Assembly (NCBI RefSeq): GCF_003596405.1
Contig: NZ_QYUR01000008.1
Location: 1-64,000 of the forward strand
DNA: 64,000 nt
DNA from: Pseudomonas cavernicola
Lineage (GTDB): Bacteria > Pseudomonadota > Gammaproteobacteria > Pseudomonadales > Pseudomonadaceae
Direction: 5' to 3'
Every line of letters begins with the position of its first letter. Within the stretch, counting starts at the first letter, position 1. This document shows positions 1 through 64,000 of the stretch, one piece after another. The position numbers and the translations under genes are program-made. The notes under the pieces were generated by a model. It was not told where the DNA came from, did not search any database, and saw only the letters and a program-made list of their open reading frames with translations.

Positions 1-622
1 CAAGTACGACACCGAACGCGATTTGAACGCCTACAGCTTGGGCGATCTCTCTGCCAGCCTGCGCTGGCAGCCTTGGGCCTCGGTGCGTGGCAAGCCGGTG
101 ACGACCCTGTATGCCACCCTGGGTTTGCCCACTGGCACCAGCCCCTACGACATCAACAGCGACAAAGACCTGTCGACTGGCAGCGGTTATTACAGCATCG
201 GCGGTGGTGCCAACCTATCTTATGTGATCGACCCAGTGGTGCTCTTCGGCTCGCTGGGTTACACCTACAACGTGCCGGTGACCGACATCAATCAGGCGCG
301 TGGCGGGCGCAAGCTGGAGAAAGTCGATCCGGGCTCGACCCTGTCGTTCAGCATGGGCTTTGCCTATGCGCTGTCCTATGACGTTTCGCTCTCCACTTCC
401 TACCAGATGGCGCAGACCTTCAAGCCGACTTACACCTTCGCCGACACCAGCTTCGAGGGTACCGAGCAGACCAGTTCGATCATGAACTTCTCGCTGGGGC
501 TGAGGACCTCGCCAGACTACATCGTCAACATCAATGCCGGCTTTGGCATGACGGAGGACTCGCCCGACGTGTTGTTGGGGGTGTCGATGCCACTGGATAT
601 CAAAGGCCTGAAGGCCCAATAA
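1..622 (+). CDS. Outer-membrane beta-barrel protein, 5'-truncated by the window
   Basis: The reading frame is already open at base 2 and runs to the TAA at 620-622, so the N-terminus lies outside the window; the TTG at 23 is not taken as the start. The roughly 206 visible residues alternate polar and hydrophobic positions in short strands rich in Gly, Tyr, Ser and Thr (for example SLSFSMGFAYALSYDVSLS-type stretches), as expected for outer-membrane beta-strands. The end of the protein (GVSMPLDIKGLKAQ) does not carry the usual terminal aromatic. I do not recognise the exact family. It ends 18 bases before the FadL-like gene and is probably co-transcribed with it, which suggests a shared role in outer-membrane uptake of a hydrophobic substrate (inference). 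Confidence 0.6.
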   Translation, partial: KYDTERDLNAYSLGDLSASLRWQPWASVRGKPVTTLYATLGLPTGTSPYDINSDKDLSTGSGYYSIGGGANLSYVIDPVVLFGSLGYTYNVPVTDINQARGGRKLEKVDPGSTLSFSMGFAYALSYDVSLSTSYQMAQTFKPTYTFADTSFEGTEQTSSIMNFSLGLRTSPDYIVNINAGFGMTEDSPDVLLGVSMPLDIKGLKAQ

Positions 623-640
623 CCCGCGAGCGAGCACGTC

Positions 641-2233
641 ATGACTATGCGTATTTCGCCGCTGGCGCGGGCGATTGCCGGGATCGGCATGCTCTGGATG
701 GGGGTCGCGCAGGCGCAACTGGCGCAGAACCTGACCATCGGCAACCCCAAGGCGATGGCCATGGGCAACGCGATTACCGCGGATTTCAGCGGTATCGACG
801 CGGTGCATTACAACCCCGCGGCCCTGACTAAACTGAAAGGCCGGCAGACCACCGTCAAGTTCATCGCCGGGGTGATGGACATTCGTGCCGACTTCAACGC
901 ACCGCCCGGTTACGGCAGCAACTTTCTCGGTCTGAACGACGATCCAGTCGCCAACAGTTCCAGCCGCACCACGACGTCGGCCATGTATTTGCCGGGGTTG
1001 GGCGGCGCGACCGAGGTGCCGCTGTTGTTCGCGCCGCTGGCGGGCTTGTCGATCAATCCGCCGGGCTCGAAGTTCACCTTCGCCACCAACGTCTACACCC
1101 CGCAGGCGCTGGGTTATTCTCGCGATGACAACGATCCGGCGCGCTACCAGGGTAAGGAAGTGGTGCTGCAGCGCTTGACCTACTTTTCGCCCTCGCTGGG
1201 TTACCAGATGAATGACGAACTGTCACTCGGGTTGTCGATCGGCTTTTCCCATCAGGCGGTAGCGCTCAACCAGGATTTCCGCGCCCCCGGTGTGCTCACT
1301 GGTTTCACCGGCGTGGCCCAGGATGCGCTGTGCACCGTCGATGGCAACCCGTTCGAGGTGCTGCTGAACATTTGTGGCGGTGATCTGGGGCCCTTTACCG
1401 ATATCGCCAACATCGATGTGGACATGCAACAGTCCTTGTCGCCGACCTGGAACGTCGGTTTTCTCTGGGAGCCGAGCGACTGGTTCGCCCTCGGCGCGGT
1501 GTATCAGAGCGAGGCCAAGATGCATCTGCAGGGCCAGTACCGGGTCGACTACTCGCAGGACTGGCAGGGCTTTTGGCAGGGCCTAGACAGCTCGCTGATC
1601 GGCGCGATCTTCAACAGCATCACCCCGGATGGGGTGTTCGACGAGGAGAGGGGCAACGTCTCCATGGATCTGACCTATCCGGCGCATTTCGCCAGTGGGA
1701 TCAAGCTCAAGCCGCATCCGCAATGGCAGATCAACTTCGACCTGAAGTGGACCGACTACAAGGCTTGGGAGAAGTTCGAGTTGGAGTTCGACCAGCCCCT
1801 GGATGTGCTTAAGATCGCCAGTCTGTTCTCACCGGACAATGCCACGGCGACCACCATCACCCTCGATCGTGACTACGAGTCGGTGTGGAGCTGGGCAGTT
1901 GGTGTCGAATATGAGCTCAATGAGCGCCTGAGCCTGCGTGTCGGCTATGAGCCGCGGCCTTCGGCCGTTCCAGGCAATAAGGCGGATATTCTTGCGCCGT
2001 TGGGCGATGCTCAGCTGTACGGGCTCGGCGCTGGTTATCGTTGGGACAAGGACACGGTGATCGATATCGGCTTCAACTATCTGGTCAGCAAGCAGAGCAT
2101 TCCGGCACGCTCCAGTTGCAACATCAACTGCTCGGATATCGACAGCATGGTCTACAACCCCTATGCCGATCTCGATGTCGAAACCAGCGTCAAGGCTTAT
2201 GTGCTGGCGCTGACTTATCGGACCACCTTCTGA
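641..2233 (+). CDS. OmpP1/FadL/TodX family outer-membrane transporter
   Basis: A 530-residue protein that starts with a signal peptide (about residues 1-25, ending VAQA). The mature N-terminus has the FadL-family layout: NPKAMAMGNA, then SGIDAVHYNPAAL, corresponding to the plug/hatch segment with its conserved Asn-Pro-Ala. The rest is a long run of beta-strands, ending in an aromatic residue (LTYRTTF) typical of outer-membrane barrels. Members import long-chain fatty acids or aromatic and aliphatic hydrocarbons across the outer membrane; the substrate here cannot be read from sequence. Length is slightly above the usual 430-480 residues. It lies between the upstream barrel gene and a MalM-like gene that begins 1 base after its stop, so the three look like one operon. 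Confidence 0.85.
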   Translation: MTMRISPLARAIAGIGMLWMGVAQAQLAQNLTIGNPKAMAMGNAITADFSGIDAVHYNPAALTKLKGRQTTVKFIAGVMDIRADFNAPPGYGSNFLGLNDDPVANSSSRTTTSAMYLPGLGGATEVPLLFAPLAGLSINPPGSKFTFATNVYTPQALGYSRDDNDPARYQGKEVVLQRLTYFSPSLGYQMNDELSLGLSIGFSHQAVALNQDFRAPGVLTGFTGVAQDALCTVDGNPFEVLLNICGGDLGPFTDIANIDVDMQQSLSPTWNVGFLWEPSDWFALGAVYQSEAKMHLQGQYRVDYSQDWQGFWQGLDSSLIGAIFNSITPDGVFDEERGNVSMDLTYPAHFASGIKLKPHPQWQINFDLKWTDYKAWEKFELEFDQPLDVLKIASLFSPDNATATTITLDRDYESVWSWAVGVEYELNERLSLRVGYEPRPSAVPGNKADILAPLGDAQLYGLGAGYRWDKDTVIDIGFNYLVSKQSIPARSSCNINCSDIDSMVYNPYADLDVETSVKAYVLALTYRTTF

Positions 2234-2234
2234 T

Positions 2235-3398
2235 ATGCGTAGCCTACTGCTGCTCCTAACTCTCGTTGGTCTGGCCTCGGTGCAGGCCAGCAACGGCAAG
2301 TACTTGACCTGGGTCGATGATCAGGGGCGGGTGCACAACACCTTTGTCGATGGCAATTTCGCTAAACAGCAGCACCAGGCCGCGCGGCGAATCAGCCAAA
2401 GCGATCAGGCGCGGATGAACGATGATTCGGCAACGCGCTGGCCCGGCAGCAAAAACAATGGCGAAAGCAAACGCCGCTATTACACCTGGGTGGATGCCAG
2501 CGGCAATTTGCAGAACAGCTTCTATGCCGGCACCCAACAAACGGCAGGGAAGAGCGATGTGCTGCTGCCCAATGGCGAGCGTTCCGGTGAGTACATCGAT
2601 GCCGATGTGCTGGAGGGGCGCAACTTTGTTCGCCCTGAGCACGGCAGCCCGTACTACACCTGGGTCGATGAGCAAGGGCGAATGCACAACTCAGCGGTGC
2701 CGGAGCAAGGTCGCGGGTCAGTGCAGAGGGCGACTGGTGACGGGCTGCCGGTCAAGTACACCGAGGGTCGCCAGGTCGAATTTGCCAACAAGACAGCGGT
2801 ATTGCCATCCCTGGATGGCCAGCCCACGGCGGCGATGCAAGCATTATTGGCTGGAGCCCAGGGAAGCGCGGGGGATGGGCTCTATCAAAGCCTGCTGGAC
2901 CAGTGCTGTGGGCAGCTGCCTGACGATGCGTTTACTGAACTGTCGGTGCAAGAACCTCGTTACGAGGAGCTCAATCGCTTCTCGCCGAGCTTTGATTTCC
3001 CCATGGGCCGCAGTTACTACGCGGCGCTGAAGCTGCCGCGCTCACAGCGTACGTATGGGTTGCGCGTACGCAGCTTTGCGAATAAGCAGGTGGTCTATCC
3101 CTCGCTACTGTTTCTCGATGAGGCCAAACGCCCAACGCGGCTAGTCAGCGATGCGGTCTATCAACTGCATGGCGAGACCTGGTATCGCTATGCCTTTATC
3201 GAAGGCACTGTGCCGGTCAAGGCTGCGGAAGGTGAACGCTACGTGTTGCTGCTCACCACCGACGAGGATCGTCATCTACAGACCCTAGACAACAAGCTGT
3301 TCAAGCGGCCGTTACAGGACCTGGCAGTGAATGACGCAGGAATGCAAACCCATGAGCATGCCGATCAGGGTGGTTTTGAGTTGGCGATCGTGCGTTAA
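2235..3398 (+). CDS. MalM-like periplasmic protein with three YYTWVD repeats
   Basis: A 387-residue secreted protein with signal peptide (residues 1-18, ending VQA). The first half holds three copies of a short module with the core Y-x-T-W-V-D-x-x-G-x-hydrophobic-x-N (around residues 23, 82 and 141), related to the DUF4124-type TWVD module. The second half (about 210-387), with FPMGRSYYAALKLP and the long beta-rich stretch after it, resembles the MalM (maltose operon periplasmic protein) domain. The start follows the stop of the FadL-like gene by one base. The gene is followed by a bidirectional terminator. The role is unknown; cell-envelope location is likely. Two pairs of cysteines (QCCGQL) might form disulfides. 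Confidence 0.75.
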   Translation: MRSLLLLLTLVGLASVQASNGKYLTWVDDQGRVHNTFVDGNFAKQQHQAARRISQSDQARMNDDSATRWPGSKNNGESKRRYYTWVDASGNLQNSFYAGTQQTAGKSDVLLPNGERSGEYIDADVLEGRNFVRPEHGSPYYTWVDEQGRMHNSAVPEQGRGSVQRATGDGLPVKYTEGRQVEFANKTAVLPSLDGQPTAAMQALLAGAQGSAGDGLYQSLLDQCCGQLPDDAFTELSVQEPRYEELNRFSPSFDFPMGRSYYAALKLPRSQRTYGLRVRSFANKQVVYPSLLFLDEAKRPTRLVSDAVYQLHGETWYRYAFIEGTVPVKAAEGERYVLLLTTDEDRHLQTLDNKLFKRPLQDLAVNDAGMQTHEHADQGGFELAIVR

Positions 3399-3430
3399 CC
3401 TCAACGCTGGCCAGCTAACTGCGAAAAGCC

Positions 3431-3457
3431 AAAAGCCCGGCGCTAGGCCGGGCTTTT
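3431..3457. terminator. Bidirectional rho-independent terminator
   Basis: AAAAGCCCGGC and GCCGGGCTTTT form a perfect 11-bp stem with the 5-base loop GCTAG. A on the left and T on the right let it stop transcription from both the MalM-like gene (plus) and the ATP-grasp gene (minus), which converge here. Confidence 0.9.
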
Positions 3458-3485
3458 GGTGGTGGTGGGTCAGCCTGCTCCTGGA

Positions 3486-4472
3486 TCAGATCTCCGCTTG
3501 ATGCACATGGCCGAACAACTGCTGTGCGAAGCGCATGCGCTCTTCCGGGGTTTCCTGGATGCCTTGGGCTTTCAGTTCCGCCAGACGCGCCTCGACAGCA
3601 TGGGCGCGATGTACCAAGCCGCAGTCGTTAGCGATCTGGATATTCAGGCCGGGGCGGGCGTTGAGTTCGAGAATCAACGGGCCTTTGTCCTGATCCAGCA
3701 CCATGTCCACGCCGATATAACCCAGGCCACATAGCTCATAGCAGCCGGAAGCCAGCTTCATAAAGCCATCCCAGTTCGGTAGCTGTACGCCGTCCACCGC
3801 ATTGGTGGTGTCCGGGTGTTTGCTGATCTTGTTGTTCAGCCAGGTACCGCGCAACGTCACCCCAGTCGCCAGGTCGACACCGACGCCGATGGCGCCCTGG
3901 TGCAGGTTGGCTTTGCCGCCGGACTGTCGAGTTGGCAGGCGCAGCATGGCCATTACCGGGTAGCCCATCAGCACGATGATGCGGATGTCGGGTACGCCTT
4001 CGTAGCTGATGCTTTTGAAGATTTGATCCGGTGTTACGCGGTATTCGATCAGCGCGCGGTCGCGATGCCCACCCAGTGAATAGAGCCCGGTGAGGATGCT
4101 GGAGATCTGATGCTCGAGCTCTTCATGGCTGACTATCTTGCCGGAGACGGTGCGGTAGCGATCCTCGAAGCGGTCGGCGATCACCGTGATGCCGTCACCG
4201 CCAGCACCTTGCGCCGGCTTGATCACGAAGTCGCTACGCTCGCCGATGATCTCGTTGAGCTTGTCGATCTGCTTCTCGGTTTCGATGACCCCGTACATCT
4301 CGGGCACATGGATACCGGCCTCGATGGCGCGCTGCTTGGTGATGATCTTGTCATCGACAATCGGGTAGAGGTGCCGTTTGTTGTACTTCAGCACATAGTC
4401 CGCATTGCGCCGGTTGATGCCCATGATGCCTTTGGCTTCAAGGGCCTTCCACGTCTTCCAGAGACCGATCAT
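3486..4472 (-). CDS. Alpha-L-glutamate ligase-like (RimK-type ATP-grasp) protein
   Basis: A 328-residue ATP-grasp enzyme of the RimK-related group. Visible motifs are FVIKPAQGAGGDGI (ATP-binding loop, about residue 82), a central basic and glycine-rich stretch RLPTRQSGGKANLHQGA, and the metal-binding end LELNARPGLNIQIAN (about residue 275). RimK itself adds glutamates to ribosomal protein S6; the substrate of this paralogue is not known. It is the last gene of a three-gene operon, 3 bases after the 7TM transglutaminase-like gene. Such operons (retropepsin-like protease, inactive transglutaminase/7TM, ATP-grasp) have been linked to osmotolerance in pseudomonads under the name rlo; I cite that from memory. 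Confidence 0.85.
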   Translation of the reverse strand: MIGLWKTWKALEAKGIMGINRRNADYVLKYNKRHLYPIVDDKIITKQRAIEAGIHVPEMYGVIETEKQIDKLNEIIGERSDFVIKPAQGAGGDGITVIADRFEDRYRTVSGKIVSHEELEHQISSILTGLYSLGGHRDRALIEYRVTPDQIFKSISYEGVPDIRIIVLMGYPVMAMLRLPTRQSGGKANLHQGAIGVGVDLATGVTLRGTWLNNKISKHPDTTNAVDGVQLPNWDGFMKLASGCYELCGLGYIGVDMVLDQDKGPLILELNARPGLNIQIANDCGLVHRAHAVEARLAELKAQGIQETPEERMRFAQQLFGHVHQAEI

Positions 4473-4475
4473 GGC

Positions 4476-6002
4476 TCAATCCTTCAGGAAGGCTTTGAAG
4501 CGGAACAGCTCGGTCAGGCGGTAGCCGCGATAACGGCCCATCGCGAGCATGAAGCCCACCAGCATCAGCAGTACGGCCGGGAAGGTGAAGACGAAGTAAT
4601 TCAGCTCAGGCACGCTCATCAACAGGTGCGCCAGGGCCGCGGCGAACAGCGTGCCGACCCCCACTTTCATCGCATGACCACCGCCACGCTCTTCCCAGGT
4701 GATCGACAGGCGTTCGATGGTCATGGTCAGAATGACCATCGGGAACAGGGCAACCGACAGGCCGCGCTCCAGGCCGAGTTTGTGACTGAACAGGCTAATG
4801 GCAGCGATCAGTACCACGACGAAGGTCAGCACCACGGAGAGTCTGGGCAACATCTGCAGCTTGAGGTGCTCAAGGTAGGAGCGCAGCGACAAGCCGAGCG
4901 CGGTGATGATGGTGAACAGCACGATGCCGAAGCCCAATTGGGTTTCGCGGAAGGCCAGGGCGATCAGCACCGGAGTGAAGGTGCCGAGGGTCTGCAGGCC
5001 GATCAGGTTGCGCAGGACCAGAATCACCAGCACGCCGAGCGGGATCATGACCATGATCATGAAAGTTTGCTGAGTTTGCAGCGGCAGGCCGTACAGCGAG
5101 TATTCGAGGAAGTCGGCGTCGGTGCTCTCGTCGGTCAACTTGGCCAGGCGGATGGCATTCATCTCGCTGTTGTTCAGACTGAAGCTGACTTGGACTTTCT
5201 TGCCACCTTCGATGTTGACCAGGTTGTCATCGCCAGTCCACCAGACCAGGCGGTCGACCGGCAGGCCCTGTTCGCCGGTTTCCGGGCTGAAGTACAGCCA
5301 GTTTTCACCGTCGAAGCTGCGCAGCCAGAGTTCTGGGCTCTGCGGTTGATCGGCAACCAGGCGAATTGTGTGGACACGCTCCATTGGCACATGGGCGATG
5401 GACAGCAGCAGCTCGATGGTTTTGGCTTTGTTCGGTGTTGACGCATCGCCAGCGAGCAGCAGTTTGACGTTGTCGTCGTTGACGTTGTTGACCCGCTTGA
5501 TGGTCTCGCTGATGAAGGTTTCCACGTCCGCCGAATGCTGCCGAATCGGGGCCAGTAGGGCTTCTGCGGCAATCTTCTCCGGGCCTTCTACGGCAATGCT
5601 GTCACGGAAGATCGGGCCCTTGGCCTTGGGCTTCTCGCCACTGTAGCGTTTGGTCAGCACCAGGCGGTAGTAGAGTGTTTGTTTACCGCTGGCCCGGCGG
5701 GCCGACCAGGTGACCTTACGGTTGCCGTCGATGCGGTTAATGCTCACGCCATAGTTGTTCGAGATGAAACTCTCGTTAAGGCTGACGTAGTCCTGGCTCA
5801 GCGGCGGCACGAACATCTGCACTTTGACCGGATTTTTCGGGCTGGCCTGGAACTCGACTTTGGCATCGATATTCCACAGATCATCGGTTTCATCCTCGGT
5901 GATCGGGATGCCAACAATAAAAATCTGGTATGCCGTAATCAGAATGCCCAAGGTCACCAGAATGGTGATCAGGACTTTCAGATGTAGGTTAAGAGAGCGC
6001 AT
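4476..6002 (-). CDS. Inactive transglutaminase fused to 7-TM membrane domain
   Basis: A 508-residue inner-membrane protein. Residues 8-30 are an N-terminal membrane anchor, then a periplasmic domain of about 240 residues with transglutaminase-like features but no obvious Cys-His-Asp triad, then seven hydrophobic helices from about residue 315 to 490 (starting FMIMVMIPLGVLVILVL). This matches the Transglut_i_TM plus 7TM_transglut architecture. It lies 5 bases after the protease gene and 3 bases before the ATP-grasp gene on the same strand, so the three products probably act together at the envelope. The biochemical role is unknown; an osmotic-stress function is known for related loci (recalled). 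Confidence 0.85.
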   Translation of the reverse strand: MRSLNLHLKVLITILVTLGILITAYQIFIVGIPITEDETDDLWNIDAKVEFQASPKNPVKVQMFVPPLSQDYVSLNESFISNNYGVSINRIDGNRKVTWSARRASGKQTLYYRLVLTKRYSGEKPKAKGPIFRDSIAVEGPEKIAAEALLAPIRQHSADVETFISETIKRVNNVNDDNVKLLLAGDASTPNKAKTIELLLSIAHVPMERVHTIRLVADQPQSPELWLRSFDGENWLYFSPETGEQGLPVDRLVWWTGDDNLVNIEGGKKVQVSFSLNNSEMNAIRLAKLTDESTDADFLEYSLYGLPLQTQQTFMIMVMIPLGVLVILVLRNLIGLQTLGTFTPVLIALAFRETQLGFGIVLFTIITALGLSLRSYLEHLKLQMLPRLSVVLTFVVVLIAAISLFSHKLGLERGLSVALFPMVILTMTIERLSITWEERGGGHAMKVGVGTLFAAALAHLLMSVPELNYFVFTFPAVLLMLVGFMLAMGRYRGYRLTELFRFKAFLKD

Positions 6003-6007
6003 GTGAA

Positions 6008-6544
6008 TTACTCGGCAGAGTTTGCGTCGGTGGCGCAGCCGGGTTTCCCTGCTGCGTATTTAAGGCTCGGATCGACCAGTGCATCGAAGCGTTTGAGTGC
6101 TTCGGAACCAATCAAAAGCGGGTATTGGAAGGCGCTGCGGTCAGTCAAGTTCACTTCGATGCTGCGTAAGGCTTTGCCCATACAGATATCCAGCTCGATC
6201 ACCGGGCGCGCAGTGTAGGTTTTTTCTTCCTCGGGATCGTAGTCGCCAGCGCGTCGTTTGATCTTGCTGATACGTGCCAGCGGGCGCTCGATGGGATGGG
6301 CGTGGGCATCGTCGACGGCTAAATAAAAACGCACCCAGGTCTCGCCATTACGCTTGAAGCGCTTGATGTCACGTGCGCTCAGGGAAGCCGTTTTAGCGCC
6401 GGTATCCAGTTTGGCGGCCACTTGCTGGTTGATATCGGTCAGTTGAGCGTATTCGTTCAGACCATAGATGGTCTTGTCGGCGGCGAGACTCATGCCGGGC
6501 AATAGAATCAGGCAAAACAGCAGGGCTAAGGGCTTGAGTCTCAT
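6008..6544 (-). CDS. Retropepsin-like (ATP-dependent zinc protease family) protein
   Basis: I chose the ATG at 6544, giving 178 residues, because it is preceded by AGGAC and begins a clear signal peptide (MRLKPLALLFCLILLPGMSLA); the open frame extends upstream to 6682 without supporting features. The mature protein carries KLDTGAKTASLSA (about residue 45), the D-T-G-A core of the retropepsin-like fold, and fits the family once called putative ATP-dependent zinc protease (RimB-like). It is the first gene of the operon with the 7TM transglutaminase-like and ATP-grasp genes. Partners and substrate are unknown. Family assignment is secure; protease activity is inferred. Confidence 0.85.
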   Translation of the reverse strand: MRLKPLALLFCLILLPGMSLAADKTIYGLNEYAQLTDINQQVAAKLDTGAKTASLSARDIKRFKRNGETWVRFYLAVDDAHAHPIERPLARISKIKRRAGDYDPEEEKTYTARPVIELDICMGKALRSIEVNLTDRSAFQYPLLIGSEALKRFDALVDPSLKYAAGKPGCATDANSAE

Positions 6545-6763
6545 AAGTCCTAAAGGTGTATCGCGATTATCGGGCCAGGGTATCGGCGGCGTAGCAGAGT
6601 CAGTCCGGCGCGCCAGGCGTGGAAGTTTAGCAGGCAGTACACAGGCGCCTCGCCAGGCGCATACGGGGCGGCATTCTAACATGGGGATTTTCTGCGGCGA
6701 CAGGCGCTTATGTGTGTTTCTGCAAGGAGGTTCGGTGAATTTTAATCTTTTGCTTATTAAAAG

Positions 6764-6848
6764 ATTGTCGACAATAGCTTTGGTTCGTTTGACAGATCAC
6801 CTCTGTTTAGGTAGTTTTTGCCAAAATCTTTAACGGTGTGTCGACAAT
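6764..6848 (+). promoter_or_regulatory. Paired palindromic operators of the prp GntR regulator
   Basis: ATTGTCGACAAT at 6764-6775 is a perfect 12-bp palindrome; TGTGTCGACAAT at 6837-6848 repeats ten of its twelve bases. TTGTCGACAA fits the T-x-G-T-x-x-A-C-x-A pattern known for FadR-type GntR regulators, and the next gene is one. The centres are 73 bp apart, close to seven helical turns. The second copy ends directly at the gntR start codon, where it replaces a good ribosome-binding site. Autoregulation of the whole prp operon is the likely outcome. Confidence 0.65.
6789..6817 (+). promoter_or_regulatory. Possible sigma70 promoter of the prp operon
   Basis: TTGACA at 6789-6794 is a consensus -35 box. 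A 17-base spacer leads to TAGTTT at 6812-6817, a weak -10. The site lies between the two GntR palindromes, so a regulator bound to both could block or loop it out. The rest of the gap 6545-6763 shows no other feature apart from A/T-rich sequence. Confidence 0.4.
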
Positions 6849-7589
6849 ATGCAGGGTGTTATCGAGTCCCCCCTGATCGCTCAAGACGAATCCGAGACGC
6901 TTTCTGAGCATGTCTTTCGCCGTATCCAGGCGGCCATCGTCAAGGGTGAGATTGCTCCCGGCAGCAAGATCTCCGAGCCTGAGCTGGCGCGCACTTACGG
7001 CATCAGTCGCGGCCCGCTACGGGAAGCGATTCATCGCCTGGAAGGGCAGAAGCTACTGGTGCGGGTGCCGCATGTCGGCGCGCGAGTGGTCTCGCTCAGC
7101 CATGCCGAGCTGATCGAACTCTACGAAATTCGCGAGTCGTTGGAAGGTATGGCCTGTCGTTTGGCTGCCGAACGCATGAGTCAGGCCGAAATCGATGAGC
7201 TGCGCCGGGTGCTGGACACCCATGAGCGCGACGCGGCTTTCCAGGCAGGAGTCGGCTACTACCAGCAGGAAGGCGATTTCGACTTCCACTACCGAATCAT
7301 CCAGGGCAGCGGTAATCGCACCCTGTCGCAGATGCTCTGCGGTGAGCTGTACCAGTTGGTGCGGATGTACCGCATCCAGTTCTCCGCCGTGCCGAATCGG
7401 CCACGTCAGGCCTTTGCCGAACATCACCGAATTCTCGATGCCATCGCCGAACGTGACGGCGAGATGGCCGAGCTGCTGATGCGCCGTCACATCGGTGCCT
7501 CCAAGCGCAATATCGAACGCCACTATCAAGAGGCATCCGCCAGACAAGGCGTGCCGGTCAAGACAGCCACTCCACGAGGTGAGTCATGA
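6849..7589 (+). CDS. GntR/FadR-family regulator of the propionate operon
   Basis: A 246-residue regulator. Residues 15-80 form the winged helix-turn-helix typical of GntR proteins ([26 protein letters not shown] recognition helix), and residues 95-220 form the all-helical FCD ligand domain, with acidic/His metal-ligand positions in the DFDFHYRI and AEHHRIL segments. It heads the prp genes, and its TGA overlaps the prpB ATG by four bases (ATGA), so it is the first gene of the operon. In pseudomonads this GntR protein, rather than the sigma54 activator PrpR of enterics, is usually beside prpB. 2-Methylcitrate or propionyl-CoA is a plausible effector (inference). Confidence 0.9.
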
Positions 7590-8488
7590 GTCAGAGTTCT
7601 TCCATTCAGAGCACTCCAGGTCAGCGTTTCCGCGATGCGGTAGCCAGCGAACAGCCATTGCAAGTGGTCGGCGCAATCAATGCCAACCATGCGCTGCTGG
7701 CCAAGCGTGCCGGCTTCAAGGCGATCTACCTGTCCGGCGGCGGCGTTGCGGCCGGCTCCCTGGGGCTGCCGGATTTGGGCATCACTGGGCTGGATGATGT
7801 GCTCACCGATGTACGCCGGATCACTGACGTGTGCGACCTGCCGTTGCTGGTGGATGTCGACACGGGTTTTGGTTCTTCGGCATTCAACGTCGCGCGAACC
7901 GTCAAGTCGATGATCAAGTTCGGCGCCGCGGCGATCCATATCGAGGATCAGGTGGGTGCCAAGCGCTGTGGCCACCGGCCGAATAAAGAGATTGTCTCGC
8001 AGCAGGAAATGGTCGATCGGATCAAGGCGGCAGTCGATGCGCGCACCGATGACAGTTTCGTGATCATGGCGCGTACCGATGCGCTGGCGGTGGAGGGGCT
8101 GCAATCGGCGCTCGACCGTGCGGCGGCCTGCATCGAGGCGGGCGCCGACATGGTCTTCCCGGAGGCCATCACCGAACTGGAGATGTACAAGCTGTTTGCC
8201 GACAAAGTGAAGGCACCGATTCTGGCCAACATCACCGAGTTCGGTGCCACGCCGCTGTTTACCACTGAAGAGTTGGCCTCGGCCAATGTTTCCTTGGTGC
8301 TCTATCCGCTGTCGGCGTTCCGCGCCATGAACAAGGCGGCGGAAAATGTCTACACCGCGATTCGTCGTGACGGCACCCAGAAGAACGTGATCGACACCAT
8401 GCAGACCCGCATGGAGTTGTACGAGCGCATCAATTATCACGCTTTCGAGCAAAGCCTCGACGCGTTGTTTGCGCAAAAGAAAAACTGA
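7586..8488 (+). CDS. prpB: 2-Methylisocitrate lyase
   Basis: A 300-residue enzyme of the isocitrate lyase/PEP mutase superfamily. It cleaves 2-methylisocitrate to pyruvate and succinate, the last step of the methylcitrate cycle. Visible landmarks are [18 protein letters not shown] near residue 45, the metal-binding DVDTGFG near 90, and the catalytic loop [11 protein letters not shown] near 125 with the K-R-C-G-H signature. Length is typical (about 290-300). The ATG overlaps the gntR stop, which shows translational coupling. prpC follows after 67 bases. Confidence 0.97.
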
Positions 8489-8555
8489 TTGAACGAACCG
8501 ATTTCTCACATCGAAATTGCAGTATCCGACAACAAATTCAAAGCGGGAGAGAGCA

Positions 8556-9683
8556 ATGGCTGAAGCAAAAGTATTGAGTGGCGCAGGCCTGCGTGGCCAG
8601 GTTGCCGGGCAGACCGCTCTGTGCACCGTGGCCCTGCCCGGCGCTGGTTTGACCTATCGTGGCTATGACGTGCGGGAGCTCGCCGCCGGGGCGATCTTCG
8701 AGGAAGTCGCCTACCTGCTGCTGTACGGCGAGCTGCCGAACAAGGCACAACTCGCGGCATATATGAAGAAGCTGCAAGGTCTGCGCGATCTGCCGCAGGC
8801 GTTGAAAGAGGTGCTCGAGCGCATTCCGGCCAACGCCCATCCGATGGATGTGATGCGCACCGGTTCGTCGGTCCTCGGGACCCTGGAGCAAGAACACAGC
8901 TTCGAGCAGCAGCATGATGTGACTGACCGGCTGCTGGCAGTCTTTCCGGCGATCATGTGCTACTGGTACCGCTTCAGTCATGAAGGTCTGCGCATCAATT
9001 GCGTCACCGATGAAGAGTCCATCGGCGGCCACTTCCTGCACCTGCTGCATGGCAAGAAGCCGAGTGAGTTGCACGTCAAGGTCATGCATGTGTCGCTGAT
9101 CCTCTACGCCGAGCACGAGTTCAACGCCTCGACCTTTACCGCGCGTGTCTGCGCCTCGACCCTGAGTGATATGTACTCCTGCGTCACCGCGGCTATCGGT
9201 TCGCTGCGCGGCCCGCTGCACGGCGGTGCCAACGAGGCGGCGATGGAGATGATCGCGCGCTTCAATTCGCCGGAGGAGGCGGTCAAAGGCACCCTTGGCA
9301 TGCTCGAGCGCAAGGACAAGATCATGGGCTTCGGCCACGCGATCTACAAAGACTCCGACCCGCGTAACGAGGTGATCAAAGGCTGGTCGAAAAAGCTCGC
9401 TGACGAAGTCGGTGACAAGGTGCTTTACCCCGTCTCGGAAGCGATCGACAAGACTATGTGGGAACAGAAAAAACTCTTCCCCAATGCCGACTTCTACCAC
9501 GCCTCGGCGTACCACTTCATGGGCATTCCAACCAAGCTGTTTACCCCGATCTTCGTCTGCTCGCGGGTCACCGGCTGGGCCGCCCATGTGTTCGAACAGC
9601 GTGCCAACAACCGCATCATTCGGCCCAGTGCTGAGTATGTCGGCGTTGAGCAGCGTCCGTTCAAGCCTATCTCCGAGCGATAG
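8556..9683 (+). CDS. prpC: 2-Methylcitrate synthase
   Basis: A 375-residue citrate synthase homologue that condenses propionyl-CoA and oxaloacetate. I chose ATG 8556, which follows GGGAGAGA at a good distance and gives MAEAKVLSGAGLRGQ, the usual PrpC N-terminus; the open frame extends 13 codons further up. Active-site segments are LHGGANEAAM (catalytic His near residue 222), MGFGHAIYKDSDPR (second His near 263) and the C-terminal ANNRIIRPSAEYVG. It lies between prpB and a 500-bp repeat-filled gap, with acnD beyond. Length and motifs fit PrpC rather than GltA (about 430). Confidence 0.97.
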   Translation: MAEAKVLSGAGLRGQVAGQTALCTVALPGAGLTYRGYDVRELAAGAIFEEVAYLLLYGELPNKAQLAAYMKKLQGLRDLPQALKEVLERIPANAHPMDVMRTGSSVLGTLEQEHSFEQQHDVTDRLLAVFPAIMCYWYRFSHEGLRINCVTDEESIGGHFLHLLHGKKPSELHVKVMHVSLILYAEHEFNASTFTARVCASTLSDMYSCVTAAIGSLRGPLHGGANEAAMEMIARFNSPEEAVKGTLGMLERKDKIMGFGHAIYKDSDPRNEVIKGWSKKLADEVGDKVLYPVSEAIDKTMWEQKKLFPNADFYHASAYHFMGIPTKLFTPIFVCSRVTGWAAHVFEQRANNRIIRPSAEYVGVEQRPFKPISER

Positions 9684-9694
9684 CCGCTGATTTC

Positions 9695-9718
9695 CCTCTC
9701 CCGCTTGCGGGAGAGGGT
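9695..9718. repeat. CTCTCCC-type palindrome after prpC
   Basis: CCCTCTCCCGC and GCGGGAGAGGG form a perfect 11-bp stem with a TT loop, 12 bases after the prpC stop. There is no T-run, so it is not a classical terminator. A degenerate partner (GGGCCGGGAGAGGGG) follows at once. Related palindromes are at 9933-10015 and 14045-14065. Confidence 0.7.
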
Positions 9719-9755
9719 GGCCCGCAGGGCCGGGAGAGGGGTGGTGCAAATTGGA

Positions 9756-9891
9756 GTCTGTTCACGATCTCGCGAGCTAAGGTCAGGCAAGGCGAAATCG
9801 GGCGAAAAAGCGCAGTTTACGGGTAGTAAATGAGCATTTTGAGCCCGATTTCAACGCAGCATGGCCGACGCGCAGCAGATCATGAGCAGGC
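9756..9891. mobile_element. Diverged MITE-like element, copy A
   Basis: About 136 bp bounded by a 15-base imperfect inverted repeat (GTCTGTTCACGATCT / AGATCATGAGCAGGC, 12 of 15 pairing). The interior holds the same hairpin as the elements at 28627, 52111 and 52837: arms AAATCGGGC (9795-9803) and GCCCGATTT (9843-9851) around the conserved CGCAGTTTAC and GTAAATGAGCATTTTGA segments. The stem bases differ from the other copies, but in pairs. The ends differ from theirs, so this is an older or separate subfamily. I see no target duplication. Confidence 0.6.
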
Positions 9892-9932
9892 TCTTACACG
9901 CCCTCGTCTGGTGGCGGGCAGTAGTGAATTCT

Positions 9933-10015
9933 CTCTCCCTTCAGGGAGCGGGTTAGGGAAGGGTAATCGTCTCGGAAAGGCGCCCCGTCCTCAGCCCTCT
10001 CCCTGAAGGGAGAGG
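9933..10015. repeat. CTCTCCC-type palindrome pair
   Basis: CTCTCCCTTCAGGGAG (9933-9948) and CCTCTCCCTGAAGGGAGAGG (9996-10015) are two self-complementary units about 60 bp apart and are also complementary to each other. With 9695-9718 they fill the gap between prpC and acnD; a fourth unit follows prpF. The repeats therefore flank the acnD-prpF pair. Confidence 0.65.
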
Positions 10016-10047
10016 TACAAATTTCACCCCAGCATCGAGTGAGCACC

Positions 10048-10107
10048 ATGAGCGCCAACATCGATCTGAACAATCGTTCTGACTATCCGCCGCTGGACAA
10101 GCGCTGA
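10048..10107 (+). pseudogene. Remnant of a prpD start
   Basis: An ATG-TGA frame of 19 codons reads MSANIDLNNRSDYPPLDKR. The first 13 residues match the N-terminus of the intact prpD 4 kb downstream ([18 protein letters not shown]) at ten positions, and the match ends where the frame soon stops. It is followed by 82 bases before the acnD ATG. I read it as the 5' end of a prpD gene left behind when acnD-prpF was placed between prpC and prpD, or when a prpD copy was deleted. Too short to be functional, though it could act as a leader peptide. Confidence 0.7.
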
Positions 10108-10189
10108 TTGGGAAAAGGGGAGTAGGCCGTGACCCTTGGCTCTCCCCGACCTCGCCCTTCTGAACATTACTCGATTGAGTCCCTACGCC

Positions 10190-12784
10190 ATGAACACTGC
10201 AAACCGCAAACCTCTGCCAGGCACCCAGCTGGATTTTTTCGACACCCGTGCCGCGGTCGATGCGATCCAGCCCGGCGCCTACGACAAACTGCCTTACACA
10301 TCCCGCGTGCTGGCCGAAAACCTGGTGCGCCGTTGCGACCCGGCCACGTTGAATGCATCGCTGAGCCAGCTCATCGAGCGCAAGCGCGACCTGGACTTCC
10401 CGTGGTTCCCGGCCCGCGTGGTGTGTCATGACATTCTCGGCCAGACCGCGCTGGTCGACCTCGCCGGCTTGCGTGATGCTATCGCTGACATGGGCGGAGA
10501 CCCCTCGAAGGTTAACCCGGTGGTGCCGACCCAGCTCATCGTCGATCACTCACTGGCCGTCGAGCATGGTGGCTTCGACAAGGATGCGTTCGAGAAGAAC
10601 CGCGCCATTGAAGACCGTCGCAACGAAGACCGCTTTCACTTCATCAACTGGACCAAGAAGGCGTTCAAGAACGTCGACGTGATCCCACCGGGCAACGGCA
10701 TCATGCACCAGATCAATCTGGAGCGGATGTCGCCGGTGGTACATGCGCGTGACGGCGTCGCCTTCCCGGATACACTGGTCGGCACTGACAGCCATACCCC
10801 TCATGTCGATGCGCTGGGCGTGATCGCCATCGGCGTCGGTGGTCTGGAAGCGGAAAGCGTGATGCTGGGTCGTGCCTCCTGGATGCGCCTGCCGGACATC
10901 ATTGGTGTCGAGCTCACCGGCAAGCCGCAACCGGGCATCACCGCGACGGACGTTGTGCTGGCTCTGACCGAGTTCCTGCGCGCCCAGAAGGTGGTTGGTG
11001 CCTACGTTGAATTTTATGGCGAAGGCGCGTCCGCGCTGACGCTGGGCGACCGCGCGACCATTTCCAATATGACGCCGGAGTTTGGCGCCACGGCTGCGAT
11101 GTTCTACATCGACCAGCAGACCATCGACTATCTGACGCTCACCGGTCGTGAGGCTGATCAGGTCAAGTTGGTTGAGCTCTATGCCAGGGCAACCGGCCTG
11201 TGGGCGGACACCCTCACGAACGCCGAATACGAGCGTGTACTGACGTTCGACCTGTCCTCCGTGGTTCGCAATATGGCCGGGCCCTCCAACCCGCACAAGC
11301 GCCTGCCGGTTTCCGAACTGGCCGCCCGCGGTATCAGCGGTGTGGTGGAAAACGAGCCGGGCAAAATGCCGGACGGTGCCGTGATCATCGCCGCCATCAC
11401 CAGCTGCACCAACACCAGCAACCCGCGCAACGTGATCGCAGCCGGCCTGCTGGCGCGCAACGCCAACAAGCTTGGCCTCACCCGCAAGCCCTGGGTGAAG
11501 TCCTCGCTAGCTCCCGGCTCCAAGGCCGTACAGCTTTATCTGGAAGAAGCCAATCTGCTGCCGGAGCTGGAGCAACTGGGCTTCGGCATCGTCGGCTTCG
11601 CCTGCACCACCTGCAACGGCATGAGCGGCGCGCTGGACCCGATGATCCAGCAGGAAGTCATCGACCGCGACCTGTATGCCACCGCCGTGCTGTCGGGTAA
11701 CCGCAACTTCGATGGCCGCATTCACCCCTACGCCAAGCAGGCTTTCCTCGCCTCGCCGCCGCTGGTGGTGGCCTATGCCATTGCCGGAACCATTCGTTTC
11801 GATATCGAAAAGGATGTGCTCGGTCTGGATGCCAACGGCAAGGAAATCCGCCTGAAAGACATCTGGCCATCTGACGAAGAAATCGACGCCGTTGTCGCCG
11901 CCAGCGTCAAGCCGGAGCAGTTCAACAAGGTCTACATCCCGATGTTCGCCATCGATGAAGACACCGGTCCGAAGGTCGAGCCGCTGTACGACTGGCGCCC
12001 GCAGAGCACCTATATCCGCCGTCCGCCATACTGGGAAGGCGCCTTGGCCGGTGAGCGCAGCCTGAAAGGCATGCGCCCGCTGGCGGTGCTGCCCGACAAC
12101 ATCACCACCGACCACTTGTCGCCGTCGAACGCCATCATGCTGGACAGTGCGGCAGGTGAATACCTGGCCAAGATGGGCCTGCCGGAGGAGGACTTCAACT
12201 CCTACGCCACCCACCGTGGCGACCACCTGACGGCCCAGCGTGCGACCTTCGCGAATCCGCAGCTGGTGAACGAGATGGCGGTGGTCGATGGCAAGGTCAA
12301 GAAGGGTTCGCTGACGCGCATCGAGCCGGAAGGCCAGGTTGTCCGCATGTGGGAAGCCATCGAAACCTATATGGAACGCAAGCAGCCACTGATCATCATT
12401 GCCGGTGCCGACTACGGTCAGGGTTCGTCCCGTGACTGGGCCGCCAAGGGCGTGCGTCTGGCCGGTGTAGAAGCCATTGTGGCCGAAGGCTTCGAGCGCA
12501 TCCACCGTACCAACCTGGTCGGCATGGGCGTGCTGCCGCTGGAGTTCAAGCCGGGCGTGAATCGCACGACGCTGGGCATCGACGGCAGCGAAACCTTCGA
12601 CGTGATCGGCGAGCGTACCCCGCGTACCACGCTGACCCTGGTGATCAACCGCAAGAACGGCGAGCGTGTCGAAGTGCCGGTCACTTGTCGTCTCGATACC
12701 GCCGAAGAGGTATCGATCTACGAGGCTGGCGGTGTACTGCAGCGTTTCGCCCAGGACTTCCTCGAATCGGCTACGGCTGGCTAA
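10190..12784 (+). CDS. acnD: Fe/S-dependent 2-methylisocitrate (2-methylcitrate) dehydratase
   Basis: An 864-residue aconitase-superfamily enzyme. I chose ATG 10190 (MNTANRKPLPGTQLDFFD), the usual AcnD N-terminus, over the open frame that begins at 10136. The [4Fe-4S] cysteines are visible in ITSCTNTSNPRN (near residue 404) and FACTTCNGMSG (near 470); substrate segments GTDSHTPHVDALGVI and the C-terminal swivel GADYGQGSSRDWAAKG are intact. With PrpF it replaces the function of PrpD in dehydrating 2-methylcitrate. Length fits AcnD and is shorter than AcnA (about 890-910). It is separated from prpC by repeats and the prpD remnant and is followed after 59 bases by prpF. Confidence 0.95.
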   Translation: MNTANRKPLPGTQLDFFDTRAAVDAIQPGAYDKLPYTSRVLAENLVRRCDPATLNASLSQLIERKRDLDFPWFPARVVCHDILGQTALVDLAGLRDAIADMGGDPSKVNPVVPTQLIVDHSLAVEHGGFDKDAFEKNRAIEDRRNEDRFHFINWTKKAFKNVDVIPPGNGIMHQINLERMSPVVHARDGVAFPDTLVGTDSHTPHVDALGVIAIGVGGLEAESVMLGRASWMRLPDIIGVELTGKPQPGITATDVVLALTEFLRAQKVVGAYVEFYGEGASALTLGDRATISNMTPEFGATAAMFYIDQQTIDYLTLTGREADQVKLVELYARATGLWADTLTNAEYERVLTFDLSSVVRNMAGPSNPHKRLPVSELAARGISGVVENEPGKMPDGAVIIAAITSCTNTSNPRNVIAAGLLARNANKLGLTRKPWVKSSLAPGSKAVQLYLEEANLLPELEQLGFGIVGFACTTCNGMSGALDPMIQQEVIDRDLYATAVLSGNRNFDGRIHPYAKQAFLASPPLVVAYAIAGTIRFDIEKDVLGLDANGKEIRLKDIWPSDEEIDAVVAASVKPEQFNKVYIPMFAIDEDTGPKVEPLYDWRPQSTYIRRPPYWEGALAGERSLKGMRPLAVLPDNITTDHLSPSNAIMLDSAAGEYLAKMGLPEEDFNSYATHRGDHLTAQRATFANPQLVNEMAVVDGKVKKGSLTRIEPEGQVVRMWEAIETYMERKQPLIIIAGADYGQGSSRDWAAKGVRLAGVEAIVAEGFERIHRTNLVGMGVLPLEFKPGVNRTTLGIDGSETFDVIGERTPRTTLTLVINRKNGERVEVPVTCRLDTAEEVSIYEAGGVLQRFAQDFLESATAG

Positions 12785-12843
12785 GTAACGCGCTGAGGCG
12801 TAACGGTGACGTTGCGCCTCAGCCTTATCAGGACAAGAATTCG

Positions 12844-14034
12844 ATGGCTTTCGTACCGCAAATCAAGATTCCCGCCACCTACATGCGCGGCGGCACCAGC
12901 AAAGGCGTGTTTTTCAGCCTGCAAGACCTTCCCGAATCCGCACAGGTCCCAGGCGCGGCCCGCGATGCACTGCTGCTGCGGGTGATCGGCAGTCCCGATC
13001 CTTACGACAAGCAGATCGACGGCATGGGCGCGGCGACCTCGAGCACCAGCAAGACGGTCATCCTGTCCAAAAGCACAAAGGCCGACCATGACGTCGACTA
13101 CCTGTTCGGTCAGGTCTCCATCGACAAGCCCTTCGTCGACTGGAGCGGCAACTGCGGCAACCTCTCCGCTGCGGTCGGCTCGTTCGCCATCAGCAGCGGT
13201 CTGGTGGATGCCAGCCGCATCCCGCAAAACGGCGTGGCCATCGTGCGCATCTGGCAGGCCAACATCGGCAAGACCATCATCGCCCACGTGCCCGTCACCG
13301 ATGGCGCCGTGCAGGAAACCGGTGACTTCGAGCTCGACGGCGTAACTTTCCCTGCCGCTGAAGTCCAGCTCGAATTCATGGATCCGGCCGCCGAGGAAGA
13401 GGGGGCGGGCGGCTCGATGTTCCCTACTGGCAACCTGGTCGATGATCTGGAAGTGCCGGGCGTTGGCACGCTCAAAGTGACGATGATCAATGCCGGCATC
13501 CCGACTATCTTCGTCAACGCTCAGGCCATCGGCTACGCGGGCACCGAGTTGCAGGGCGATATCAACGGCGACCCCAAGGCGCTGGCCATGTTCGAGACGA
13601 TTCGTGCACACGGCGCACTGCGCATGGGCCTCATCCAGCACCTCGATGAAGCCGCCAAACGCCAGCACACGCCCAAGGTCGCTTTTGTCGCAGGGCCCGC
13701 CGATTACCTCGCCTCCAGCGGCAAACCGGTGGCCGCCAGAGACGTGGATCTGCTCGTGCGTGCGCTGTCCATGGGCAAGCTGCACCACGCCATGATGGGC
13801 ACGGCCGCCGTTGCCATCGGCACTGCCGCAGCGATTCCGGGCACGCTGGTGAACCTCGCTGCTGGCGGCAGTGCGCGCAGTGCGGTGCGCTTCGGCCACC
13901 CCTCGGGCACCCTGCGCGTGGGCGCCGAAGCCAGCCAGGCCAACGGCGAATGGACGGTGACCAAGGCCATCATGAGCCGCAGCGCCCGGGTGCTGATGGA
14001 AGGCTGGGTGCGCGTGCCTGGCGATGCATTCTGA
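12844..14034 (+). CDS. prpF: AcnD-accessory protein / aconitate isomerase
   Basis: A 396-residue protein of the PrpF family (diaminopimelate epimerase fold, two similar halves). ATG 12844 follows CAGGACAAG and starts MAFVPQIKIPATYMRGGTSKGVFF; the M-R-G-G-T-S-K-G motif binds the substrate carboxylates. The second half-site SGNCGNLSAAVG (near residue 105) and GHPSGTLRVGAE (near 355) are present. PrpF isomerises trans-aconitate-type products and is needed when AcnD works in the methylcitrate cycle. It lies between acnD and prpD and is separated from prpD by a CTCTCCC palindrome. Confidence 0.95.
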   Translation: MAFVPQIKIPATYMRGGTSKGVFFSLQDLPESAQVPGAARDALLLRVIGSPDPYDKQIDGMGAATSSTSKTVILSKSTKADHDVDYLFGQVSIDKPFVDWSGNCGNLSAAVGSFAISSGLVDASRIPQNGVAIVRIWQANIGKTIIAHVPVTDGAVQETGDFELDGVTFPAAEVQLEFMDPAAEEEGAGGSMFPTGNLVDDLEVPGVGTLKVTMINAGIPTIFVNAQAIGYAGTELQGDINGDPKALAMFETIRAHGALRMGLIQHLDEAAKRQHTPKVAFVAGPADYLASSGKPVAARDVDLLVRALSMGKLHHAMMGTAAVAIGTAAAIPGTLVNLAAGGSARSAVRFGHPSGTLRVGAEASQANGEWTVTKAIMSRSARVLMEGWVRVPGDAF

Positions 14035-14044
14035 GAAAACTATG

Positions 14045-14065
14045 CCCTCTCCCTCTGGGAGAGGG
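14045..14065. repeat. CTCTCCC-type palindrome after prpF
   Basis: CCCTCTCCC-TCT-GGGAGAGGG is a perfect 9-bp stem, 10 bases after the prpF stop. It belongs to the same family as the units at 9695, 9933 and 9996 and closes the acnD-prpF segment on its downstream side. Confidence 0.7.
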
Positions 14066-14125
14066 CTAGGGTGAGGGAGGCGCAACAGCGCCATCCCTTC
14101 GACCCGCTAGCAGAGTGAATCGATG

Positions 14126-15610
14126 ATGAGTGCCAACGTTGATCTGAACACCCGCCCCGATTACGACAAGGTGCTGCAGGACATCGCCGACTACGTCCTG
14201 AACTTCAAGATCAAGTCCAAAGAGGCGCTGGACACGGCCCGCAACTGCCTGATGGATACCCTTGGCTGCGGTCTGCTGGCCCTGCGTTTCCCGGAGTGCA
14301 CCAAGCACCTGGGGCCGGTCGTTGAAGGCACCGTCGTACCTTTCGGCGCACGCGTACCGGGCACCAGCTTCCGTCTGGACCCGGTGAAAGCCGCCTGGGA
14401 CATCGGCTGCATCGTGCGCTGGCTGGACTACAACGACACCTGGCTCGCAGCCGAGTGGGGCCATCCATCCGACAACCTTGGTGGCATTCTCGCGGTAGCC
14501 GACCACCTGTCGCAGAAGCGCGTAGCCAATGGCGATGCGCCGCTGACCGTTCGCGCCGTGCTGGAAGCGATGATCATGGCCCATGAGATCCAGGGTGTGA
14601 TCGCCCTGGAAAACTCCTTCAACCGCGTCGGTCTGGATCACGTGATCCTGGTGAAAGTGGCCTCGACCGCCGTTACCGCCAAGCTGATGGGTGCCAACCG
14701 CGAGCAGCTGCTGGCCGCGTTGTCCCATGCCTTCGTCGATGGTCAGGCACTGCGGACCTATCGCCATGCGCCGAATGCCGGTTCGCGCAAATCCTGGGCG
14801 GCGGGCGACGCGTCCAGCCGTGGCGTACGTCTTGCGGACATCGCCATGCGCGGCGAGATGGGCATTCCGGGCGTACTGACCGCGCCGCAGTGGGGCTTCT
14901 ACGACGTACTGTTCAGCCACACCAACAAAGACCTGGCGCTCAAGCCTGAAGATAAGCGCCAGTTCAGCTTCTCGCAGAAGTTCGGCACTTATGTGATGGA
15001 AAACGTGCTGTTCAAAATCAGCTTCCCGGCCGAGTTCCACTCGCAGACCGCTTGTGAAGCAGCGGTAACGCTGCACCCGCAGGTCAAGGATCGCCTGCAC
15101 GAGATCGAGAAAATCATCATCACCACCCACGAGTCGGCGATTCGCATCATCTCCAAAATCGGTCAACTGGCTAACGCCGCGGATCGCGATCACTGCATTC
15201 AGTACATGACTGCCGTGCCACTGGCCTTCGGCAACCTGGTAGCCGAGCAGTACGAAGACGACTTCCATGCGGCCAACCCGATCATCGACGAGCTGCGCGA
15301 GAAGATGGTGATCGTCGAAGACGAGCGTTACACCCGCGAATATCTGGAAGCGGACAAGCGCTCTATCGCCAACGCCATCCAGGTGTTCTTCAAGGACGGT
15401 TCGAGCACCGAGCAGGTGGTGGTCGAATACCCGATCGGCCATCGCCGTCGTCGCGCCGATGGTATCCCGTTGCTGGAAGACAAGTTCAAGGCCAATCTGG
15501 CGACCCGATTCACTGCTCAGCGCTCGGCTGAAATCTTTGCCCTGTGCAAGGACCAGGCAAAGCTTGAGGCAACGCCGGTTAACCGCTTTGTCGATTTGTT
15601 TGTGATCTAA
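14126..15610 (+). CDS. prpD: 2-Methylcitrate dehydratase (MmgE/PrpD family)
   Basis: A 494-residue enzyme that dehydrates 2-methylcitrate to 2-methyl-cis-aconitate without an iron-sulfur cluster. There are two tandem ATGs; I prefer the second (14126), because it gives [18 protein letters not shown], which matches the remnant before acnD. Family landmarks include [15 protein letters not shown] (near residue 46), [19 protein letters not shown] (near 100) and the H-A-F-V-D-G-Q segment near 208. The last gene of the prp operon. Its terminator is interrupted by a 159-bp element. Both AcnD/PrpF and PrpD being present is common in pseudomonads and means two dehydration routes. Confidence 0.96.
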
Positions 15611-15629
15611 GCGGCGTTTGCTGCCCAAC

Positions 15630-15820
15630 ACAAAAGCCTGCGAAACAGACCGTGTGAAAACTCCAGCTCAATCCTGAGGTTCGTGTTGCTACGCGAAATC
15701 CTCAGAAGTTTTCCGAGCCGACTTGCTCAGAAAGAGCAAGGGAGCGCCAAACTTGATCATTAATTGATCAGGACTTGGCGCTCAAATAGTTTTCACACGG
15801 CCTGGAAAGCGGGCTTTTGT
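15630..15820 (+). terminator. prpD/AlaX terminator, split by an inserted element
   Basis: ACAAAAGCCTGC (15630-15641) and GCGGGCTTTTGT (15809-15820) form a 12-bp stem with one G-U pair. GAAA occurs on both sides of the insertion (15642-15645 and 15805-15808). Without the insert this is a tetraloop terminator, usable in both directions by the convergent prpD and AlaX genes. Confidence 0.8.
15646..15804. mobile_element. MITE-like element, copy E, in a terminator loop
   Basis: 159 bp bounded by CAGACCGTGTGAAAAC and GTTTTCACACGGCCTG (14 of 16 bases complementary) and flanked by the direct repeat GAAA. The ends match those of the IS1182-type element at 62246, but the interior differs from the other small elements. 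It has its own hairpin with arms GAGCGCCAA (from 15742) and TTGGCGCTC (to 15783) around two TGATCA palindromes. No open reading frame of note. Confidence 0.8.
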
Positions 15821-15843
15821 CTGTGGATGGGGGAGGTGGCGGT

Positions 15844-16572
15844 TTACTCGAAACGCAAAATCACTCGACGGTTGTGCTTGCTCTTCTTCTCGATTTTCTC
15901 GCAGTAGACTCGACCAATCTCTTCGGTGTTGATGACGTGTGTACCGCCGCAAGGTTGGATGTCGACACCGGCTACTTCGATGATTCGCACCGCGCCTTGT
16001 ATGACCGGCGGTGCGACGGCTTGAGTGCGGGTTATCTTGAGCAGTGTCGCGTACTCGGACGCCGGCATGGACAGGTATTTCACCTCCAGGGCTTGAGCAA
16101 CGAGGGCGTTCAGTTGTTCGGTGATGAGCTCTTTGTCGAGGGTCATCTCCGGCAGGTCAAAATCCAGCCGGCCTTTGTCATGGCTGATGCTGCACCCGGT
16201 GACCGGGGCATCGATGATCGAGCACAGCAGGTGCAGGCACGTATGCATTTTCATGTGCTGGTAACGTCGCTCCCAGTCCAGGCTGGCGTCGATCTCCAGA
16301 CCCGTTCGCAGCTGCGGCGGATAAGCTTCCAGCTGATGCCAGATGATCGAACGCAAGAGCGGGTCGCGCACCGTGCCAATCACCTTGATACAGGTTCCGT
16401 CGGCTAATGTGATGTGGCCGGTGTCCCCGGGTTGGCCGCCACCAGTGGGGTAAAACAGCGTGTGTTCAAGGGCGATACCCTGATCGCTGACAGCAACGAC
16501 CCTGGCGCTGAAGGCATTCTGGTAGGGCGCGTTATCGTAAAGCGCCAGGGTTTCCATCGTGTGTACAGACAT
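15844..16572 (-). CDS. AlaX-like alanyl-tRNA editing protein
   Basis: A 242-residue stand-alone relative of the AlaRS editing domain. ATG 16572 follows GGAGG at 6 bases; a TTG two codons earlier is less likely. The N-terminal beta-barrel carries LFYPTGGGQPGDTG (near residue 40), and the zinc site is complete: HTCLH (H-x3-H, near 110) and CGGTH (C-x3-H, near 207). AlaX proteins remove wrongly attached amino acids, usually serine or glycine, from tRNA-Ala. It is the last gene of the carrier/cysteine-synthase operon, 2 bases after the acetyltransferase gene. A free-standing editor in such an operon suggests protection against a misactivated pathway amino acid (inference). Confidence 0.85.
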   Translation of the reverse strand: MSVHTMETLALYDNAPYQNAFSARVVAVSDQGIALEHTLFYPTGGGQPGDTGHITLADGTCIKVIGTVRDPLLRSIIWHQLEAYPPQLRTGLEIDASLDWERRYQHMKMHTCLHLLCSIIDAPVTGCSISHDKGRLDFDLPEMTLDKELITEQLNALVAQALEVKYLSMPASEYATLLKITRTQAVAPPVIQGAVRIIEVAGVDIQPCGGTHVINTEEIGRVYCEKIEKKSKHNRRVILRFE

Positions 16573-16574
16573 GT

Positions 16575-17567
16575 TCAACCTCCGACAGATTGAGGGCGGG
16601 TTTGCATCAGGCGCCGGACCATCGCGCTCAAGCCCGGTGGTGCGATCAAGGTAATGTCCAGATTGGGCCCTGAGACGTGCAGGTTCAGCGGCAGTCGCGG
16701 CGGGTAGCCGTCATCTTCGGTGTGATGAATCCGAAACTGTAAGTGGCTGCGCTCCTTGACAGTGGCTTCCAGTGCCAGGCCGGTCAGTGGGTGAAAGTCA
16801 GCATCCAGCAGCGTGATGTGCTGGCTGTTGCTGACCTCTCCGACCAGGTGCAAACGCTCGTTGAGCGCAAAGGCACCGAGGAAGCCACCATGATCGGACT
16901 GTGAGGTTTTCTGAAGCTGGATCTGGTTGACGATCTTCACTTTCGTATCGGCCGGCACGTCATGGGTAATGACGCACGCCGGGCAGATGAAGACGTTGTC
17001 GCCAATCGTCACGCAGCCGAGGATTCTGGCTCCCGCGCCAATCTCCACGTTGTTGCCCAGGCGTGGGTGACGTTTGCCATTGGGATTGTTGGCAATGCCG
17101 CGAGCCCCCAGCGTCACCCCGCAGAGGATGTAGCAGTCGTTGCCAATCTCGCAGGTTTCACCAATCACGGTGCCATAGCCGTGATCGAGGACAAACCGCC
17201 GACCGATCTGAGCCGCCGGGTGGATCTCGGTTCCTGACAGAAGCTTGCCCTGGTTACTCAGTTTTTGCGCGATAGAGGAGAAGCGCCGGTCAGCTGCGCC
17301 GGCAAGCTTCAAAACCTGATGAGCCAGGCGATAGTAGAGAACGGCCTTGAAGGAGGCGTACGACTCCAGGATCAGGTTGCCGCGACCTTGGGATGCAGGG
17401 TCGCGGGAAGCAAAGGCCATCAGATCCTCGGCGACGAACTTGGCCACGCACGGAATCAGTGCTTGCAGATGACCGTCCAGCTGCAGCAAGTCAGCCGGTT
17501 CGAGGGTGTTGATGAGGTGCACAAGCAACTCATCGTGCAGCTGTTGCATATCAATGAAGCCTCCCAT
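16575..17567 (-). CDS. Serine O-acetyltransferase-like protein with C-terminal extension
   Basis: A 330-residue protein. Residues about 1-225 match bacterial serine acetyltransferases: helical N-terminal region, then left-handed beta-helix hexapeptides with FVLDHGYGTVIGET (near residue 127) and GKRHPRLGNNVEIGAGARILG-type repeats. It would make O-acetylserine from serine and acetyl-CoA. Residues about 228-330 form an additional domain not seen in ordinary CysE, beginning GGFLGAFALNERLHLVGEV, predicted mixed alpha/beta; I do not recognise it. ATG 17567 is annotated; a second ATG at 17549 (MQQLHDELL) has GGAGG ten bases upstream and may be the true start. It lies between the cysteine synthase-like gene and the AlaX gene. 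Confidence 0.8.
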   Translation of the reverse strand: MGGFIDMQQLHDELLVHLINTLEPADLLQLDGHLQALIPCVAKFVAEDLMAFASRDPASQGRGNLILESYASFKAVLYYRLAHQVLKLAGAADRRFSSIAQKLSNQGKLLSGTEIHPAAQIGRRFVLDHGYGTVIGETCEIGNDCYILCGVTLGARGIANNPNGKRHPRLGNNVEIGAGARILGCVTIGDNVFICPACVITHDVPADTKVKIVNQIQLQKTSQSDHGGFLGAFALNERLHLVGEVSNSQHITLLDADFHPLTGLALEATVKERSHLQFRIHHTEDDGYPPRLPLNLHVSGPNLDITLIAPPGLSAMVRRLMQTRPQSVGG

Positions 17568-17589
17568 GGAGGCACCCCCAGCATTTGGA

Positions 17590-18519
17590 TTACTCGAATA
17601 AGGGCAGGTAAGCGTCCGCGCTGTCGTAGACCATGGTCAGGACAGTGGAGTGCTCGGGCATTTCTTTGGCCAGGGCCGAAATAGCGACCAGGTTGGCTGC
17701 CGATGAAAGCCCCAGGCTGATGGCGTCGGTGCGCATGACCCGTTGCATCATCTCCAGGCATTGGTCCTTGGAAACCTTAAGCATGCCGTCCAGTACCGAG
17801 AGGTTGAGGATGCTCGGCACGATGCCGATCGACAGCCCCTGGATCTGGTGCGGAGCGTGCTGGTCATTGAGCAGATCACATTCTTCAGGTTCGACGCCCA
17901 ATACACGGATGGCAGGCCAGGTGGCCTTGAGTGTTTCGCCGATGCCGGTGATGTGGCCGCCGGTACCGATTCCGCCAACGAAATAGTCCACCCGGCGGCC
18001 GGCAAACGCCCGGACAATTTCCCTGGCCGTGGTCTGGCGATGGGTTTCGGGATTGGCCCCGTTACGCTGCTGATTGAGCATCACGTAATGAGGGTTTTCC
18101 AATTGCAGTTCCATGGCTTTCTGGCCGTGGGAGTTGTTGCCCAGACGACTGTCGGATAGCACCACTTCGGCGCCATACAGACGCAGCAACTTTTGTTTTT
18201 CCGGGCTGTAGTTGTCCGGGATCACCAGCACCACTTTGTAGCCCAGTACGTTACCCGCCATCACCAGGCCGATGCCGGTGTTGCCACCGCTGGGCTCGAT
18301 GATGGTCTGTTGTTTGCCGCGCACCAGAATGCCTTTGCGCTCGGCATCCAGGATCATGCCCAGTGCGATACGCGCTTTGTGGCTACCCCCCGGGTTCAGG
18401 GATTCGAGCTTCACGAAAACCTCCACGCCAAGGTCGGCGGAGAGCTTTTCCAGGCGCACGATCGGCGTTTGGCCAATGGCGTCGAGTATCGAGTTATGCA
18501 GCATCAGATAAGAGCTCAT
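17590..18519 (-). CDS. PLP-dependent cysteine synthase family protein
   Basis: A 309-residue fold-type II PLP enzyme of the CysK/CysM group. NPGGSHKARIA near residue 43 holds the PLP lysine, with His-Lys-Ala in place of the common Val/Phe-Lys-Asp. EPSGGNTGIGL near residue 75 replaces the usual T-S-G-N-T-G substrate loop by S-G-G-N-T-G. GIGTGGHITGIG near 177 is the phosphate-binding loop. It should join an acetylserine-type substrate to a sulfur nucleophile. The neighbouring carrier/E1 and JAMM genes suggest a protein thiocarboxylate rather than sulfide, as with mycobacterial CysM and CysO (inference). The changed loop residues may mean a different amino-acid substrate. Confidence 0.85.
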   Translation of the reverse strand: MSSYLMLHNSILDAIGQTPIVRLEKLSADLGVEVFVKLESLNPGGSHKARIALGMILDAERKGILVRGKQQTIIEPSGGNTGIGLVMAGNVLGYKVVLVIPDNYSPEKQKLLRLYGAEVVLSDSRLGNNSHGQKAMELQLENPHYVMLNQQRNGANPETHRQTTAREIVRAFAGRRVDYFVGGIGTGGHITGIGETLKATWPAIRVLGVEPEECDLLNDQHAPHQIQGLSIGIVPSILNLSVLDGMLKVSKDQCLEMMQRVMRTDAISLGLSSAANLVAISALAKEMPEHSTVLTMVYDSADAYLPLFE

Positions 18520-18528
18520 GGCCGACCA

Positions 18529-19944
18529 TCAATACAAAGGCATGTCGGGTTCGACGTCACGGACCCAGTTTTTCATGCCGCCTTCAAGGACCCGGGTATT
18601 GGCGAAGCCCGCGGCGAGCAGGGTGCTCGCGGCACGTTCGGCGCGTAAACCGGCGTAGCAGATGACGTAGTGGTTATGGTCACGATCAAGCGTGTCGAGT
18701 CGGGTTTCCAGATCCTCGAGTGGGATGTGCAGCACGCCGGGCAGTTGGCAGACTTCCAGCTCGGTTGCATCCCGAACATCCAGCAGAATGTCGGCCTTGC
18801 CTTTGTGTTCCAGCAATTGCTTGAGCAACCGCGGTTTTATGTAGCGTTCCTGCGCCAGAGCAGGCGTTGTCGGCACAGCGCTGGCGCAGGTGACGGCGGT
18901 TTGCTCGGGAAGCTGACCGGTGCGTTGGGTCGAGCAGCAGGGGCAGTCGGCCCGACGTTTGAAGCGTATTTCTGAGAACTTCATCGCCAGCGCATCGAAG
19001 CACATCAGGCGCCCGACCAACGGTTCGCCGATACCGATGATCAACTTGATCGCTTCGGTGGCCTGGATCATTCCGACAACGCCGGGCAGTACGCCGATCA
19101 CACCGCCCGCGCTGCAATTGGGGGCCAGTTCTGGAGGCGGGCTTTTGGGGAAAAGGCAGCGATAGCAGGGGCCGCCGCGATAGTTGAGGACACTTATCTG
19201 CCCGTCGAAACGGTAAATCGACCCATAGACCAGCGGCTTGCCCAGTTGGACGCAGGCATCGTTGACCAGGTAGCGAGTCGAGAAGTTATCGGTGCCGTCG
19301 ACGACCAGGTCGTATTGCCCGATCAGTTCCAGGGCGTTGTCAGTGTTCAGCGATGTGTTATGAGGGTTGATCTGAATGTGTTCATTGAGGTCTTGCAGGC
19401 GTCTTTTTGCCGATTCGACTTTCGGCAGGCCCAAGGTACTTTTGCCGTGCACGATTTGCCGTTGCAGGTTGCTGCTTTCCACCACGTCGAAGTCGACCAG
19501 TCCCAGTGTGCCGATGCCGGCCGCGGCCAGGTACATACACACCGGTGAGCCCAGACCTCCGGTGCCGATGACCAGTACCTTGGCTTTTTTCAGATTCAGC
19601 TGACCTTCGCGGCCGACTCCCGGCAGGGTGATGTGTCGCACATAGCGCTGAACTTCCTCGTTGCTCAAGCGGTCCTGGTCGAAACCGCCGGACGTGGCAA
19701 GCATGACGTCGATGTTACCTCCAGCGGGGAAGGCATCATCGGGTTCGATCAACTCGCCGTCCGAGGCAAACAGAAAGTGCTCCTTGAACTGATTGTTCTC
19801 ATACTGCAGATGCGCGCGCAGTTGTGGGTGGTCAGTACAGATACTTTCGATTACTTCGCGCAATGTCGTCCCGCTGCCTTTAAGTTGCGAATCGGGCAGT
19901 TTGGCGACGCGAGCCAGGATGTCAGGGAAAGAGACAGCGTTCAT
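18529..19944 (-). CDS. CysO-like carrier / MoeB-ThiF E1 / rhodanese fusion
   Basis: A 471-residue protein from ATG 19944, which has CGGAG at the right distance; the open frame extends 25 codons further. Residues 1-87 resemble a CysO/MoaD ubiquitin-like sulfur carrier (start VSFPDIL, end VMLATSGG), with the carrier's terminal Gly-Gly at 86-87. Residues 90-340 are a ThiF/MoeB adenylyltransferase: GTGGLGSP near 127, DGTDNFSTRY, the loop Cys in PNCSAGGVIGVLPG, and zinc cysteines CYRC and CPCC. Residues 365-471 are a rhodanese with active-site Cys in ICYAGLRAERA (near 429). Mycobacterial MoeZ has the same E1-rhodanese pair, with CysO separate. Here Gly-Gly is internal, so release by the JAMM peptidase next door would be needed to form a thiocarboxylate. 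Confidence 0.85.
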   Translation of the reverse strand: MNAVSFPDILARVAKLPDSQLKGSGTTLREVIESICTDHPQLRAHLQYENNQFKEHFLFASDGELIEPDDAFPAGGNIDVMLATSGGFDQDRLSNEEVQRYVRHITLPGVGREGQLNLKKAKVLVIGTGGLGSPVCMYLAAAGIGTLGLVDFDVVESSNLQRQIVHGKSTLGLPKVESAKRRLQDLNEHIQINPHNTSLNTDNALELIGQYDLVVDGTDNFSTRYLVNDACVQLGKPLVYGSIYRFDGQISVLNYRGGPCYRCLFPKSPPPELAPNCSAGGVIGVLPGVVGMIQATEAIKLIIGIGEPLVGRLMCFDALAMKFSEIRFKRRADCPCCSTQRTGQLPEQTAVTCASAVPTTPALAQERYIKPRLLKQLLEHKGKADILLDVRDATELEVCQLPGVLHIPLEDLETRLDTLDRDHNHYVICYAGLRAERAASTLLAAGFANTRVLEGGMKNWVRDVEPDMPLY

Positions 19945-19976
19945 GCGCAACTCCGTTTGTAGGTCGTTGGTAGTTT

Positions 19977-20411
19977 TCAAGAAAGCGCCTGGCTGCAGAG
20001 AAAGCTCTGGCCATTCCATTCGAAAAGTTTTGAACCGGATGCCTTGCCTTCACGCACATCGATGACCAGGTAGCCGACCGGATAAATGGGCTCGCCCATG
20101 AACAGGGCCTTGTCCTGGTCCTCGCGGCTGAAATAGGCACCGACATCGGGGTGCGAGTGATAGATGACCAGTACGGGGTTATCGCTGCGAAAGCTTTTGT
20201 TCATCTTCAAAGTATCTGCCACCGAGAAGGTGTAGCCCTCAGCGGCGCTGCGCTGATAGACCTCGGGGTTGCGTCGATGCAGCTCGTTTTGAATGTTCTC
20301 ACCGAAGTAGACGCTGCCATCTTTAAAGACAAAGCCGCAGCATTCTTCTGGGTAGGTGCTGCTTGCGTGTCGATAGATTTGCTCAAGTGCTTTGGTGCAG
20401 AGGACGTCCAT
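19977..20411 (-). CDS. M67 (JAMM/JAB) metallopeptidase, Mec/QbsD-like
   Basis: A 144-residue zinc peptidase with a complete JAMM motif: Glu in PEECCG (near residue 22) and HSHPDVGAYFSREDQ (near 85), i.e. H-x-H-x7-S-x2-D. Small bacterial JAMM proteins next to sulfur carriers either hydrolyse the carrier-cysteine adduct (mycobacterial Mec) or trim residues after the carrier's Gly-Gly (QbsD in thioquinolobactin synthesis). Here both activities would make sense: freeing the carrier from the E1 fusion 32 bases downstream and releasing the final amino acid. Which one it performs cannot be read from sequence. Confidence 0.9.
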   Translation of the reverse strand: MDVLCTKALEQIYRHASSTYPEECCGFVFKDGSVYFGENIQNELHRRNPEVYQRSAAEGYTFSVADTLKMNKSFRSDNPVLVIYHSHPDVGAYFSREDQDKALFMGEPIYPVGYLVIDVREGKASGSKLFEWNGQSFLCSQALS

Positions 20412-20435
20412 GTTTCTCTCGCGAAGTCAGGTTGG

Positions 20436-21380
20436 TCAGTTCTTTTTGGTCAACAGTTTTTCGACCGGGAGTTTGGTGATCGCAAACCCCGCCAACAGAA
20501 TCGCCGAATAGATCATCAGGTCTTTGGAGATGGGTTGGCCTTCGTACCAGGAGCCGACGATCACGGCGAAAACCGGAAAAATAATGAACACGAAGGAAAG
20601 GATGATCGGGCTCAGTCGCTTGAGCAGCATGAAATAGACGACGAAGCCGCCGACCGAAGCGACCAGCCCGAGGTACAGCAAGGCGCTCCAGGAGCGCAGC
20701 GTAATGTCACTGAAGGACGGAGTTTCGAAGCACAACCCGGCAACGAACAGCATCAGGCCGGCGATGCCGATGGGCAGGGTGTTGTAGGTGATCACGCCGA
20801 TCGCGCTGCCTTTCTGCTTGGTGATGACGTAGCAGAGGGCGTGCATTACAGCGGCGGCTAGGATCGCAACGACCCCGAAAAATTCCGCGTGGTCCAGGTG
20901 TAACCCCTGGCTGCGGATAATCATGTACAGGCTGCCAAAACCGATTGCGATGCCAACGACTTGCGAAAAGTAAATTTTCTCGCGCAGAAACAAGGCGGAA
21001 AAAATAAGGATGAACACTGGCATGCAACTGAACAGCAGCGCCGTCAGCCCCGAAGAAACATGCATCTCGCCGTAGTTGAGCAAGTAGTAGGGAGCGCTGA
21101 AGTAGGTCAGCGTGACAAAGACAAAGAACCAGCCGCTTTCCCTGGGGAATAGCACGGGTTCACGGCGCACCTTGGCGAAGCAAAGAAACAATGGAAAGGC
21201 GATCAGAAAGCGCAGCCCCGCGGATGTCAGTGGAGGCACGCTTTCGACGGCGATCTTGATGCCCAGCCAGGTCGTTCCCCAGCTGAGGCACACGATCAGG
21301 AACATGACGCTGGTGATGGCACCCGCCAGCCACTGTTTTTGAGTCTTTTCATTATTTTCGATGACGGCAGACATTGGCAT
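20436..21380 (-). CDS. EamA/DMT-superfamily exporter
   Basis: A 314-residue inner-membrane protein with ten hydrophobic helices in two EamA repeats (about residues 18-145 and 160-300), starting with a helix around IVCLSWGTTWLGIKIA, the family's usual first segment. E. coli EamA exports cysteine and O-acetylserine; other members move different metabolites. It is the first gene of the operon and shares a 90-bp divergent control region with the MocR regulator. The context suggests export of the cluster's amino-acid product or intermediate (inference). The ATG at 21380 has GGAAG upstream; ATG 21374 is an alternative. Confidence 0.88.
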   Translation of the reverse strand: MPMSAVIENNEKTQKQWLAGAITSVMFLIVCLSWGTTWLGIKIAVESVPPLTSAGLRFLIAFPLFLCFAKVRREPVLFPRESGWFFVFVTLTYFSAPYYLLNYGEMHVSSGLTALLFSCMPVFILIFSALFLREKIYFSQVVGIAIGFGSLYMIIRSQGLHLDHAEFFGVVAILAAAVMHALCYVITKQKGSAIGVITYNTLPIGIAGLMLFVAGLCFETPSFSDITLRSWSALLYLGLVASVGGFVVYFMLLKRLSPIILSFVFIIFPVFAVIVGSWYEGQPISKDLMIYSAILLAGFAITKLPVEKLLTKKN

Positions 21381-21470
21381 GGCGACATTTCTTCCATGAG
21401 GTGGAATTGACCTCTATATTGAAAGGCTTCATCCGATAATTGAACCTGTCAAATCACACTATTAGGGCGA
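21381..21470. promoter_or_regulatory. Divergent control region of exporter operon and MocR gene
   Basis: Ninety A/T-rich bases separate the two start codons. Two TTGAC half-sites face each other: TTGACCTC near 21407 on the plus strand and TTGACAGG (reverse strand) near 21451, and the words TTGAA and ATTGAA recur between them. These could be promoter -35 boxes or binding sites of the MocR protein, whose family often binds in such divergent gaps. I could not assign a convincing -10 box with normal spacing. Confidence 0.4.
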
Positions 21471-22898
21471 ATGATGGCTGTCAAAACAAATATTGACATG
21501 GTGTCAATTGTGCGAGAGGGGCTTTCGAGCGGTCAGGGCGTGAAGTACAAACGCCTCTCCGACGCGATAGAAGCGGGGATCCTTGACGGCGTGATCGAGC
21601 CCGGCTGCAAGCTGCCGCCGCACAGGATGCTGGCGGACAATCTCGGCGTGACCATTGGCACCATCAGTCGTGCCTACGGAGAGCTGGAGAAGCTGGGGCT
21701 GGTGGTGGCGCGGGTGGGTGATGGCACCTTTGTTCGCAAACGCGGATTGGAGCGCAAGCGCGATGAGGGTTTTCGCAACTTCAGCGATGAGCCTCGGCAG
21801 TATTTCGATATGAGCCGCAATACGCACATTCCTGGGCAGGAAACCGCCTTTTTGGCGCAGAGTTTTCAAACCCTGGCCAATAACCCCAAGGTGCTTCAAG
21901 ACATCAGTCTCTATACCCCAGACGCGGGATTGCCGCGTTATCGCGCCGCTGGCGCCCGCTGGTTGAAGCAGCGCGAATTTGCTCCGAGCCCCGATCAGGT
22001 GATCTGCGTCAACGGTGGCCAGCACGGCTTGCTGTGTGCGTTGATGGGATTGCTGCGGCCAGGGGATACGGTGGTCACTGAACAATTGACCTATCCGGGG
22101 TTGATCACTGCTGCCCGCATGCTGGGTATCAGATTGATTGGTCTGGATATGGATGACGAAGGGGTGCTGCCCTCGGCACTGGAAGAGGTGTGCCGCACCC
22201 ACCGGGTTTCAGCGCTCTACTGCACGCCAACGATTCAGAACCCAACGACCGCGGTGCTTTCCATTGCGCGTCGAGAGGCGGTGGCCAAGGTCTGCCGCGA
22301 GCACAACCTGCTGATCCTGGAGGACGAGGCCCACGGCGTGCTTGTTGAGGATCGCTTACCGCCCCTCAGTTACTTCGCGCCAGAACGGACGATCCTCATC
22401 AGTAGCTTGAGCAAGGCAGTATCGGCAGGCTTGCGCGTGGGTTACCTGCATGCACCGCAGGCGCTGATGAGTCGGCTGGCTGCTGCCTTGAGATCCACCT
22501 GTTGGATGGCGACGCCTCTGACGCTTGAGCTGGCAACGACCTGGATCGAAAACGGAACGGCAGCCTACCTGTTGCAGCAGCAAATCTACGAAGTGGGTCG
22601 TCGCAAGGCGTTGGTGGAGGATCTGCTGGCGGGGCTTGCATACAAGACTCATCTGAACAGTCCGCACTTCTGGATCGAAGTCCCAGAGCCATGGCGGGCT
22701 TCGGAAATTGAAGCTGAACTCAAGCAAAGCAATTACCTGGTCGCGACGGCCGAAGCCTTCGCGGTGGGGCATGCCGCGGTGCCGCAGTTCATTCGGGCGA
22801 GTATCTGCAATACATCGGGTGATGATCAGCTCCTGCGCGAAGGTTTTGATGCCCTGGCCACGGCGCTGGGTAAAGGGGAGGGGCGTTTTTGTCTGTAA
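21471..22898 (+). CDS. MocR-type regulator (GntR wHTH + aminotransferase-like domain)
   Basis: A 475-residue MocR/PdxR-family protein. Residues 20-90 form a GntR winged helix (PGCKLPPHRMLADNLGVTIGTISRAYGELE region), and residues 115-470 form a class I aminotransferase-like domain with the PLP lysine in LISSLSKAVSAGLRVGYL (near 310) and YCTPTIQNPTT near 245. Such regulators sense PLP-bound amino acids or amines. It is transcribed away from the exporter/cysteine-synthase operon and probably controls it in response to its amino-acid product. The second ATG at 21474 is better placed after AGGGCGA and may be the true start. A 54-base gap follows before the convergent ppsR. Confidence 0.88.
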   Translation: MMAVKTNIDMVSIVREGLSSGQGVKYKRLSDAIEAGILDGVIEPGCKLPPHRMLADNLGVTIGTISRAYGELEKLGLVVARVGDGTFVRKRGLERKRDEGFRNFSDEPRQYFDMSRNTHIPGQETAFLAQSFQTLANNPKVLQDISLYTPDAGLPRYRAAGARWLKQREFAPSPDQVICVNGGQHGLLCALMGLLRPGDTVVTEQLTYPGLITAARMLGIRLIGLDMDDEGVLPSALEEVCRTHRVSALYCTPTIQNPTTAVLSIARREAVAKVCREHNLLILEDEAHGVLVEDRLPPLSYFAPERTILISSLSKAVSAGLRVGYLHAPQALMSRLAAALRSTCWMATPLTLELATTWIENGTAAYLLQQQIYEVGRRKALVEDLLAGLAYKTHLNSPHFWIEVPEPWRASEIEAELKQSNYLVATAEAFAVGHAAVPQFIRASICNTSGDDQLLREGFDALATALGKGEGRFCL

Positions 22899-22952
22899 TT
22901 GCGCGAGCGTCGACGGCTCCATGCAACGCATGGCAGCCGTCATGCGGCCGGT

Positions 22953-23771
22953 TTACTTGAGGCGACGTTCCACGCCTTTTTCCACCAGAATCTTGGCGGA
23001 AATCTCTTCCACCGAAAAGTGCGTGGAATTGATAAAAGGGATGTTTTCGCGGCGTAGCAGTTGCTCGACCTCGCGAACTTCGAACTCGCACTGCGCGTAG
23101 CTAGCGTAACGGCTATTCGGTTTGCGTTCGTTACGGATTGCCGTCAGGCGATCGGGGTCGATGGTCAGGCCGAACAGCTTGTCCTTGTAGGATTTGAGTG
23201 CGGCAGGTAGCTGCAGGCGCTCCATATCTTCTTCGGTCAGCGGGTAGTTGGCCGCGCGGATGCCGTACTGCAAGGCCATGTACAGGCAGGTCGGGGTTTT
23301 CCCGCAGCGCGAGACGCCGACGAGGATCAGGTCGGCCTTGTCGTAGTAGTGGGTGCGGGCGCCGTCGTCATTGTCCAGGGCGAAGTTCACCGCCTCGATC
23401 CGCTCCATGTAGTGGGAGTTGGAATTGATGGAGTGTGATTTACCGACCGAGTAGGACGAATGCGAGGTCAGTTCCTGCTCCAGCGGGGCAAGGAAAGTGG
23501 AGAAGATATCGATCATAAAACCATCTGACTTCGCCAAAATGTCGCGAATTTCCTGGTTTACGATGGTGTCGAAGATGATCGGGCGAGCCCCATCTGCCTC
23601 GGCAGCAACATTGATTTGTTGTACCATGGCGCGCGCTTTTTCAACGTTGTCGATGTAGGGGCGCGTGAGCTTGTGGAAGGTGATGTTTTCGAACTGCGCC
23701 AACAGGCTTTGGCCGAGGGTTTCCGCTGTAATGCCGGTACCATCGGAGATGAAAAAAGCGGTTCGTTTCAT
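22953..23771 (-). CDS. ppsR: PEP synthetase regulatory protein (kinase/pyrophosphorylase)
   Basis: A 272-residue DUF299-family enzyme starting [18 protein letters not shown]. The P-loop [10 protein letters not shown] lies near residue 150. The bifunctional enzyme phosphorylates a threonine in PEP synthase to inactivate it, using ADP, and reverses this by phosphorolysis. ppsA, its target, starts 179 bases away on the opposite strand, the usual arrangement in pseudomonads. An ATG two codons earlier (23777) exists, but MKRTAFF is the conserved start. Confidence 0.95.
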
Positions 23772-23950
23772 TTGCACCGAAGGCCTTAAGCTGAGGACGA
23801 TTCTTGGCTATCATAGGCCCCCTTTGATTGGGCCCATGCCGGTTGGCATTGTTACTTATTTTCCAGGGCCAGGCCACAATCACGCGGAGCTACTCCGCCT
23901 GAGCTTTCCAGCGCCTGAGCTTATCCAACACCGTTAGTGGAGAGATCACC
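23772..23950. promoter_or_regulatory. ppsR-ppsA divergent intergenic region
   Basis: A 179-bp gap between divergent genes must hold both promoters. TATGAT on the minus strand (23810-23815) lies about 40 bases before ppsR and could be its -10 box, but I see no matching -35. An imperfect palindrome (GGGCCCATGCC, 23830-23840) and a GGAGAG ribosome site for ppsA (just before 23951) are the only other signals. Confidence 0.35.
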
Positions 23951-26323
23951 TTGGTAGAGTACGTAGTTTCCCTCGATAAGCTCGGCGTCCATGATGTGGA
24001 GCATGTGGGGGGCAAGAACGCATCCCTGGGCGAGATGATCAGCAACCTCGCGGGCGCCGGTGTATCGGTTCCCGGTGGTTTCGCTACTACCGCTCAGGCC
24101 TACCGTGACTTCCTCGAGCAGAGCGGTCTGAACGAGCGTATCCATGCCGCCCTCGACGCACTGGATGTGGATGACGTCAACGCCCTGGTGAAAACCGGCG
24201 CGCAAATTCGTCAGTGGGTGATGGAGGCCGAGTTCCCCGAGCGCTTGAATGCCGAAATCCGTGCGGCTTTCGCCGAGATGTCGGCCGGCAACCCGAATAT
24301 GGCCGTGGCCGTACGCTCTTCGGCGACCGCAGAAGATTTGCCGGATGCTTCTTTCGCCGGCCAGCAAGAAACTTTCCTGAACATCCGCGGAGTGGACAAC
24401 GTAATCCGTGCGGCGAAGGAAGTGTTCGCTTCTCTATTTAACGACCGCGCCATTGCTTACCGCGTGCATCAGGGTTTCGATCACAAGCTGGTCGCTCTTT
24501 CCGCGGGCGTGCAGCGCATGGTTCGTTCTGAGACTGGTACCGCTGGCGTGCTGTTCACCCTGGACACCGAATCGGGTTTTCGCGACGTGGTGTTCATCAC
24601 CGGTGCCTATGGTCTGGGTGAAACCGTGGTGCAAGGCGCGGTCAACCCGGACGAGTTCTACGTCCACAAGCAAACCTTGGAGGCTGGCCGCCCTGCGATC
24701 CTGCGCCGCAACCTGGGCAGCAAAGCGATCAAGATGATCTACGGCGACGAAGCCAAAGCCGGCAAGTCGGTCAAAGTGGTGGATGTCGATCGTGCCGAGC
24801 GCTCGCGCTTCTGCTTGAGCGATGCCGAGGTTACAGAGCTGGCCAAGCAGGCGCTGATCATCGAGAAGCACTACCAGCGGCCGATGGACATCGAGTGGGC
24901 TAAGGACGGTGACGACGGCAAGCTGTACATCGTCCAGGCCCGCCCTGAGACCGTGAAGAGTCGCACCAGCGCCAATGTGATGGAGCGTTATCTGCTTAAA
25001 GAAACCGGCACTGTGTTGGTTGAAGGGCGTGCCATCGGCCAGAAAATCGGCGCCGGCAAGGTGCGGGTGATCAACGATATCGCCGAGATGGACAAGGTCC
25101 AACCGGGCGACGTACTGGTTTCCGACATGACCGACCCTGATTGGGAGCCGATCATGAAACGCGCCAGCGCTATCGTCACCAACCGTGGCGGGCGTACCTG
25201 TCACGCGGCGATCATCGCCCGTGAATTGGGGATTCCGGCCGTAGTCGGTTGCGGTAATGCGACCCAAGTCCTGAAAGATGGCCAGGGCGTTACCGTTTCC
25301 TGCGCCGAAGGTGACACCGGCTTTATCTTCGAAGGCGAGTTGGGCTTCGATATCCGCAAGAACTCCGTGGATGCGATGCCCGAACTGCCGTTCAAGATCA
25401 TGATGAACGTCGGCAACCCGGATCGCGCTTTCGACTTCGCCCAGCTGCCGAACGCCGGCGTGGGCCTGGCGCGCTTGGAGTTCATCATCAACCGCATGAT
25501 TGGCGTGCATCCGAAAGCGCTGTTGAACTTCGCCAGTCTGCCGGCGGAGATCAAGGACAGCGTCGAGAAGCGCATTGCTGGTTACGACGATCCGGTTGGC
25601 TTTTACGTCGAGAAGCTGGTTGAGGGTATCAGCACCTTGGCCGCGGCCTTCTGGCCGAAGAAAGTCATCGTGCGTCTGTCGGACTTCAAGTCCAACGAAT
25701 ATGCCAACTTGATCGGCGGCAAGCTCTACGAGCCGGAAGAAGAGAATCCGATGCTGGGCTTTCGCGGCGCTTCGCGTTACATCAGCGAATCCTTCCGCGA
25801 TTGCTTCGAGCTAGAGTGTCGCGCGCTGAAGAAAGTCCGCAACGAGATGGGCCTGACCAACGTCGAGATCATGGTGCCGTTCGTGCGGACACTCGGCGAA
25901 GCGAGCCAGGTCGTTGATCTGCTGGCCCAAAACGGCCTGGCACGTGGGCAGAATGGCCTGAAGGTCATCATGATGTGCGAGCTGCCGTCCAACGCGATTC
26001 TGGCCGAAGAGTTCCTCGAGTTCTTCGATGGCTTCTCCATCGGTTCTAACGACCTGACCCAGCTGACCTTGGGCCTGGATCGTGACTCGGGGATCGTTGC
26101 TCACCTGTTTGATGAGCGTAATCCGGCGGTCAAGAAGCTTCTCTCCAATGCCATCCAAGCCTGTAACAAAGCTGGGAAATACATTGGCATCTGTGGTCAG
26201 GGCCCGTCGGATCATCCGGATCTGGCCAGGTGGCTGATGGAGCAGGGCATCGAGAGCGTGTCGTTGAACCCCGACTCCGTGCTGGAGACCTGGTTCTTCC
26301 TGGCGGAAGGCCAACGGGGCTGA
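23951..26323 (+). CDS. ppsA: Phosphoenolpyruvate synthase
   Basis: A 790-residue enzyme that makes PEP from pyruvate and ATP (giving AMP and phosphate) for gluconeogenesis. It starts at TTG, six bases after GGAGAG, giving the conserved [28 protein letters not shown]-terminus in its usual place. The ATP-binding domain has [25 protein letters not shown] residues near 120; the swivel domain has the phosphohistidine in [15 protein letters not shown] (near 418); the C-terminal TIM barrel has the active-site [19 protein letters not shown] stretch and CGQGPSDHP. Length is typical. A strong terminator follows. Confidence 0.97.
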
Positions 26324-26406
26324 TGACTTTAGTTTAGGGCGGAACAGCTCGTTCTGAGCTGCTCCGCACCGGTGCTGTCTAAACCAGCGCTTCTTCAACC
26401 ACCTAT

Positions 26407-26438
26407 AAAAAGGGCGGACATAATCCCGCCCTTTTTTT
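26407..26438 (+). terminator. ppsA terminator
   Basis: AAAAAGGGCGG and CCGCCCTTTTT form a perfect 11-bp stem with an 8-base loop, followed by further T residues. It lies 84 bases after the ppsA stop and directly before the hydrolase gene. Confidence 0.92.
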
Positions 26439-26452
26439 GTGCAAGTAGTCGC

Positions 26453-27424
26453 ATGCAAAGTAGCAGTGAACTTTTCCCCGTCGCGCTGATGAGCGCAGAG
26501 CTGCGTGGCGATCTGAGCGAAGACGTTTATCGCCTGAAGCCGGGCAACAGCACGGATCCCAGCGTCGAATTAGCGCTCACCCGCCTGGGTCGGTCGGGGC
26601 AGGAGGCGAAGCGTGGTGTGCCGGTGATTCTGCTGCATGGCAGTTTCTCCAATCGACGTTTCTGGTACTCGCCGAAGGGCATTGGCCTTGGCCCATATCT
26701 TGCGCGGGCCGGTTTTGATGTGTGGATTGCAGAGATGCGTGGCCACGGTTTGTCGCCGCGTAACCTGAACTATCGGCAGAATCGTGTGGCGGATTATGGG
26801 CGCTATGACCTGCCGGCTATCGCGGCGTTCGTCTGCGAGCAGACAGCGCAGATCCCGCACTGGCTTGGTCACTCCCTCGGCGGCATCACCTTGGCAGCAG
26901 CGCTCGGTGGGCATTATCTGGGTGAAAATGAGGTCGCCTCGGCAGCCTTGTTCGGTAGCCAGATCAGTCGCGTCTACTGGCCGTTGAAAGTGCCGCCAGT
27001 AGAGTGGGGCGGGCGCTTGTTGCTCAAGCGGTTTGCCGCGCTCTCGGGGTCAAGACTAAAACGTGGCCCGGAAGACGAACCCATTGGGTTGGCGCTGGAA
27101 AGTCTGCGCTGGCATGGCCTTTTCGGTCGTTTTGGCGATAGCGAGCGCGATTGGTGGGCCGGGCTGGTGGAGGTGGGGGTACCGTTGTTGGCCGTCGGCG
27201 CCGTGGGGGATCAACAGGATCCCGCTTGGGCCTGCCGCAAATTGCTGGAGCAGTTCGGCTCGCAAACCCGCGAGTTCGTCTGCCTTGGCAAGAAAAACGG
27301 TTTTGCCGACGATTACGGGCATGTCGAGATGCTGGTCAGCAAGCACGCCCAGCGCGAAGTTTGGCCGCTGGTCGGGCATTGGCTGCGACAGTTGCAGCTG
27401 CCTGTAGGGCTAAAGCAGAGCTAA
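26453..27424 (+). CDS. Alpha/beta-hydrolase
   Basis: A 323-residue hydrolase. I chose ATG 26453 because the open frame before it runs through the ppsA terminator; the ribosome site is weak. The fold is recognisable from VILLHGSFSNRRFW (oxyanion region, near residue 60), the nucleophile elbow WLGHSLGG (near 140) and the late His in DDYGHVEML (near 290). The substrate is unknown; esterase or lipase-like activity is probable. The same gene position after ppsA is occupied by an esterase-type gene in P. aeruginosa (recalled). Confidence 0.8.
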   Translation: MQSSSELFPVALMSAELRGDLSEDVYRLKPGNSTDPSVELALTRLGRSGQEAKRGVPVILLHGSFSNRRFWYSPKGIGLGPYLARAGFDVWIAEMRGHGLSPRNLNYRQNRVADYGRYDLPAIAAFVCEQTAQIPHWLGHSLGGITLAAALGGHYLGENEVASAALFGSQISRVYWPLKVPPVEWGGRLLLKRFAALSGSRLKRGPEDEPIGLALESLRWHGLFGRFGDSERDWWAGLVEVGVPLLAVGAVGDQQDPAWACRKLLEQFGSQTREFVCLGKKNGFADDYGHVEMLVSKHAQREVWPLVGHWLRQLQLPVGLKQS

Positions 27425-27441
27425 CAAGTAGATTGGGTGGC

Positions 27442-27600
27442 CTAGTTTCGGGCTAGGCGCACGCCGCTCAACACATTGACTTCGAAGAAATGCAGCCAGT
27501 CGGCTGGAGTCTCGAAAAGCCTTTGGTCTCGAACGCCCCAAGTTGTTGACCAGGATGTCTGTCACAGGCTCTTGCCGAGCTCAGTTCAGCTCGGCGCATT
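27442..27600 (-). pseudogene. Short-chain dehydrogenase fragment, frameshifted
   Basis: On the minus strand one frame reads VTDILVNNLG, the conserved N-N-x-G of classical SDR enzymes; after a frameshift near 27535 another frame continues TPADWLHFFEVNVLSG, as follows N-N-x-G in this family, and ends at a TAG (27442-27444). An in-frame stop lies further upstream (AELN-stop). No intact start or Rossmann glycine motif remains. The rest of the gap 27425-27786 holds nothing else I can support. Confidence 0.6.
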
Positions 27601-27786
27601 AGCTAATGATCAACGGTTTGTCTGCGAGGGGCGCGCGGGATAACGGTTATAGGCCGCTAAGCCTCGGCTGTTATTTTCAAAAGAGTGCAGGCCCGCGGCG
27701 GATGGGGCGTTCCGTCGTTGCCGGGAGGAAGCTAAAATTAAACTTTAAGATGGTATATGGTCATTTTTGGTGCCGTGGGAGGTGCC

Positions 27787-28086
27787 ATGTTCGTTGCTCT
27801 CGAACGACTGTTGAATCTAGAAGAAGGCTACCGACGGACCTTTCAGGTCGCCGGGCGCAGTCTTTTATTGATGGTGGTAGAGCAGCAGCCGGTGCTACTG
27901 GAGAATCGTTGCCCGCACCAGGGGGCACCCTTGCACAACGCCACAGTGCTCGGTAGGGTGCTGCGCTGTGCGCGGCATGGCTCCGAATTCGATCTGTTTA
28001 CCGGGCAGGCGCTGAATGCGCATTGCGCGGGACTGACCCGGCTGACGCTGGTCTATGATGGCGACCGCATTGGCGTCGATCTCTGA
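27787..28086 (+). CDS. Small Rieske [2Fe-2S] protein
   Basis: A 99-residue protein starting at ATG 27787, four bases after GGGAGG; an upstream ATG at 27757 has no ribosome site. It contains both Rieske halves: CPHQGAPLH (C-P-H, near residue 41) and CARHGSEFD (C-x2-H, near 60), giving the Cys2-His2 ligands of a [2Fe-2S] cluster. Proteins of this size are ferredoxin subunits of oxygenases or NirD-like components. No oxygenase gene is adjacent; rraA starts 31 bases downstream. Role unknown. Confidence 0.85.
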
Positions 28087-28117
28087 CTCTGCTTTCCTCA
28101 CTCATAGGAGTTTTCCC

Positions 28118-28606
28118 ATGCAATACATCACTCCCGATCTGTGCGATGCCTACCCGGAACTGGTGCAGGTGGTTGAGCCGATGTTCAGCAATTTCGGCGG
28201 GCGCGACTCCTTTGGCGGCGAGATCGTCACCATCAAGTGCTTCGAGGACAATTCCCTGGTCAAGGATCAGGTCGAGCTCAATGGTAAAGGCAAGGTGCTG
28301 GTCGTCGATGGTGGTGGTTCGCTGCGTCGCGCATTGCTCGGCGACATGCTGGCTGAGAAGGCCGCGAAGAACGGCTGGGAAGGTCTGGTGGTCTATGGTT
28401 GCATCCGTGACGTCGATGTCATTGCGCAGACCGAGCTTGGGGTGCAGGCGCTGGCCAGCCATCCGATGAAGACCGACAAGCGCGGCATCGGCGATCTGAA
28501 CGTGCCGGTGACTTTCGGCGGCGTGACTTTCCGTCCAGGTGAGTATGTGTATGCCGACAACAACGGCATCATCCTCTCGCCCAAGCCGCTGCAGATGCCG
28601 GCCTGA
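28118..28606 (+). CDS. rraA: RraA family protein (RNase E regulator / HMG aldolase-type)
   Basis: A 162-residue protein from ATG 28118, which follows TAGGAG by seven bases. It matches RraA from the N-terminal [19 protein letters not shown] through [11 protein letters not shown], the glycine-rich [21 protein letters not shown] (near residue 65) and VYGCIRDVD (near 100). E. coli RraA binds RNase E and lowers its activity; relatives are 4-hydroxy-4-methyl-2-oxoglutarate aldolases with the same G-x20-R-D signature, so the activity here is not certain. Its terminator carries an inserted element. Confidence 0.92.
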
Positions 28607-28612
28607 GGTCTT

Positions 28613-28842
28613 AAAACCCGGCATAACAGGCCGTGTGAAAACTACTGCGCTCGGTTATACGGCGTTAAAAACAGGCTCAAAATGCTCATTTACAACACGT
28701 AAACTGCGCTTTTGCGCCTGTTTTGACTCGCTGGCGCTCCCCCTTCGGTCCAGCCTGCGGCTGTTACTCCGCTCCGCTGCGTTGCGTCTTGTCTAACCTT
28801 CGCTCGCTACGTTTTCACACGACCTGGTAAGTCGGATTTTTT
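28613..28842 (+). terminator. rraA terminator, split by an inserted element
   Basis: AAAACCCGGC (28613-28622) and GTCGGATTTTTT (28831-28842) still pair over ten positions with one G-U and one mismatch. ATAA and GTAA flank the insert where the loop would be. The arms are less well matched than at the other insertion sites, which suggests an older event. Confidence 0.55.
28627..28826. mobile_element. MITE-like element, copy B (200 bp)
   Basis: Bounded by CAGGCCGTGTGAAAAC and GTTTTCACACGACCTG. Nearly identical along its length to copy D at 52837-53036. The interior holds a long hairpin (arms AAAACAGGC 28668-28676 and GCCTGTTTT 28716-28724) followed by a block (ACTCGCTGGCGCTC onward) that is missing from copy C. 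No coding capacity. Confidence 0.85.
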
Positions 28843-28883
28843 CTAATATGCGCCAGCAATCTGCGGTCAGTGAAGGAGTAAGG

Positions 28884-29879
28884 ATGCACGAGGAAGACAA
28901 CGCGCAGTGGGGGCTGGTGCATGCCTTCGTTCTGGACGGTAAAGGTGGCGCGCGGCCGATTGCGCGTAAGCAGTTGGATGAGCTTGAACTCACGCCAGAG
29001 CAAAGCCTCTGGCTGCATTGGGATCGCAGCCATCCACAGACTCATGCCTGGTTGCGCAACTCCAGTGGGCTGAACGCGTTCAGTTGTGACCTATTGCTGG
29101 AAGAGAACACCCGGCCGCGGTTATTGCCGTTGCCGAATGACGAGCTCTTACTGTTTCTGCGCGGCGTCAATCTCAATCCGGGTGCTGAGCCGGAGGACAT
29201 GGTTTCGGTACGCATTTTCGCCGCTCCTCAGCGAGTCATTTCACTGCGCTTGCGACCGCTGCGCGCGACCGAGGAATTGATTGCCGAGCTGGAGGAGGGT
29301 GGCGGCCCGAAGACCTCGTCCGAGCTGATTCTGTACTTGGCGCAGCACCTGACCGGCAAGGTCGATGGTCTGGTCAGCGAACTCTCCGAGCAAGTCGATG
29401 CCCAGGAAGAGCAGGTGGATGCCGATGAGCGTTATACGCCGGAGCATGGCCAGATGTTGCACGTCCGGCGTCGTGCAGCTGGCTTGCGGCGCTTTCTGGC
29501 CCCGCAGCGCGATATCTACGGTCAGTTGACACGCAACAAATTGCCCTGGTTTGCCGATGACGAGAGTGACTACTGGAACGAGTTGAACAACCGTTTGACG
29601 CGCTATCTGGAGGAGCTGGAGTTGATTCGCGAACGGGTAGGCCTGGTGCTCGAGTCCGAGCATCGGCGGATGAGCGAGCGGATGAACCGCATCATGTACC
29701 GCTTCGGGATTATCACTGGGGTCTTTCTGCCGATGACTTTCTTGACCGGTTTGCTGGGGATCAACGTTGGCGGTATTCCTGGCTCGGAGAGCCCTTATGG
29801 CTTTCTGGTCGCCTGCCTGATGTCGGCTGGCGTGGCCCTCGCTCAGTGGCTGCTTTTTCGCCGACTGCGCTGGGTTTGA
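28884..29879 (+). CDS. CorA/ZntB-type divalent metal ion transporter (CmaX-like)
   Basis: A 331-residue protein from ATG 28884, six bases after AAGGAG. The large cytoplasmic domain (1-265) includes long helices; two C-terminal transmembrane helices (about 272-295 and 305-325) flank the pore signature, here G-I-N (LLGINVGGIPG), as in ZntB rather than the G-M-N of CorA. It transports divalent cations, Zn2+ or Mg2+, across the inner membrane. It begins the gene row CorA-like, crfX, cmpX, sigX, oprF, which in P. aeruginosa is linked to envelope stress and starts with the homologue cmaX. Confidence 0.88.
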   Translation: MHEEDNAQWGLVHAFVLDGKGGARPIARKQLDELELTPEQSLWLHWDRSHPQTHAWLRNSSGLNAFSCDLLLEENTRPRLLPLPNDELLLFLRGVNLNPGAEPEDMVSVRIFAAPQRVISLRLRPLRATEELIAELEEGGGPKTSSELILYLAQHLTGKVDGLVSELSEQVDAQEEQVDADERYTPEHGQMLHVRRRAAGLRRFLAPQRDIYGQLTRNKLPWFADDESDYWNELNNRLTRYLEELELIRERVGLVLESEHRRMSERMNRIMYRFGIITGVFLPMTFLTGLLGINVGGIPGSESPYGFLVACLMSAGVALAQWLLFRRLRWV

Positions 29880-29932
29880 TGTGACTTGTCGTGTTTTTAC
29901 CTCGTCTAGCCCACACATCCCGTGAGGTGCGC

Positions 29933-30178
29933 ATGCACGATCCATTCGAAGAATCCCTGCGTGACCTGCTCAAGTCTTCATCGACCAACCATGACGATGA
30001 TGCTTGCCTGGGACGCGTACTGAAGACTGCCAACCGCCAAGTCGGTGCCGGCGATATGTTCAGCCTGATGGGCCATTGGCTCGAGGCGCTGATGATCGCC
30101 CTGAGTAACGGTTCGGCTCATGTCGCGCCGGTATCTCGCCGTACATCTTCCGCTCGCCCTCTTGATAAGGCTGATTGA
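29933..30178 (+). CDS. crfX: CrfX-like small protein
   Basis: An 81-residue soluble protein from ATG 29933 (MHDPFEESLRDLLKSSS), preceded by GTGAGG. It has no recognised domain. Position between the CorA-like gene and cmpX, together with size, identify it as the crfX homologue of the P. aeruginosa sigX locus. The stop is one base before the cmpX start, so the two are co-translated. Function unknown. Confidence 0.8.
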   Translation: MHDPFEESLRDLLKSSSTNHDDDACLGRVLKTANRQVGAGDMFSLMGHWLEALMIALSNGSAHVAPVSRRTSSARPLDKAD

Positions 30179-30179
30179 A

Positions 30180-31004
30180 ATGGAACTCGACCCCTGGACC
30201 CAAAGCCTGGTGAGTGCGATGACTGCCCTGTGGACTAAGGTCGCTGGCTTCATTCCAAACCTGTTCGTCGCGCTGATTTTGGTGTTGCTGGGTTTCGTCG
30301 TAGCCAAATTGCTCGATACCTTGCTCTCCAAACTGCTGGGTAAGGTCGGTCTGGACCGACTGATGGCTGGTACAGGTTTGACCAAGCTATTAAGCCGGGC
30401 AGGCATTCAAGTGCCGGTCTCGACCTTGATCGGCAAGATCGTCTATTGGTTTGTCTTGCTGATCTTCCTGGTTTCGGCGGCTGAGTCGCTGGGCCTGGAA
30501 CGGGTCTCTGCAACCCTCGATGTGCTCGCCTTATATCTGCCAAAAGTCTTTGGCGCCGCTCTAGTGCTGCTCGCCGGCGTGCTCTTGGCGCAGTTGGTCA
30601 GTGGCCTGGTGCGCGGTGCTGCCGAAGGTGTGGGGCTGGACTATGCCAGCGGCCTGGGGCGTATCGCCCAAGGCTTGGTCATCATCATCAGCATCTCGGT
30701 AGCCATCGGCCAACTGGAAGTGAAGACCGACCTGCTGAACAATGTGATCGCCATCGTGCTGATTTCCGTTGGCCTGGCTGTGGCCTTGGCCTTGGGCCTG
30801 GGCAGTCGCGATATCGCAGGGCAGATCCTTGCCGGTATTTATGTGCGCGAGTTGTATCAGGTTGGGCAACACGTTCAGGTTGGTGATGTCGAAGGGCAGA
30901 TCGAGGAAATTGGCACGGTCAAGACTACGCTGCTGACAGACGAGGGTGAGCTGGTCTCGGTGGCCAATCGTATTCTTCTCGAACAACGGGTGAGCAGTCG
31001 CTAA
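30180..31004 (+). CDS. cmpX: CmpX, MscS-type small conductance mechanosensitive channel-like protein
   Basis: A 274-residue inner-membrane protein from ATG 30180. Hydrophobic helices lie around residues 16-40, 75-100, 118-145 and 170-215, the last with the glycine/alanine-rich pore pattern of MscS-like channels (VGLAVALALGLGSRDIAGQILAG), followed by a short beta-domain (QHVQVGDVEGQIEEIG). In P. aeruginosa CmpX affects membrane state and SigX activity. It precedes sigX by 94 bases. Length matches the known homologue (about 274). Confidence 0.9.
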   Translation: MELDPWTQSLVSAMTALWTKVAGFIPNLFVALILVLLGFVVAKLLDTLLSKLLGKVGLDRLMAGTGLTKLLSRAGIQVPVSTLIGKIVYWFVLLIFLVSAAESLGLERVSATLDVLALYLPKVFGAALVLLAGVLLAQLVSGLVRGAAEGVGLDYASGLGRIAQGLVIIISISVAIGQLEVKTDLLNNVIAIVLISVGLAVALALGLGSRDIAGQILAGIYVRELYQVGQHVQVGDVEGQIEEIGTVKTTLLTDEGELVSVANRILLEQRVSSR

Positions 31005-31098
31005 CGCGCCAATCCCTGCTAATGTATGCCGCCATATTAAGACGCCTGAGGTTCTGGGCGGTGGCGGCTATTCACCTGGACTGTTGGCCCGACTCGTT

Positions 31099-31689
31099 TT
31101 GAACAAAGCCCAATCGCTATCTTCGCGTTACGACCCCCGCGAGCTCTCTGACGAAGAGCTGGTGGCGCGTGCGCACGTCGAGTTATTTCATATCACCCGT
31201 GCTTATGAAGAACTCATGCGTCGCTATCAGCGCACCCTGTTTAACGTTTGTGCTCGTTATTTGGGTAACGAACGCGATGCAGATGATGTATGTCAAGAGG
31301 TCATGCTCAAGGTTCTATATGGCTTGAAGAACTTTGAAGGCAAGTCAAAGTTCAAAACATGGCTATATAGCATCACTTACAACGAGTGCATCACGCAGTA
31401 CCGCAAAGAGCGCAGAAAGCGCCGCTTAATGGATGCACTTAGTTTGGATCCATTAGAGGAAGCGTCAGAGGAAAAGGCTCCGGCTATCCCTGAACAGGGG
31501 GGACTGGATCGTTGGCTAGTGCATGTGAACCCGATTGATCGCGAAATTTTAGTGCTGCGATTCGTTGCAGAGCTAGAGTTCCAAGAGATAGCCGACATCA
31601 TGCACATGGGACTTAGTGCGACGAAAATGCGTTATAAACGTGCTCTTGACCGCTTGCGTGAAAAATTTTCTGGCGTTACCGAAACTTAG
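31099..31689 (+). CDS. sigX: ECF sigma factor SigX
   Basis: A 196-residue sigma factor. I start it at TTG 31099 (MNKAQSLSSRYDPRELSDEELVARA), the conserved N-terminus; an earlier TTG at 31084 also is in frame. Region 2 contains YEELMRRYQRTLFNVCARYLGNERDADDVCQEV, region 4 the helix-turn-helix ELEFQEIADIMHMGLSATKMRYKRAL. SigX drives oprF and genes of fatty-acid and envelope metabolism. oprF starts 107 bases later. Base composition of the 3' half is visibly lower in G+C than neighbouring genes, as in other pseudomonads. Confidence 0.95.
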   Translation: MNKAQSLSSRYDPRELSDEELVARAHVELFHITRAYEELMRRYQRTLFNVCARYLGNERDADDVCQEVMLKVLYGLKNFEGKSKFKTWLYSITYNECITQYRKERRKRRLMDALSLDPLEEASEEKAPAIPEQGGLDRWLVHVNPIDREILVLRFVAELEFQEIADIMHMGLSATKMRYKRALDRLREKFSGVTET

Positions 31690-31796
31690 TTGGGTGAAAT
31701 ACCTCTAACCGTGCGGGTGACTTCTGTTAGAATCCCCGCCTGAGTTGTCTTGAGTTTGTCAGACAACTTACTGACCACCAAGATAGGGATTTACGG

Positions 31797-32831
31797 ATGA
31801 AATTCAAAAACACCTTAGGCGTTGTCATTGGCTCGCTGATCGCTTCCTCCTCTCTTCAGGCGTTGGCTCAAGGCCAAGGCGCGGTAGAGGTGGAGGGCTT
31901 CGCCAAGAAGGAAATGTTCGACAGCGCTCGTGACTTCAAAAACAACGGCAATCTGTTCGGCGGCTCGATTGGCTACTTCCTGACCGACGACGTTGAATTG
32001 CGTCTGGGCTACGACGAAGTGCACAACGCTCGTGGCGAAGACGGTCGTGACATCAAGGGCTCGAACACTGCCCTGGATGCTCTGTACCACTTCAACAACC
32101 CAGGCGACATGCTGCGTCCGTACGTCTCCGCAGGTTTCTCGGACCAGAGCATCGGTCAAACCGGCCGCAGTGGTCGTAACGGCTCCACTTTCGCCAACGT
32201 TGGCGGCGGTGCCAAGCTCTACTTCACCGAAAACTTCTATGCTCGTGCTGGCGTTGAAGCTCAGTACAACATCGACCAGGGCGACACCGAGTGGGCTCCA
32301 AGCGTCGGTATCGGCATGAACTTTGGTGGCGGCTCCAAACCTGCTGCTGCTGCTCCGGCTCCAGTTGCTGAAGTGTGCGCCGACAGCGACAACGATGGCG
32401 TGTGCGACAACGTCGACAAATGCCCGGATACTCCGGCCAACGTTACCGTTGACGCCGATGGCTGCCCGGCTGTTGCCGAAGTGGTCCGCGTTGAGCTGGA
32501 CGTGAAGTTCGACTTCGACAAGTCGAAAGTCAAAGAAGAAAGCTACGGCGACATCAAAAACCTGGCTGACTTCATGAATCAATACCCAGCCACTTCCACC
32601 ACTGTTGAAGGTCACTCTGACTCCGTCGGTCCTGACGCTTACAACCAGAAGCTGTCCGAGCGTCGTGCAAACGCTGTTCGTGAAGTTCTGGTTAACCAGT
32701 ACGGTGTAGGCGGCGAGCGGGTTAACGCTGTTGGTTACGGCGAGTCCAAGCCGGTTGCGGATAACGCTACCGCTGACGGCCGCGCGGTTAACCGTCGCGT
32801 AGAAGCTGAAGTGGAAGCTCAAGCCAAGTAA
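31797..32831 (+). CDS. oprF: Major outer-membrane porin OprF
   Basis: A 344-residue OmpA-family protein. Signal peptide 1-24 (ending ALA), eight-stranded barrel to about residue 180 (GYFLTDDVELRLGYDEV and following), an Ala/Pro linker (AAAAPAPVAE), a four-cysteine Asp-rich segment with DSDNDGVCDNVDKCPDT (about 197-226), and the peptidoglycan-binding OmpA C-terminal domain (VKFDFDKSKV to NRRVEAEVEA) with the conserved Asp/Arg in GHSDSVGPDAYNQKLSERRA. Anchors the outer membrane to peptidoglycan and is a slow porin. The TAGAAT at 31728-31733 may be a -10 box. A terminator follows. Confidence 0.98.
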   Translation: MKFKNTLGVVIGSLIASSSLQALAQGQGAVEVEGFAKKEMFDSARDFKNNGNLFGGSIGYFLTDDVELRLGYDEVHNARGEDGRDIKGSNTALDALYHFNNPGDMLRPYVSAGFSDQSIGQTGRSGRNGSTFANVGGGAKLYFTENFYARAGVEAQYNIDQGDTEWAPSVGIGMNFGGGSKPAAAAPAPVAEVCADSDNDGVCDNVDKCPDTPANVTVDADGCPAVAEVVRVELDVKFDFDKSKVKEESYGDIKNLADFMNQYPATSTTVEGHSDSVGPDAYNQKLSERRANAVREVLVNQYGVGGERVNAVGYGESKPVADNATADGRAVNRRVEAEVEAQAK

Positions 32832-32848
32832 TTGGTTTGGCTCTACCG

Positions 32849-32875
32849 AAAAGCCCGGCTCCGGCCGGGTTTTTC
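32849..32875 (+). terminator. oprF terminator
   Basis: The arms AAAGCCCGG and CCGGGTTTTT pair around the loop CTCCGG, 18 bases after the oprF stop, with a T-run at the end. Confidence 0.9.
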
Positions 32876-32939
32876 TTTGCCTGAAAAACAGCATAAACAG
32901 TATCAAGACGGAGCAGGGTCACTCCGCCGGGCTCCGGGG

Positions 32940-33677
32940 CTAGGCGCTGACAGCCAAAGGCAAAGCCTGGGCGCTGGCGGCCACCTCACCGATCACCAGA
33001 ATCGCCGGGCTTTTCAGCTGGAACGCCTGCGCGTCCTGCTGCATATCGCCGAGGGAGCTGCGGCATTCGCGTTGCTGCGGCAGAGAGGCGTTTTCGATCA
33101 TGGCGATCGGCATGTTCGCTGACATGCCGCTGGCCAGCAGGCTGTCACGGATCTCACCCAGTTTGGCCACGCCCATGTAGACCACCAAAGTGGTGCCGCT
33201 TTGGGCCAGCGCCTGCCAGTTGAGGCTGCTGTCGTCCTGTGTGTGAGCGGTGATCAGGGTCACGCCGCGGCTGATGCCACGCAATGTCAGCGGAATGCCG
33301 CAGTTGGTCGCACCGGCCAAGCCCGCGGTAATGCCATTCACCAACTCAACCTCTACGCCACGGGCGCTCAACCACTCGGCCTCTTCGCCGCCACGGCCGA
33401 AGATGCACGGGTCGCCACCTTTGAGGCGCACCACGCATTTGCCCTGACGGGCATATCGCAGCATCAGTCGATGAATGAATTCCTGGGGCGTCGAGCGGCA
33501 GCCACCGCGTTTACCCACTGGGACTATCCGCGCACCTGGGCAATGTTCAAGCACGGCGGGATTGACTAGGTCGTCGATCATCACGATGTGCGCTTCGTGT
33601 AGCGCCCGTACGGCCTTCAGGGTCAGTAGTTCCGGGTCACCAGGGCCTGCGCCCACCAGCCAGACTTTTCCACTCAT
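32940..33677 (-). CDS. cobA: Uroporphyrinogen-III C-methyltransferase (SUMT)
   Basis: A 245-residue SAM-dependent methyltransferase from ATG 33677, preceded by GAGGAGAGG. It carries the SUMT signatures VWLVGAGPGDPELLTLKA (residues 4-21), VRLKGGDPCIFGRGGEE (near 82) and GITAGLAG. It makes precorrin-2, the precursor of sirohaem, which NirB needs as a cofactor. It is the last gene of the nirB-nirD-nitrate reductase-cobA operon; a 118-bp inverted-repeat element separates it from the nitrate reductase gene. Confidence 0.95.
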   Translation of the reverse strand: MSGKVWLVGAGPGDPELLTLKAVRALHEAHIVMIDDLVNPAVLEHCPGARIVPVGKRGGCRSTPQEFIHRLMLRYARQGKCVVRLKGGDPCIFGRGGEEAEWLSARGVEVELVNGITAGLAGATNCGIPLTLRGISRGVTLITAHTQDDSSLNWQALAQSGTTLVVYMGVAKLGEIRDSLLASGMSANMPIAMIENASLPQQRECRSSLGDMQQDAQAFQLKSPAILVIGEVAASAQALPLAVSA

Positions 33678-33692
33678 ATGCCTCTCCTCTGT

Positions 33693-33810
33693 CGTAGGGT
33701 GGGTTAGCCGCGTAGCGGCGTAACCCACCATCGATGCCGTCGGGCATCGCGTTGGCCGGCCCAGTGGACCGGGTGGTGGGTTACGGCCTGCGGCCTAACC
33801 CACCCTACGG
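33693..33810. repeat. GTAGGGTGGGTTA inverted-repeat element
   Basis: A 118-bp unit with ends CGTAGGGTGGGTTAG and CTAACCCACCCTACGG. The first 36 bases are themselves palindromic (GGTGGGTTAGCCGC / GCGGCGTAACCCACC). It abuts the nitrate reductase stop codon exactly and lies 15 bases before cobA. A shorter relative (GTAGGGTGGAT ... ATCCACCCTAC) is at 46704-46739. Confidence 0.7.
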
Positions 33811-36522
33811 TTATGCGTTTGCCACCGCCGGCAGTTGGGCCAGTAGCCGTTTGATTTCCGGAACGCAGGAGCCGCACTGAGTGCCGCAACCTAGGGTTTG
33901 TTTCAGGTCTTGCAAGCCCAGCCCGCGAGCGATTCCGGCGCAGACCGCGCCTTCGCTGACATTCATGCAGTTGCACAGGGTTTTGTTGCCGGGTGTACTG
34001 GCGCCAGCACTGCCGGGCGGCGTGGTGATCGGTGCCAGCAGCCAGCGGCGCAGGTCGGCGTCGGTTTCACCGCTCAGCCAGAGGCCCTTGAGCCAGTCGC
34101 GCGCCGCAGTTTCGCCGGCCAGACGGATCGCCGTGATGCGACCTTGCTCGATACGTACGCGCTTGCCGACTGCCCGACGCGGATCGTCATAGGCGAGCAC
34201 AGGGCCTTCATGCAGTCCGAGTAGGCGATCGATCTGGGCCAGCAGTTCGGGGGCGGGTGCCTCAGTGGCCGCCGCACGAATCAGCAGGGCTGGGCGCTCG
34301 CGGCCGACCAGGCCGAGGCTGGCGTAGTCGAAGCTTTCACACAGGGGGCGCAAAGCCTCAAAGCGCGTTTGAACCTCGCCTTCGACCAGGGCGAACAGTT
34401 GCCAGGGCAATTCGACCTTTTGCACCTCAACGCCGGCGTGCTTGAGTTCCGGCTGTTTCGAAAGCGGATCGAATGCCGGTAGAGTCAACACGTTGCAGCC
34501 CAAGCCCTTGAGAAAGCGATTGCCCCAGTGCATTGGTAAAAACACCTGGCCGGAGCGCACGCCTTCATCGCTTTGCACCGGCAGAACCAGGCTGCCGCGC
34601 CGGCTTTTCAGTTTCACCAGATCGCCGGCTTGCAGGCGCCGACGACGCAGTTCCTCTGGGTGCAGGCTGAGCACGGCTTCCTCGACATGACCGAACAGTT
34701 GCGCTGCCGTACCGGTGCGGCTCATGCCGTGCCAGTGGTCGCGCAGGCGGCCGGTATTGAGGGTCAGCGGGAAGCGCACATCACGTTTTTCTTTTGGCGC
34801 GCGATAGGGTTCGGCGATAAAGCTCGCCCGCCCGGATGCACTGGGGAACACGCCATTGCCATACAGCCGCGCGGTGCCTTCACGGGCGCCAGCGGGGAAG
34901 GGCCATTGCTGTGGACCTTGGGTATCCAGAATCGCGTAGCTGAGACCGGAAAGGTCCAGGTCGCGCTGGGCAGTCAGTTGTTTGTATTCATCGAACAAAG
35001 CTTGCGGCTGGTCGAAGTCAAACAGGCTGGGCAGGCCGGGGCGTAGCAGTTGTTCCAAGCGGCGGGCGAAATCCACGGTGATCGCCCAATCCGGCCGTGC
35101 CTCTGCGGGCGCGGGTACTGCGCGGCGAACGTGGGAAATACGCCGTTCGGAGTTGGTCACCGTGCCTTCCTTCTCACCCCAACTGGCGGCGGGCAGCAGT
35201 AGATCGGCGAAGCGGCACGTCTCTGTGGTGAAGAAGGCTTCCTGCACCACCACGAACGGGCAGGCGCTCAGCGCTTCATGAATCTTGTTCTGATCCGGCA
35301 GCGATTGCGCCGGGTTGGTGCAGGCGATCCACAGGGCTTTGATCTTGCCGGCATGCACTGCATCGAACAGTTCGATGGCAGTCAATCCGGGGCTCTCCGG
35401 CAGGCTGTCGACGCCCCAGTAATGGGCCACTTCGGCTCGGTGCTCGGCATTCGCCGCCTCGCGGTGGCCCGGCAGTAGGTTGCACAGGCTGCCGGTTTCG
35501 CGGCCGCCCATGGCATTTGGCTGGCCGGTGAGCGAGAAGGGGCCGGCCCCCACTCGGCCAATCTGCCCGGTGGCCAGGTGCAGGTTGATCAGTGCGCTGT
35601 TTTTCGCGCTGCCGGCGGTCGACTGATTCAGGCCCATGCACCACAGGGAGAGAAAGCTCGGCGCCTGGCCGATCCACTGGGCGCAGCTGTACAACTGCTC
35701 GACCGGAATGCCGCACAGCTCGGCGACCATTTGCGGGGTGTAGTCGCGCACCAGGGTTTTCAATGCGTCGAAGCCTTCGGTGTGCGCCTCGATAAAGCGC
35801 CGGTCGAGCCAGCCTTCCCACATCAGGATATGCAGGATGCCGTGAAACAGCGCGACATCGGTGCCCGGCTGGATCGCCAGGTGCAGGTCGGCCAGCTCGC
35901 AGGTATCGGTGCGCCGTGGGTCGACCACTATGATCTTCATGTCCGGGCGCTTGGCCTTGGCTTCTTCCAGTCGCCGAAAGAGAACGGGATGCGCGAAGGC
36001 CATGTTGCTGCCGACGATCAGCACGCAATCGCTGTGCTCGAGGTCTTCGTAGTTGCACGGTGGTGCATCGGCGCCGAGGCTGCGTTTGTAGCCAACCACG
36101 GCGGACGACATGCACAGCCGCGAGTTGCTATCGATGTTGTTGGTGCCCACCAAGGCGCGGGCGAGCTTGTTGAAGGCGTAGTAGTCCTCGGTCAGCAACT
36201 GACCGGAGATGTAGAAGGCCACACTGTCCGGGCCGTGTTCGCGGATGGTCTCGGCAAAGACGCTGGCCGCGTGATCCAGTGCCGAATCCCAGTTGGTGCG
36301 TGCACGCGGCAGGGCTTTGCCAAGGCGCAGTTCCGGGTGCAGCGCGCGTGCAGCCAGGTCCCCGGTCAGATGCAGAGTTGCGCCTTTACTGCAGAGTTTG
36401 CCGAAGTTGGCGGGGTGGGCTGGGTCACCTTTGACCCCCAGCACCTTTTCGCCGTCGTGCTCAATCAGTACACCGCAGCCGACGCCGCAGTAACAGCAGG
36501 TTGTGGCGGTTGTCAGGTGCAT
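33811..36522 (-). CDS. nasC: Assimilatory nitrate reductase, molybdopterin catalytic subunit
   Basis: A 903-residue molybdoenzyme from ATG 36522, preceded by CAGGAG. The N-terminal [4Fe-4S] site is TTCCYCGVGCGV (near residue 6) with the fourth Cys in GKLCSKG. The Mo-bis-MGD domains fill the middle, and the dinucleotide-binding domain begins near 590 (LTLNTGRLRDHWHGMSRTG). A C-terminal BFD-like [2Fe-2S] domain (CNCMNVSEGAVC ... CGTQCGSC, last 60 residues) probably receives electrons. It reduces cytoplasmic nitrate to nitrite. Family names vary (nasA, nasC, nasB); I use the P. aeruginosa-style name. Third gene of the nirB operon. Confidence 0.93.
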   Translation of the reverse strand: MHLTTATTCCYCGVGCGVLIEHDGEKVLGVKGDPAHPANFGKLCSKGATLHLTGDLAARALHPELRLGKALPRARTNWDSALDHAASVFAETIREHGPDSVAFYISGQLLTEDYYAFNKLARALVGTNNIDSNSRLCMSSAVVGYKRSLGADAPPCNYEDLEHSDCVLIVGSNMAFAHPVLFRRLEEAKAKRPDMKIIVVDPRRTDTCELADLHLAIQPGTDVALFHGILHILMWEGWLDRRFIEAHTEGFDALKTLVRDYTPQMVAELCGIPVEQLYSCAQWIGQAPSFLSLWCMGLNQSTAGSAKNSALINLHLATGQIGRVGAGPFSLTGQPNAMGGRETGSLCNLLPGHREAANAEHRAEVAHYWGVDSLPESPGLTAIELFDAVHAGKIKALWIACTNPAQSLPDQNKIHEALSACPFVVVQEAFFTTETCRFADLLLPAASWGEKEGTVTNSERRISHVRRAVPAPAEARPDWAITVDFARRLEQLLRPGLPSLFDFDQPQALFDEYKQLTAQRDLDLSGLSYAILDTQGPQQWPFPAGAREGTARLYGNGVFPSASGRASFIAEPYRAPKEKRDVRFPLTLNTGRLRDHWHGMSRTGTAAQLFGHVEEAVLSLHPEELRRRRLQAGDLVKLKSRRGSLVLPVQSDEGVRSGQVFLPMHWGNRFLKGLGCNVLTLPAFDPLSKQPELKHAGVEVQKVELPWQLFALVEGEVQTRFEALRPLCESFDYASLGLVGRERPALLIRAAATEAPAPELLAQIDRLLGLHEGPVLAYDDPRRAVGKRVRIEQGRITAIRLAGETAARDWLKGLWLSGETDADLRRWLLAPITTPPGSAGASTPGNKTLCNCMNVSEGAVCAGIARGLGLQDLKQTLGCGTQCGSCVPEIKRLLAQLPAVANA

Positions 36523-36610
36523 GGTGCTGACTCCTGTAGGTTGGTGCTGAGCGAAGCGATGCCCAACAAGCACCGCGCAGCGGTGCCCTTGTTTATCCCC
36601 ATGGAGCAGC

Positions 36611-36937
36611 TCAGACACACAGAGCGGCTTCCCTCAGCGCGAGTAGTACACGACCGTTCTCGACCTTGGCCGAATGTTTGTGGGCGCAACCGACATCCGG
36701 GGCCAGGGCTTCGCCGTTTTCCAGATCGATCTGCCAGTTATGCAGCGGGCAGGCCACGCGTTTGCCGTAGATCAAGCCTTGGGACAGCGGGCCGCCCTTG
36801 TGCGGGCAGCGGTCGTCGAGGGCGAAGACTTCATCGTCGGCGGCTCGGAAGATGGCGATATCGCCTTTGGGGCCGGCGACGATGCGTGAGCCGAGTACGT
36901 TGATCTCTTCCAGGGCGCAGATATCTAGCCAGTTCAT
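36611..36937 (-). CDS. nirD: Nitrite reductase small subunit (Rieske-type)
   Basis: A 108-residue NirD protein with Rieske-fold segments CPHKGGPLSQG (near residue 44) and CPLHNWQIDLENG (near 62); here the C-P-H and C-P-L-H ligand residues are all present. It is the small partner of NirB in NADH-dependent nitrite reduction to ammonium. The ATG overlaps the nirB TGA by four bases. Confidence 0.95.
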   Translation of the reverse strand: MNWLDICALEEINVLGSRIVAGPKGDIAIFRAADDEVFALDDRCPHKGGPLSQGLIYGKRVACPLHNWQIDLENGEALAPDVGCAHKHSAKVENGRVLLALREAALCV

Positions 36938-39390
36938 ACGGTCGCCTCCTCAACTTGAACTACTGCAATGCGGTCGAACTCTTTCTTCAATTGCGGCTGC
37001 TCGATCCGCTCTTTCCACGGGTCCTGCTCGAAGGACAGCGAGAACTGCAGGCGTGCATTCAGCGCCTGGCGATTCGCGGCGTCCTCGACCACGGCTCGCT
37101 TGATGTAGTCCATGCCGACCCTTTGCAGGTAATGCACGGTGCGTTCCAGGTAGAAGGCTTCTTCGCGGTACAGCTGCAGGAAGGCGCCGTTGTATTCGCG
37201 CACCTCATCGGCGGTTTTGAGCTTGACGAAGAACTCCGCGACTTCGGTTTTGATCCCGCCGTTACCGCCGATATACATCTCCCAACCGGAATCGACGCCG
37301 ATCACGCCGACGTCCTTGATCCCTGCTTCGGCGCAATTACGTGGGCAGCCGGAGACCGCGAGCTTGACCTTGTGCGGCGACCACATGTTGAACAGGTCGT
37401 GCTCCAGATCGATGCCCAGCTGAGTCGAGTTCTGTGTACCGAAGCGGCAGAACTCGCTGCCGACGCAGGTCTTCACGGTGCGGATGGATTTGCCATAGGC
37501 GTGACCGGAGGGCATATCCAGTTCCTTCCAGACTGCCGGCAGGTCTTCCTTCTTGATCCCCAGCAGGTCAATGCGCTGGCCGCCGGTGACCTTGACCATG
37601 GGCACCTTGTACTTGTCCGCCACGTCAGCGATCCGCCGCAGCTCGGACGGGTTGGTCACGCCGCCCCACATCCGCGGCACCACCGAGTAGGTGCCGTCCT
37701 TTTGAATATTGGCGTGAGCGCGTTCGTTGATCAGGCGCGACTGCGGGTCGTCCTTAGCTTCGCCTGGCCAGGTCGAGAGCAGGTAGTAGTTCAGCGCCGG
37801 GCGGCAGGTGGCGCAGCCGTTCGGGGTGTTCCAGTGCAGCGCGCGCTGAGTGTCGGCGATGCTGATCAGATGCTGCTCGCGGATCGCCTGGCGGATCTGC
37901 CCGTGGTTGAGGTCGCTGCATCCGCAGATGGCTTTCTCGCTTTTCGGCTTCACGTCCGCCGCGCCACCGACGGTGCTGATCAGAATCTGTTCGACCAGTC
38001 CGGCACAGGAGCCGCAGGAGCTGGCGGCCTTGGTGTGCTTCTTCACCTCATCGACGCTGAACAGGCCGTTTTCCTGGATGGCCTTGACGATGGTGCCCTT
38101 GCACACGCCGTTGCAGCCGCAGATTTCCGCGCTGTCCGGCATGCTCGCGGTTTTGTCCTGGCCCTGGTGGCCGACGTCGCCAATGGCGTTTTCGCCGAAC
38201 ATCAGGTGGTCGCGGATTTGCGCGACGTTGTGGTTCTCGCGCACTTGGCGGAAGTACCAGCCGCCGTCGGCGGTATCGCCATAGAGGCAGGCGCCGACCA
38301 GGATGTCGTCTTTGATCACCAGTTTCTTGTACACGCCGCCGATGGGGTCGGAGAGGGTGATCGTCTCGGTACCCTCGGCACCCATGAATTCGCCGGCGGA
38401 GAACAGGTCGATGCCGGTGACTTTCAGCTTGGTCGAGGTCACCGAGCCCTGATAGCGGGCAAAACCCAGTTGCGCCAGATGGTTGGCGCAGACCTTGGCT
38501 TGCTCGAATAGCGGCGCGACCAGGCCGTAAGCGATGCCGCGGTGATTGGCGCATTCGCCGACCGAGTAGATGCGCGGGTCAAAGGTCTGCATCGTGTCGT
38601 TGACCAGAATCCCGCGGTTGCAGGGGATGCCGGATTTTTCCGCCAACTCGCTGTTTGGCCGGATCCCGGCCGCCATCACCACCAGATCCGCCGGTATCAC
38701 TTCATCGTCGGCGAAGCGCACGGCGCAGACGCGACCTTCTTCATTGCCGATCAGTTCTGCGGTGTGTTTAGGCAGCTTGAACTTCAGGCCGCGGGCTTCC
38801 AGTGCGGTTTGCAGCAACTTGCCGGCGGTGGGGTCGAGCTGGCGCTCCATCAGCCAGTCGCCGATATGCACCACGGTCACATCCATGCCGCGCAGTTTGA
38901 GGCCGTTGGCGGCCTCCAGGCCGAGCAGGCCACCGCCGATCACCACTGCATGGCTGTGGGTTTGCGCGGTGTCCATCATTGCCTGGGTGTCTGCGATGTC
39001 GCGGTAGCCGATCACGCCCTTGAGCTTGTTGCCGGGGATTGGCAGCACGAACGGGTTGGAGCCGGTGGCGATCAACAGACGGTCGTATTCGGCTTCGCTG
39101 CCGTCATCGGCGATCACCCGGCGCTTGATCCGGTCGATCTGCACCACCTTGCGGTTGAGCATCAGTTGGATGCCGTTTTCGCTGTACCAGTTCAGGTCGT
39201 TGAGCACGATCTCTTCGAACTTCTGCTCACCGGCCAGTACGGGCGAGAGCAGGATGCGGTTGTAGTTCGGGTGCGGTTCGGCGCCGAACACGGTGATCTC
39301 ATAGAGGTCCGGGGCGAGCTTGAGCAGCTCTTCCAGTGTACGTACCCCGGCCATGCCATTGCCGATCATGACTAATTTGAGCTTTTTCAT
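36934..39390 (-). CDS. nirB: NADH-dependent nitrite reductase large subunit
   Basis: An 818-residue enzyme from ATG 39390, which follows GGAGAACAGC. Domains in order: FAD/NAD(P)-binding oxidoreductase (GNGMAGVRTLEELL near residue 10, VVIGGGLLGLEAANGL near 148), two BFD-like Fe-S segments (CGCNGVCKGTI near 418 and CGCSDLNHGQI near 490), then the sirohaem/[4Fe-4S] domain with VKTCVGSEFCRFGTQNST (near 640) and VSGCPRNCAEAGIKD (near 683). It reduces nitrite to ammonia in the cytoplasm. First gene of the operon, with a sigma54-type promoter and an ANTAR-responsive leader upstream. Confidence 0.97.
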   Translation of the reverse strand: MKKLKLVMIGNGMAGVRTLEELLKLAPDLYEITVFGAEPHPNYNRILLSPVLAGEQKFEEIVLNDLNWYSENGIQLMLNRKVVQIDRIKRRVIADDGSEAEYDRLLIATGSNPFVLPIPGNKLKGVIGYRDIADTQAMMDTAQTHSHAVVIGGGLLGLEAANGLKLRGMDVTVVHIGDWLMERQLDPTAGKLLQTALEARGLKFKLPKHTAELIGNEEGRVCAVRFADDEVIPADLVVMAAGIRPNSELAEKSGIPCNRGILVNDTMQTFDPRIYSVGECANHRGIAYGLVAPLFEQAKVCANHLAQLGFARYQGSVTSTKLKVTGIDLFSAGEFMGAEGTETITLSDPIGGVYKKLVIKDDILVGACLYGDTADGGWYFRQVRENHNVAQIRDHLMFGENAIGDVGHQGQDKTASMPDSAEICGCNGVCKGTIVKAIQENGLFSVDEVKKHTKAASSCGSCAGLVEQILISTVGGAADVKPKSEKAICGCSDLNHGQIRQAIREQHLISIADTQRALHWNTPNGCATCRPALNYYLLSTWPGEAKDDPQSRLINERAHANIQKDGTYSVVPRMWGGVTNPSELRRIADVADKYKVPMVKVTGGQRIDLLGIKKEDLPAVWKELDMPSGHAYGKSIRTVKTCVGSEFCRFGTQNSTQLGIDLEHDLFNMWSPHKVKLAVSGCPRNCAEAGIKDVGVIGVDSGWEMYIGGNGGIKTEVAEFFVKLKTADEVREYNGAFLQLYREEAFYLERTVHYLQRVGMDYIKRAVVEDAANRQALNARLQFSLSFEQDPWKERIEQPQLKKEFDRIAVVQVEEATV

Positions 39391-39461
39391 GCTGTTCTCC
39401 GTGAGCTTGGGCAGCCTGCCGTGCAGGGGCTTCCAAGTGGCTCTACAAAATCCGCACAAAC

Positions 39462-39501
39462 AAAAAAGGCGCCTTGCCGGTTACCCAGCAAGGACGCCTT
39501 T
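39462..39501 (-). terminator. Leader terminator of the nirB operon
   Basis: On the minus strand AAAGGCG-T-CCTTGC pairs with GCAAGG-CGCCTTT, loop TGGGTAACCG, followed by six T. It lies 72 bases before the nirB ATG, inside the transcript, so it must be bypassed for expression: a classic attenuator. Confidence 0.9.
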
Positions 39502-39547
39502 GTCCAAGTCCCGATCTAGCGGGAAGTGCCTCCCTCGCCATTGAGGG
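39492..39547 (-). promoter_or_regulatory. ANTAR (NasT)-target two-hairpin leader of nirB
   Basis: On the transcript strand, hairpin 1 is CCCTC-AATGGC-GAGGG (39547-39532) and hairpin 2 is GGAC-AAAGGC-GTCC (39505-39492). Both have six-base loops with A at position 1 and G at position 4, the known recognition pattern of ANTAR-domain proteins. Hairpin 2 overlaps the left arm of the terminator, so the two cannot coexist. A third helix (TCCCG-CTAGAT-CGGGA) lies between. NasT, an ANTAR protein, is encoded at 46.8 kb. Known NasT antitermination in related bacteria fits this exactly. Confidence 0.85.
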
Positions 39548-39579
39548 CTGCGCTTTTTATAAATTGTCGAAGTTGATAC

Positions 39580-39595
39580 TGCAGTAGCTGTGCCA
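39580..39595 (-). promoter_or_regulatory. Sigma54-type promoter of the nirB operon
   Basis: On the minus strand TTGGCACAGCTACTGCAG has -24 GG and -12 GC separated by ten bases, matching TGGCAC-N5-TTGCA except for CTGCA at -12. It lies about 190 bases before nirB and about 32 bases before hairpin 1. Confidence 0.75.
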
Positions 39596-39679
39596 ACTTT
39601 GCTGGAGCCTGGGGTTCCCGAGGGTTTGCCTGGTATTTGCGCTCTGACTTGGCAGTCGTTGCGCACCCGTTTAAAGCAA

Positions 39680-39696
39680 GTTGCGCTGTTATGGTG
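39680..39696. promoter_or_regulatory. NtrC-type binding site upstream of nirB
   Basis: TGCGCTGTTATGGTGCA matches the NtrC consensus (GCAC-N7-GTGC, as in TGCACCAACATGGTGCA) except for one base of the first arm. It is about 100 bp upstream of the sigma54 promoter, the normal distance for an enhancer. The rest of 39597-39782 holds one weaker GCGCACC word near 39658. Confidence 0.65.
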
Positions 39697-39782
39697 CACT
39701 CGATGGTGGCTTGCAGGCCAGGTAAGTGGGCTGTGCACGCCGAGATTGCGCGAACACTTTCAGTGCCGGCGGTAGCGCTGGG

Positions 39783-41453
39783 CTAGCCCTGCAACGCCAA
39801 CACAATCAACAGTAAATTCAACACCAGCGAAAACAGCGCCAAGCCTCGCCAGACCTTCAACGGTTCGCGCTCCAGCAGCGGGCGTGGGCGCACGCTGAGA
39901 GCCTGGCGTTCGCCGTGTTCCAGTAGTAGCAGCCACTGCTCGGCGGTTTCGAGACGCTGTGCCGGGTCGGCGCTCAGCGCACGATTGAGGCATTCGTCAA
40001 GCCAGTTGGGCAGGTCCGGGCGGTAGCGGCTGGCCGGAGTTGGGGTGCCGAAACGCGGATGCTGGAAGGCCTCGATCTCGCCATAGGGGTAATGCCCGGT
40101 CAGCAAGTGATAGAGGGTAACGCCGGCAGCGTAGAGGTCCTGTTGCGCGCTCGGCGCCACGCCGGCAAAAGCCTCCGGGGCGATATAGCTGGGGGTCCCG
40201 GGCAAGCTGTGGACTTCATCCTGGGACAGGCCTGGGCAATAGGCCAGGCCGAAGTCGAGTACGCGCAACTCACCGTCATCGCCCCATAGGAGGTTTTCCG
40301 GTTTCAGGTCGCGATGCAGAATGTTGCGCCGGTGCAGCATGCCCAGGGCGCGAAGCAGGCGTGGCGCGATATCCAACCATTCGGGCAGGCCCAGCGGGCC
40401 GGACAGGCGCAAGTGCTCGGCCAGGGTTTGTCCGCAGTGCTCACGCTGCACGTAATACAAATGCTGACGCTCGGGCACGGCGTGTACTTCCGGGAAGTTG
40501 CGCCCGGCCACACGCCGTAGAAACCACTCTTCCAGCAGCAGCGCCGGGCCGGCCTGGGCTTCGTCGTGGCGGCTCGGAGGCAAGGTTTTCAGCAGCCAGC
40601 GCCGCCCTTGGGCATCGCGCACGCGGTAAACCAGCGACTGACGCGACTCTGCGATCAGTCGCTCGATCTGCCAGCCTTCGAAGTTCTGCCCCTCGCGTAG
40701 CTTCGGTGGCAGCGGCCAGTGTTCCAGTTGCGCCAAGGTGTCAGCGAGGTCGCCTTGCGGCAGCGTGCCGACTTGCACCAGCAGGGCGCTGGCGTTGTCC
40801 TGGCTGCCAGCCAGATGCGCGGCGCTGACCAGCGCTTGCGCGGCGGCCGTGGGGTCGTGGGCATCCTGCAAAATGTGTTGAATGTGGCTGTCGCCCAGTA
40901 CCGCCCAGACACCATCGCTGACCAGCAGAAAGTGCTCGCCTTCGCGCAGTTCGCCGTCGAGGTAGTCGACCACCAGATGTTGATCCAGCCCCAGCGCGCG
41001 CTTGAGTACATGCTGCATGCCCGGCTGTTCCCAGACGTGATCCTCGGTCAACCGCTCCAGCGTGCCATCCAGCCAGCGATAGGCACGGCAATCGCCGACA
41101 TGGGCCAAGGTAAAGCGCCGGCCACGCAGTACCAGCGCGGTCAGGGTGGTGAGCAGCGGTTGCCCGCCGCCGTTGGCTTGCAGCCAGCGGTTGTGTGCCA
41201 GCAGCAAGCGTTCCAGCGATTGCGCCACGGCCCAGGTCTCGGGCGTGGCGTAGTAATCGAGGGCCAGCGCCTGCAAGGTCGCACGCGCCGCCAAACCGCC
41301 GTCGGCACACTGGCTGACGCCATCGGCGAGGGCGAACAGATACCCCTTGCTCGCCGCCAGCACCGGTGCAGGCGTGACCACCCGCAGGGCGTCCTGATTC
41401 TCCGCCCGAGGGCCGGTAGCGCTGGCTTGGCCGAAGTTGAGTTGCAGGCTCAT
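39783..41453 (-). CDS. PP2C phosphatase - Ser/Thr kinase fusion with C-terminal TM
   Basis: A 556-residue bifunctional protein. Residues 1-235 form a PP2C-type phosphatase (LFALADGVSQCADGG near 40, LAHVGDCRAYRWLDG near 115, LLVSDGVW near 172). Residues 255-520 form an Hanks-type kinase: YRVRDAQGRRWLLKTL with the ATP lysine, HRDLKPENLLW, DFGLAY and YIAPEAFAG. Residues 535-554 are a membrane anchor. Opposite activities in one chain suggest a signalling switch. It lies between the nirB operon and the nitrate transporter; the homologous gene has this place in P. aeruginosa. It starts 24 bases after the transporter gene and is probably co-transcribed with it. Target unknown. Confidence 0.92.
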   Translation of the reverse strand: MSLQLNFGQASATGPRAENQDALRVVTPAPVLAASKGYLFALADGVSQCADGGLAARATLQALALDYYATPETWAVAQSLERLLLAHNRWLQANGGGQPLLTTLTALVLRGRRFTLAHVGDCRAYRWLDGTLERLTEDHVWEQPGMQHVLKRALGLDQHLVVDYLDGELREGEHFLLVSDGVWAVLGDSHIQHILQDAHDPTAAAQALVSAAHLAGSQDNASALLVQVGTLPQGDLADTLAQLEHWPLPPKLREGQNFEGWQIERLIAESRQSLVYRVRDAQGRRWLLKTLPPSRHDEAQAGPALLLEEWFLRRVAGRNFPEVHAVPERQHLYYVQREHCGQTLAEHLRLSGPLGLPEWLDIAPRLLRALGMLHRRNILHRDLKPENLLWGDDGELRVLDFGLAYCPGLSQDEVHSLPGTPSYIAPEAFAGVAPSAQQDLYAAGVTLYHLLTGHYPYGEIEAFQHPRFGTPTPASRYRPDLPNWLDECLNRALSADPAQRLETAEQWLLLLEHGERQALSVRPRPLLEREPLKVWRGLALFSLVLNLLLIVLALQG

Positions 41454-41477
41454 GGAGTGCTCTTCATTTGTGCAGGT

Positions 41478-42689
41478 TCAAACCCGCGCCGCCGTCAGCG
41501 CTGCCGAGCCCCAAGTGGTTCTCCAGCGCAGTTTCACGCCATACAAACCGAACCAGGCAAGCATACCGAGGCTGGCGAACAGCCAGAGACCCAGTTGGTA
41601 TTCGCCGGTCGATTGTTTAATCGCGCCAAGCCCGGCCGTCAGCAGGAATCCACCGATGCCGCCGGCCATGCCGATCAGCCCGGTCATCACGCCGATCTCC
41701 TTGCGAAAGCGCTGCGGCACCAGCTGGAAGACCGCACCGTTGCCGGCACCGAGGCTGAGCATGGCGAGCACGAACAAGGTTAGTGCGGCGGTCGAACTGG
41801 ATAGATTAAAGCCGACGGCAGCGATGCAAATCGACGCAGCGGTATAAACCGCCAGCAAGGTGCGGATACCGCCGAAACGGTCGGCCAAGGCTCCACCGAG
41901 CGGGCGCATCAGGCTGCCGGCGAACACGCAGGCGGCGGTGTAGTAGCCGGCCTTCACCGGGTCGAACCCGTACTGGTCATGGAAGTAGCCGGGCAGGGTG
42001 CTGGCCAGGCCGAGGAAGCCACCGAAGGTGACGCTGTAGAAGAACATGAACCACCAGCTGTCGCGGTCACCCAGAGCCTTTAAATAGTCGGCCATGGACT
42101 TGGGCGCCGGACGTTCCGGGGCATTACGGGCGACCATGGCGAAAATCGCCAAGGTCAGCACCAAGGGAATCAACGCCAGACCGAACACATTACTCCAGCC
42201 GAATGCGCTGGCCAGAACCGGTGCAAACAGCGCAGCCAGAACTGTGCCCGAGTTACCGGCGCCGGCGATGCCGAGGGCCTTGCCTTGGTGTTGCGGTGGA
42301 TACCATTGCGAGGCCAAAGGCAGTGCCACGGCGAAGGAGGCACCGGCAACGCCGAGGAACAGGCCTAGCAGCAGCGCCTGTTCGTAACTGTGAATTCCCA
42401 GCTGCCAGGCGACGAATAGTGCGCCGATGACGATTACCTGGCCCAGCAGGCCGGCGGTTTTGGGCGATGTACGGTCGGCCAGCAGGCCCATCAGAAAGCG
42501 CAGTACCGCGCCGGCGAGAATAGGCGTGGCGACCATCATGGCGCGTTGCTGAGTGGTCAGGCCGAGGTCGGCAGCGATCTGCACGCCCAATGGACCGAGG
42601 ACGTACCAGACCATGAAGCTCAGGTCGAAGTAGAGGAAGGCGGCGAACAAGGTCGGCGCGTGGCCGGCTTTCCAGAAGCTTGTATTCAT
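41478..42689 (-). CDS. nasA: Nitrate/nitrite transporter (NarK/NasA MFS family)
   Basis: A 403-residue MFS protein with twelve hydrophobic segments. The nitrate signatures of the NNP family are recognisable: GVAGASFAVALPLASQWYPPQHQGKALGIAGAGNSGT (helix 4-5 region) and SLGAGNGAVFQLVPQRF (second signature, near 315). It would import nitrate for assimilation. ATG 42689 follows GAGGTGTTAG. The name nasA follows the pseudomonad usage for the transporter. It has its own sigma54-type promoter and ANTAR leader. Confidence 0.92.
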   Translation of the reverse strand: MNTSFWKAGHAPTLFAAFLYFDLSFMVWYVLGPLGVQIAADLGLTTQQRAMMVATPILAGAVLRFLMGLLADRTSPKTAGLLGQVIVIGALFVAWQLGIHSYEQALLLGLFLGVAGASFAVALPLASQWYPPQHQGKALGIAGAGNSGTVLAALFAPVLASAFGWSNVFGLALIPLVLTLAIFAMVARNAPERPAPKSMADYLKALGDRDSWWFMFFYSVTFGGFLGLASTLPGYFHDQYGFDPVKAGYYTAACVFAGSLMRPLGGALADRFGGIRTLLAVYTAASICIAAVGFNLSSSTAALTLFVLAMLSLGAGNGAVFQLVPQRFRKEIGVMTGLIGMAGGIGGFLLTAGLGAIKQSTGEYQLGLWLFASLGMLAWFGLYGVKLRWRTTWGSAALTAARV

Positions 42690-42876
42690 CTAACACCTCA
42701 TCTGCAAAAAGGATCCCGGCGGATCGGCGAGCAGTGATCGTGGGCACTGCCAACCGACCCGCCGGGGAGTGACGTTGCGCTTGTGGCGCAGCGCCCTGCG
42801 GCCGAAGCCACAGCTGGGTTGAGAGAGTTGCAAGCGGAACGTCCGGATCGCGGCTCGTCCTGCTGGAGCCAAACGA

Positions 42877-42925
42877 AAAAACGTCGCGCCACCTGAGCGC
42901 TCGAGAGCGGGGATGGACGCGACGT
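42877..42925 (-). terminator. Leader terminator of the nitrate transporter gene
   Basis: On the minus strand ACGTCGCG pairs with CGCGACGT, followed by TTTTTT. The long loop contains a smaller helix (CGCTC/GAGCG). It lies about 190 bases before the transporter start, inside the leader. The remaining leader to 42690 is G+C-rich with no open frame of note. Confidence 0.8.
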
Positions 42926-42961
42926 CGTTGTCGTTAGTAGGGGCAGCCGCCGTTGGCTACC
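42920..42961 (-). promoter_or_regulatory. ANTAR (NasT)-target two-hairpin leader of the transporter
   Basis: Transcript strand: hairpin 1 is GGTAGCC-AACGGC-GGCTGCC (42961-42942), hairpin 2 is CGAC-AACGAC-GTCG (42933-42920). Both hexaloops have A1 and G4. The 3' arm of hairpin 2 is part of the terminator's left arm, as in the nirB leader. The loops AACGGC and AATGGC of the two first hairpins differ by one base. This indicates joint control by NasT. Confidence 0.8.
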
Positions 42962-42975
42962 TGTGCCTAGGCATT

Positions 42976-42992
42976 AGCAAGAGCCGAGCCAA
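42976..42992 (-). promoter_or_regulatory. Sigma54-type promoter of the nitrate transporter
   Basis: Minus strand TTGGCTCGGCTCTTGCTA: TTGGC at -24 and TTGCT at -12 with the right ten-base gap between GG and GC. It lies just before the ANTAR hairpins. I found no clear NtrC site in 42993-43155. Confidence 0.65.
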
Positions 42993-43155
42993 GGTTGCCG
43001 GAGGCTGGATTTATCGAGGGAGGAGCGTTTTTCTTGGGGCGTCTCCGTGAGTCGTAACGGGGCGTTATGGTTGGCCGTGCACTGCGATGAGGCGCCGGGG
43101 CGCGCTCTCCAGGCGTGGGCGGTCTGGAAGTGGCACCTCACTCTCAAGGGGAGGG

Positions 43156-43635
43156 CTACTGTGGCGGCGCTGGAAATACCACGGCCGGCCCCTGCGGTTT
43201 TTGCTCTGGCGGCAGATAGGCCGGCGCCGGTTGCCCGCCCGGGCCTAGGTGCTGGACGAAGCGGTAGATGCCGCGCAGATCCTCTTCGCGCATCATGCGC
43301 AGCACATGGCTGGGCATCGGCGGGCGGTAGTTGGCGTTGCGTGCCAACTGCAGCCACTGCTCCTCGCTGAGTTTGTTCAGCACCAGGCGCAGGTTGCTTG
43401 GGTAGGTGGTGCCCCAGGGGCCGCTCCAGCCAAGTTGGTCGCCCTGTAGCCAGGCGCTTTCCGGCACTTTGTCCGGAGCCATCAGGTAGCCGGCCGTGTG
43501 GCAGTCGTTACAGCCGGAGATCTGCACCAGATAGCGCCCGCGTTCGATGGGATCATCGGCCTGGGCAAACCCTGGGAGGGTGAACAGGCCGGCGAGCAGG
43601 GCGGCTCGTCCGTAAGCGTGACGCAAGGCAGACAT
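43156..43635 (-). CDS. Periplasmic c-type cytochrome
   Basis: A 159-residue protein with signal peptide (1-26, ending QADD after FAQA) and one haem site CNDCH (near residue 42). A distal methionine ligand may be in PPMPSHVLRMM (near 105). The C-terminal 25 residues are Pro-rich. Monohaem, class I-like, similar to proteins annotated as cytochrome c subunits of dehydrogenases. It lies upstream of the nitrate transporter on the same strand, but the sigma54 site between them argues for separate control. Redox partner unknown. Confidence 0.85.
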   Translation of the reverse strand: MSALRHAYGRAALLAGLFTLPGFAQADDPIERGRYLVQISGCNDCHTAGYLMAPDKVPESAWLQGDQLGWSGPWGTTYPSNLRLVLNKLSEEQWLQLARNANYRPPMPSHVLRMMREEDLRGIYRFVQHLGPGGQPAPAYLPPEQKPQGPAVVFPAPPQ

Positions 43636-43703
43636 GGTTAATCCCCTCTATGAGCCATAAGATCGTTGAGAGGTATAGCGCAAAGCTGCGGCTTGCGCCG
43701 GCT

Positions 43704-44147
43704 TCAGTCCAGCCAATTGACCTTGGCAAACTTGCTGGAGAAATTCTCAGGCATCGGGACGACCAGGGAGCAGCTGTAATCGAAGAAGACAAAGCCCGAC
43801 TTGGCCATCGCCACCAGGCTGTTGTCCGCCGGGCGACTGATTCGGAAGGTGATGTCGCCGCCGTATTTGTTGAAGTCCATCACGCCCACTTCGAACAGCA
43901 GTTGGTCGCGGGCGTGGGCTTCGGCTTTGTAGGTGGTGGCAAGGTCGGTGACGATGATGCCTAGACCGTCCGTGGGAGCATCAGTGATGCCGAAATCGAA
44001 CAAAAAGCGTGCCCGCGCTTCGGAGATCATCGAGATCATCGAGTCGTTGCCCAGGTGGTTGGCCGCGTTGATGTCAGTGACTCGTACGGTGAGCTGGGTG
44101 CTGTAGCAAAACTGGTCTTCGGGGAATGCAAGTTTCAAGCGGGCCAT
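43704..44147 (-). CDS. Acyl-CoA thioesterase, hotdog (4HBT) fold
   Basis: A 147-residue single-hotdog protein. The N-terminal half has VRVTDINAANHLGNDSMISMISEARARFL, where Asp/Asn-x-x-x-Asn-His-hydrophobic is the 4HBT catalytic region. It probably hydrolyses an acyl-CoA. The neighbours do not name a pathway. ATG 44147 begins MARLKLAFPEDQF. The 68-base gap to the cytochrome gene shows nothing notable. Confidence 0.8.
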   Translation of the reverse strand: MARLKLAFPEDQFCYSTQLTVRVTDINAANHLGNDSMISMISEARARFLFDFGITDAPTDGLGIIVTDLATTYKAEAHARDQLLFEVGVMDFNKYGGDITFRISRPADNSLVAMAKSGFVFFDYSCSLVVPMPENFSSKFAKVNWLD

Positions 44148-44391
44148 GGTGGATCTCGGCTGAGTATTTGAGCCCAGGGGGCGTATAGGGGCGATTTTAC
44201 GTGGGCTTTTCCGGCCTTTGGGCTTATTTGTCAGGCGAATGACCAGCTCAGCGCTGCGTGATTCGCCGGACCTGAGTGCGATGTGATTTTCTCGTCATTC
44301 CGCCCGGAGCGAGGTACGGCCCCCGGAATCCAGGTGCGAGGAATTCCCTGGCTTTCGCGCTTCCTGCTGGCCGAAACCGTGCAGGTTCTTC
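44148..44391. other. Intergenic region with a CGTCATTCC-type repeat remnant
   Basis: The 244-bp gap between the thioesterase and alginate lyase genes contains CGTCATTCCGCC near 44292 and GGCCCCCGGAATCCAGG near 44320. This resembles the widespread GTCATTCC ... GGAATCCAG palindromic repeats, in a degenerate form. I see no gene. Confidence 0.35.
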
Positions 44392-45081
44392 CTACCGATG
44401 CAGGCTGTTCAACCAGTAGAAGGTCACCCGACCGCCTTCATTGGTTGGGCCGTAATTGTCCTGAATATAGGCGCCAGCCTTGAAGTACAGCTGCTGATCG
44501 CCCCAGTAGCCGCTCAACTGCTGATAGTACGAGCCAGCATCGCCACCACTGCTACGCACGCTCACGCCGAGCTTGCCGCTGGGCGTCACGCGCAGGTCGT
44601 AGCTAAAGCGTTCATTCAACTGCACGTTCTCCGCCAGCAAAATGTTTTGCACCTCGGTGTCGCCTGGTCGCTTGCGCAACAGCAATTCCAATCGGCCGAC
44701 GCCGTTCAGGTAGTGGTACTGCAGCTTGAGCAGCGGATCGTTCTGGCTGCCGGGTTCGTCCTTGCTATGGATTTGGCCGATGATGATTTTGTTCTTGCTC
44801 GGTACCTGATTCACCGTCAGCACGGCGCTCAGGTAGTTGTCGGCATTTTGGTAAGGCCAGTAGCTGAGCGTGCCATCGGCTTGGGTTTCGCGCAGTTCGG
44901 TGCGTGGATAGACACTGTCTTTGGTGTGCGAGCCGTTGACCGGCACCCAGAAGCTGATGCTGTCGTCGTCATTACGGCGGAAGTACTGGCTCTCGTAGCC
45001 GTTGTTGAGGCGCTGGGTATCGATGAGGGTGGCGGAATCGTAGGCGGGGATGGTGAGGTTCCATGTCGTGAGGTCGAGCAT
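44392..45081 (-). CDS. Polysaccharide lyase family 7 (alginate lyase-type) protein
   Basis: A 229-residue beta-jelly-roll lyase. ATG 45081 follows AAGGAC by six bases; the open frame runs 33 codons further without a signal. All three PL7 motifs are present: YPRTELRET (near residue 63), IIGQIHSKDE (near 100) and YFKAGAYIQDN (near 205), carrying the catalytic Arg, Gln/His and Tyr. It cleaves alginate or a similar uronate by beta-elimination. There is no signal peptide at this start, so cytoplasmic location or an unusual export route is implied. A homologous gene holds this position in P. aeruginosa (recalled). The 262-bp gap upstream (45082-45343) holds nothing recognisable. Confidence 0.9.
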   Translation of the reverse strand: MLDLTTWNLTIPAYDSATLIDTQRLNNGYESQYFRRNDDDSISFWVPVNGSHTKDSVYPRTELRETQADGTLSYWPYQNADNYLSAVLTVNQVPSKNKIIIGQIHSKDEPGSQNDPLLKLQYHYLNGVGRLELLLRKRPGDTEVQNILLAENVQLNERFSYDLRVTPSGKLGVSVRSSGGDAGSYYQQLSGYWGDQQLYFKAGAYIQDNYGPTNEGGRVTFYWLNSLHR

Positions 45082-45343
45082 TGCTAAGTCCTTTTGTGGC
45101 TGAGGGGAAAGAAGCCCCTTTTCGGTAGCCAAGGACCGTACAAGTTCAGACCAAGTGACGAGTGGGGCGCTGCTTTTCAATCAGCTGCAGCCGTCAGTGG
45201 CCACTAGCCCGCTATTTTCAAGGCCAATGGCCTGTTCGCGGGTATGCCGCTGCTCGATTATCCGCTGGCGGCATGCGCAGTGAAGGCGTTGGAGTGATGC
45301 ATGCCTGTTCCGCCATCCATCACTCCGCCGCCTTTTGACTCGC

Positions 45344-46582
45344 TTAGACGGACTCAGGCTTGGCCTTTGGCGAAGACGTCGACGGCAGCAAGCCATCGGC
45401 ACGGAACATCGCCTTGATACCCCGTACGGCCTGACGGATACGATCCTGGTTCTCGATCAGGGCGAAGCGCACATGGTCGTTGCCGTAGTCACCGAAACCG
45501 ATGCCGGGCGACACGCAGACCTTGGCCTCGGCCAGCAACTTCTTGGCGAACTCCAACGAGCCGAGTTGGGCGTACGGCTCGGGGATTTTCGCCCAGACAT
45601 ACATCGAGGCTTTCGGGTTATCGACCATCCAGCCGGCCTCGTGCAGGCCACGCACCAGCACATCCCGACGCTGCTGGTAGTTCGCGGTGATCTCGCGTAC
45701 GCATTGTTGATCGCCTTCCAGCGCGGCAATCGCGGCAACTTGCAGCGGGGTGAAGGTGCCGTAGTCGTGGTAACTCTTGATTCGCGCCAGGGCATTCACC
45801 AGCTCGGGATTACCGACCATGAAACCGATCCGCCAGCCGGCCATGTTGTAGCTCTTGGACAGGGTGAAAAACTCCACCGCGATGTCCTTGGCGCCGGGCA
45901 CCTGCATGATCGACGGTGCTTTCCAGCCGTCGTAGACGATGTCGGCGTAGGCCAGGTCGTGCACCACCAGTACGTCGTACTGCTTGGCCAGGGCGACAAT
46001 CCGCTCGAAGAAATCCAGCTCCACGCACTGAGCGGTGGGGTTGGAGGGGAAGCCGATAATCAGCATCTTTGGCTTTGGGATGCTCTCGCGGATTGCCCGT
46101 TCCACCTCGGCGAAGAAGTCCACGCCGGGTACCAGCGGTACGGAGCGCACCTGGGCGCCGGCGATAACTGCGCCGTAGATATGGATCGGGTAGCTCGGGT
46201 TGGGCACCAACACCGTGTCACCGTGGTCGAGGGTGGCGAGCATTAGATGCGCCAGGCCTTCCTTGGAGCCGATGGTGACGATGGCCTCGTGCTCAGGGTC
46301 GATGTCCACGGCATAGCGGTCGGCGTACCAGCGCGAGATCGCTCGGCGCAGGCGTGGGATGCCTTTGGAGGTGGAGTAGCCGTGGGTGTCTTCGCGCTGG
46401 GCGACTTGCACCAGCTTTTCGACGATGTGCGGCGGGGTGGCGCCGTCGGGGTTGCCCATGCTCAGGTCGATAATGTCCTCGCCGCGGCGGCGGGCAGCCA
46501 TCTTCAGCTCGGCAGTGATGTTGAAAACGTAGGGGGGGAGACGATCGATGCGCGCAAAGCGGCGCGAAGCTTGGTCAGCCAT
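45344..46582 (-). CDS. alaC: Glutamate-pyruvate aminotransferase (alanine-forming)
   Basis: A 412-residue class I aminotransferase from ATG 46582, preceded by GAGGAAAGC. It is close to E. coli AlaC along its whole length: [29 protein letters not shown] near the start, [17 protein letters not shown] near 80, and PLP lysine in [15 protein letters not shown] (near 245), NPTAQC near 185. It makes alanine from pyruvate and glutamate. The protein C-terminus ([12 protein letters not shown]) is low-complexity. It is probably separately transcribed from nasT, from which a small palindrome separates it. Confidence 0.95.
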
Positions 46583-46703
46583 GCTTTCCTCGGAGACGTA
46601 AGCGCCCGGAACCGTCCGAGCGACGTTGGCCACTGTGGTGACCGGAGGCGAAGATAAGCGGGGGGCGGGGCCGTTGTCGAGTTTTCTGAGCTTTCGAAGG
46701 GAT

Positions 46704-46739
46704 TGTAGGGTGGATGACGCACTATCCATCCACCCTACA
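46704..46739. repeat. Small GTAGGGTGGAT palindrome
   Basis: TGTAGGGTGGAT and ATCCACCCTACA are exact inverse repeats around a 12-base centre. Related to the ends of the 33693-33810 element. It lies between nasT and alaC, 29 bases after the nasT stop. Confidence 0.6.
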
Positions 46740-46768
46740 TTGCCAGCCAATTTCCACTCTGTTGGGGT

Positions 46769-47359
46769 TCAAGGGCCGAGCAGTTCGTTCATGGCGATGA
46801 TCTGTTCGGCCACCTGAATCAACTTCTGCTGGCGGCTCATGGCCTGGCGGCGCATCAGGGTATAGGCCTCTTCCTCGTTGCAATTTTTCATTTTCATCAG
46901 CATGCCTTTGGCTAGCTCAATGCGCTTGCGCTCGGCCAGTTGGGCATCGCGTGCCTGCAGTTGCGCACGCAGCGCCTGGTCGCTCTCGAAGCGGGCCATG
47001 GCAACGTCGAGAATCGGCTGCAGACGCTGGGCCTGGATGCCCTCGACGATATAGGCGCTGACCCCTGACTGGATGGCTTGGCGCATCACGTCAGGGTCGT
47101 GCTCATCGGTGAACATGACGATGGGCCGCGGCTGATCGCGGCTGACCAACACCACTTGCTCCATCACGTCACGGCCGGGGGACTCGGTGTCGATCAGGAT
47201 CACGTCGGGCCGCACGGCTTCGACTCGGGCAGGCAGGTCGATGGTCAGCCCGGATTCGTCGATAACCTCGAAACCCGCTTCGGTCAGTGCAGCCTTGAGG
47301 CGGCCGAACTTCTTCGCGGTGTCGTTGATCAGGAGGATGCGCAGCATTGGGGAGGTCAT
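46769..47359 (-). CDS. nasT: ANTAR-domain nitrate response regulator
   Basis: A 196-residue regulator: receiver-like domain (MLRILLINDT, DVILIDTESPGRD near residue 55, IVMFTDEH near 83) and C-terminal ANTAR domain (residues 135-190, ERKRIELAKGMLMKMKNCNEEEAYTLMRRQAM region) that binds RNA. In related bacteria NasS holds NasT inactive until nitrate or nitrite binds NasS; free NasT then prevents leader termination. The two leaders described at 39.5 and 42.9 kb are its likely targets. Start: ATG 47359 or ATG 47347 (MLRILL); the second matches homologues. It follows nasS by 8 bases. Confidence 0.95.
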   Translation of the reverse strand: MTSPMLRILLINDTAKKFGRLKAALTEAGFEVIDESGLTIDLPARVEAVRPDVILIDTESPGRDVMEQVVLVSRDQPRPIVMFTDEHDPDVMRQAIQSGVSAYIVEGIQAQRLQPILDVAMARFESDQALRAQLQARDAQLAERKRIELAKGMLMKMKNCNEEEAYTLMRRQAMSRQQKLIQVAEQIIAMNELLGP

Positions 47360-47367
47360 CCTCTGGC

Positions 47368-48588
47368 TTAAAGGGCTAGCGACTGTGGCGCATCGGCCAG
47401 GGCATGCAGGGCAAAGCTGCGCGCATAGCCGGCCGGGTCGGAGCCGTCCCAGACTTTGCCATCGAGCAAGGTGGCGCTGCGCATGGGCGTGGCTGGCACG
47501 GCGATGCCCAGGGCGCTGGCGGCCTCACGGTAGAGCTCGAGTTGCTGCACCTGTTGGGCGATGCCGAGGTAGTCCGGATCATCCCGCAGCAGGCCCCAGC
47601 GGCGGAATTGGGTCATGAACCACAGGCCGTCGGACAGATAGGGCATGTTTGCCGCCCCCTCGGCGTGGAAGCGCAGCGGATGCCGGTCGTGCCAGGCGTT
47701 GCCGAGCCCGTCTTGGTATTGGCCGAGGAAGCGCGGCAGGATTGCTGAGAGCGGGGCATCGATGTACTCGCTGCCGCTGATCAGTTGCGCAGTGCTGCGT
47801 TGGTTTTCTGTGCTCGCGTCGATAAAGCGACTTGCTTCGAGAACTGCCATGGTCAGAGCGCGCGCGGTGTTGGGGTAGCGCTCGACGAATTCATGGGTGA
47901 CGCCGAGCACTTTCTCCGGGTGATCGGCCCAGATCATCTGGCTGGTGGCGATGGTGAAGCCTTGGCCTTGCTCTACCGCGAGCGCGCCCCACGGGCCGCC
48001 TGCGCAAAAGCCATCGATCCGTGCCGCTTTGAGGTGAGCGAGCATTTGCGCGGGCGGTACGACCACCGTGTTCACATCATGCAGCGGATGAATGCCGTGG
48101 CTGGCCAGCCAGTAGTTGAGCCACATGGCATGGGTGCCGGTCGGGAAGGTCTGGGCGAAGGTGAGTTTTGCACCGCTTTGGCGCACGCAGCTGGCGAGCG
48201 CTTCAGGAGTGGTCATGCCGGCACGTTTGAGCGGTTCGGACAGGTTGATCGCCTGGCCGTTCTGGCACAGGCCCATGAGGATGGCCATCTCGCAGGCAGG
48301 CCCACCCAGCCCGAGGTGAATGCCATAAACCTGGCCGTAGAGCGCCTGGGCGGCGTCCAGTTCGCGGGTCAGCAGCTTATCGCGCAGGCTGGCCCAGGAT
48401 GCTTGGCGTTGCAGGTTTAGCGTCAGGCCATAAGGCTGGGCGAAGCCCTGGGTGGCTGCGACGATCAGCGAAGCCGAGTCGGTCAGGGCCATAAAACCGA
48501 GGTTGAGCGCACTCTTTTCAGGCGCATCCGAGCCGGCGACCCAGGCCTGGGCAGTCGTGCGGGTGTTGTCTTGGCTATCATCGGTCAT
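47368..48588 (-). CDS. nasS: Nitrate/nitrite-sensing protein NasS
   Basis: A 406-residue protein of the NrtA/CmpA substrate-binding family, but with no signal peptide, so it acts in the cytoplasm. Segments such as LNLGFMALTDSASLIVAATQGF (near residue 28), TFPTGTHAMWLNYWLASHG and GFCAGGPWGALAVEQ are family features. It binds nitrate or nitrite and controls NasT. nasS-nasT form an operon. The ribosome site is weak (GGGAC). Confidence 0.93.
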   Translation of the reverse strand: MTDDSQDNTRTTAQAWVAGSDAPEKSALNLGFMALTDSASLIVAATQGFAQPYGLTLNLQRQASWASLRDKLLTRELDAAQALYGQVYGIHLGLGGPACEMAILMGLCQNGQAINLSEPLKRAGMTTPEALASCVRQSGAKLTFAQTFPTGTHAMWLNYWLASHGIHPLHDVNTVVVPPAQMLAHLKAARIDGFCAGGPWGALAVEQGQGFTIATSQMIWADHPEKVLGVTHEFVERYPNTARALTMAVLEASRFIDASTENQRSTAQLISGSEYIDAPLSAILPRFLGQYQDGLGNAWHDRHPLRFHAEGAANMPYLSDGLWFMTQFRRWGLLRDDPDYLGIAQQVQQLELYREAASALGIAVPATPMRSATLLDGKVWDGSDPAGYARSFALHALADAPQSLAL

Positions 48589-48853
48589 TGCTGTGCTGTC
48601 CCTGAATCATGCGCACCGCTCTAGGTACGGCCAGAGCAGTGGCCGGTAGCGAAGCGATTGTCTATGGCTGACTTCGACGTAGGCGTCAGCGCTGTGGCTA
48701 AGGCTCAAGCAAGCGATATGCCAGTCGGGGAGCGAAGCTTTCCCCGGCGGTGATCCAGGAGCGCAGATAGATCATGTCTCTGTGGCCGGGGTGGCAGAAG
48801 CAAAAGATGCGTGACTGTGCTGCGTTCCCAGTCCAATACCTGGCCCCAGAAAG
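48589..48853. other. Intergenic region with no recognised feature
   Basis: About 265 bp between nasS and the lipoprotein terminator. It must hold the nasST promoter. I see no convincing promoter boxes, repeat or gene; the open frame on the minus strand over 48698-49099 is not supported. Confidence 0.4.
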
Positions 48854-48873
48854 AAAACCCCGCCGAAGCAGGG
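48854..48873 (-). terminator. Terminator of the small lipoprotein gene
   Basis: Minus strand CCCTGC-TTCG-GCGGGG followed by TTTTC: a short stem with a TTCG tetraloop, 24 bases after the lipoprotein stop. Confidence 0.75.
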
Positions 48874-48897
48874 TAAAGGTTGAGGAAGGGGCGTACC

Positions 48898-49107
48898 TCA
48901 ACGTTCGATGATCTGTTTCACCTGGGCCTGCGGGATATGCTGCTTGCGGCCTTCGCTGTCCTCGAATTCGAGCATCCCGGTGTCGTCGTCCAGTTCCGGC
49001 TTGTTGTCGGTGGTGAGCAACTGGCCATCGACGGTGGCGATGATGTATTCGTTGGCGCAGCCAGTCAGGCCAAGTACGCAGAGTACGGCAAGAATCCAAT
49101 GCTTCAT
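48898..49107 (-). CDS. YgdI/YgdR-family lipoprotein
   Basis: A 69-residue lipoprotein with lipobox LTGC (Cys 17) after a hydrophobic signal. The mature part ANEYIIATVDGQLLTTDNKPELDDDTGMLEFED... is an SH3-like YgdI/YgdR fold; the D-G-x-x-x-x-T-D-x-x-P motif is typical. Function unknown; many members are stress-related. Ribosome site GGAGGG before ATG 49107. Own terminator. Confidence 0.9.
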   Translation of the reverse strand: MKHWILAVLCVLGLTGCANEYIIATVDGQLLTTDNKPELDDDTGMLEFEDSEGRKQHIPQAQVKQIIER

Positions 49108-49200
49108 GGGGCCCTCCTGATACTTGAAAAGGTCCGCATTCGGCGGTCCCTAATCAGAAAATAGCTGTTGCAGGCGGAGCTGCAAGGTGTTCCGGAAAAG

Positions 49201-49231
49201 AAAAAGCCCCGCACTAGGCGGGGCTCTTTTT
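49201..49231. terminator. acnB terminator (bidirectional shape)
   Basis: AAAAAGCCCCGC and GCGGGGCTCTTTTT pair around ACTAG with one bulged base. It lies 15 bases beyond the acnB stop and would also stop transcription toward acnB from the other side. Confidence 0.88.
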
Positions 49232-49245
49232 GATGCGTTGCTTCG

Positions 49246-51846
49246 TTAGGCTTGAACGACCGGGATATTGGCGTTCGCAGCCGCTTCACGGAACTCGGCG
49301 ATCTGGTCGAAGCTCAGGTAGCGATAAACGTCGGCAGCCATGCTGTCGATGTCGGCCGCGTACACCATGTACTCCTCGACGGTTGGCAGCTTGCCGAGGA
49401 TGGAGGCAACAGCCGCCAGCTCAGCCGAAGCCAGGTACACGTTGGCACCATCGCCCAGGCGGTTCGGGAAGTTACGGGTAGAGGTCGAAACCACGGTGGA
49501 TTTGGCTTCTACACGCGCCTGGTTACCCATGCACAGCGAGCAACCCGGCATTTCCATACGGGCGCCAGCTTTGCCGTAGATACCGTAGTAGCCTTCTTCG
49601 GTCAGCTGGTGCGCGTCCATCTTGGTCGGCGGAGCCAGCCACAGACGGGTCGGAATGCTGCCTTTGACTTTTTCCAGCAACTTGCCGGCGGCGCGGAAGT
49701 GACCGATGTTGGTCATGCAGGAGCCGATGAACACTTCGTCGATCTTCTCGCCAGCCACGCTGGAGAGCAGGCGAGCGTCGTCCGGGTCGTTCGGCGCGCA
49801 GAGCACCGGCTCTTTCACGTCGGCCAGGTCGATCTCGATGATCTCGGCGTATTCGGCATCTTTGTCCGCTTCCATCAGTTCCGGATTGGCCAGCCAGGCT
49901 TCCATCGCTTGTGCGCGGCGTTCCAGAGTACGCGGGTCACCGTAACCTTCACCGATCATCCAGCGCAGCAGGGTGATGTTGGAGTTCAGGTACTCGGCGA
50001 TGGACTCTTTCGACAGCTTGATGGTGCAACCGGCAGCCGAACGTTCAGCCGAGGCGTCGGACAGCTCGAAGGCTTGTTCGACGGTCAGCTCTTCCAGACC
50101 TTCGATCTCGAGGATGCGACCGGAGAAAGCGTTCTTCTTGCCTTTCTTCTCTACGGTCAGCAGGCCAGCCTGGATCGCATAGTAAGGAATGGCGTGGACC
50201 AGATCGCGCAGGGTGACGCCCGGTTGCAGTTTGCCTTTGAAGCGCACCAGCACCGATTCCGGCATGTCCAGCGGCATCACGCCGGTGGCGGCGGCGAACG
50301 CGACCAGACCGGAACCAGCCGGGAAGGAGATGCCGATCGGGAAACGGGTGTGCGAGTCACCACCGGTACCGACGGTATCCGGCAGCAGCATGCGGTTCAG
50401 CCAGCTGTGGATGATGCCGTCGCCCGGACGCAGGGAAACACCGCCGCGGGTCATGATGAAGTCCGGCAGGGTGTGGTGGGTGGTGACGTCGATCGGCTTC
50501 GGATAGGCCGCGGTGTGGCAGAACGACTGCATCACCAGGTCAGTGGAGAAGCCCAGGCAAGCCAGGTCTTTCAGCTCGTCACGAGTCATCGGGCCAGTGG
50601 TGTCCTGGGAGCCGACGGTGGTCATTTTCGGTTCGCAGTAGGTGCCTGGACGAACGCCAGTCACGCCGCATGCCTTGCCAACCATTTTCTGCGCCAGGGT
50701 GTAACCCTTGGTGCTGGCGGCCGGTTGCTCCGGCAGCTTGAACAGGTTGGACGCCGGCAGACCCAGCTCGGCACGCGCTTTTTCAGTCAGACCACGGCCG
50801 ATGATCAGCGGGATACGGCCGCCAGCGCGGACTTCGTCGAGCAGAACTGGGGTCTTCATTTCGAAGGTGGCCAGCACTTCTTCACTGTCGTGCTTGGTAA
50901 CTTTACCGGCGTAGGGGTAAACGTCGATCACGTCGCCCATGTTCAGCTTGGAGACGTCGAACTCGATCGGCAGGGCGCCGGCATCTTCCATGGTGTTGTA
51001 GAAGATCGGGGCGATTTTGCTGCCGAAGCAGAAGCCGCCAGCGCGCTTGTTCGGGACATAAGGAACGTCGTCACCGAAGAACCACAGCACCGAGTTGGTC
51101 GCGGATTTACGCGAAGAGCCGGTGCCGACTACGTCACCGACGTAGGCAATCGGGAAGCCTTTGGCGCGGATGGTTTCGATCTGCTTTAGCGGGCCGATGG
51201 CGCCTTGCTGATCAGGTTCGATGCCGTCACGGGCCATTTTCAGCATGGCCAGGGCGTGCAGCGGGATATCCGGACGGGACCAGGCGTCGGGCGCCGGGGA
51301 CAGGTCGTCGGTGTTGGTTTCGCCGGTGACCTTGAAGACGGTCAGGCTGATCTTGTCGGCTAGGGTCGGGCGGTTCTTGAACCACTCGCCATCGGCCCAG
51401 GACTGCAGTACGGCTTTGGCGTGAACGTTACCGTTCTTGGCTTTTTCCGCGACGTCGTGGAAGGCGTCGAACATCAGCAGGGTGTGTTTGAGCTCGTCGG
51501 CAGCAACCGGAGCCAGCTCGGCGTTATCCAGCAGATCGACCAGGGTGACGATGTTGTAGCCGCCCTGCATGGTGCCGAGCAGCTCGACGGCGCGCTTTTT
51601 GTCCAGCAGTGGCGAGCTGACTTCGCCTTTGGCCAGCGCCGAGAGGAAGGCGGCCTTGACGTAGGCCGCTTCGTCCACACCGGGCGGAACACGGTTGGTG
51701 ATCAGATCAACGAGTAATGCTTCCTCGCCAGCAGGCGGGTTCTTCAGCAGCTCAACCAGGCCTGCGGTTTGTTCGGCGTTTAGCGGCTGGGGCACGATGC
51801 CCTGAGCGGCACGCTCTGCGATGTGTTTGCGATAGGCTTCAAGCAC
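49246..51846 (-). CDS. acnB: Aconitate hydratase B
   Basis: An 866-residue aconitase. I start it at GTG 51846 ([16 protein letters not shown]), the conserved AcnB start, with GAGGG upstream; ATG 51861 is an in-frame alternative. The HEAT-like N-terminal domain comes first, followed by the swivel domain (about 170-380; [17 protein letters not shown] near 270) and the catalytic domains. [4Fe-4S] cysteines are in [16 protein letters not shown] (near 710) and [13 protein letters not shown] (near 770). It interconverts citrate and isocitrate and, in E. coli, also binds mRNA. A long hairpin-forming leader lies upstream. Confidence 0.96.
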
Positions 51847-51894
51847 AGTTATTACCCTCATCAGTGGTCCCATAGGGTTGTCCGGGACGCATCC

Positions 51895-52032
51895 AGAAGC
51901 TGCTTTCAAAGTTTTACGCCGGCAGGACGAACTAGATGAGGGCTGGCTGGGGCACCTGAGGGGGCGTGGTACCCCAGCCAACGGCGTTCCTGCTGGATTA
52001 ACTGTGCTCGTGACGCTTTGAAAACAGCTTCT
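51895..52032. repeat. 138-bp inverted-repeat unit in the acnB leader
   Basis: AGAAGCTGCTTTCAAAG (51895-51911) and CTTTGAAAACAGCTTCT (52016-52032) are inverse repeats with 16 of 17 bases complementary. Inside are further nested arms: GCAGGACG / CGTTCCTGC and GGCTGGGG / CCCCAGCC with ACC / GGT. The whole can fold into one long stem 49 bases before the acnB GTG start. It may be an RNA control element or another small mobile element. Confidence 0.6.
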
Positions 52033-52110
52033 AACGGACATGACGCCTAAGAATGGCGGGCCGATTCTACTGGAAAAGACTCGCGAAGTTAAGACAAAAG
52101 CCCCACATGC

Positions 52111-52250
52111 CAGGCTGTGTGAAAACGTAGCGAGCGAAGATTAGACAAGGCAAAAACAGGCGAAAATGCGCAGTTTACGTGTTGTAAATGAGCATTTTGA
52201 GTCTGTTTTTAACGCCGTATAACCGAGCGCAGTAGTTTTCACACAGCCTG
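52111..52250. mobile_element. MITE-like element, copy C (140 bp, inverted)
   Basis: Ends CAGGCTGTGTGAAAAC and GTTTTCACACAGCCTG are perfect 16-base inverted repeats. Read on the minus strand the interior matches copies B and D, minus a block of about 60 bp. Flanks ATGC and CTGC share three of four bases; CCCCA and TGGGG on either side form only a short stem. It lies between the divergent acnB and DUF1289 genes. Confidence 0.85.
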
Positions 52251-52325
52251 CTGCGCTGGGGTGACCCTACTTAGACAAAGGGCTAAGATGCCCAACTGTT
52301 TCCCCTCTGCTTGTACCTCCACGCC

Positions 52326-52811
52326 ATGTCTAATCAACGTATCAAGACGCCTTGCGTCGGCCTCTGTTCCACTGTTTACGGTGATCTGGTGTGCCGCGGC
52401 TGCAAGCGCTTCCATCACGAGGTCGTGAACTGGAATCTCTATAACGAAGAGGAGAAGCGTGCGGTTTGGCGACGTCTGGAAATCCTGCTGGTACAGGTCA
52501 TGACGGCGAAGCTGGATGTTTTCGATGCCGTTCGTCTACGCACCCAGTTGGAGCGGCGCAAAATTCGCTTCGTCCCCGAGCAGTCGGCCTATTGCTGGGC
52601 ATATCAACTGATTGCCCGTGGCGCCCGCGTCATCAGCCAGCTGGACGCTTATGGCATGACATTGTTGCCTGAGTTTCGCGGTTGGGCGTTGCCGGAGCTG
52701 CGCGACGCCATCGATCGTGAGTTCTTTCTGCTGTCCGAGGCGCATTACGAGCGCTATATCGCGCCGAAATTCCTCCGCGAAGGCCTGGAGATATTCGCGT
52801 CTGATCGCTGA
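52326..52811 (+). CDS. DUF1289-containing protein
   Basis: A 161-residue protein. The N-terminal 45 residues are a DUF1289 module with cysteines in TPCVGLCSTVYGDLVCRGCKRF (four Cys in a zinc-ribbon-like spacing). The C-terminal two thirds (VMTAKLDVFDAVRLRTQLERRK onward) is helical and not recognised by me. DUF1289 proteins have no established role. No good ribosome site before ATG 52326. Its terminator carries element D. Confidence 0.8.
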   Translation: MSNQRIKTPCVGLCSTVYGDLVCRGCKRFHHEVVNWNLYNEEEKRAVWRRLEILLVQVMTAKLDVFDAVRLRTQLERRKIRFVPEQSAYCWAYQLIARGARVISQLDAYGMTLLPEFRGWALPELRDAIDREFFLLSEAHYERYIAPKFLREGLEIFASDR

Positions 52812-52817
52812 GCTAAG

Positions 52818-53055
52818 CACGAAAAAGCCGCCCGTTCAGGCTGTGTGAAAACTACTGCGCTCGGTTATACGGCGTTAAAAACAGGCTCAAAATGCTCATT
52901 TACACCGCGTAAACTGCGCTTTTTCGCCTGTTTTGACTCGCTGGCGCTCGCCCTTCGGGCCAGCCTGCGGCTGTTACTCCGCTCCGCACCGCTGCGCCTT
53001 GTCTAACTTTCGCTCGCTTCGTTTTCACACGGCCTGCGTTGGCGGCTTTTTCGTG
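52818..53055 (+). terminator. DUF1289/USP terminator, split by element D
   Basis: CACGAAAAAGCCGCC (52818-52832) and GGCGGCTTTTTCGTG (53041-53055) are perfect 15-base inverse repeats. CGTT occurs on both sides of the insert (52833-52836, 53037-53040) and was the loop of the original convergent terminator. Confidence 0.9.
52837..53036. mobile_element. MITE-like element, copy D (200 bp)
   Basis: Ends CAGGCTGTGTGAAAAC and GTTTTCACACGGCCTG, flanked by the exact 4-bp duplication CGTT. Almost identical to copy B over 200 bp. Hairpin arms AAAACAGGC (52878-52886) and GCCTGTTTT (52926-52934). Inserted exactly in a terminator loop. Confidence 0.92.
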
Positions 53056-53063
53056 GCTGTCGG

Positions 53064-53966
53064 TTAGGGGTTGCGCTGAGGTTTCTCCATCGCGGGCAGG
53101 TGCTCCTCATAGGGTTCTAGCAAGTGGACGTCACTGTCGTGGGGTTTCAACACCAGCACGTCGCTCTCCACTCGATCGAGCAGGGCTTCGGCGGTATTGC
53201 CGATGAGCATGCTGGGAAGGCCTTTGCGCGCGACTGTGCCAATTACGCAGATAACCGCCGCGAGTTCATGGGCCATCTGCGGAATCACGGCTTTGGCTGG
53301 ACCCTCGGCAACATGCAATTGGTGGTCGTGGAGCTCATACTCATTCTGGAACCAGCTACACGCCTCCAGGTAATGGGCGGCGTTGCCGGCGGGCATGAGA
53401 CGGCTTGGATCGGCAGAGGAAAAAAACACTTGCGGGTAGGCGCAGACCACATGCACTGAGCCGTGGATCAAGGCGGCAAGATCGACGGCATGGACGATGA
53501 TGCTGCCCTGCAGATCACGGTGTTCGCCCTCATGGTTGTCGACGTCCATGGCCGCCAAGACCAGGCCGCCATTCCAGGGGCGATTGGTTTTGGCCATCAA
53601 TACCGGGACCGGACAGTGTCGCAGCAGCTTCCAGTCCTCGGGGGTAAGCAGGTTCTTGGTCAGCGGGTTGTCCGGGTAATGCTGCTTGATCACCAGATCG
53701 CATGCGTTGGTCTGCTGGGCGGTTAGTATGGCGTCGGTGGGATGGAGGTGATCGCAGTTGGCCTGTTGGGTCGTAACCCTGAAGCCTTCTCCCTTGAGTG
53801 CTTCGCTTAATCTGCGGATGAAGGGGGTGTGGTCATGCCTATGGTCGCAGAACAGCAGGTGAAGATCGGCGTGGATGGCATTGGCGATGTGTTTTGCTCG
53901 TCTAAGCGCCAGGCCATCGGATTGCTCGGGGTTGAGCACTACCAGAATGCGGCGGATGCGTTGCAT
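53064..53966 (-). CDS. Tandem universal stress protein (first of three)
   Basis: A 300-residue protein with two Usp domains (about 1-140 and 145-285). ATG 53966 follows GGAGGAGATTGCC. The second domain keeps the nucleotide-binding loop pattern (GTVARKGLPSMLIGNTAEALLDRVESDVLVLKP). Members respond to stress, often under low oxygen; a related gene is found beside acnB in P. aeruginosa (recalled). It is the most divergent of the three copies, sharing KQHYPDNPL and LLTPEDWKLLRHCP with the others. Confidence 0.9.
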   Translation of the reverse strand: MQRIRRILVVLNPEQSDGLALRRAKHIANAIHADLHLLFCDHRHDHTPFIRRLSEALKGEGFRVTTQQANCDHLHPTDAILTAQQTNACDLVIKQHYPDNPLTKNLLTPEDWKLLRHCPVPVLMAKTNRPWNGGLVLAAMDVDNHEGEHRDLQGSIIVHAVDLAALIHGSVHVVCAYPQVFFSSADPSRLMPAGNAAHYLEACSWFQNEYELHDHQLHVAEGPAKAVIPQMAHELAAVICVIGTVARKGLPSMLIGNTAEALLDRVESDVLVLKPHDSDVHLLEPYEEHLPAMEKPQRNP

Positions 53967-54128
53967 GGCAATCTCCTCCAACTCAGGGAAGCGTGATTAC
54001 GGGCTGACCTCTCCTACTTCTTGGGGCTGATTTAAAGGACAGCAGGTCTTGCTCGCTGAGTGAATCTGCATGCTAGGCCTGTGGCGATTGGCCAAGGCAG
54101 TTGGTTGGCTGGGGCGTTCGATTTGTGC

Positions 54129-55061
54129 CTAAGTGTGTGGTCGATGGTTGTGATGGTTATAGGGCCAGGAGGATGCCGCGGCGTCGGCCGATGGACTCGG
54201 TGGTGGGGCGGCCAGTTCTTCCAGGTGGTTGATGATGTCGTCTGGTTTGAGCACTAGTACATCACTCTCCAGGGTGTCCAGAATCATCTCGGCGGTGTTA
54301 CCGATCAGTGCGCCTGACAGACCGGTACGGGCCACGCTCCCGATCACCGTGAGCGCGGCCTTGAGCTTGTGCGCGATGTACGGGATCAGCACATCGGCGG
54401 AACCTTCCTCGATATGCAGGCGTTCGTCGCTGATGTCGAATTCGGCCTGGAACGTCTTGCACTGTTCGCGATAGAAAGCCTGGATGCTCTCCTTGAGCTG
54501 GAGCACGGGGTCGGCCGCCGAGAGCATGGGGTAGGGATGGGCGCTCATCATGTGTAGAGTGCCGCCGGCCAGTTCGGCGATGTCGTAGCCGTGGCTGACG
54601 ATGCCGGAATGCAGGACGCGGTGTTCGATGTCGCTGTTGCCGGCATCGACGGCCGCGAGAATGGTGCCGCCGGTCCAGGGCGTGGCGGTTTTCACTATCA
54701 GCACCGGGCTGGGGCAATAGCGCAGCAGCTTCCAGTCCTCGGGGGTGAGGAGGGACTTCGCCAGCGGGTGGTCGGGCAGGTGCTGCTTGATCACCAGGCC
54801 ACAGCCCTCCGCCTGTTGGGCGGCGATGATGGTCTTGTGCGAACTCCCATGCCAGGCCTGCTGGGCGCTGACGCTATAGCCCTCCTGTGCCAGGGCGCTT
54901 TGCATGTCGTTCAGGTAGGAGGAATGGTTGAGTCGCTTGTCGCAGGCCAGCAGATGCAGGTGCGACTGAGTGGCGCTGGCAATCATTTTGGCCCTGTTGA
55001 GAATCAGATCCTCAGGTTGCTGCGAATCCACCACCACCAAGGTGTTACGGATGGTGTGCAT
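54129..55061 (-). CDS. Tandem universal stress protein (second of three)
   Basis: A 310-residue two-domain Usp protein from ATG 55061, which follows GGGAGACACTC. It is very similar to the third copy (shared AEGCGLVIKQH, LLTPEDWKLLRYCP, GLSGALIGNTAE, LDTLESDVLVLKPD) and has a Pro/Ser/Ala- and His-rich tail of about 25 residues that the third copy lacks. The DNA after its stop is related to that after the third copy, so the two arose by duplication of a gene-plus-spacer unit. The 147-bp gap to the first copy holds only that spacer sequence. Confidence 0.9.
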   Translation of the reverse strand: MHTIRNTLVVVDSQQPEDLILNRAKMIASATQSHLHLLACDKRLNHSSYLNDMQSALAQEGYSVSAQQAWHGSSHKTIIAAQQAEGCGLVIKQHLPDHPLAKSLLTPEDWKLLRYCPSPVLIVKTATPWTGGTILAAVDAGNSDIEHRVLHSGIVSHGYDIAELAGGTLHMMSAHPYPMLSAADPVLQLKESIQAFYREQCKTFQAEFDISDERLHIEEGSADVLIPYIAHKLKAALTVIGSVARTGLSGALIGNTAEMILDTLESDVLVLKPDDIINHLEELAAPPPSPSADAAASSWPYNHHNHRPHT

Positions 55062-55193
55062 GAGTGTCTCCCTGTGCGTGAGTACGGCTTTCATGGCCAC
55101 GGACGATCTTGGCTCATGTCCCTTCGGGCGGGTTGTGCGCGTTAATGGCCAACCCTTGCCCTTCCGTCAGCCGGAAGCTCACCCACCGACATC

Positions 55194-55570
55194 ATGCACG
55201 CGACAGCTGAAATCGAATCCTACCTGCTCAGTCCGATTGTTGACGCTTGAATCGAGCTGGCATTAATAACCACGGAACTGCGGCTGATCGCTCATGCAAC
55301 TGCGAAAGCTGCCTCAACAGCGCTGACGCTGTTGTCCATTGCATTTACATCGAGAAGGCCGATCTGTAACACGCCCCGTCGCGCCTGGTGCCGGAGGAGC
55401 TGCGCCACTTCGTGCGGGTTGCGCTGCTGGCAAGGGAAGCGCGCTAGCGTCTACCGCCCTCAATGCCGCGCCTGCATGTGCCTATCCGCCCGCTCAAGCG
55501 ACACACCCAAGTGGATGCCCCGATCCTGGGGGTATCTATCGAGGTGCTCTCCGGTGAGCGTTTCTGCTCA
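55194..55570 (+). pseudogene. Degenerate miaE
   Basis: Starting at ATG 55194 the frame reads MHATAEIESYLLSPIVDA and stops, as in the start of MiaE proteins (compare LPEIDSFLLCPTPDTW at 56761). Further pieces in shifting frames resemble later parts of MiaE: KAASTALTLL near 55300, EELRHFVRV near 55398, and LRLHVPIR ... VDAPILGVSIEVLSGERF near 55462-55565, matching LRAVVRNHEPVKLVDTLVVGAFIEARSCERF of the intact gene. Several frameshifts and stops make it inactive. It occupies the gap between stress-protein copies two and three. The rest of 55062-55728 is spacer related to 54040-54150. Confidence 0.75.
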
Positions 55571-55728
55571 AGGGGCAACAGATCTTGCTCACTCAACTCA
55601 ACGGATGAGTATGGTGGCTATTCTGTTTCACGCTTAGGCAGTTGGTCGCCTGAGTCAGTCGATTTATGTCTAAGCGTATGGGAAATGGTTATATGGCACG
55701 GCGGGCGCCTAGGCACCCGCTGACGGGC

Positions 55729-56592
55729 TCAGCGCTGGGCTACCAGCTCTTCCAGATGGGCGATGATCGCATCGGGTTTGAGTACCAAGACATCGCTTTC
55801 CAGGGTGTCCAGCACCACCTCGGCGGTGTTGCCGATCAGCGCGCCGGAAAGACCACTGCGCGCCACGGTGCCGATCACCGTGACCGCGGCGTTGAGCTTG
55901 TGGGCCATGTACGGGATCAGCACATCGGCCGGGCCTTCTTCTATGTGCAATTGCTCGTCGCTGAAGTCGTACTCGGCCTGGAAGGCTTTGCACTGCTCAC
56001 GGTATTGCGCCTCAATGGTTTCCTTGAGCTGGAACACCGGGTCGGCGGCTGAGAGCATGGGCGAGGGGTGGGCGCTGATCACGTGCAGGCTCGCTTTGGC
56101 CAAGCCGGCGATCTCATAGGCGTGATTGATGATGCTGGCGTGTAGCGTGCGGTGCTCGCCATCAGCGTTGCCGACATCGACGGCGGCGAGGATGATGCCG
56201 CCGGCCCAGGGGGTGTCGGTCTTTACCATCAAGACTGGTCCCGGGCAGTAACGCAGCAGCTTCCAGTCATCCGGGGTAAGTAGAGCTTTTTTCAGTGGAT
56301 TGTCCGGGCGGTGTTGCTTGATCACCAGCCCGCAGCCTTCGGCCTGCTGCGCGGTGATGATGGTCTGATGCAGGTTGTCGTGCCAGTCCTGTTGGCTGGA
56401 AACGCTGTAACCCTCCTGCTGCAATGTGCTGCTGAGGTCAGAGAGGAGGGCCGAGTGATCATGTTTTTTGCCGCAGATCAGCAGGTGCAGATGCGACTGA
56501 GTCACTCCAGCGATCAGCTTGGCTCGTTTCAGCGCGAGACCTTCCGGTAGCTCGGGCTCGATTATCACCAGAATGCTGCGAATGGCTTGCAT
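55729..56592 (-). CDS. Tandem universal stress protein (third of three)
   Basis: A 287-residue two-domain Usp protein from ATG 56592, with GGGAGACGACC upstream, the same leader as copy two. Conserved pieces are AEGCGLVIKQH (near residue 85), LLTPDDWKLLRYCPGPVLMVKT and the C-terminal GTVARSGLSGALIGNTAEVVLDTLE region with the nucleotide-binding glycines. A degenerate miaE lies downstream of it and a miaE fragment plus an intact miaE upstream (divergent). Confidence 0.9.
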   Translation of the reverse strand: MQAIRSILVIIEPELPEGLALKRAKLIAGVTQSHLHLLICGKKHDHSALLSDLSSTLQQEGYSVSSQQDWHDNLHQTIITAQQAEGCGLVIKQHRPDNPLKKALLTPDDWKLLRYCPGPVLMVKTDTPWAGGIILAAVDVGNADGEHRTLHASIINHAYEIAGLAKASLHVISAHPSPMLSAADPVFQLKETIEAQYREQCKAFQAEYDFSDEQLHIEEGPADVLIPYMAHKLNAAVTVIGTVARSGLSGALIGNTAEVVLDTLESDVLVLKPDAIIAHLEELVAQR

Positions 56593-56704
56593 GGTCGTCT
56601 CCCTGCGAGTGATTGCTAAGGTCTTACATCACTATAGTTGTCGGCTGCGGTCGATGTTCATGACTCATATCAAGCACTCGACTGGTCGTCTTCGGCTGCA
56701 TTCG

Positions 56705-56710
56705 TATAAT
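56705..56710 (+). promoter_or_regulatory. Possible -10 box of the miaE fragment/miaE transcript
   Basis: TATAAT is a consensus -10 sequence 51 bases before the ATG of the miaE fragment. No good -35 lies 16-18 bases before it (CTGGTC at best). Confidence 0.35.
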
Positions 56711-56760
56711 GGCCCGCCCTAGGCCTGCCTGCCAGCGTCGAAATGACGCCCTGTGAGATC

Positions 56761-56913
56761 ATGCAATCGCTCCCCGAAATTGACTCGTTCCTGCTTTGCC
56801 CTACGCCTGACACCTGGGTTGCCCAGGCTTTGCATAATCAGGATGTGCTGCTGATCGATCACGTCAACTGCGAGAAACAGTCGGCGTTGCTACGACGGGG
56901 CGATCTGGTATGA
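56761..56913 (+). pseudogene. Truncated 5' end of an older miaE
   Basis: A frame of 50 codons reads MQSLPEIDSFLLCPTPDTWV and on through LLIDHVNCEKQSALL before stopping. The first 40 residues align with the N-terminus of the intact miaE that begins at 56910 (FPEIHEFLGCHTPTSWVEAAL and LIDHKNCEFKAAS), but the DNA is more G+C-rich, like the rest of the chromosome. The TGA overlaps the ATG of the intact gene (ATGA), so translation may be coupled. This looks like the native gene's head, the rest being lost. Confidence 0.75.
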
Positions 56914-57515
56914 ATTTTCCAGAAATCCACGAGTTCCTAGGCTGCCATACACCTACTAGCTGGGTTGAAGCTGCATTGGTTGATCAGGAAACCATGCTGA
57001 TTGACCACAAAAACTGTGAGTTCAAGGCTGCAAGCACTGCCCTTAGCCTGATAGCCAAATACAACACTCACGTAGATTTGATCAACCTCATGTCCCGATT
57101 GGCTCGTGAAGAGCTTGTTCACCATGAGCAAGTACTGCGGCTGATGAAACGGCGGAAGATTGAGCTAAGAGCTGTTTCGGCTGGTCGCTATGCGTCTGGC
57201 CTGAGAGCTGTTGTCCGTAACCATGAGCCGGTAAAGCTGGTTGATACACTGGTTGTTGGAGCTTTCATCGAGGCGCGTTCCTGTGAGCGTTTCGAGGCTC
57301 TGGTACCCCATCTAGACGATGAGTTGGGCAGGTTCTATTTCGGGTTACTGAAAAGTGAAGCGCGTCATTTCCAAGGCTACCTCAAGCTCGCGTACCAGTA
57401 CGGTGATGAGAAGGACGTAAACCGTGTGATTGAGAAGGTGAGGGCGGTTGAGCAAGAGTTGATCGAAGCTCCTGACACTGAGTTTCGCTTTCACAGTGGT
57501 GTGCCCGCTGTCTGA
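56910..57515 (+). CDS. miaE: tRNA-(ms2io6A)-hydroxylase
   Basis: A 201-residue non-haem diiron enzyme of the ferritin-like superfamily that hydroxylates the isopentenyl group of ms2i6A37 in tRNA. Iron ligands are visible in AREELVHHEQVL (E-x2-H type, near residue 70), EARSCERFEAL (near 125) and KSEARHFQGY (E-x2-H, near 152). Length is typical (about 200). Codons are clearly less G+C-rich than in flanking genes, suggesting recent transfer. It directly follows, and overlaps by four bases, the fragment of an older miaE. A terminator follows. Confidence 0.92.
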   Translation: MNFPEIHEFLGCHTPTSWVEAALVDQETMLIDHKNCEFKAASTALSLIAKYNTHVDLINLMSRLAREELVHHEQVLRLMKRRKIELRAVSAGRYASGLRAVVRNHEPVKLVDTLVVGAFIEARSCERFEALVPHLDDELGRFYFGLLKSEARHFQGYLKLAYQYGDEKDVNRVIEKVRAVEQELIEAPDTEFRFHSGVPAV

Positions 57516-57551
57516 GCCAGGCTCTGTACGCCTAAGCAAGGCGAGCCCAAC

Positions 57552-57576
57552 AAAAAACGCCCTAGAGGCGTTTTTT
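57552..57576. terminator. miaE terminator
   Basis: AAAAAACGCC and GGCGTTTTTT pair around CTAGA with two extra T, 37 bases after the miaE stop. Its shape also serves lpxH, which converges from the right. Confidence 0.9.
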
Positions 57577-57685
57577 TTCGAAGAGGCTTGGTTCTTCACT
57601 CTTTAAGCGGGCAGACAAGGCCGTCTGCGGTCTTGTTGAGCGGTTTTCCAAGCTTTGCGCCTGTTTGGCGAGAGGTGTCTTGAAG

Positions 57686-58417
57686 TCAGTCTTGTGTCAG
57701 GGCGAAAGGTGCTTGCTGAAAACCGTGCTCATCGACCTGGAGTGCCCAGCCTTGTTTATCCCAGTCACCCAGGACGATGCGCCGGGCGGGTTCACCGTCG
57801 ACATGCAACTGATGGGTGGCGGGGCGATGGGTATGGCCGTGAATCAGCGTGCGGACACCATGTGCCGCCATTACGCTGGGGACTTCTTCCGGGTTGACGT
57901 CAGTGATTTCGCTGGCTTTCATCTGGGTCTGGGCACGGCTTTCTTTGCGCAGTTTACGTGCCAGCTTGTGACGGGTGGTCAGTGGCAGATGGCGCAACAT
58001 CCAGAGGGTTAGCGGGTTGCGCAAAATGCGGCGCAGGCGCATGTAGGCTGCGTCTTGGGTGCAGAGGCTATCGCCATGCATCAACAGTACGCGTTCGCCG
58101 TTCAACTCGACCAGGCACGGGTCGTTCAGCAGCGTGCAGCCGGCCAGGCGGCAGAAGCCTTGACCGAGCATGAAGTCACGGTTGCCGTGCATCAGGTAAA
58201 TACGCACGCCGTGGCCGCTCAAGTCGCGTAGGGCTTGAGCGATCGAGCGCTGGAAGGGGCTCATGGCATCGTCGCCGATCCAGGCTTCAAAAAAGTCACC
58301 GAGGATGTACAACGCGTCAGCCGTGCGGGCACGACCGGCGAGGAAATGCAGAAACGCCCGGGTAATATCCGGGCGTTGTTCTTCAAGGTGCAGATCAGAG
58401 ATCAGTAGGTTGATCAA
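57686..58417 (-). CDS. lpxH: UDP-2,3-diacylglucosamine hydrolase
   Basis: A 243-residue metallophosphoesterase for lipid A synthesis. It removes UMP to give lipid X. Metal motifs are complete: [13 protein letters not shown] (D-x-H, residues 4-16), [12 protein letters not shown] (near 40), [11 protein letters not shown] (G-N-R-D-F, near 76), LLMHGDSL (near 111) and [10 protein letters not shown] (near 195). Membrane-associated from the cytoplasmic side. It follows ppiB by 5 bases. Confidence 0.97.
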
Positions 58418-58422
58418 ACTGC

Positions 58423-58920
58423 TTACTCGGCAACGATCTCTGCGCGCTCGATGATCACGTCATCGACCGGAACGTCCTGGTGGCCGGACTTCATGGTGGT
58501 GGCGACGGATTTGATCTTGTTCACCACATCCATGCCTTCTACCACTTCACCAAACACGGTGTAGCCCCAGCCTTGAACGGTCGGTGCGCTGTGGTCGAGG
58601 AAGTTGTTGTCGGCAACGTTGATGAAGAATTGCGCGGAAGCCGAATGCGGTTCCATGGTGCGAGCCATGGCGACGGTGCCGATTTTGTTGGAAACACCGT
58701 TGTTGGCTTCGTTCTTGATCGTTGCGCGAGTCGCTTTCTGCTTCATGCCTGGCTCGAAACCGCCGCCTTGGATCATGAAGTTGCTGATTACGCGGTGAAA
58801 AATGGTGTTGTCGTAATGACCAGCCTTAACGTACTCCTCGAAGTTGGCCACGGTCTCCGGGGCCTTGTCAGCGAAGAGGTTCAGGGTGATGACGCCGTGA
58901 TTGGTATGCAGCTTGATCAT
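58423..58920 (-). CDS. ppiB: Cytoplasmic cyclophilin-type peptidyl-prolyl isomerase
   Basis: A 165-residue cyclophilin from ATG 58920 ([16 protein letters not shown]); an in-frame ATG four codons earlier is possible. Catalytic and proline-binding residues lie in [19 protein letters not shown] (Arg and Phe near 44), [16 protein letters not shown] (near 97) and [15 protein letters not shown]. No signal peptide, so PpiB rather than PpiA. First gene of the ppiB-lpxH pair; glnS is divergent, 121 bases away. Confidence 0.96.
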
Positions 58921-59041
58921 GAGAAAATCCACTCGGTCGAGAAAATCGAAGGCCTGTCAGGGGGTTGACAGCTTCGGCTATGATAAGCGCTTTGATTTAG
59001 TCGGCCTACCCTGGCTGCGCACTAGTACGTTCAAGGATCCC

Positions 59042-60748
59042 ATGAGCAAGCCCACTCTCGACCCCACTCTCGATGCCGCTGTTGATCCCAAGACGGGCCC
59101 AGCTGTCCCTGCCAACTTTCTTCGTCAGATTGTTCAGGCGGACTTGGATGCTGGCAAGCATACAAAAATCGTCACGCGCTTCCCGCCGGAGCCGAATGGT
59201 TATTTGCACATCGGCCACGCCAAGTCGATCTGCGTGAACTTCGGTCTGGCCGAAGAGTTTGGTGGTGTATGCAATCTGCGTTTCGATGACACCAACCCGG
59301 CCAAGGAAGACCAGGAGTACATCGATGCCATCGAAAGCGATGTGAGGTGGCTGGGCTTCCAGTGGGCCGGCGAGGTGCGCTATGCCTCGCAGTATTTCGA
59401 TCAATTGCATGAGTGGGCTGTCGAACTGATCAAGGCTGGCAAGGCTTATGTGTGCGACTTGAGCCCAGATCAGGCGCGCGAATACCGCGGTAACCTGACT
59501 GAACCGGGTAAAAACAGTCCGTTCCGTGAGCGCAGCATCGAAGAAAATCTCGACTTGTTTGCGCGCATGAAGGCTGGCGAGTTCGAGGACGGCGCCCGTG
59601 TGCTGCGGGCGAAGATCGATATGGCGTCGCCGAACATGAACCTGCGCGACCCGATTCTTTATCGCATTCGTCACGCTCACCACCACCAGACCGGTGACAA
59701 GTGGTGCATCTATCCAAACTACGACTTCACCCATGGGCAGTCCGATGCGATCGAAGGCATTACCCATTCGATCTGCACCCTGGAGTTCGAAGGTCACCGC
59801 CCGCTCTACGAGTGGTTCCTCGATAACCTGCCGGTACCGAATAATCCGCGCCAATACGAATTCTCCCGGCTCAACCTGAGCTACACCGTCACCAGCAAGC
59901 GCAAGCTCAAGCAGTTGGTTGACGAAAAACACGTCAATGGCTGGGATGACCCGCGCATGTCGACGTTGTCGGGCTTCCGTCGGCGCGGCTATACCGCCGC
60001 GTCGATCCGTAACTTCTGCGAGATGATTGGGACCAACCGTTCCGATGGCATCGTCGATGTCGCCATGCTCGAATTCAGCATTCGCGACGACCTCGACCAC
60101 AGTGCTCCGCGTGCCATGTGTGTGCTGCGTCCGCTGAAAGTGGTGATCAGCAATTACCCGGAAGGCCAGGTCGAGAGCCTTGAGCTGCCGCGTCATCCAA
60201 AAAACGACATGGGCGTGCGCACACTGCCGTTCTCGCGGGAAATCTACATCGACCGCGACGACTTCATGGAGGCGCCGCCGAAGGGCTACAAGCGCCTGGA
60301 ACCGGCCGGTGAGGTGCGTTTGCGTGGCAGTTATGTGATCCGCGCCGATGAAGCGATCAAGGACGCCGATGGCAATATCGTCGAGCTGCGCTGCTCCTAT
60401 GATCCAGAAACCCTCGGCAAGAACCCGGAAGGGCGCAAGGTCAAAGGTGTGATTCACTGGGTTCCGGCGGCAGAAAGCGTCGAGTGCGAGGTGCGTCTGT
60501 ATGACCGCCTGTTCCGCTCGCCAAGCCCGGAGAAGGCGGAGGAGGGTGCCAGCTTCCTGGAGAACATCAACCCGGACTCCCTGCAGGTGCTCACTGGCTG
60601 TCGTGCCGAACCCTCGCTCGGTCAGGCCCAGCCAGAGGATCGTTTCCAGTTCGAGCGCGAAGGCTACTTCTGCGCAGACCTGAAGGACACGAAGCCCGGC
60701 AAGCCGGTCTTCAACCGTACCGTCACACTGCGTGACTCCTGGGGTTAA
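59042..60748 (+). CDS. glnS: Glutaminyl-tRNA synthetase
   Basis: A 568-residue class I synthetase from ATG 59042 ([16 protein letters not shown]); the open frame upstream overlaps the ppiB promoter and is not used. HIGH motif in [15 protein letters not shown] (near residue 45), KMSKS-type motif in [13 protein letters not shown] (near 282), and [14 protein letters not shown] near 75. The anticodon-binding beta-barrels fill the C-terminus. Charges tRNA-Gln directly. The 20-residue Asp/Pro-rich N-terminal addition is common in pseudomonads. Confidence 0.98.
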
Positions 60749-60835
60749 GGCTGGATCGGGTCAGGGCGAGCGCTCACTGGGTTAAGTTGTGCCGCGCTCG
60801 CTGGCTTTGAGAGCAGCTCTAAGGAATAAGTAATC

Positions 60836-62218
60836 GTGCTTTCCATCTACAACACGCTCAGCAAAACCAAAGAAGTCCTTAAGCCGCTCGAAGGTAATAA
60901 GGTCAGCATGTATGTCTGCGGCATGACCGTGTACGACTACTGCCATATCGGCCATGCGCGGGTCATGGTGGCTTTCGACGTGGTGGCCCGTTGGTTGCGC
61001 CACAGCGGCTACGACCTGACGTATGTGCGCAACATCACCGATATCGACGACAAGATCATTCGGCGCGCCCAGGAAAATGGCGAAAGCTTCGATCGGTTGA
61101 CCGCTCGCATGATCGCCTCCATGCATGAGGATGAGGCTCGTCTGAGCGTTCAACGCCCAGATCAGGAGCCATGCGCCACCGAGCATATCGCTGGCATGCA
61201 CGCGATGATCCAGACCCTGATCGACAAGGGCTATGCCTACGCGCCGGGGAATGGTGACGTGTACTACCGAGTCGGCAAGTTCGCCGGTTACGGCAAGTTG
61301 TCGCGGATGAAGATCGAAGACCTGCGCATCGGTGCACGGATCGAAGTCGACGAAGCGAAAGATGATCCGCTCGACTTCGTTCTCTGGAAAGGCGTCAAGC
61401 CGGGCGAGCCGAGCTGGGAGTCGCCTTGGGGGCCTGGTCGGCCGGGGTGGCATATTGAGTGCTCGGTGATGTCGACCTGCTGCTTGGGCGATACCTTCGA
61501 CATTCATGGCGGTGGCCCGGATCTGGTGTTCCCACACCATGAAAACGAAATCGCCCAAAGCGAGGCTGCTACCGGTAAGTCCTACGCCAATACCTGGATG
61601 CACGCCGGTGCCGTACGCGTGGATGGCGAGAAGATGTCCAAATCACTGGGCAATTTCTTCACGATTCGCGAAGTGTTGGAGAAGTATCACCCGGAGGTGG
61701 TGCGCTATCTGCTGGTTTCGAGCCATTACCGCAGCCCGATCAACTATTCCGAAGACAGCCTGAAGGAAGCTAAGGGCGCGCTTGAGCGCTTCTATCACTC
61801 GCTCAAAGGCCTGCCGAACGCGGCTCCGGCTGGTGGTGAGGCGTTCGTCGAGCGTTTCGCCAAGGCAATGAACGACGACTTCAACTCGCCTGAAGCCTGT
61901 GCGGTGTTGTTCGAGCTGGTGCGTGAAGTTAATCGCCTGCGCGATAGGGATTTGCATGCCGCTGCTGGATTGGCGGCGCGGCTGAAGGAGCTGGCCAGTC
62001 TGCTCGGCGTGCTGCAGTTGGAGCCCGAGGTTTTTCTGCAGGCCGGCGCTGAAGGCAAAGTCGATGCGGCGCAGGTCGAGGCGCTGATTCAGGCCCGCTT
62101 GGCGGCGCGCGCGGCTAAGGACTGGGCCGAGTCGGATCGGATTCGTGATCAGATCACGGCGATGGGTGTGGTGTTGGAAGATGGCAAGGGCGGGACGACT
62201 TGGCGTTTGGCTGAGTAG
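60836..62218 (+). CDS. cysS: Cysteinyl-tRNA synthetase
   Basis: A 460-residue class I synthetase. HIGH motif in YCHIGHARV (near residue 36), zinc ligands in [11 protein letters not shown] (Cys 28) and in [11 protein letters not shown] and [18 protein letters not shown] in [11 protein letters not shown] (near 267). The DALR-like C-terminal domain recognises tRNA. ATG 60836 would be GTG by position: the codon at 60836 reads GTG (GTGCTTTCC), so translation starts with GTG after AAGGAATAAG. Its terminator has been split by the IS1182-type element. Confidence 0.97.
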
Positions 62219-62286
62219 GTCTCTGCCGCAAAAAAGGCCGCTTCTCAGATTGTGTGAAAACCTAGCGTTCTGATTGGTAGTTGAAG

Positions 62287-62318
62287 AAAATGCCCGCATC
62301 GAAAGATACGGGCATTTT
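62287..62318 (+). terminator. Inward-end terminator of the IS, before the transposase
   Basis: AAAATGCCCG and CGGGCATTTT pair, with an inner ATC-GAAA-GAT helix. It ends six bases before the transposase ATG, so cysS read-through would be stopped just before the gene. It may also mask the ribosome site. Confidence 0.85.
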
Positions 62319-62323
62319 TCGTT

Positions 62324-63748
62324 ATGGCGTACATCCAAGGAGAGGCGCGAGACCAGACCAGTCTGTTTCCGGTTTCGCTGGAAGAGTTGATTCCCGACGA
62401 CCATCTGGTCCGTGTGATCGATGCCTACGTGGCTCGACTGGACCTCAAGCTACTCGGGTTTGCCAAAGCCACTCCCAAGAGTACGGGGCGTCCTGCCTAC
62501 GATCCGGCGGACCTGCTCAAGCTGTACCTGTATGGCTATTTCCACCGCATCCGCTCCTCCCGACGCCTCGAAGCTGAATGCCTGCGCAACGTCGAAGTCA
62601 TGTGGTTGCTCAATCGGCTCAAGCCGGACTTCAAGACCATCGCCGATTACCGCAAGGACAACGGACAAGCGTTCAGCGCGACCTGTCGGGCCTTCGTGCA
62701 GTTTTGCCGTCAAGCCGGGCTGATCGCCGGAGAGTTGGTGGCCATCGATGGCAGCAAATTCAAGGCCGTGGCCTCAGCGCGTCGGCATGTGGATCTGAAG
62801 AAGCTCAAGCGTCAGCAAGAGAAGCTGGATAAGCGTATCGCCCAGTACCTGGCGGAGCTGGATGAGGCGGACAAGTCCGAAGCCAATGAGGCCGTTGACC
62901 GTAGTGCGGTAAAAACGGCGCTGGAGCGACTGCAAGCCAAACAGGCCGACAACCTGACTTGCCAAGCACTGATGCAGGCCCTGGAGCTTGAGCAATTCAT
63001 CACCACCGAGAGCGATGCCCGGATGATGCGTACCCCTCGGGGTGGGCGCGTCGCTTACAACGTGCAAACAGCTGTGGACGCCGAGCATTGCCTGATCCTG
63101 CATCACGAGGTCACACAGGACGGCAACGATACCCAGCAGCTCGAGCCGATGGCTAAAGCCGCCCAGTCCGAGTTGCAGCAGGACGTGCTGACGGTCACTG
63201 CCGATGCCGGTTACTCCAACGGCGAGCAGTTCCAGGCATGCGAAGATGCCGGCATTACCGCCTATGTGCCGCCCAACCGGGCAGTTAACAACCGGGGTGG
63301 TGATACGCAGCTGTTCGAGCGAAGTGATTTCACTTACGACGCAGAGAGCGACCAGTACCGCTGTCCGGCAGGCAAGTTGCTGACGCTCAAGCAACTGAAT
63401 CGCGGGGAGCGTATCTACCACGCGGCGATCAGCGACTGCAGCGCTTGCCCGCTCAAGGCACAGTGCACCAACGCCCAGCGTCGCTACCTGAGACGCCATG
63501 CCCACGAGGCGGCCTTTGAGCGAATGGAGCAGCGGCTGCAGGCGCAGCCCGAGATGATGGCGAGTAGGCGATCCATCGTCGAGCATCCATTTGGCAACCT
63601 CAAACAATGGCTATTTGGTAATGGTCGCTTCCTGCTTCGCCAATTGAAGGGAGCACGAACCGAAATGGCCTTAGCGGTACAGGCCTATAACCTCAAAAGA
63701 GCGATCAACGTGCTCGGCGCACGCCACCTCATCGGATTGATGGGCTGA
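62324..63748 (+). CDS. IS1182-family transposase
   Basis: A 474-residue DDE transposase. The N-terminal domain (EARDQTSLFPVSLEELIPDDHLVRVIDAYV region) and the DUF772-type stretch are typical for the family. Catalytic candidates are Asp in VAIDGSKFKAVA (near residue 142), Asp in TVTADAGYSNGEQF (near 292) and Glu in RSIVEHPFGNLK (near 424). A cysteine-rich insert (CPAGK ... CSACPLKAQC) lies between the last two. The frame is intact and full-length, so it is probably active. There is no clear ribosome site, since the terminator hairpin occupies its place. Confidence 0.93.
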   Translation: MAYIQGEARDQTSLFPVSLEELIPDDHLVRVIDAYVARLDLKLLGFAKATPKSTGRPAYDPADLLKLYLYGYFHRIRSSRRLEAECLRNVEVMWLLNRLKPDFKTIADYRKDNGQAFSATCRAFVQFCRQAGLIAGELVAIDGSKFKAVASARRHVDLKKLKRQQEKLDKRIAQYLAELDEADKSEANEAVDRSAVKTALERLQAKQADNLTCQALMQALELEQFITTESDARMMRTPRGGRVAYNVQTAVDAEHCLILHHEVTQDGNDTQQLEPMAKAAQSELQQDVLTVTADAGYSNGEQFQACEDAGITAYVPPNRAVNNRGGDTQLFERSDFTYDAESDQYRCPAGKLLTLKQLNRGERIYHAAISDCSACPLKAQCTNAQRRYLRRHAHEAAFERMEQRLQAQPEMMASRRSIVEHPFGNLKQWLFGNGRFLLRQLKGARTEMALAVQAYNLKRAINVLGARHLIGLMG

Positions 63749-63783
63749 TACAGCCTTTTTCTCCCCTGGGTCCGCACACAGCA

Positions 63784-63810
63784 AAACGCCCCGAACCAGT
63801 CGGGGCGTTT
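63784..63810 (+). terminator. Terminator at the right end of the IS
   Basis: AAACGCCCCG and CGGGGCGTTT pair around AACCAGT. It is 36 bases after the transposase stop and within the element. It stops the transposase transcript and shields against folD-side read-through. Confidence 0.85.
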
Positions 63811-63875
63811 GCTTGGTCAACCATTAGTACGTTTTCGCACAGCCTGTTCTGCGGCCTTTTTTGCGTCTGTACGGC

Positions 63876-64000
63876 TTAGGTGTGTAGATGTTCGGCTGCG
63901 TACAGGGTGTTTTCCAGCAGGCAGGCACGCGTCATCGGGCCCACGCCGCCAGGTACCGGGGTAATCCAGCCGGCGCGAGGTAGGGCGGTTTCGTATACCA
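63876..64000 (-). CDS. folD: Methylenetetrahydrofolate dehydrogenase/cyclohydrolase, 3' end only
   Basis: The last 41 codons lie in the window and end at TAA (63878-63876). They read [22 protein letters not shown] and continue to EHLHT, the strongly conserved C-terminal FolD motif [10 protein letters not shown]. FolD interconverts one-carbon forms of tetrahydrofolate. It converges on cysS, with the interrupted terminator between, as expected from the pseudomonad gene order cysS-folD. Confidence 0.93.

Follow-up and report, generated by a model that had tools for sequence, protein, structure and literature searches.

IS1182-family insertion sequences of a Pseudomonas clade mostly occupy terminator hairpins, in the majority of these with the hairpin loop duplicated

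The element and its insertion site

The window analysed here is a stretch of 64,000 nucleotides from Pseudomonas cavernicola (contig NZ_QYUR01000008.1, positions 1 to 64,000), in which an insertion sequence (IS) of the IS1182 family, 1601 bp long (62246..63846, forward strand), splits the terminator between two genes that we take, from their translations, to be cysS and folD. The left arm of the host terminator stem occupies 62227..62241, the 14 bp at 62228-62241 reading GCAAAAAAGGCCGC, and is followed by TTCT (62242..62245), the left copy of a duplicated tetraloop that constitutes the target-site duplication. On the far side of the element stand the right copy of TTCT (63847..63850) and the right arm (63851..63865), which comprises 14 bp at 63851-63864 and the additional position 63865; all of these features are given on the forward strand. 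The first-pass annotation of the window had placed the IS exactly inside a terminator tetraloop with TTCT on both sides, and its coordinates are exact; the perfect 14-bp stem that it described is borne out too, and extends to 15 bp once the pair 62227/63865 is included. When the element and one TTCT are removed, the empty site would read CGCAAAAAAGGCCGC-TTCT-GCGGCCTTTTTTGCG, a symmetric terminator.

The IS is bounded by 16-bp terminal inverted repeats, CAGATTGTGTGAAAAC at 62246..62261 on the forward strand and CAGGCTGTGCGAAAAC at 63831..63846 on the reverse strand, and these ends, together with the 4-bp duplication, agree with the terminal inverted repeats and short target duplication of the IS1182 family. 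The transposase gene (62324..63748, forward strand) encodes a protein of 474 aa that matches the IS1182 family model NF033551 at 442.8 bits (cut-off 270) and the Pfam models DUF772, DDE_Tnp_1 and DDE_Tnp_1_6 above their cut-offs. D142, D294 and E420 are invariant in an alignment of 19 sequences and presumably constitute the DDE catalytic triad; a PDB sequence search with the transposase returned no relative at E <= 1. Two subterminal hairpins, both given on the forward strand, lie inside the ends. The left hairpin (62286..62319) has 15 positions per arm, a GAAA loop and a T-run, is terminator-like, and lies just 5' of the transposase start; the right hairpin (63784..63810) reads AAACGCCCCGA-ACCAG-TCGGGGCGTTT. 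At 62290-62324 the transposase start follows a few bases 3' of the left hairpin, and no ribosome-binding site is evident there. The left hairpin contains an ATG that is out of frame in the window; by eye, certain relatives (L116) have it in frame.

The P. cavernicola genome contains seven intact copies of the IS, each in the tetraloop of a different terminator; six are flush with the loop and one is displaced by a single base. Among 20,000 random positions drawn from 360 kb of the same genome, 22 had a tetraloop stem with a score of at least 21 flush to a 4-bp frame, and against this background the binomial probability of six flush copies in seven is about 1e-17 (calculated by hand).

Insertion sites across the Pseudomonas clade

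Among 298 genomes of the genus, P. cavernicola included, 63 contained matches at E <= 1e-100, with at most five candidates scored in each genome, and 43 complete or nearly complete relatives with transposases 71–80% identical were fetched, partial copies being left out. Sixteen further loci were added from a scan of GTDB contigs (from among the best 80 of that scan). L154 (at a contig end, without a right end), L189 (flank too short) and four duplicates were removed, which left 60 distinct sites, including the seven of P. cavernicola. A site was scored as a hairpin when the hairpin score was at least 16 and the hairpin edges lay within 3 nt of the duplication, and 50 of the 60 sites qualified, among them L152, which has no duplication. 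A second batch was drawn from all 72 left ends of a single type that the 16 genomes of the first fetch other than P. cavernicola contain, one contig-edge end being left out; 29 previously unused copies were fetched, seven of which had no right end in range, and all of the 22 complete copies lie in hairpins. Both sets together place 72 of 82 sites in hairpins, the second representing new sites in the same hosts, such that the two sets are not independent. A duplication of 3–6 bp is found at 77 of the 82 sites, and both arms are present at all 72 hairpin sites. The expectation that most copies of the family would lie in hairpins is therefore upheld for this clade.

In a tree of 87 rows, inferred by a quick method, these elements (hereafter clade A) are joined at 99% SH-aLRT, and several hairpin-targeting sisters fall between them and a second group (clade B) that is considered below. 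The tree is used for clade A only: L194 and L215 have absurd branch lengths, which are probably bad extractions, and some clade B rows labelled as hairpins are GGCC-type sites.

A run of T4 or A4 within 24 nt on the proper side accompanies 55 of the 60 first-set sites, compared with 331 of 5000 random positions. Runs occur on both sides at 32 sites, on the left only at 12 and on the right only at 11, and of the 55 sites with a run, 54 have a T4 run that starts 5–9 bp away from the edge of the loop. Only 46 of 1344 background hairpins have a T/A run and, because hairpins without one are far commoner (1298), terminators are preferred as targets; selection against insertion into genes must also contribute to their enrichment.

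The placement of the element at the stem-loop junction can be read from the duplication edges alone, with no hairpin chosen. At 38 of 56 first-set sites at least five perfect pairs are flush with both edges of the duplication, and when the frame is moved by 1–3 bp this number falls to 0–2 of 56. Across the 70 hairpin sites of both sets at which 3 bp or more are duplicated, the duplication is the exact loop in 48 cases; relative to the hairpin axis it is centred in 54, half a base off in nine and one base or more off in seven. Duplications of 4 bp fall on even and odd axes in the ratio 49:5 and those of 5 bp on odd and even axes in the ratio 11:3 (Fisher p 8e-7, both sets), and the second batch alone (14:3 and 2:1, p 0.14) is too small to decide. 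Copies of G098, all 1602 bp long, have duplicated 4 bp three times and 5 bp once, and copies of G064 have duplicated 4 bp ten times, 5 bp three times and 3 bp once, both lengths being found within the 1596-bp and within the 1607-bp copies. Another transposase variant as the source of 5-bp duplications was rejected, given that copies of the same length in one genome produce both. Among clean 5-nt loops at the duplication, seven have a 5-bp duplication and two (L157, L397) a 4-bp one; where the loop is 6 nt or longer, 4 bp are mostly kept and there is no matching duplication (L143, L150, L402, L404, L411, L184), and the 6-bp duplication of L155 includes the closing pair of a 4-nt loop. The stagger looks flexible at 4–5 bp, with 3 or 6 bp being rare, and in most cases it is centred on the axis; it does not look to be set freely by any loop.

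Empty sites were read in relatives at five of these locations. The best-matching relative (G027) has, in the gap between cysS and folD (L300), the same GC stem with a single loop, TGAT, and it has tetraloop terminators at two more of the P. cavernicola sites, with loops ATCT and TTCG (three of three sites consulted, by eye); in relatives further removed, these sites carry different terminators or none that is recognisable. At L140, where 5 bp are duplicated, ten of 15 relatives combine a loop of 5 nt with an identical or very similar stem, and the other five have loops of 3, 4 or 8 nt. Six of nine relatives are readable at L146, and five of the six, both of the closest among them, have a 5-nt loop. 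In the best-matching readable relatives, the terminator at the empty site still has just one short loop, as the first-pass annotation had anticipated.

Ten of the 60 first-set sites fail the hairpin threshold, of which four come from G237, and another, L139, is flush with a score of 14. The G237 element (L132-L136) occupies REP-like CTGCC-GMAG-GCTGCG sites or non-hairpin sites and has an imperfect left hairpin; a further G237 copy without a right end (L417), left out of the set, also has a REP-like left flank. Two G237 copies have reciprocally swapped flanks, GCAG/GAAG and GAAG/GCAG, which is the signature of recombination between copies. Duplications are absent at five of the 82 sites (L135, L136, L152, L180 and L410) and from the sister elements L192, L194 and L195. 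Terminator-like hairpins with matching arms, and with differing letters at the expected duplication, are seen at L192, L194, L195, L152 and L410. Recombination between copies residing in similar terminators may account for sites that have matching arms and no duplication.

Pairing and letters in two sister clades

When the arms of clade A targets were re-paired between sites, the number of complementary positions among the first ten fell from 8.14 to 5.47 ± 0.19 (2000 permutations, about 14 sd), and the observed pairing at each of arm positions 2–7 lies above the maximum of all permutations. Since the complementarity of true arms exceeds that of permuted arms, complementarity is itself a property common to the targets. 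Arm sequence as the main cue in clade A was rejected by this test, which leaves sequence as the cue in clade B. The claim that targets are recognised by structure and not by sequence is strongly supported for the IS and its clade by the hairpin counts, the slide test and the permuted arms, and the permutation and slide tests describe a target of the IS1272 type, an inverted repeat without sequence consensus.

Clade B, the control, has transposases about 42–50% identical to that of the window, with one representative (L052) in the P. cavernicola genome; like clade A, it belongs to the IS1182 family and has similar 16-bp ends and symmetric targets. Its 71 distinct sites comprise 58 with a 4-bp duplication, two with 3 bp, one with 6 bp and ten with none, the last number being increased by some ends that were called 1–2 bases off. 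GGCC, GACC or GGTC make up 51 of the 58 4-bp duplications, within a palindrome of preferred letters that is roughly GNCNGCTWTC-GGCC-GAWAGCNGNC; none of the 82 clade A sites has one of these words, set in a GNCNGC-type palindrome in clade B, as its duplication. Permutation of the arms brings no change in clade B (5.02 vs 4.88 ± 0.17), and none of the 58 sites has five pairs flush to the duplication. Permutation lowers pairing in clade A and not in clade B, and therefore one branch of the IS1182 family reads pairing and the other reads letters. Clade B loci (L052, L056, L158-L174, L197-L253) come from hosts that range from Nitrospirota to Pseudomonas.

Small elements in the window had also been described as insertions into terminator loops. 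This stands for a 159-bp miniature element with similar ends (15646..15804), which lies in a terminator stem of 12 pairs, including one G-T, with the loop GAAA, and for a 200-bp element (52837..53036) in a 15-bp terminator stem with the loop CGTT; the hairpin around another 200-bp element (28627..28826) is a decayed terminator, ATAA/GTAA. A 140-bp element with similar ends (52111..52250) had been overlooked, and its flanks are weakly complementary and off register. The rule that all small elements of the window obey hairpins is not upheld genome-wide, where 38 paired miniature elements comprise seven in terminator-like hairpins, 15 at GGCC/GGTC/GACC-type sites (five of which score as hairpins as well) and 16 at neither kind of site. 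The good cases in the window are real, yet they are no fair sample and constitute weak evidence for structure targeting. From the likeness of the ends of clades A and B we infer that both transposases move miniature elements, which probably have two drivers.

Subterminal hairpins, proposed mechanism and known systems

In most clade A elements the axis of the left hairpin lies 57–58 bp from the end and that of the right about 49.5 bp from the end, and the left hairpin stands directly 5' of the transposase start. Both hairpins covary within the clade: in a set picked by hand, of 12 left and 14 right versions, paired cells amount to 98.4% and 91.8% respectively, two-sided changes occur at four pairs in each hairpin, and the covariation score is reached by none of 500 shuffles on either side, the shuffles ignoring relatedness. 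Two weaker covariation measures are unremarkable for the right hairpin (22 and 157 of 500 shuffles). Sisters beyond the clade that occupy hairpin sites (L192-L196, L237, L255) possess subterminal hairpins with other stem sequences. A left-hairpin score of at least 29 is seen in 49 of the 56 elements that occupy hairpin sites, and one of at most 25 in 51 of 51 at GGCC-type sites, the left hairpin of clade B being weak; strong hairpins at the right end also occur in certain Pseudomonas elements that target sequence.

The core of the right hairpin (63786-63808) is letter-identical to a recurrent, terminator-like hairpin of Pseudomonas, with 57 matches in 17 of 38 genomes (for example, L359, L364 and L372), which reflects either capture from the host or convergence. 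At 26 of the 30 loci fetched from these 57 matches, no element end with up to two mismatches lies within 400 bp; the possibility that the free-standing hairpins are relics of elements was rejected for this reason, and they look like ordinary host terminators. The two hairpins of the element would serve as terminators that replace the split one, protecting both the transposase gene and neighbouring genes from read-through, with the left hairpin shielding the transposase from outside transcription. They may have a second role as structures bound by the transposase.

We consider it highly probable that this clade of IS1182-family DDE elements targets the folded terminator hairpin, and that the loop is duplicated by joining at the loop edges. 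The target would be the DNA of a terminator hairpin, as a cruciform or a partly extruded palindrome; the element's two 3' ends would be joined to the loop at its 5' edge, one on each strand, and gap filling would duplicate the loop and leave one whole stem arm on each side. The DNA would have to be extruded when insertion happens, and the loop would set the stagger. It counts against this that a full cruciform puts the two loops at opposite tips, which is awkward for a single transpososome. A more complete account would have a DDE transposase with a target-set stagger read the extruded hairpin without sequence preference and join at the stem-loop junctions, resulting in loop duplication, while the terminator hairpins at the element's ends would have co-evolved in the clade to make insertion transcriptionally neutral and might double as transposase recognition structures; we regard this account as evenly poised between being right and wrong.

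The transposase might instead read the letters of double-stranded terminators (C before and G after the cuts, a GC-rich core and A/T tracts 5–9 bp out), the hairpin being incidental. C does adjoin the duplication in 50 of 56 left arms, T4 runs are regularly spaced (54 of 55 sites), and sister clade B clearly reads a sequence palindrome; however, a transposase that read each half separately would be blind to the match between arms, which at positions 2–7 exceeds every one of the 2000 permutations, and could not favour 5-bp duplications on odd axes with copies of one element, which makes this reading improbable. Insertion at random, with survival only in harmless terminator regions, would benefit from the intergenic position of terminators, where an insertion probably does little harm, but edges exact to the base are beyond what selection can produce, a slide of 1 bp removes the fit, and flush tetraloops with scores of at least 21 occur at only 22 of 20,000 random positions. 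Random insertion combined with selection was rejected by these slide and random-position controls, which found base-exact placement at the stem-loop junction, and its probability is close to negligible.

Transcription termination could itself be the cue, if a paused RNA polymerase, an R-loop or local supercoiling opened or extruded the palindrome and the transposase recognised the complex. We think this unlikely: the T/A runs at 55 of 60 sites would suit it, given that background hairpins without runs are far commoner (1298 vs 46), and it is compatible with the reading of an extruded hairpin as an upstream step, but it is the DNA loop, rather than the U-tract, that the edges follow, the distribution of run sides (32, 12 and 11 of 60) requires no single orientation, and terminators are also enriched by selection against gene insertions. 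We are doubtful, with somewhat more sympathy, of the proposal that the subterminal hairpins are transposase-binding structures and not insulators, and that the target hairpin mimics them, one mode of hairpin binding serving donor and target alike. Their fixed axes in most clade elements, the presence in the sisters of hairpins with different stem sequences, the division of left-hairpin scores between hairpin and GGCC-type sites, and the relaxed targeting in G237, whose element is the only one of the clade to have an imperfect left hairpin, all favour such a role, but the G237 correlation has n=1, strong right-end hairpins occur in some sequence-targeting Pseudomonas elements as well, and the right core, being a recurring host terminator-like hairpin, suits a terminator role, the two roles not being exclusive.

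Group IIC introns and IS1111-attC elements are mobile elements that target hairpins, at terminators and attC sites, and they differ from clade A in being a retrohoming intron or in having a transposase of another family; we know of no loop duplication in either. Hairpin targeting as such is already known within the IS1182 family, a point that the first-pass annotation had left undecided. The staphylococcal IS1272/TnSha1 is reported to target hairpins of unrelated sequence, without a sequence consensus (PMC4923244, PMC5678879), and five of its seven sequenced targets are terminators confirmed by RNA-seq, with deletion and no duplication (PMC4923244). IS1272 is described as replacing the stem-loop, some of its targets not being hairpins, and loop duplication is sketched in that account as no more than a hypothetical alternative (Fig 13, pathway c; PMC5678879). 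Palindrome targeting by other members of the family is credited to Siguier 2015, as cited in PMC4923244, and hairpins at 72 of 82 sites give clade A the same habit. In these accounts IS1272 removes some or all of the hairpin without any duplication, whereas clade A keeps both arms (at 72 sites) and duplicates the loop, with duplications at 77 of 82 sites, and so does not display stem-loop replacement of the IS1272 type. The IS1272 transposase is about 22–23% identical to that of the window. ISPpu9, found in REP sequences of Pseudomonas putida, resembles clade A in its host genus and in being inserted in palindromes, which are reported to be REP sequences rather than terminators (PMC8450116).

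Loop duplication with a length that follows the loop, the Pseudomonas clade and paired internal terminators were not found in the literature covered, which extends little into subscription papers and ISfinder, and they may have been described before. What appears to be new, with good support from comparison of the sequences, is the loop-duplicating mode, a stagger that is both flexible and centred, a sister clade that reads sequence, and the pair of putative internal terminators. Hairpin recognition by DDE transposases was previously inferred from staphylococcal cases that destroy the target, and here the target survives to the base. Dozens of copies in easily handled Pseudomonas make cruciform sensing by a transposase directly testable in the cell, the duplication providing a readout of the loop. 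If the proposed mechanism is true, these elements could be used as natural probes for terminators that become extruded in the living cell, and the pair of internal hairpins would account for the ability of an IS to insert behind many different genes while transcription stays insulated.

The P. cavernicola genome also holds a rearranged eighth copy, the flanks of which are the arms of the window copy's terminator. On contig 8 (G000) the transposase-folD side is present three times, at 62326-67989, 76342-81614 and 81680-87301 (L279, L280 and L062), with one inverted and an identity of about 96%. At 80451-83189 of this contig, two 3' parts of the IS stand head to head, bounded by two copies of the same terminator arm.
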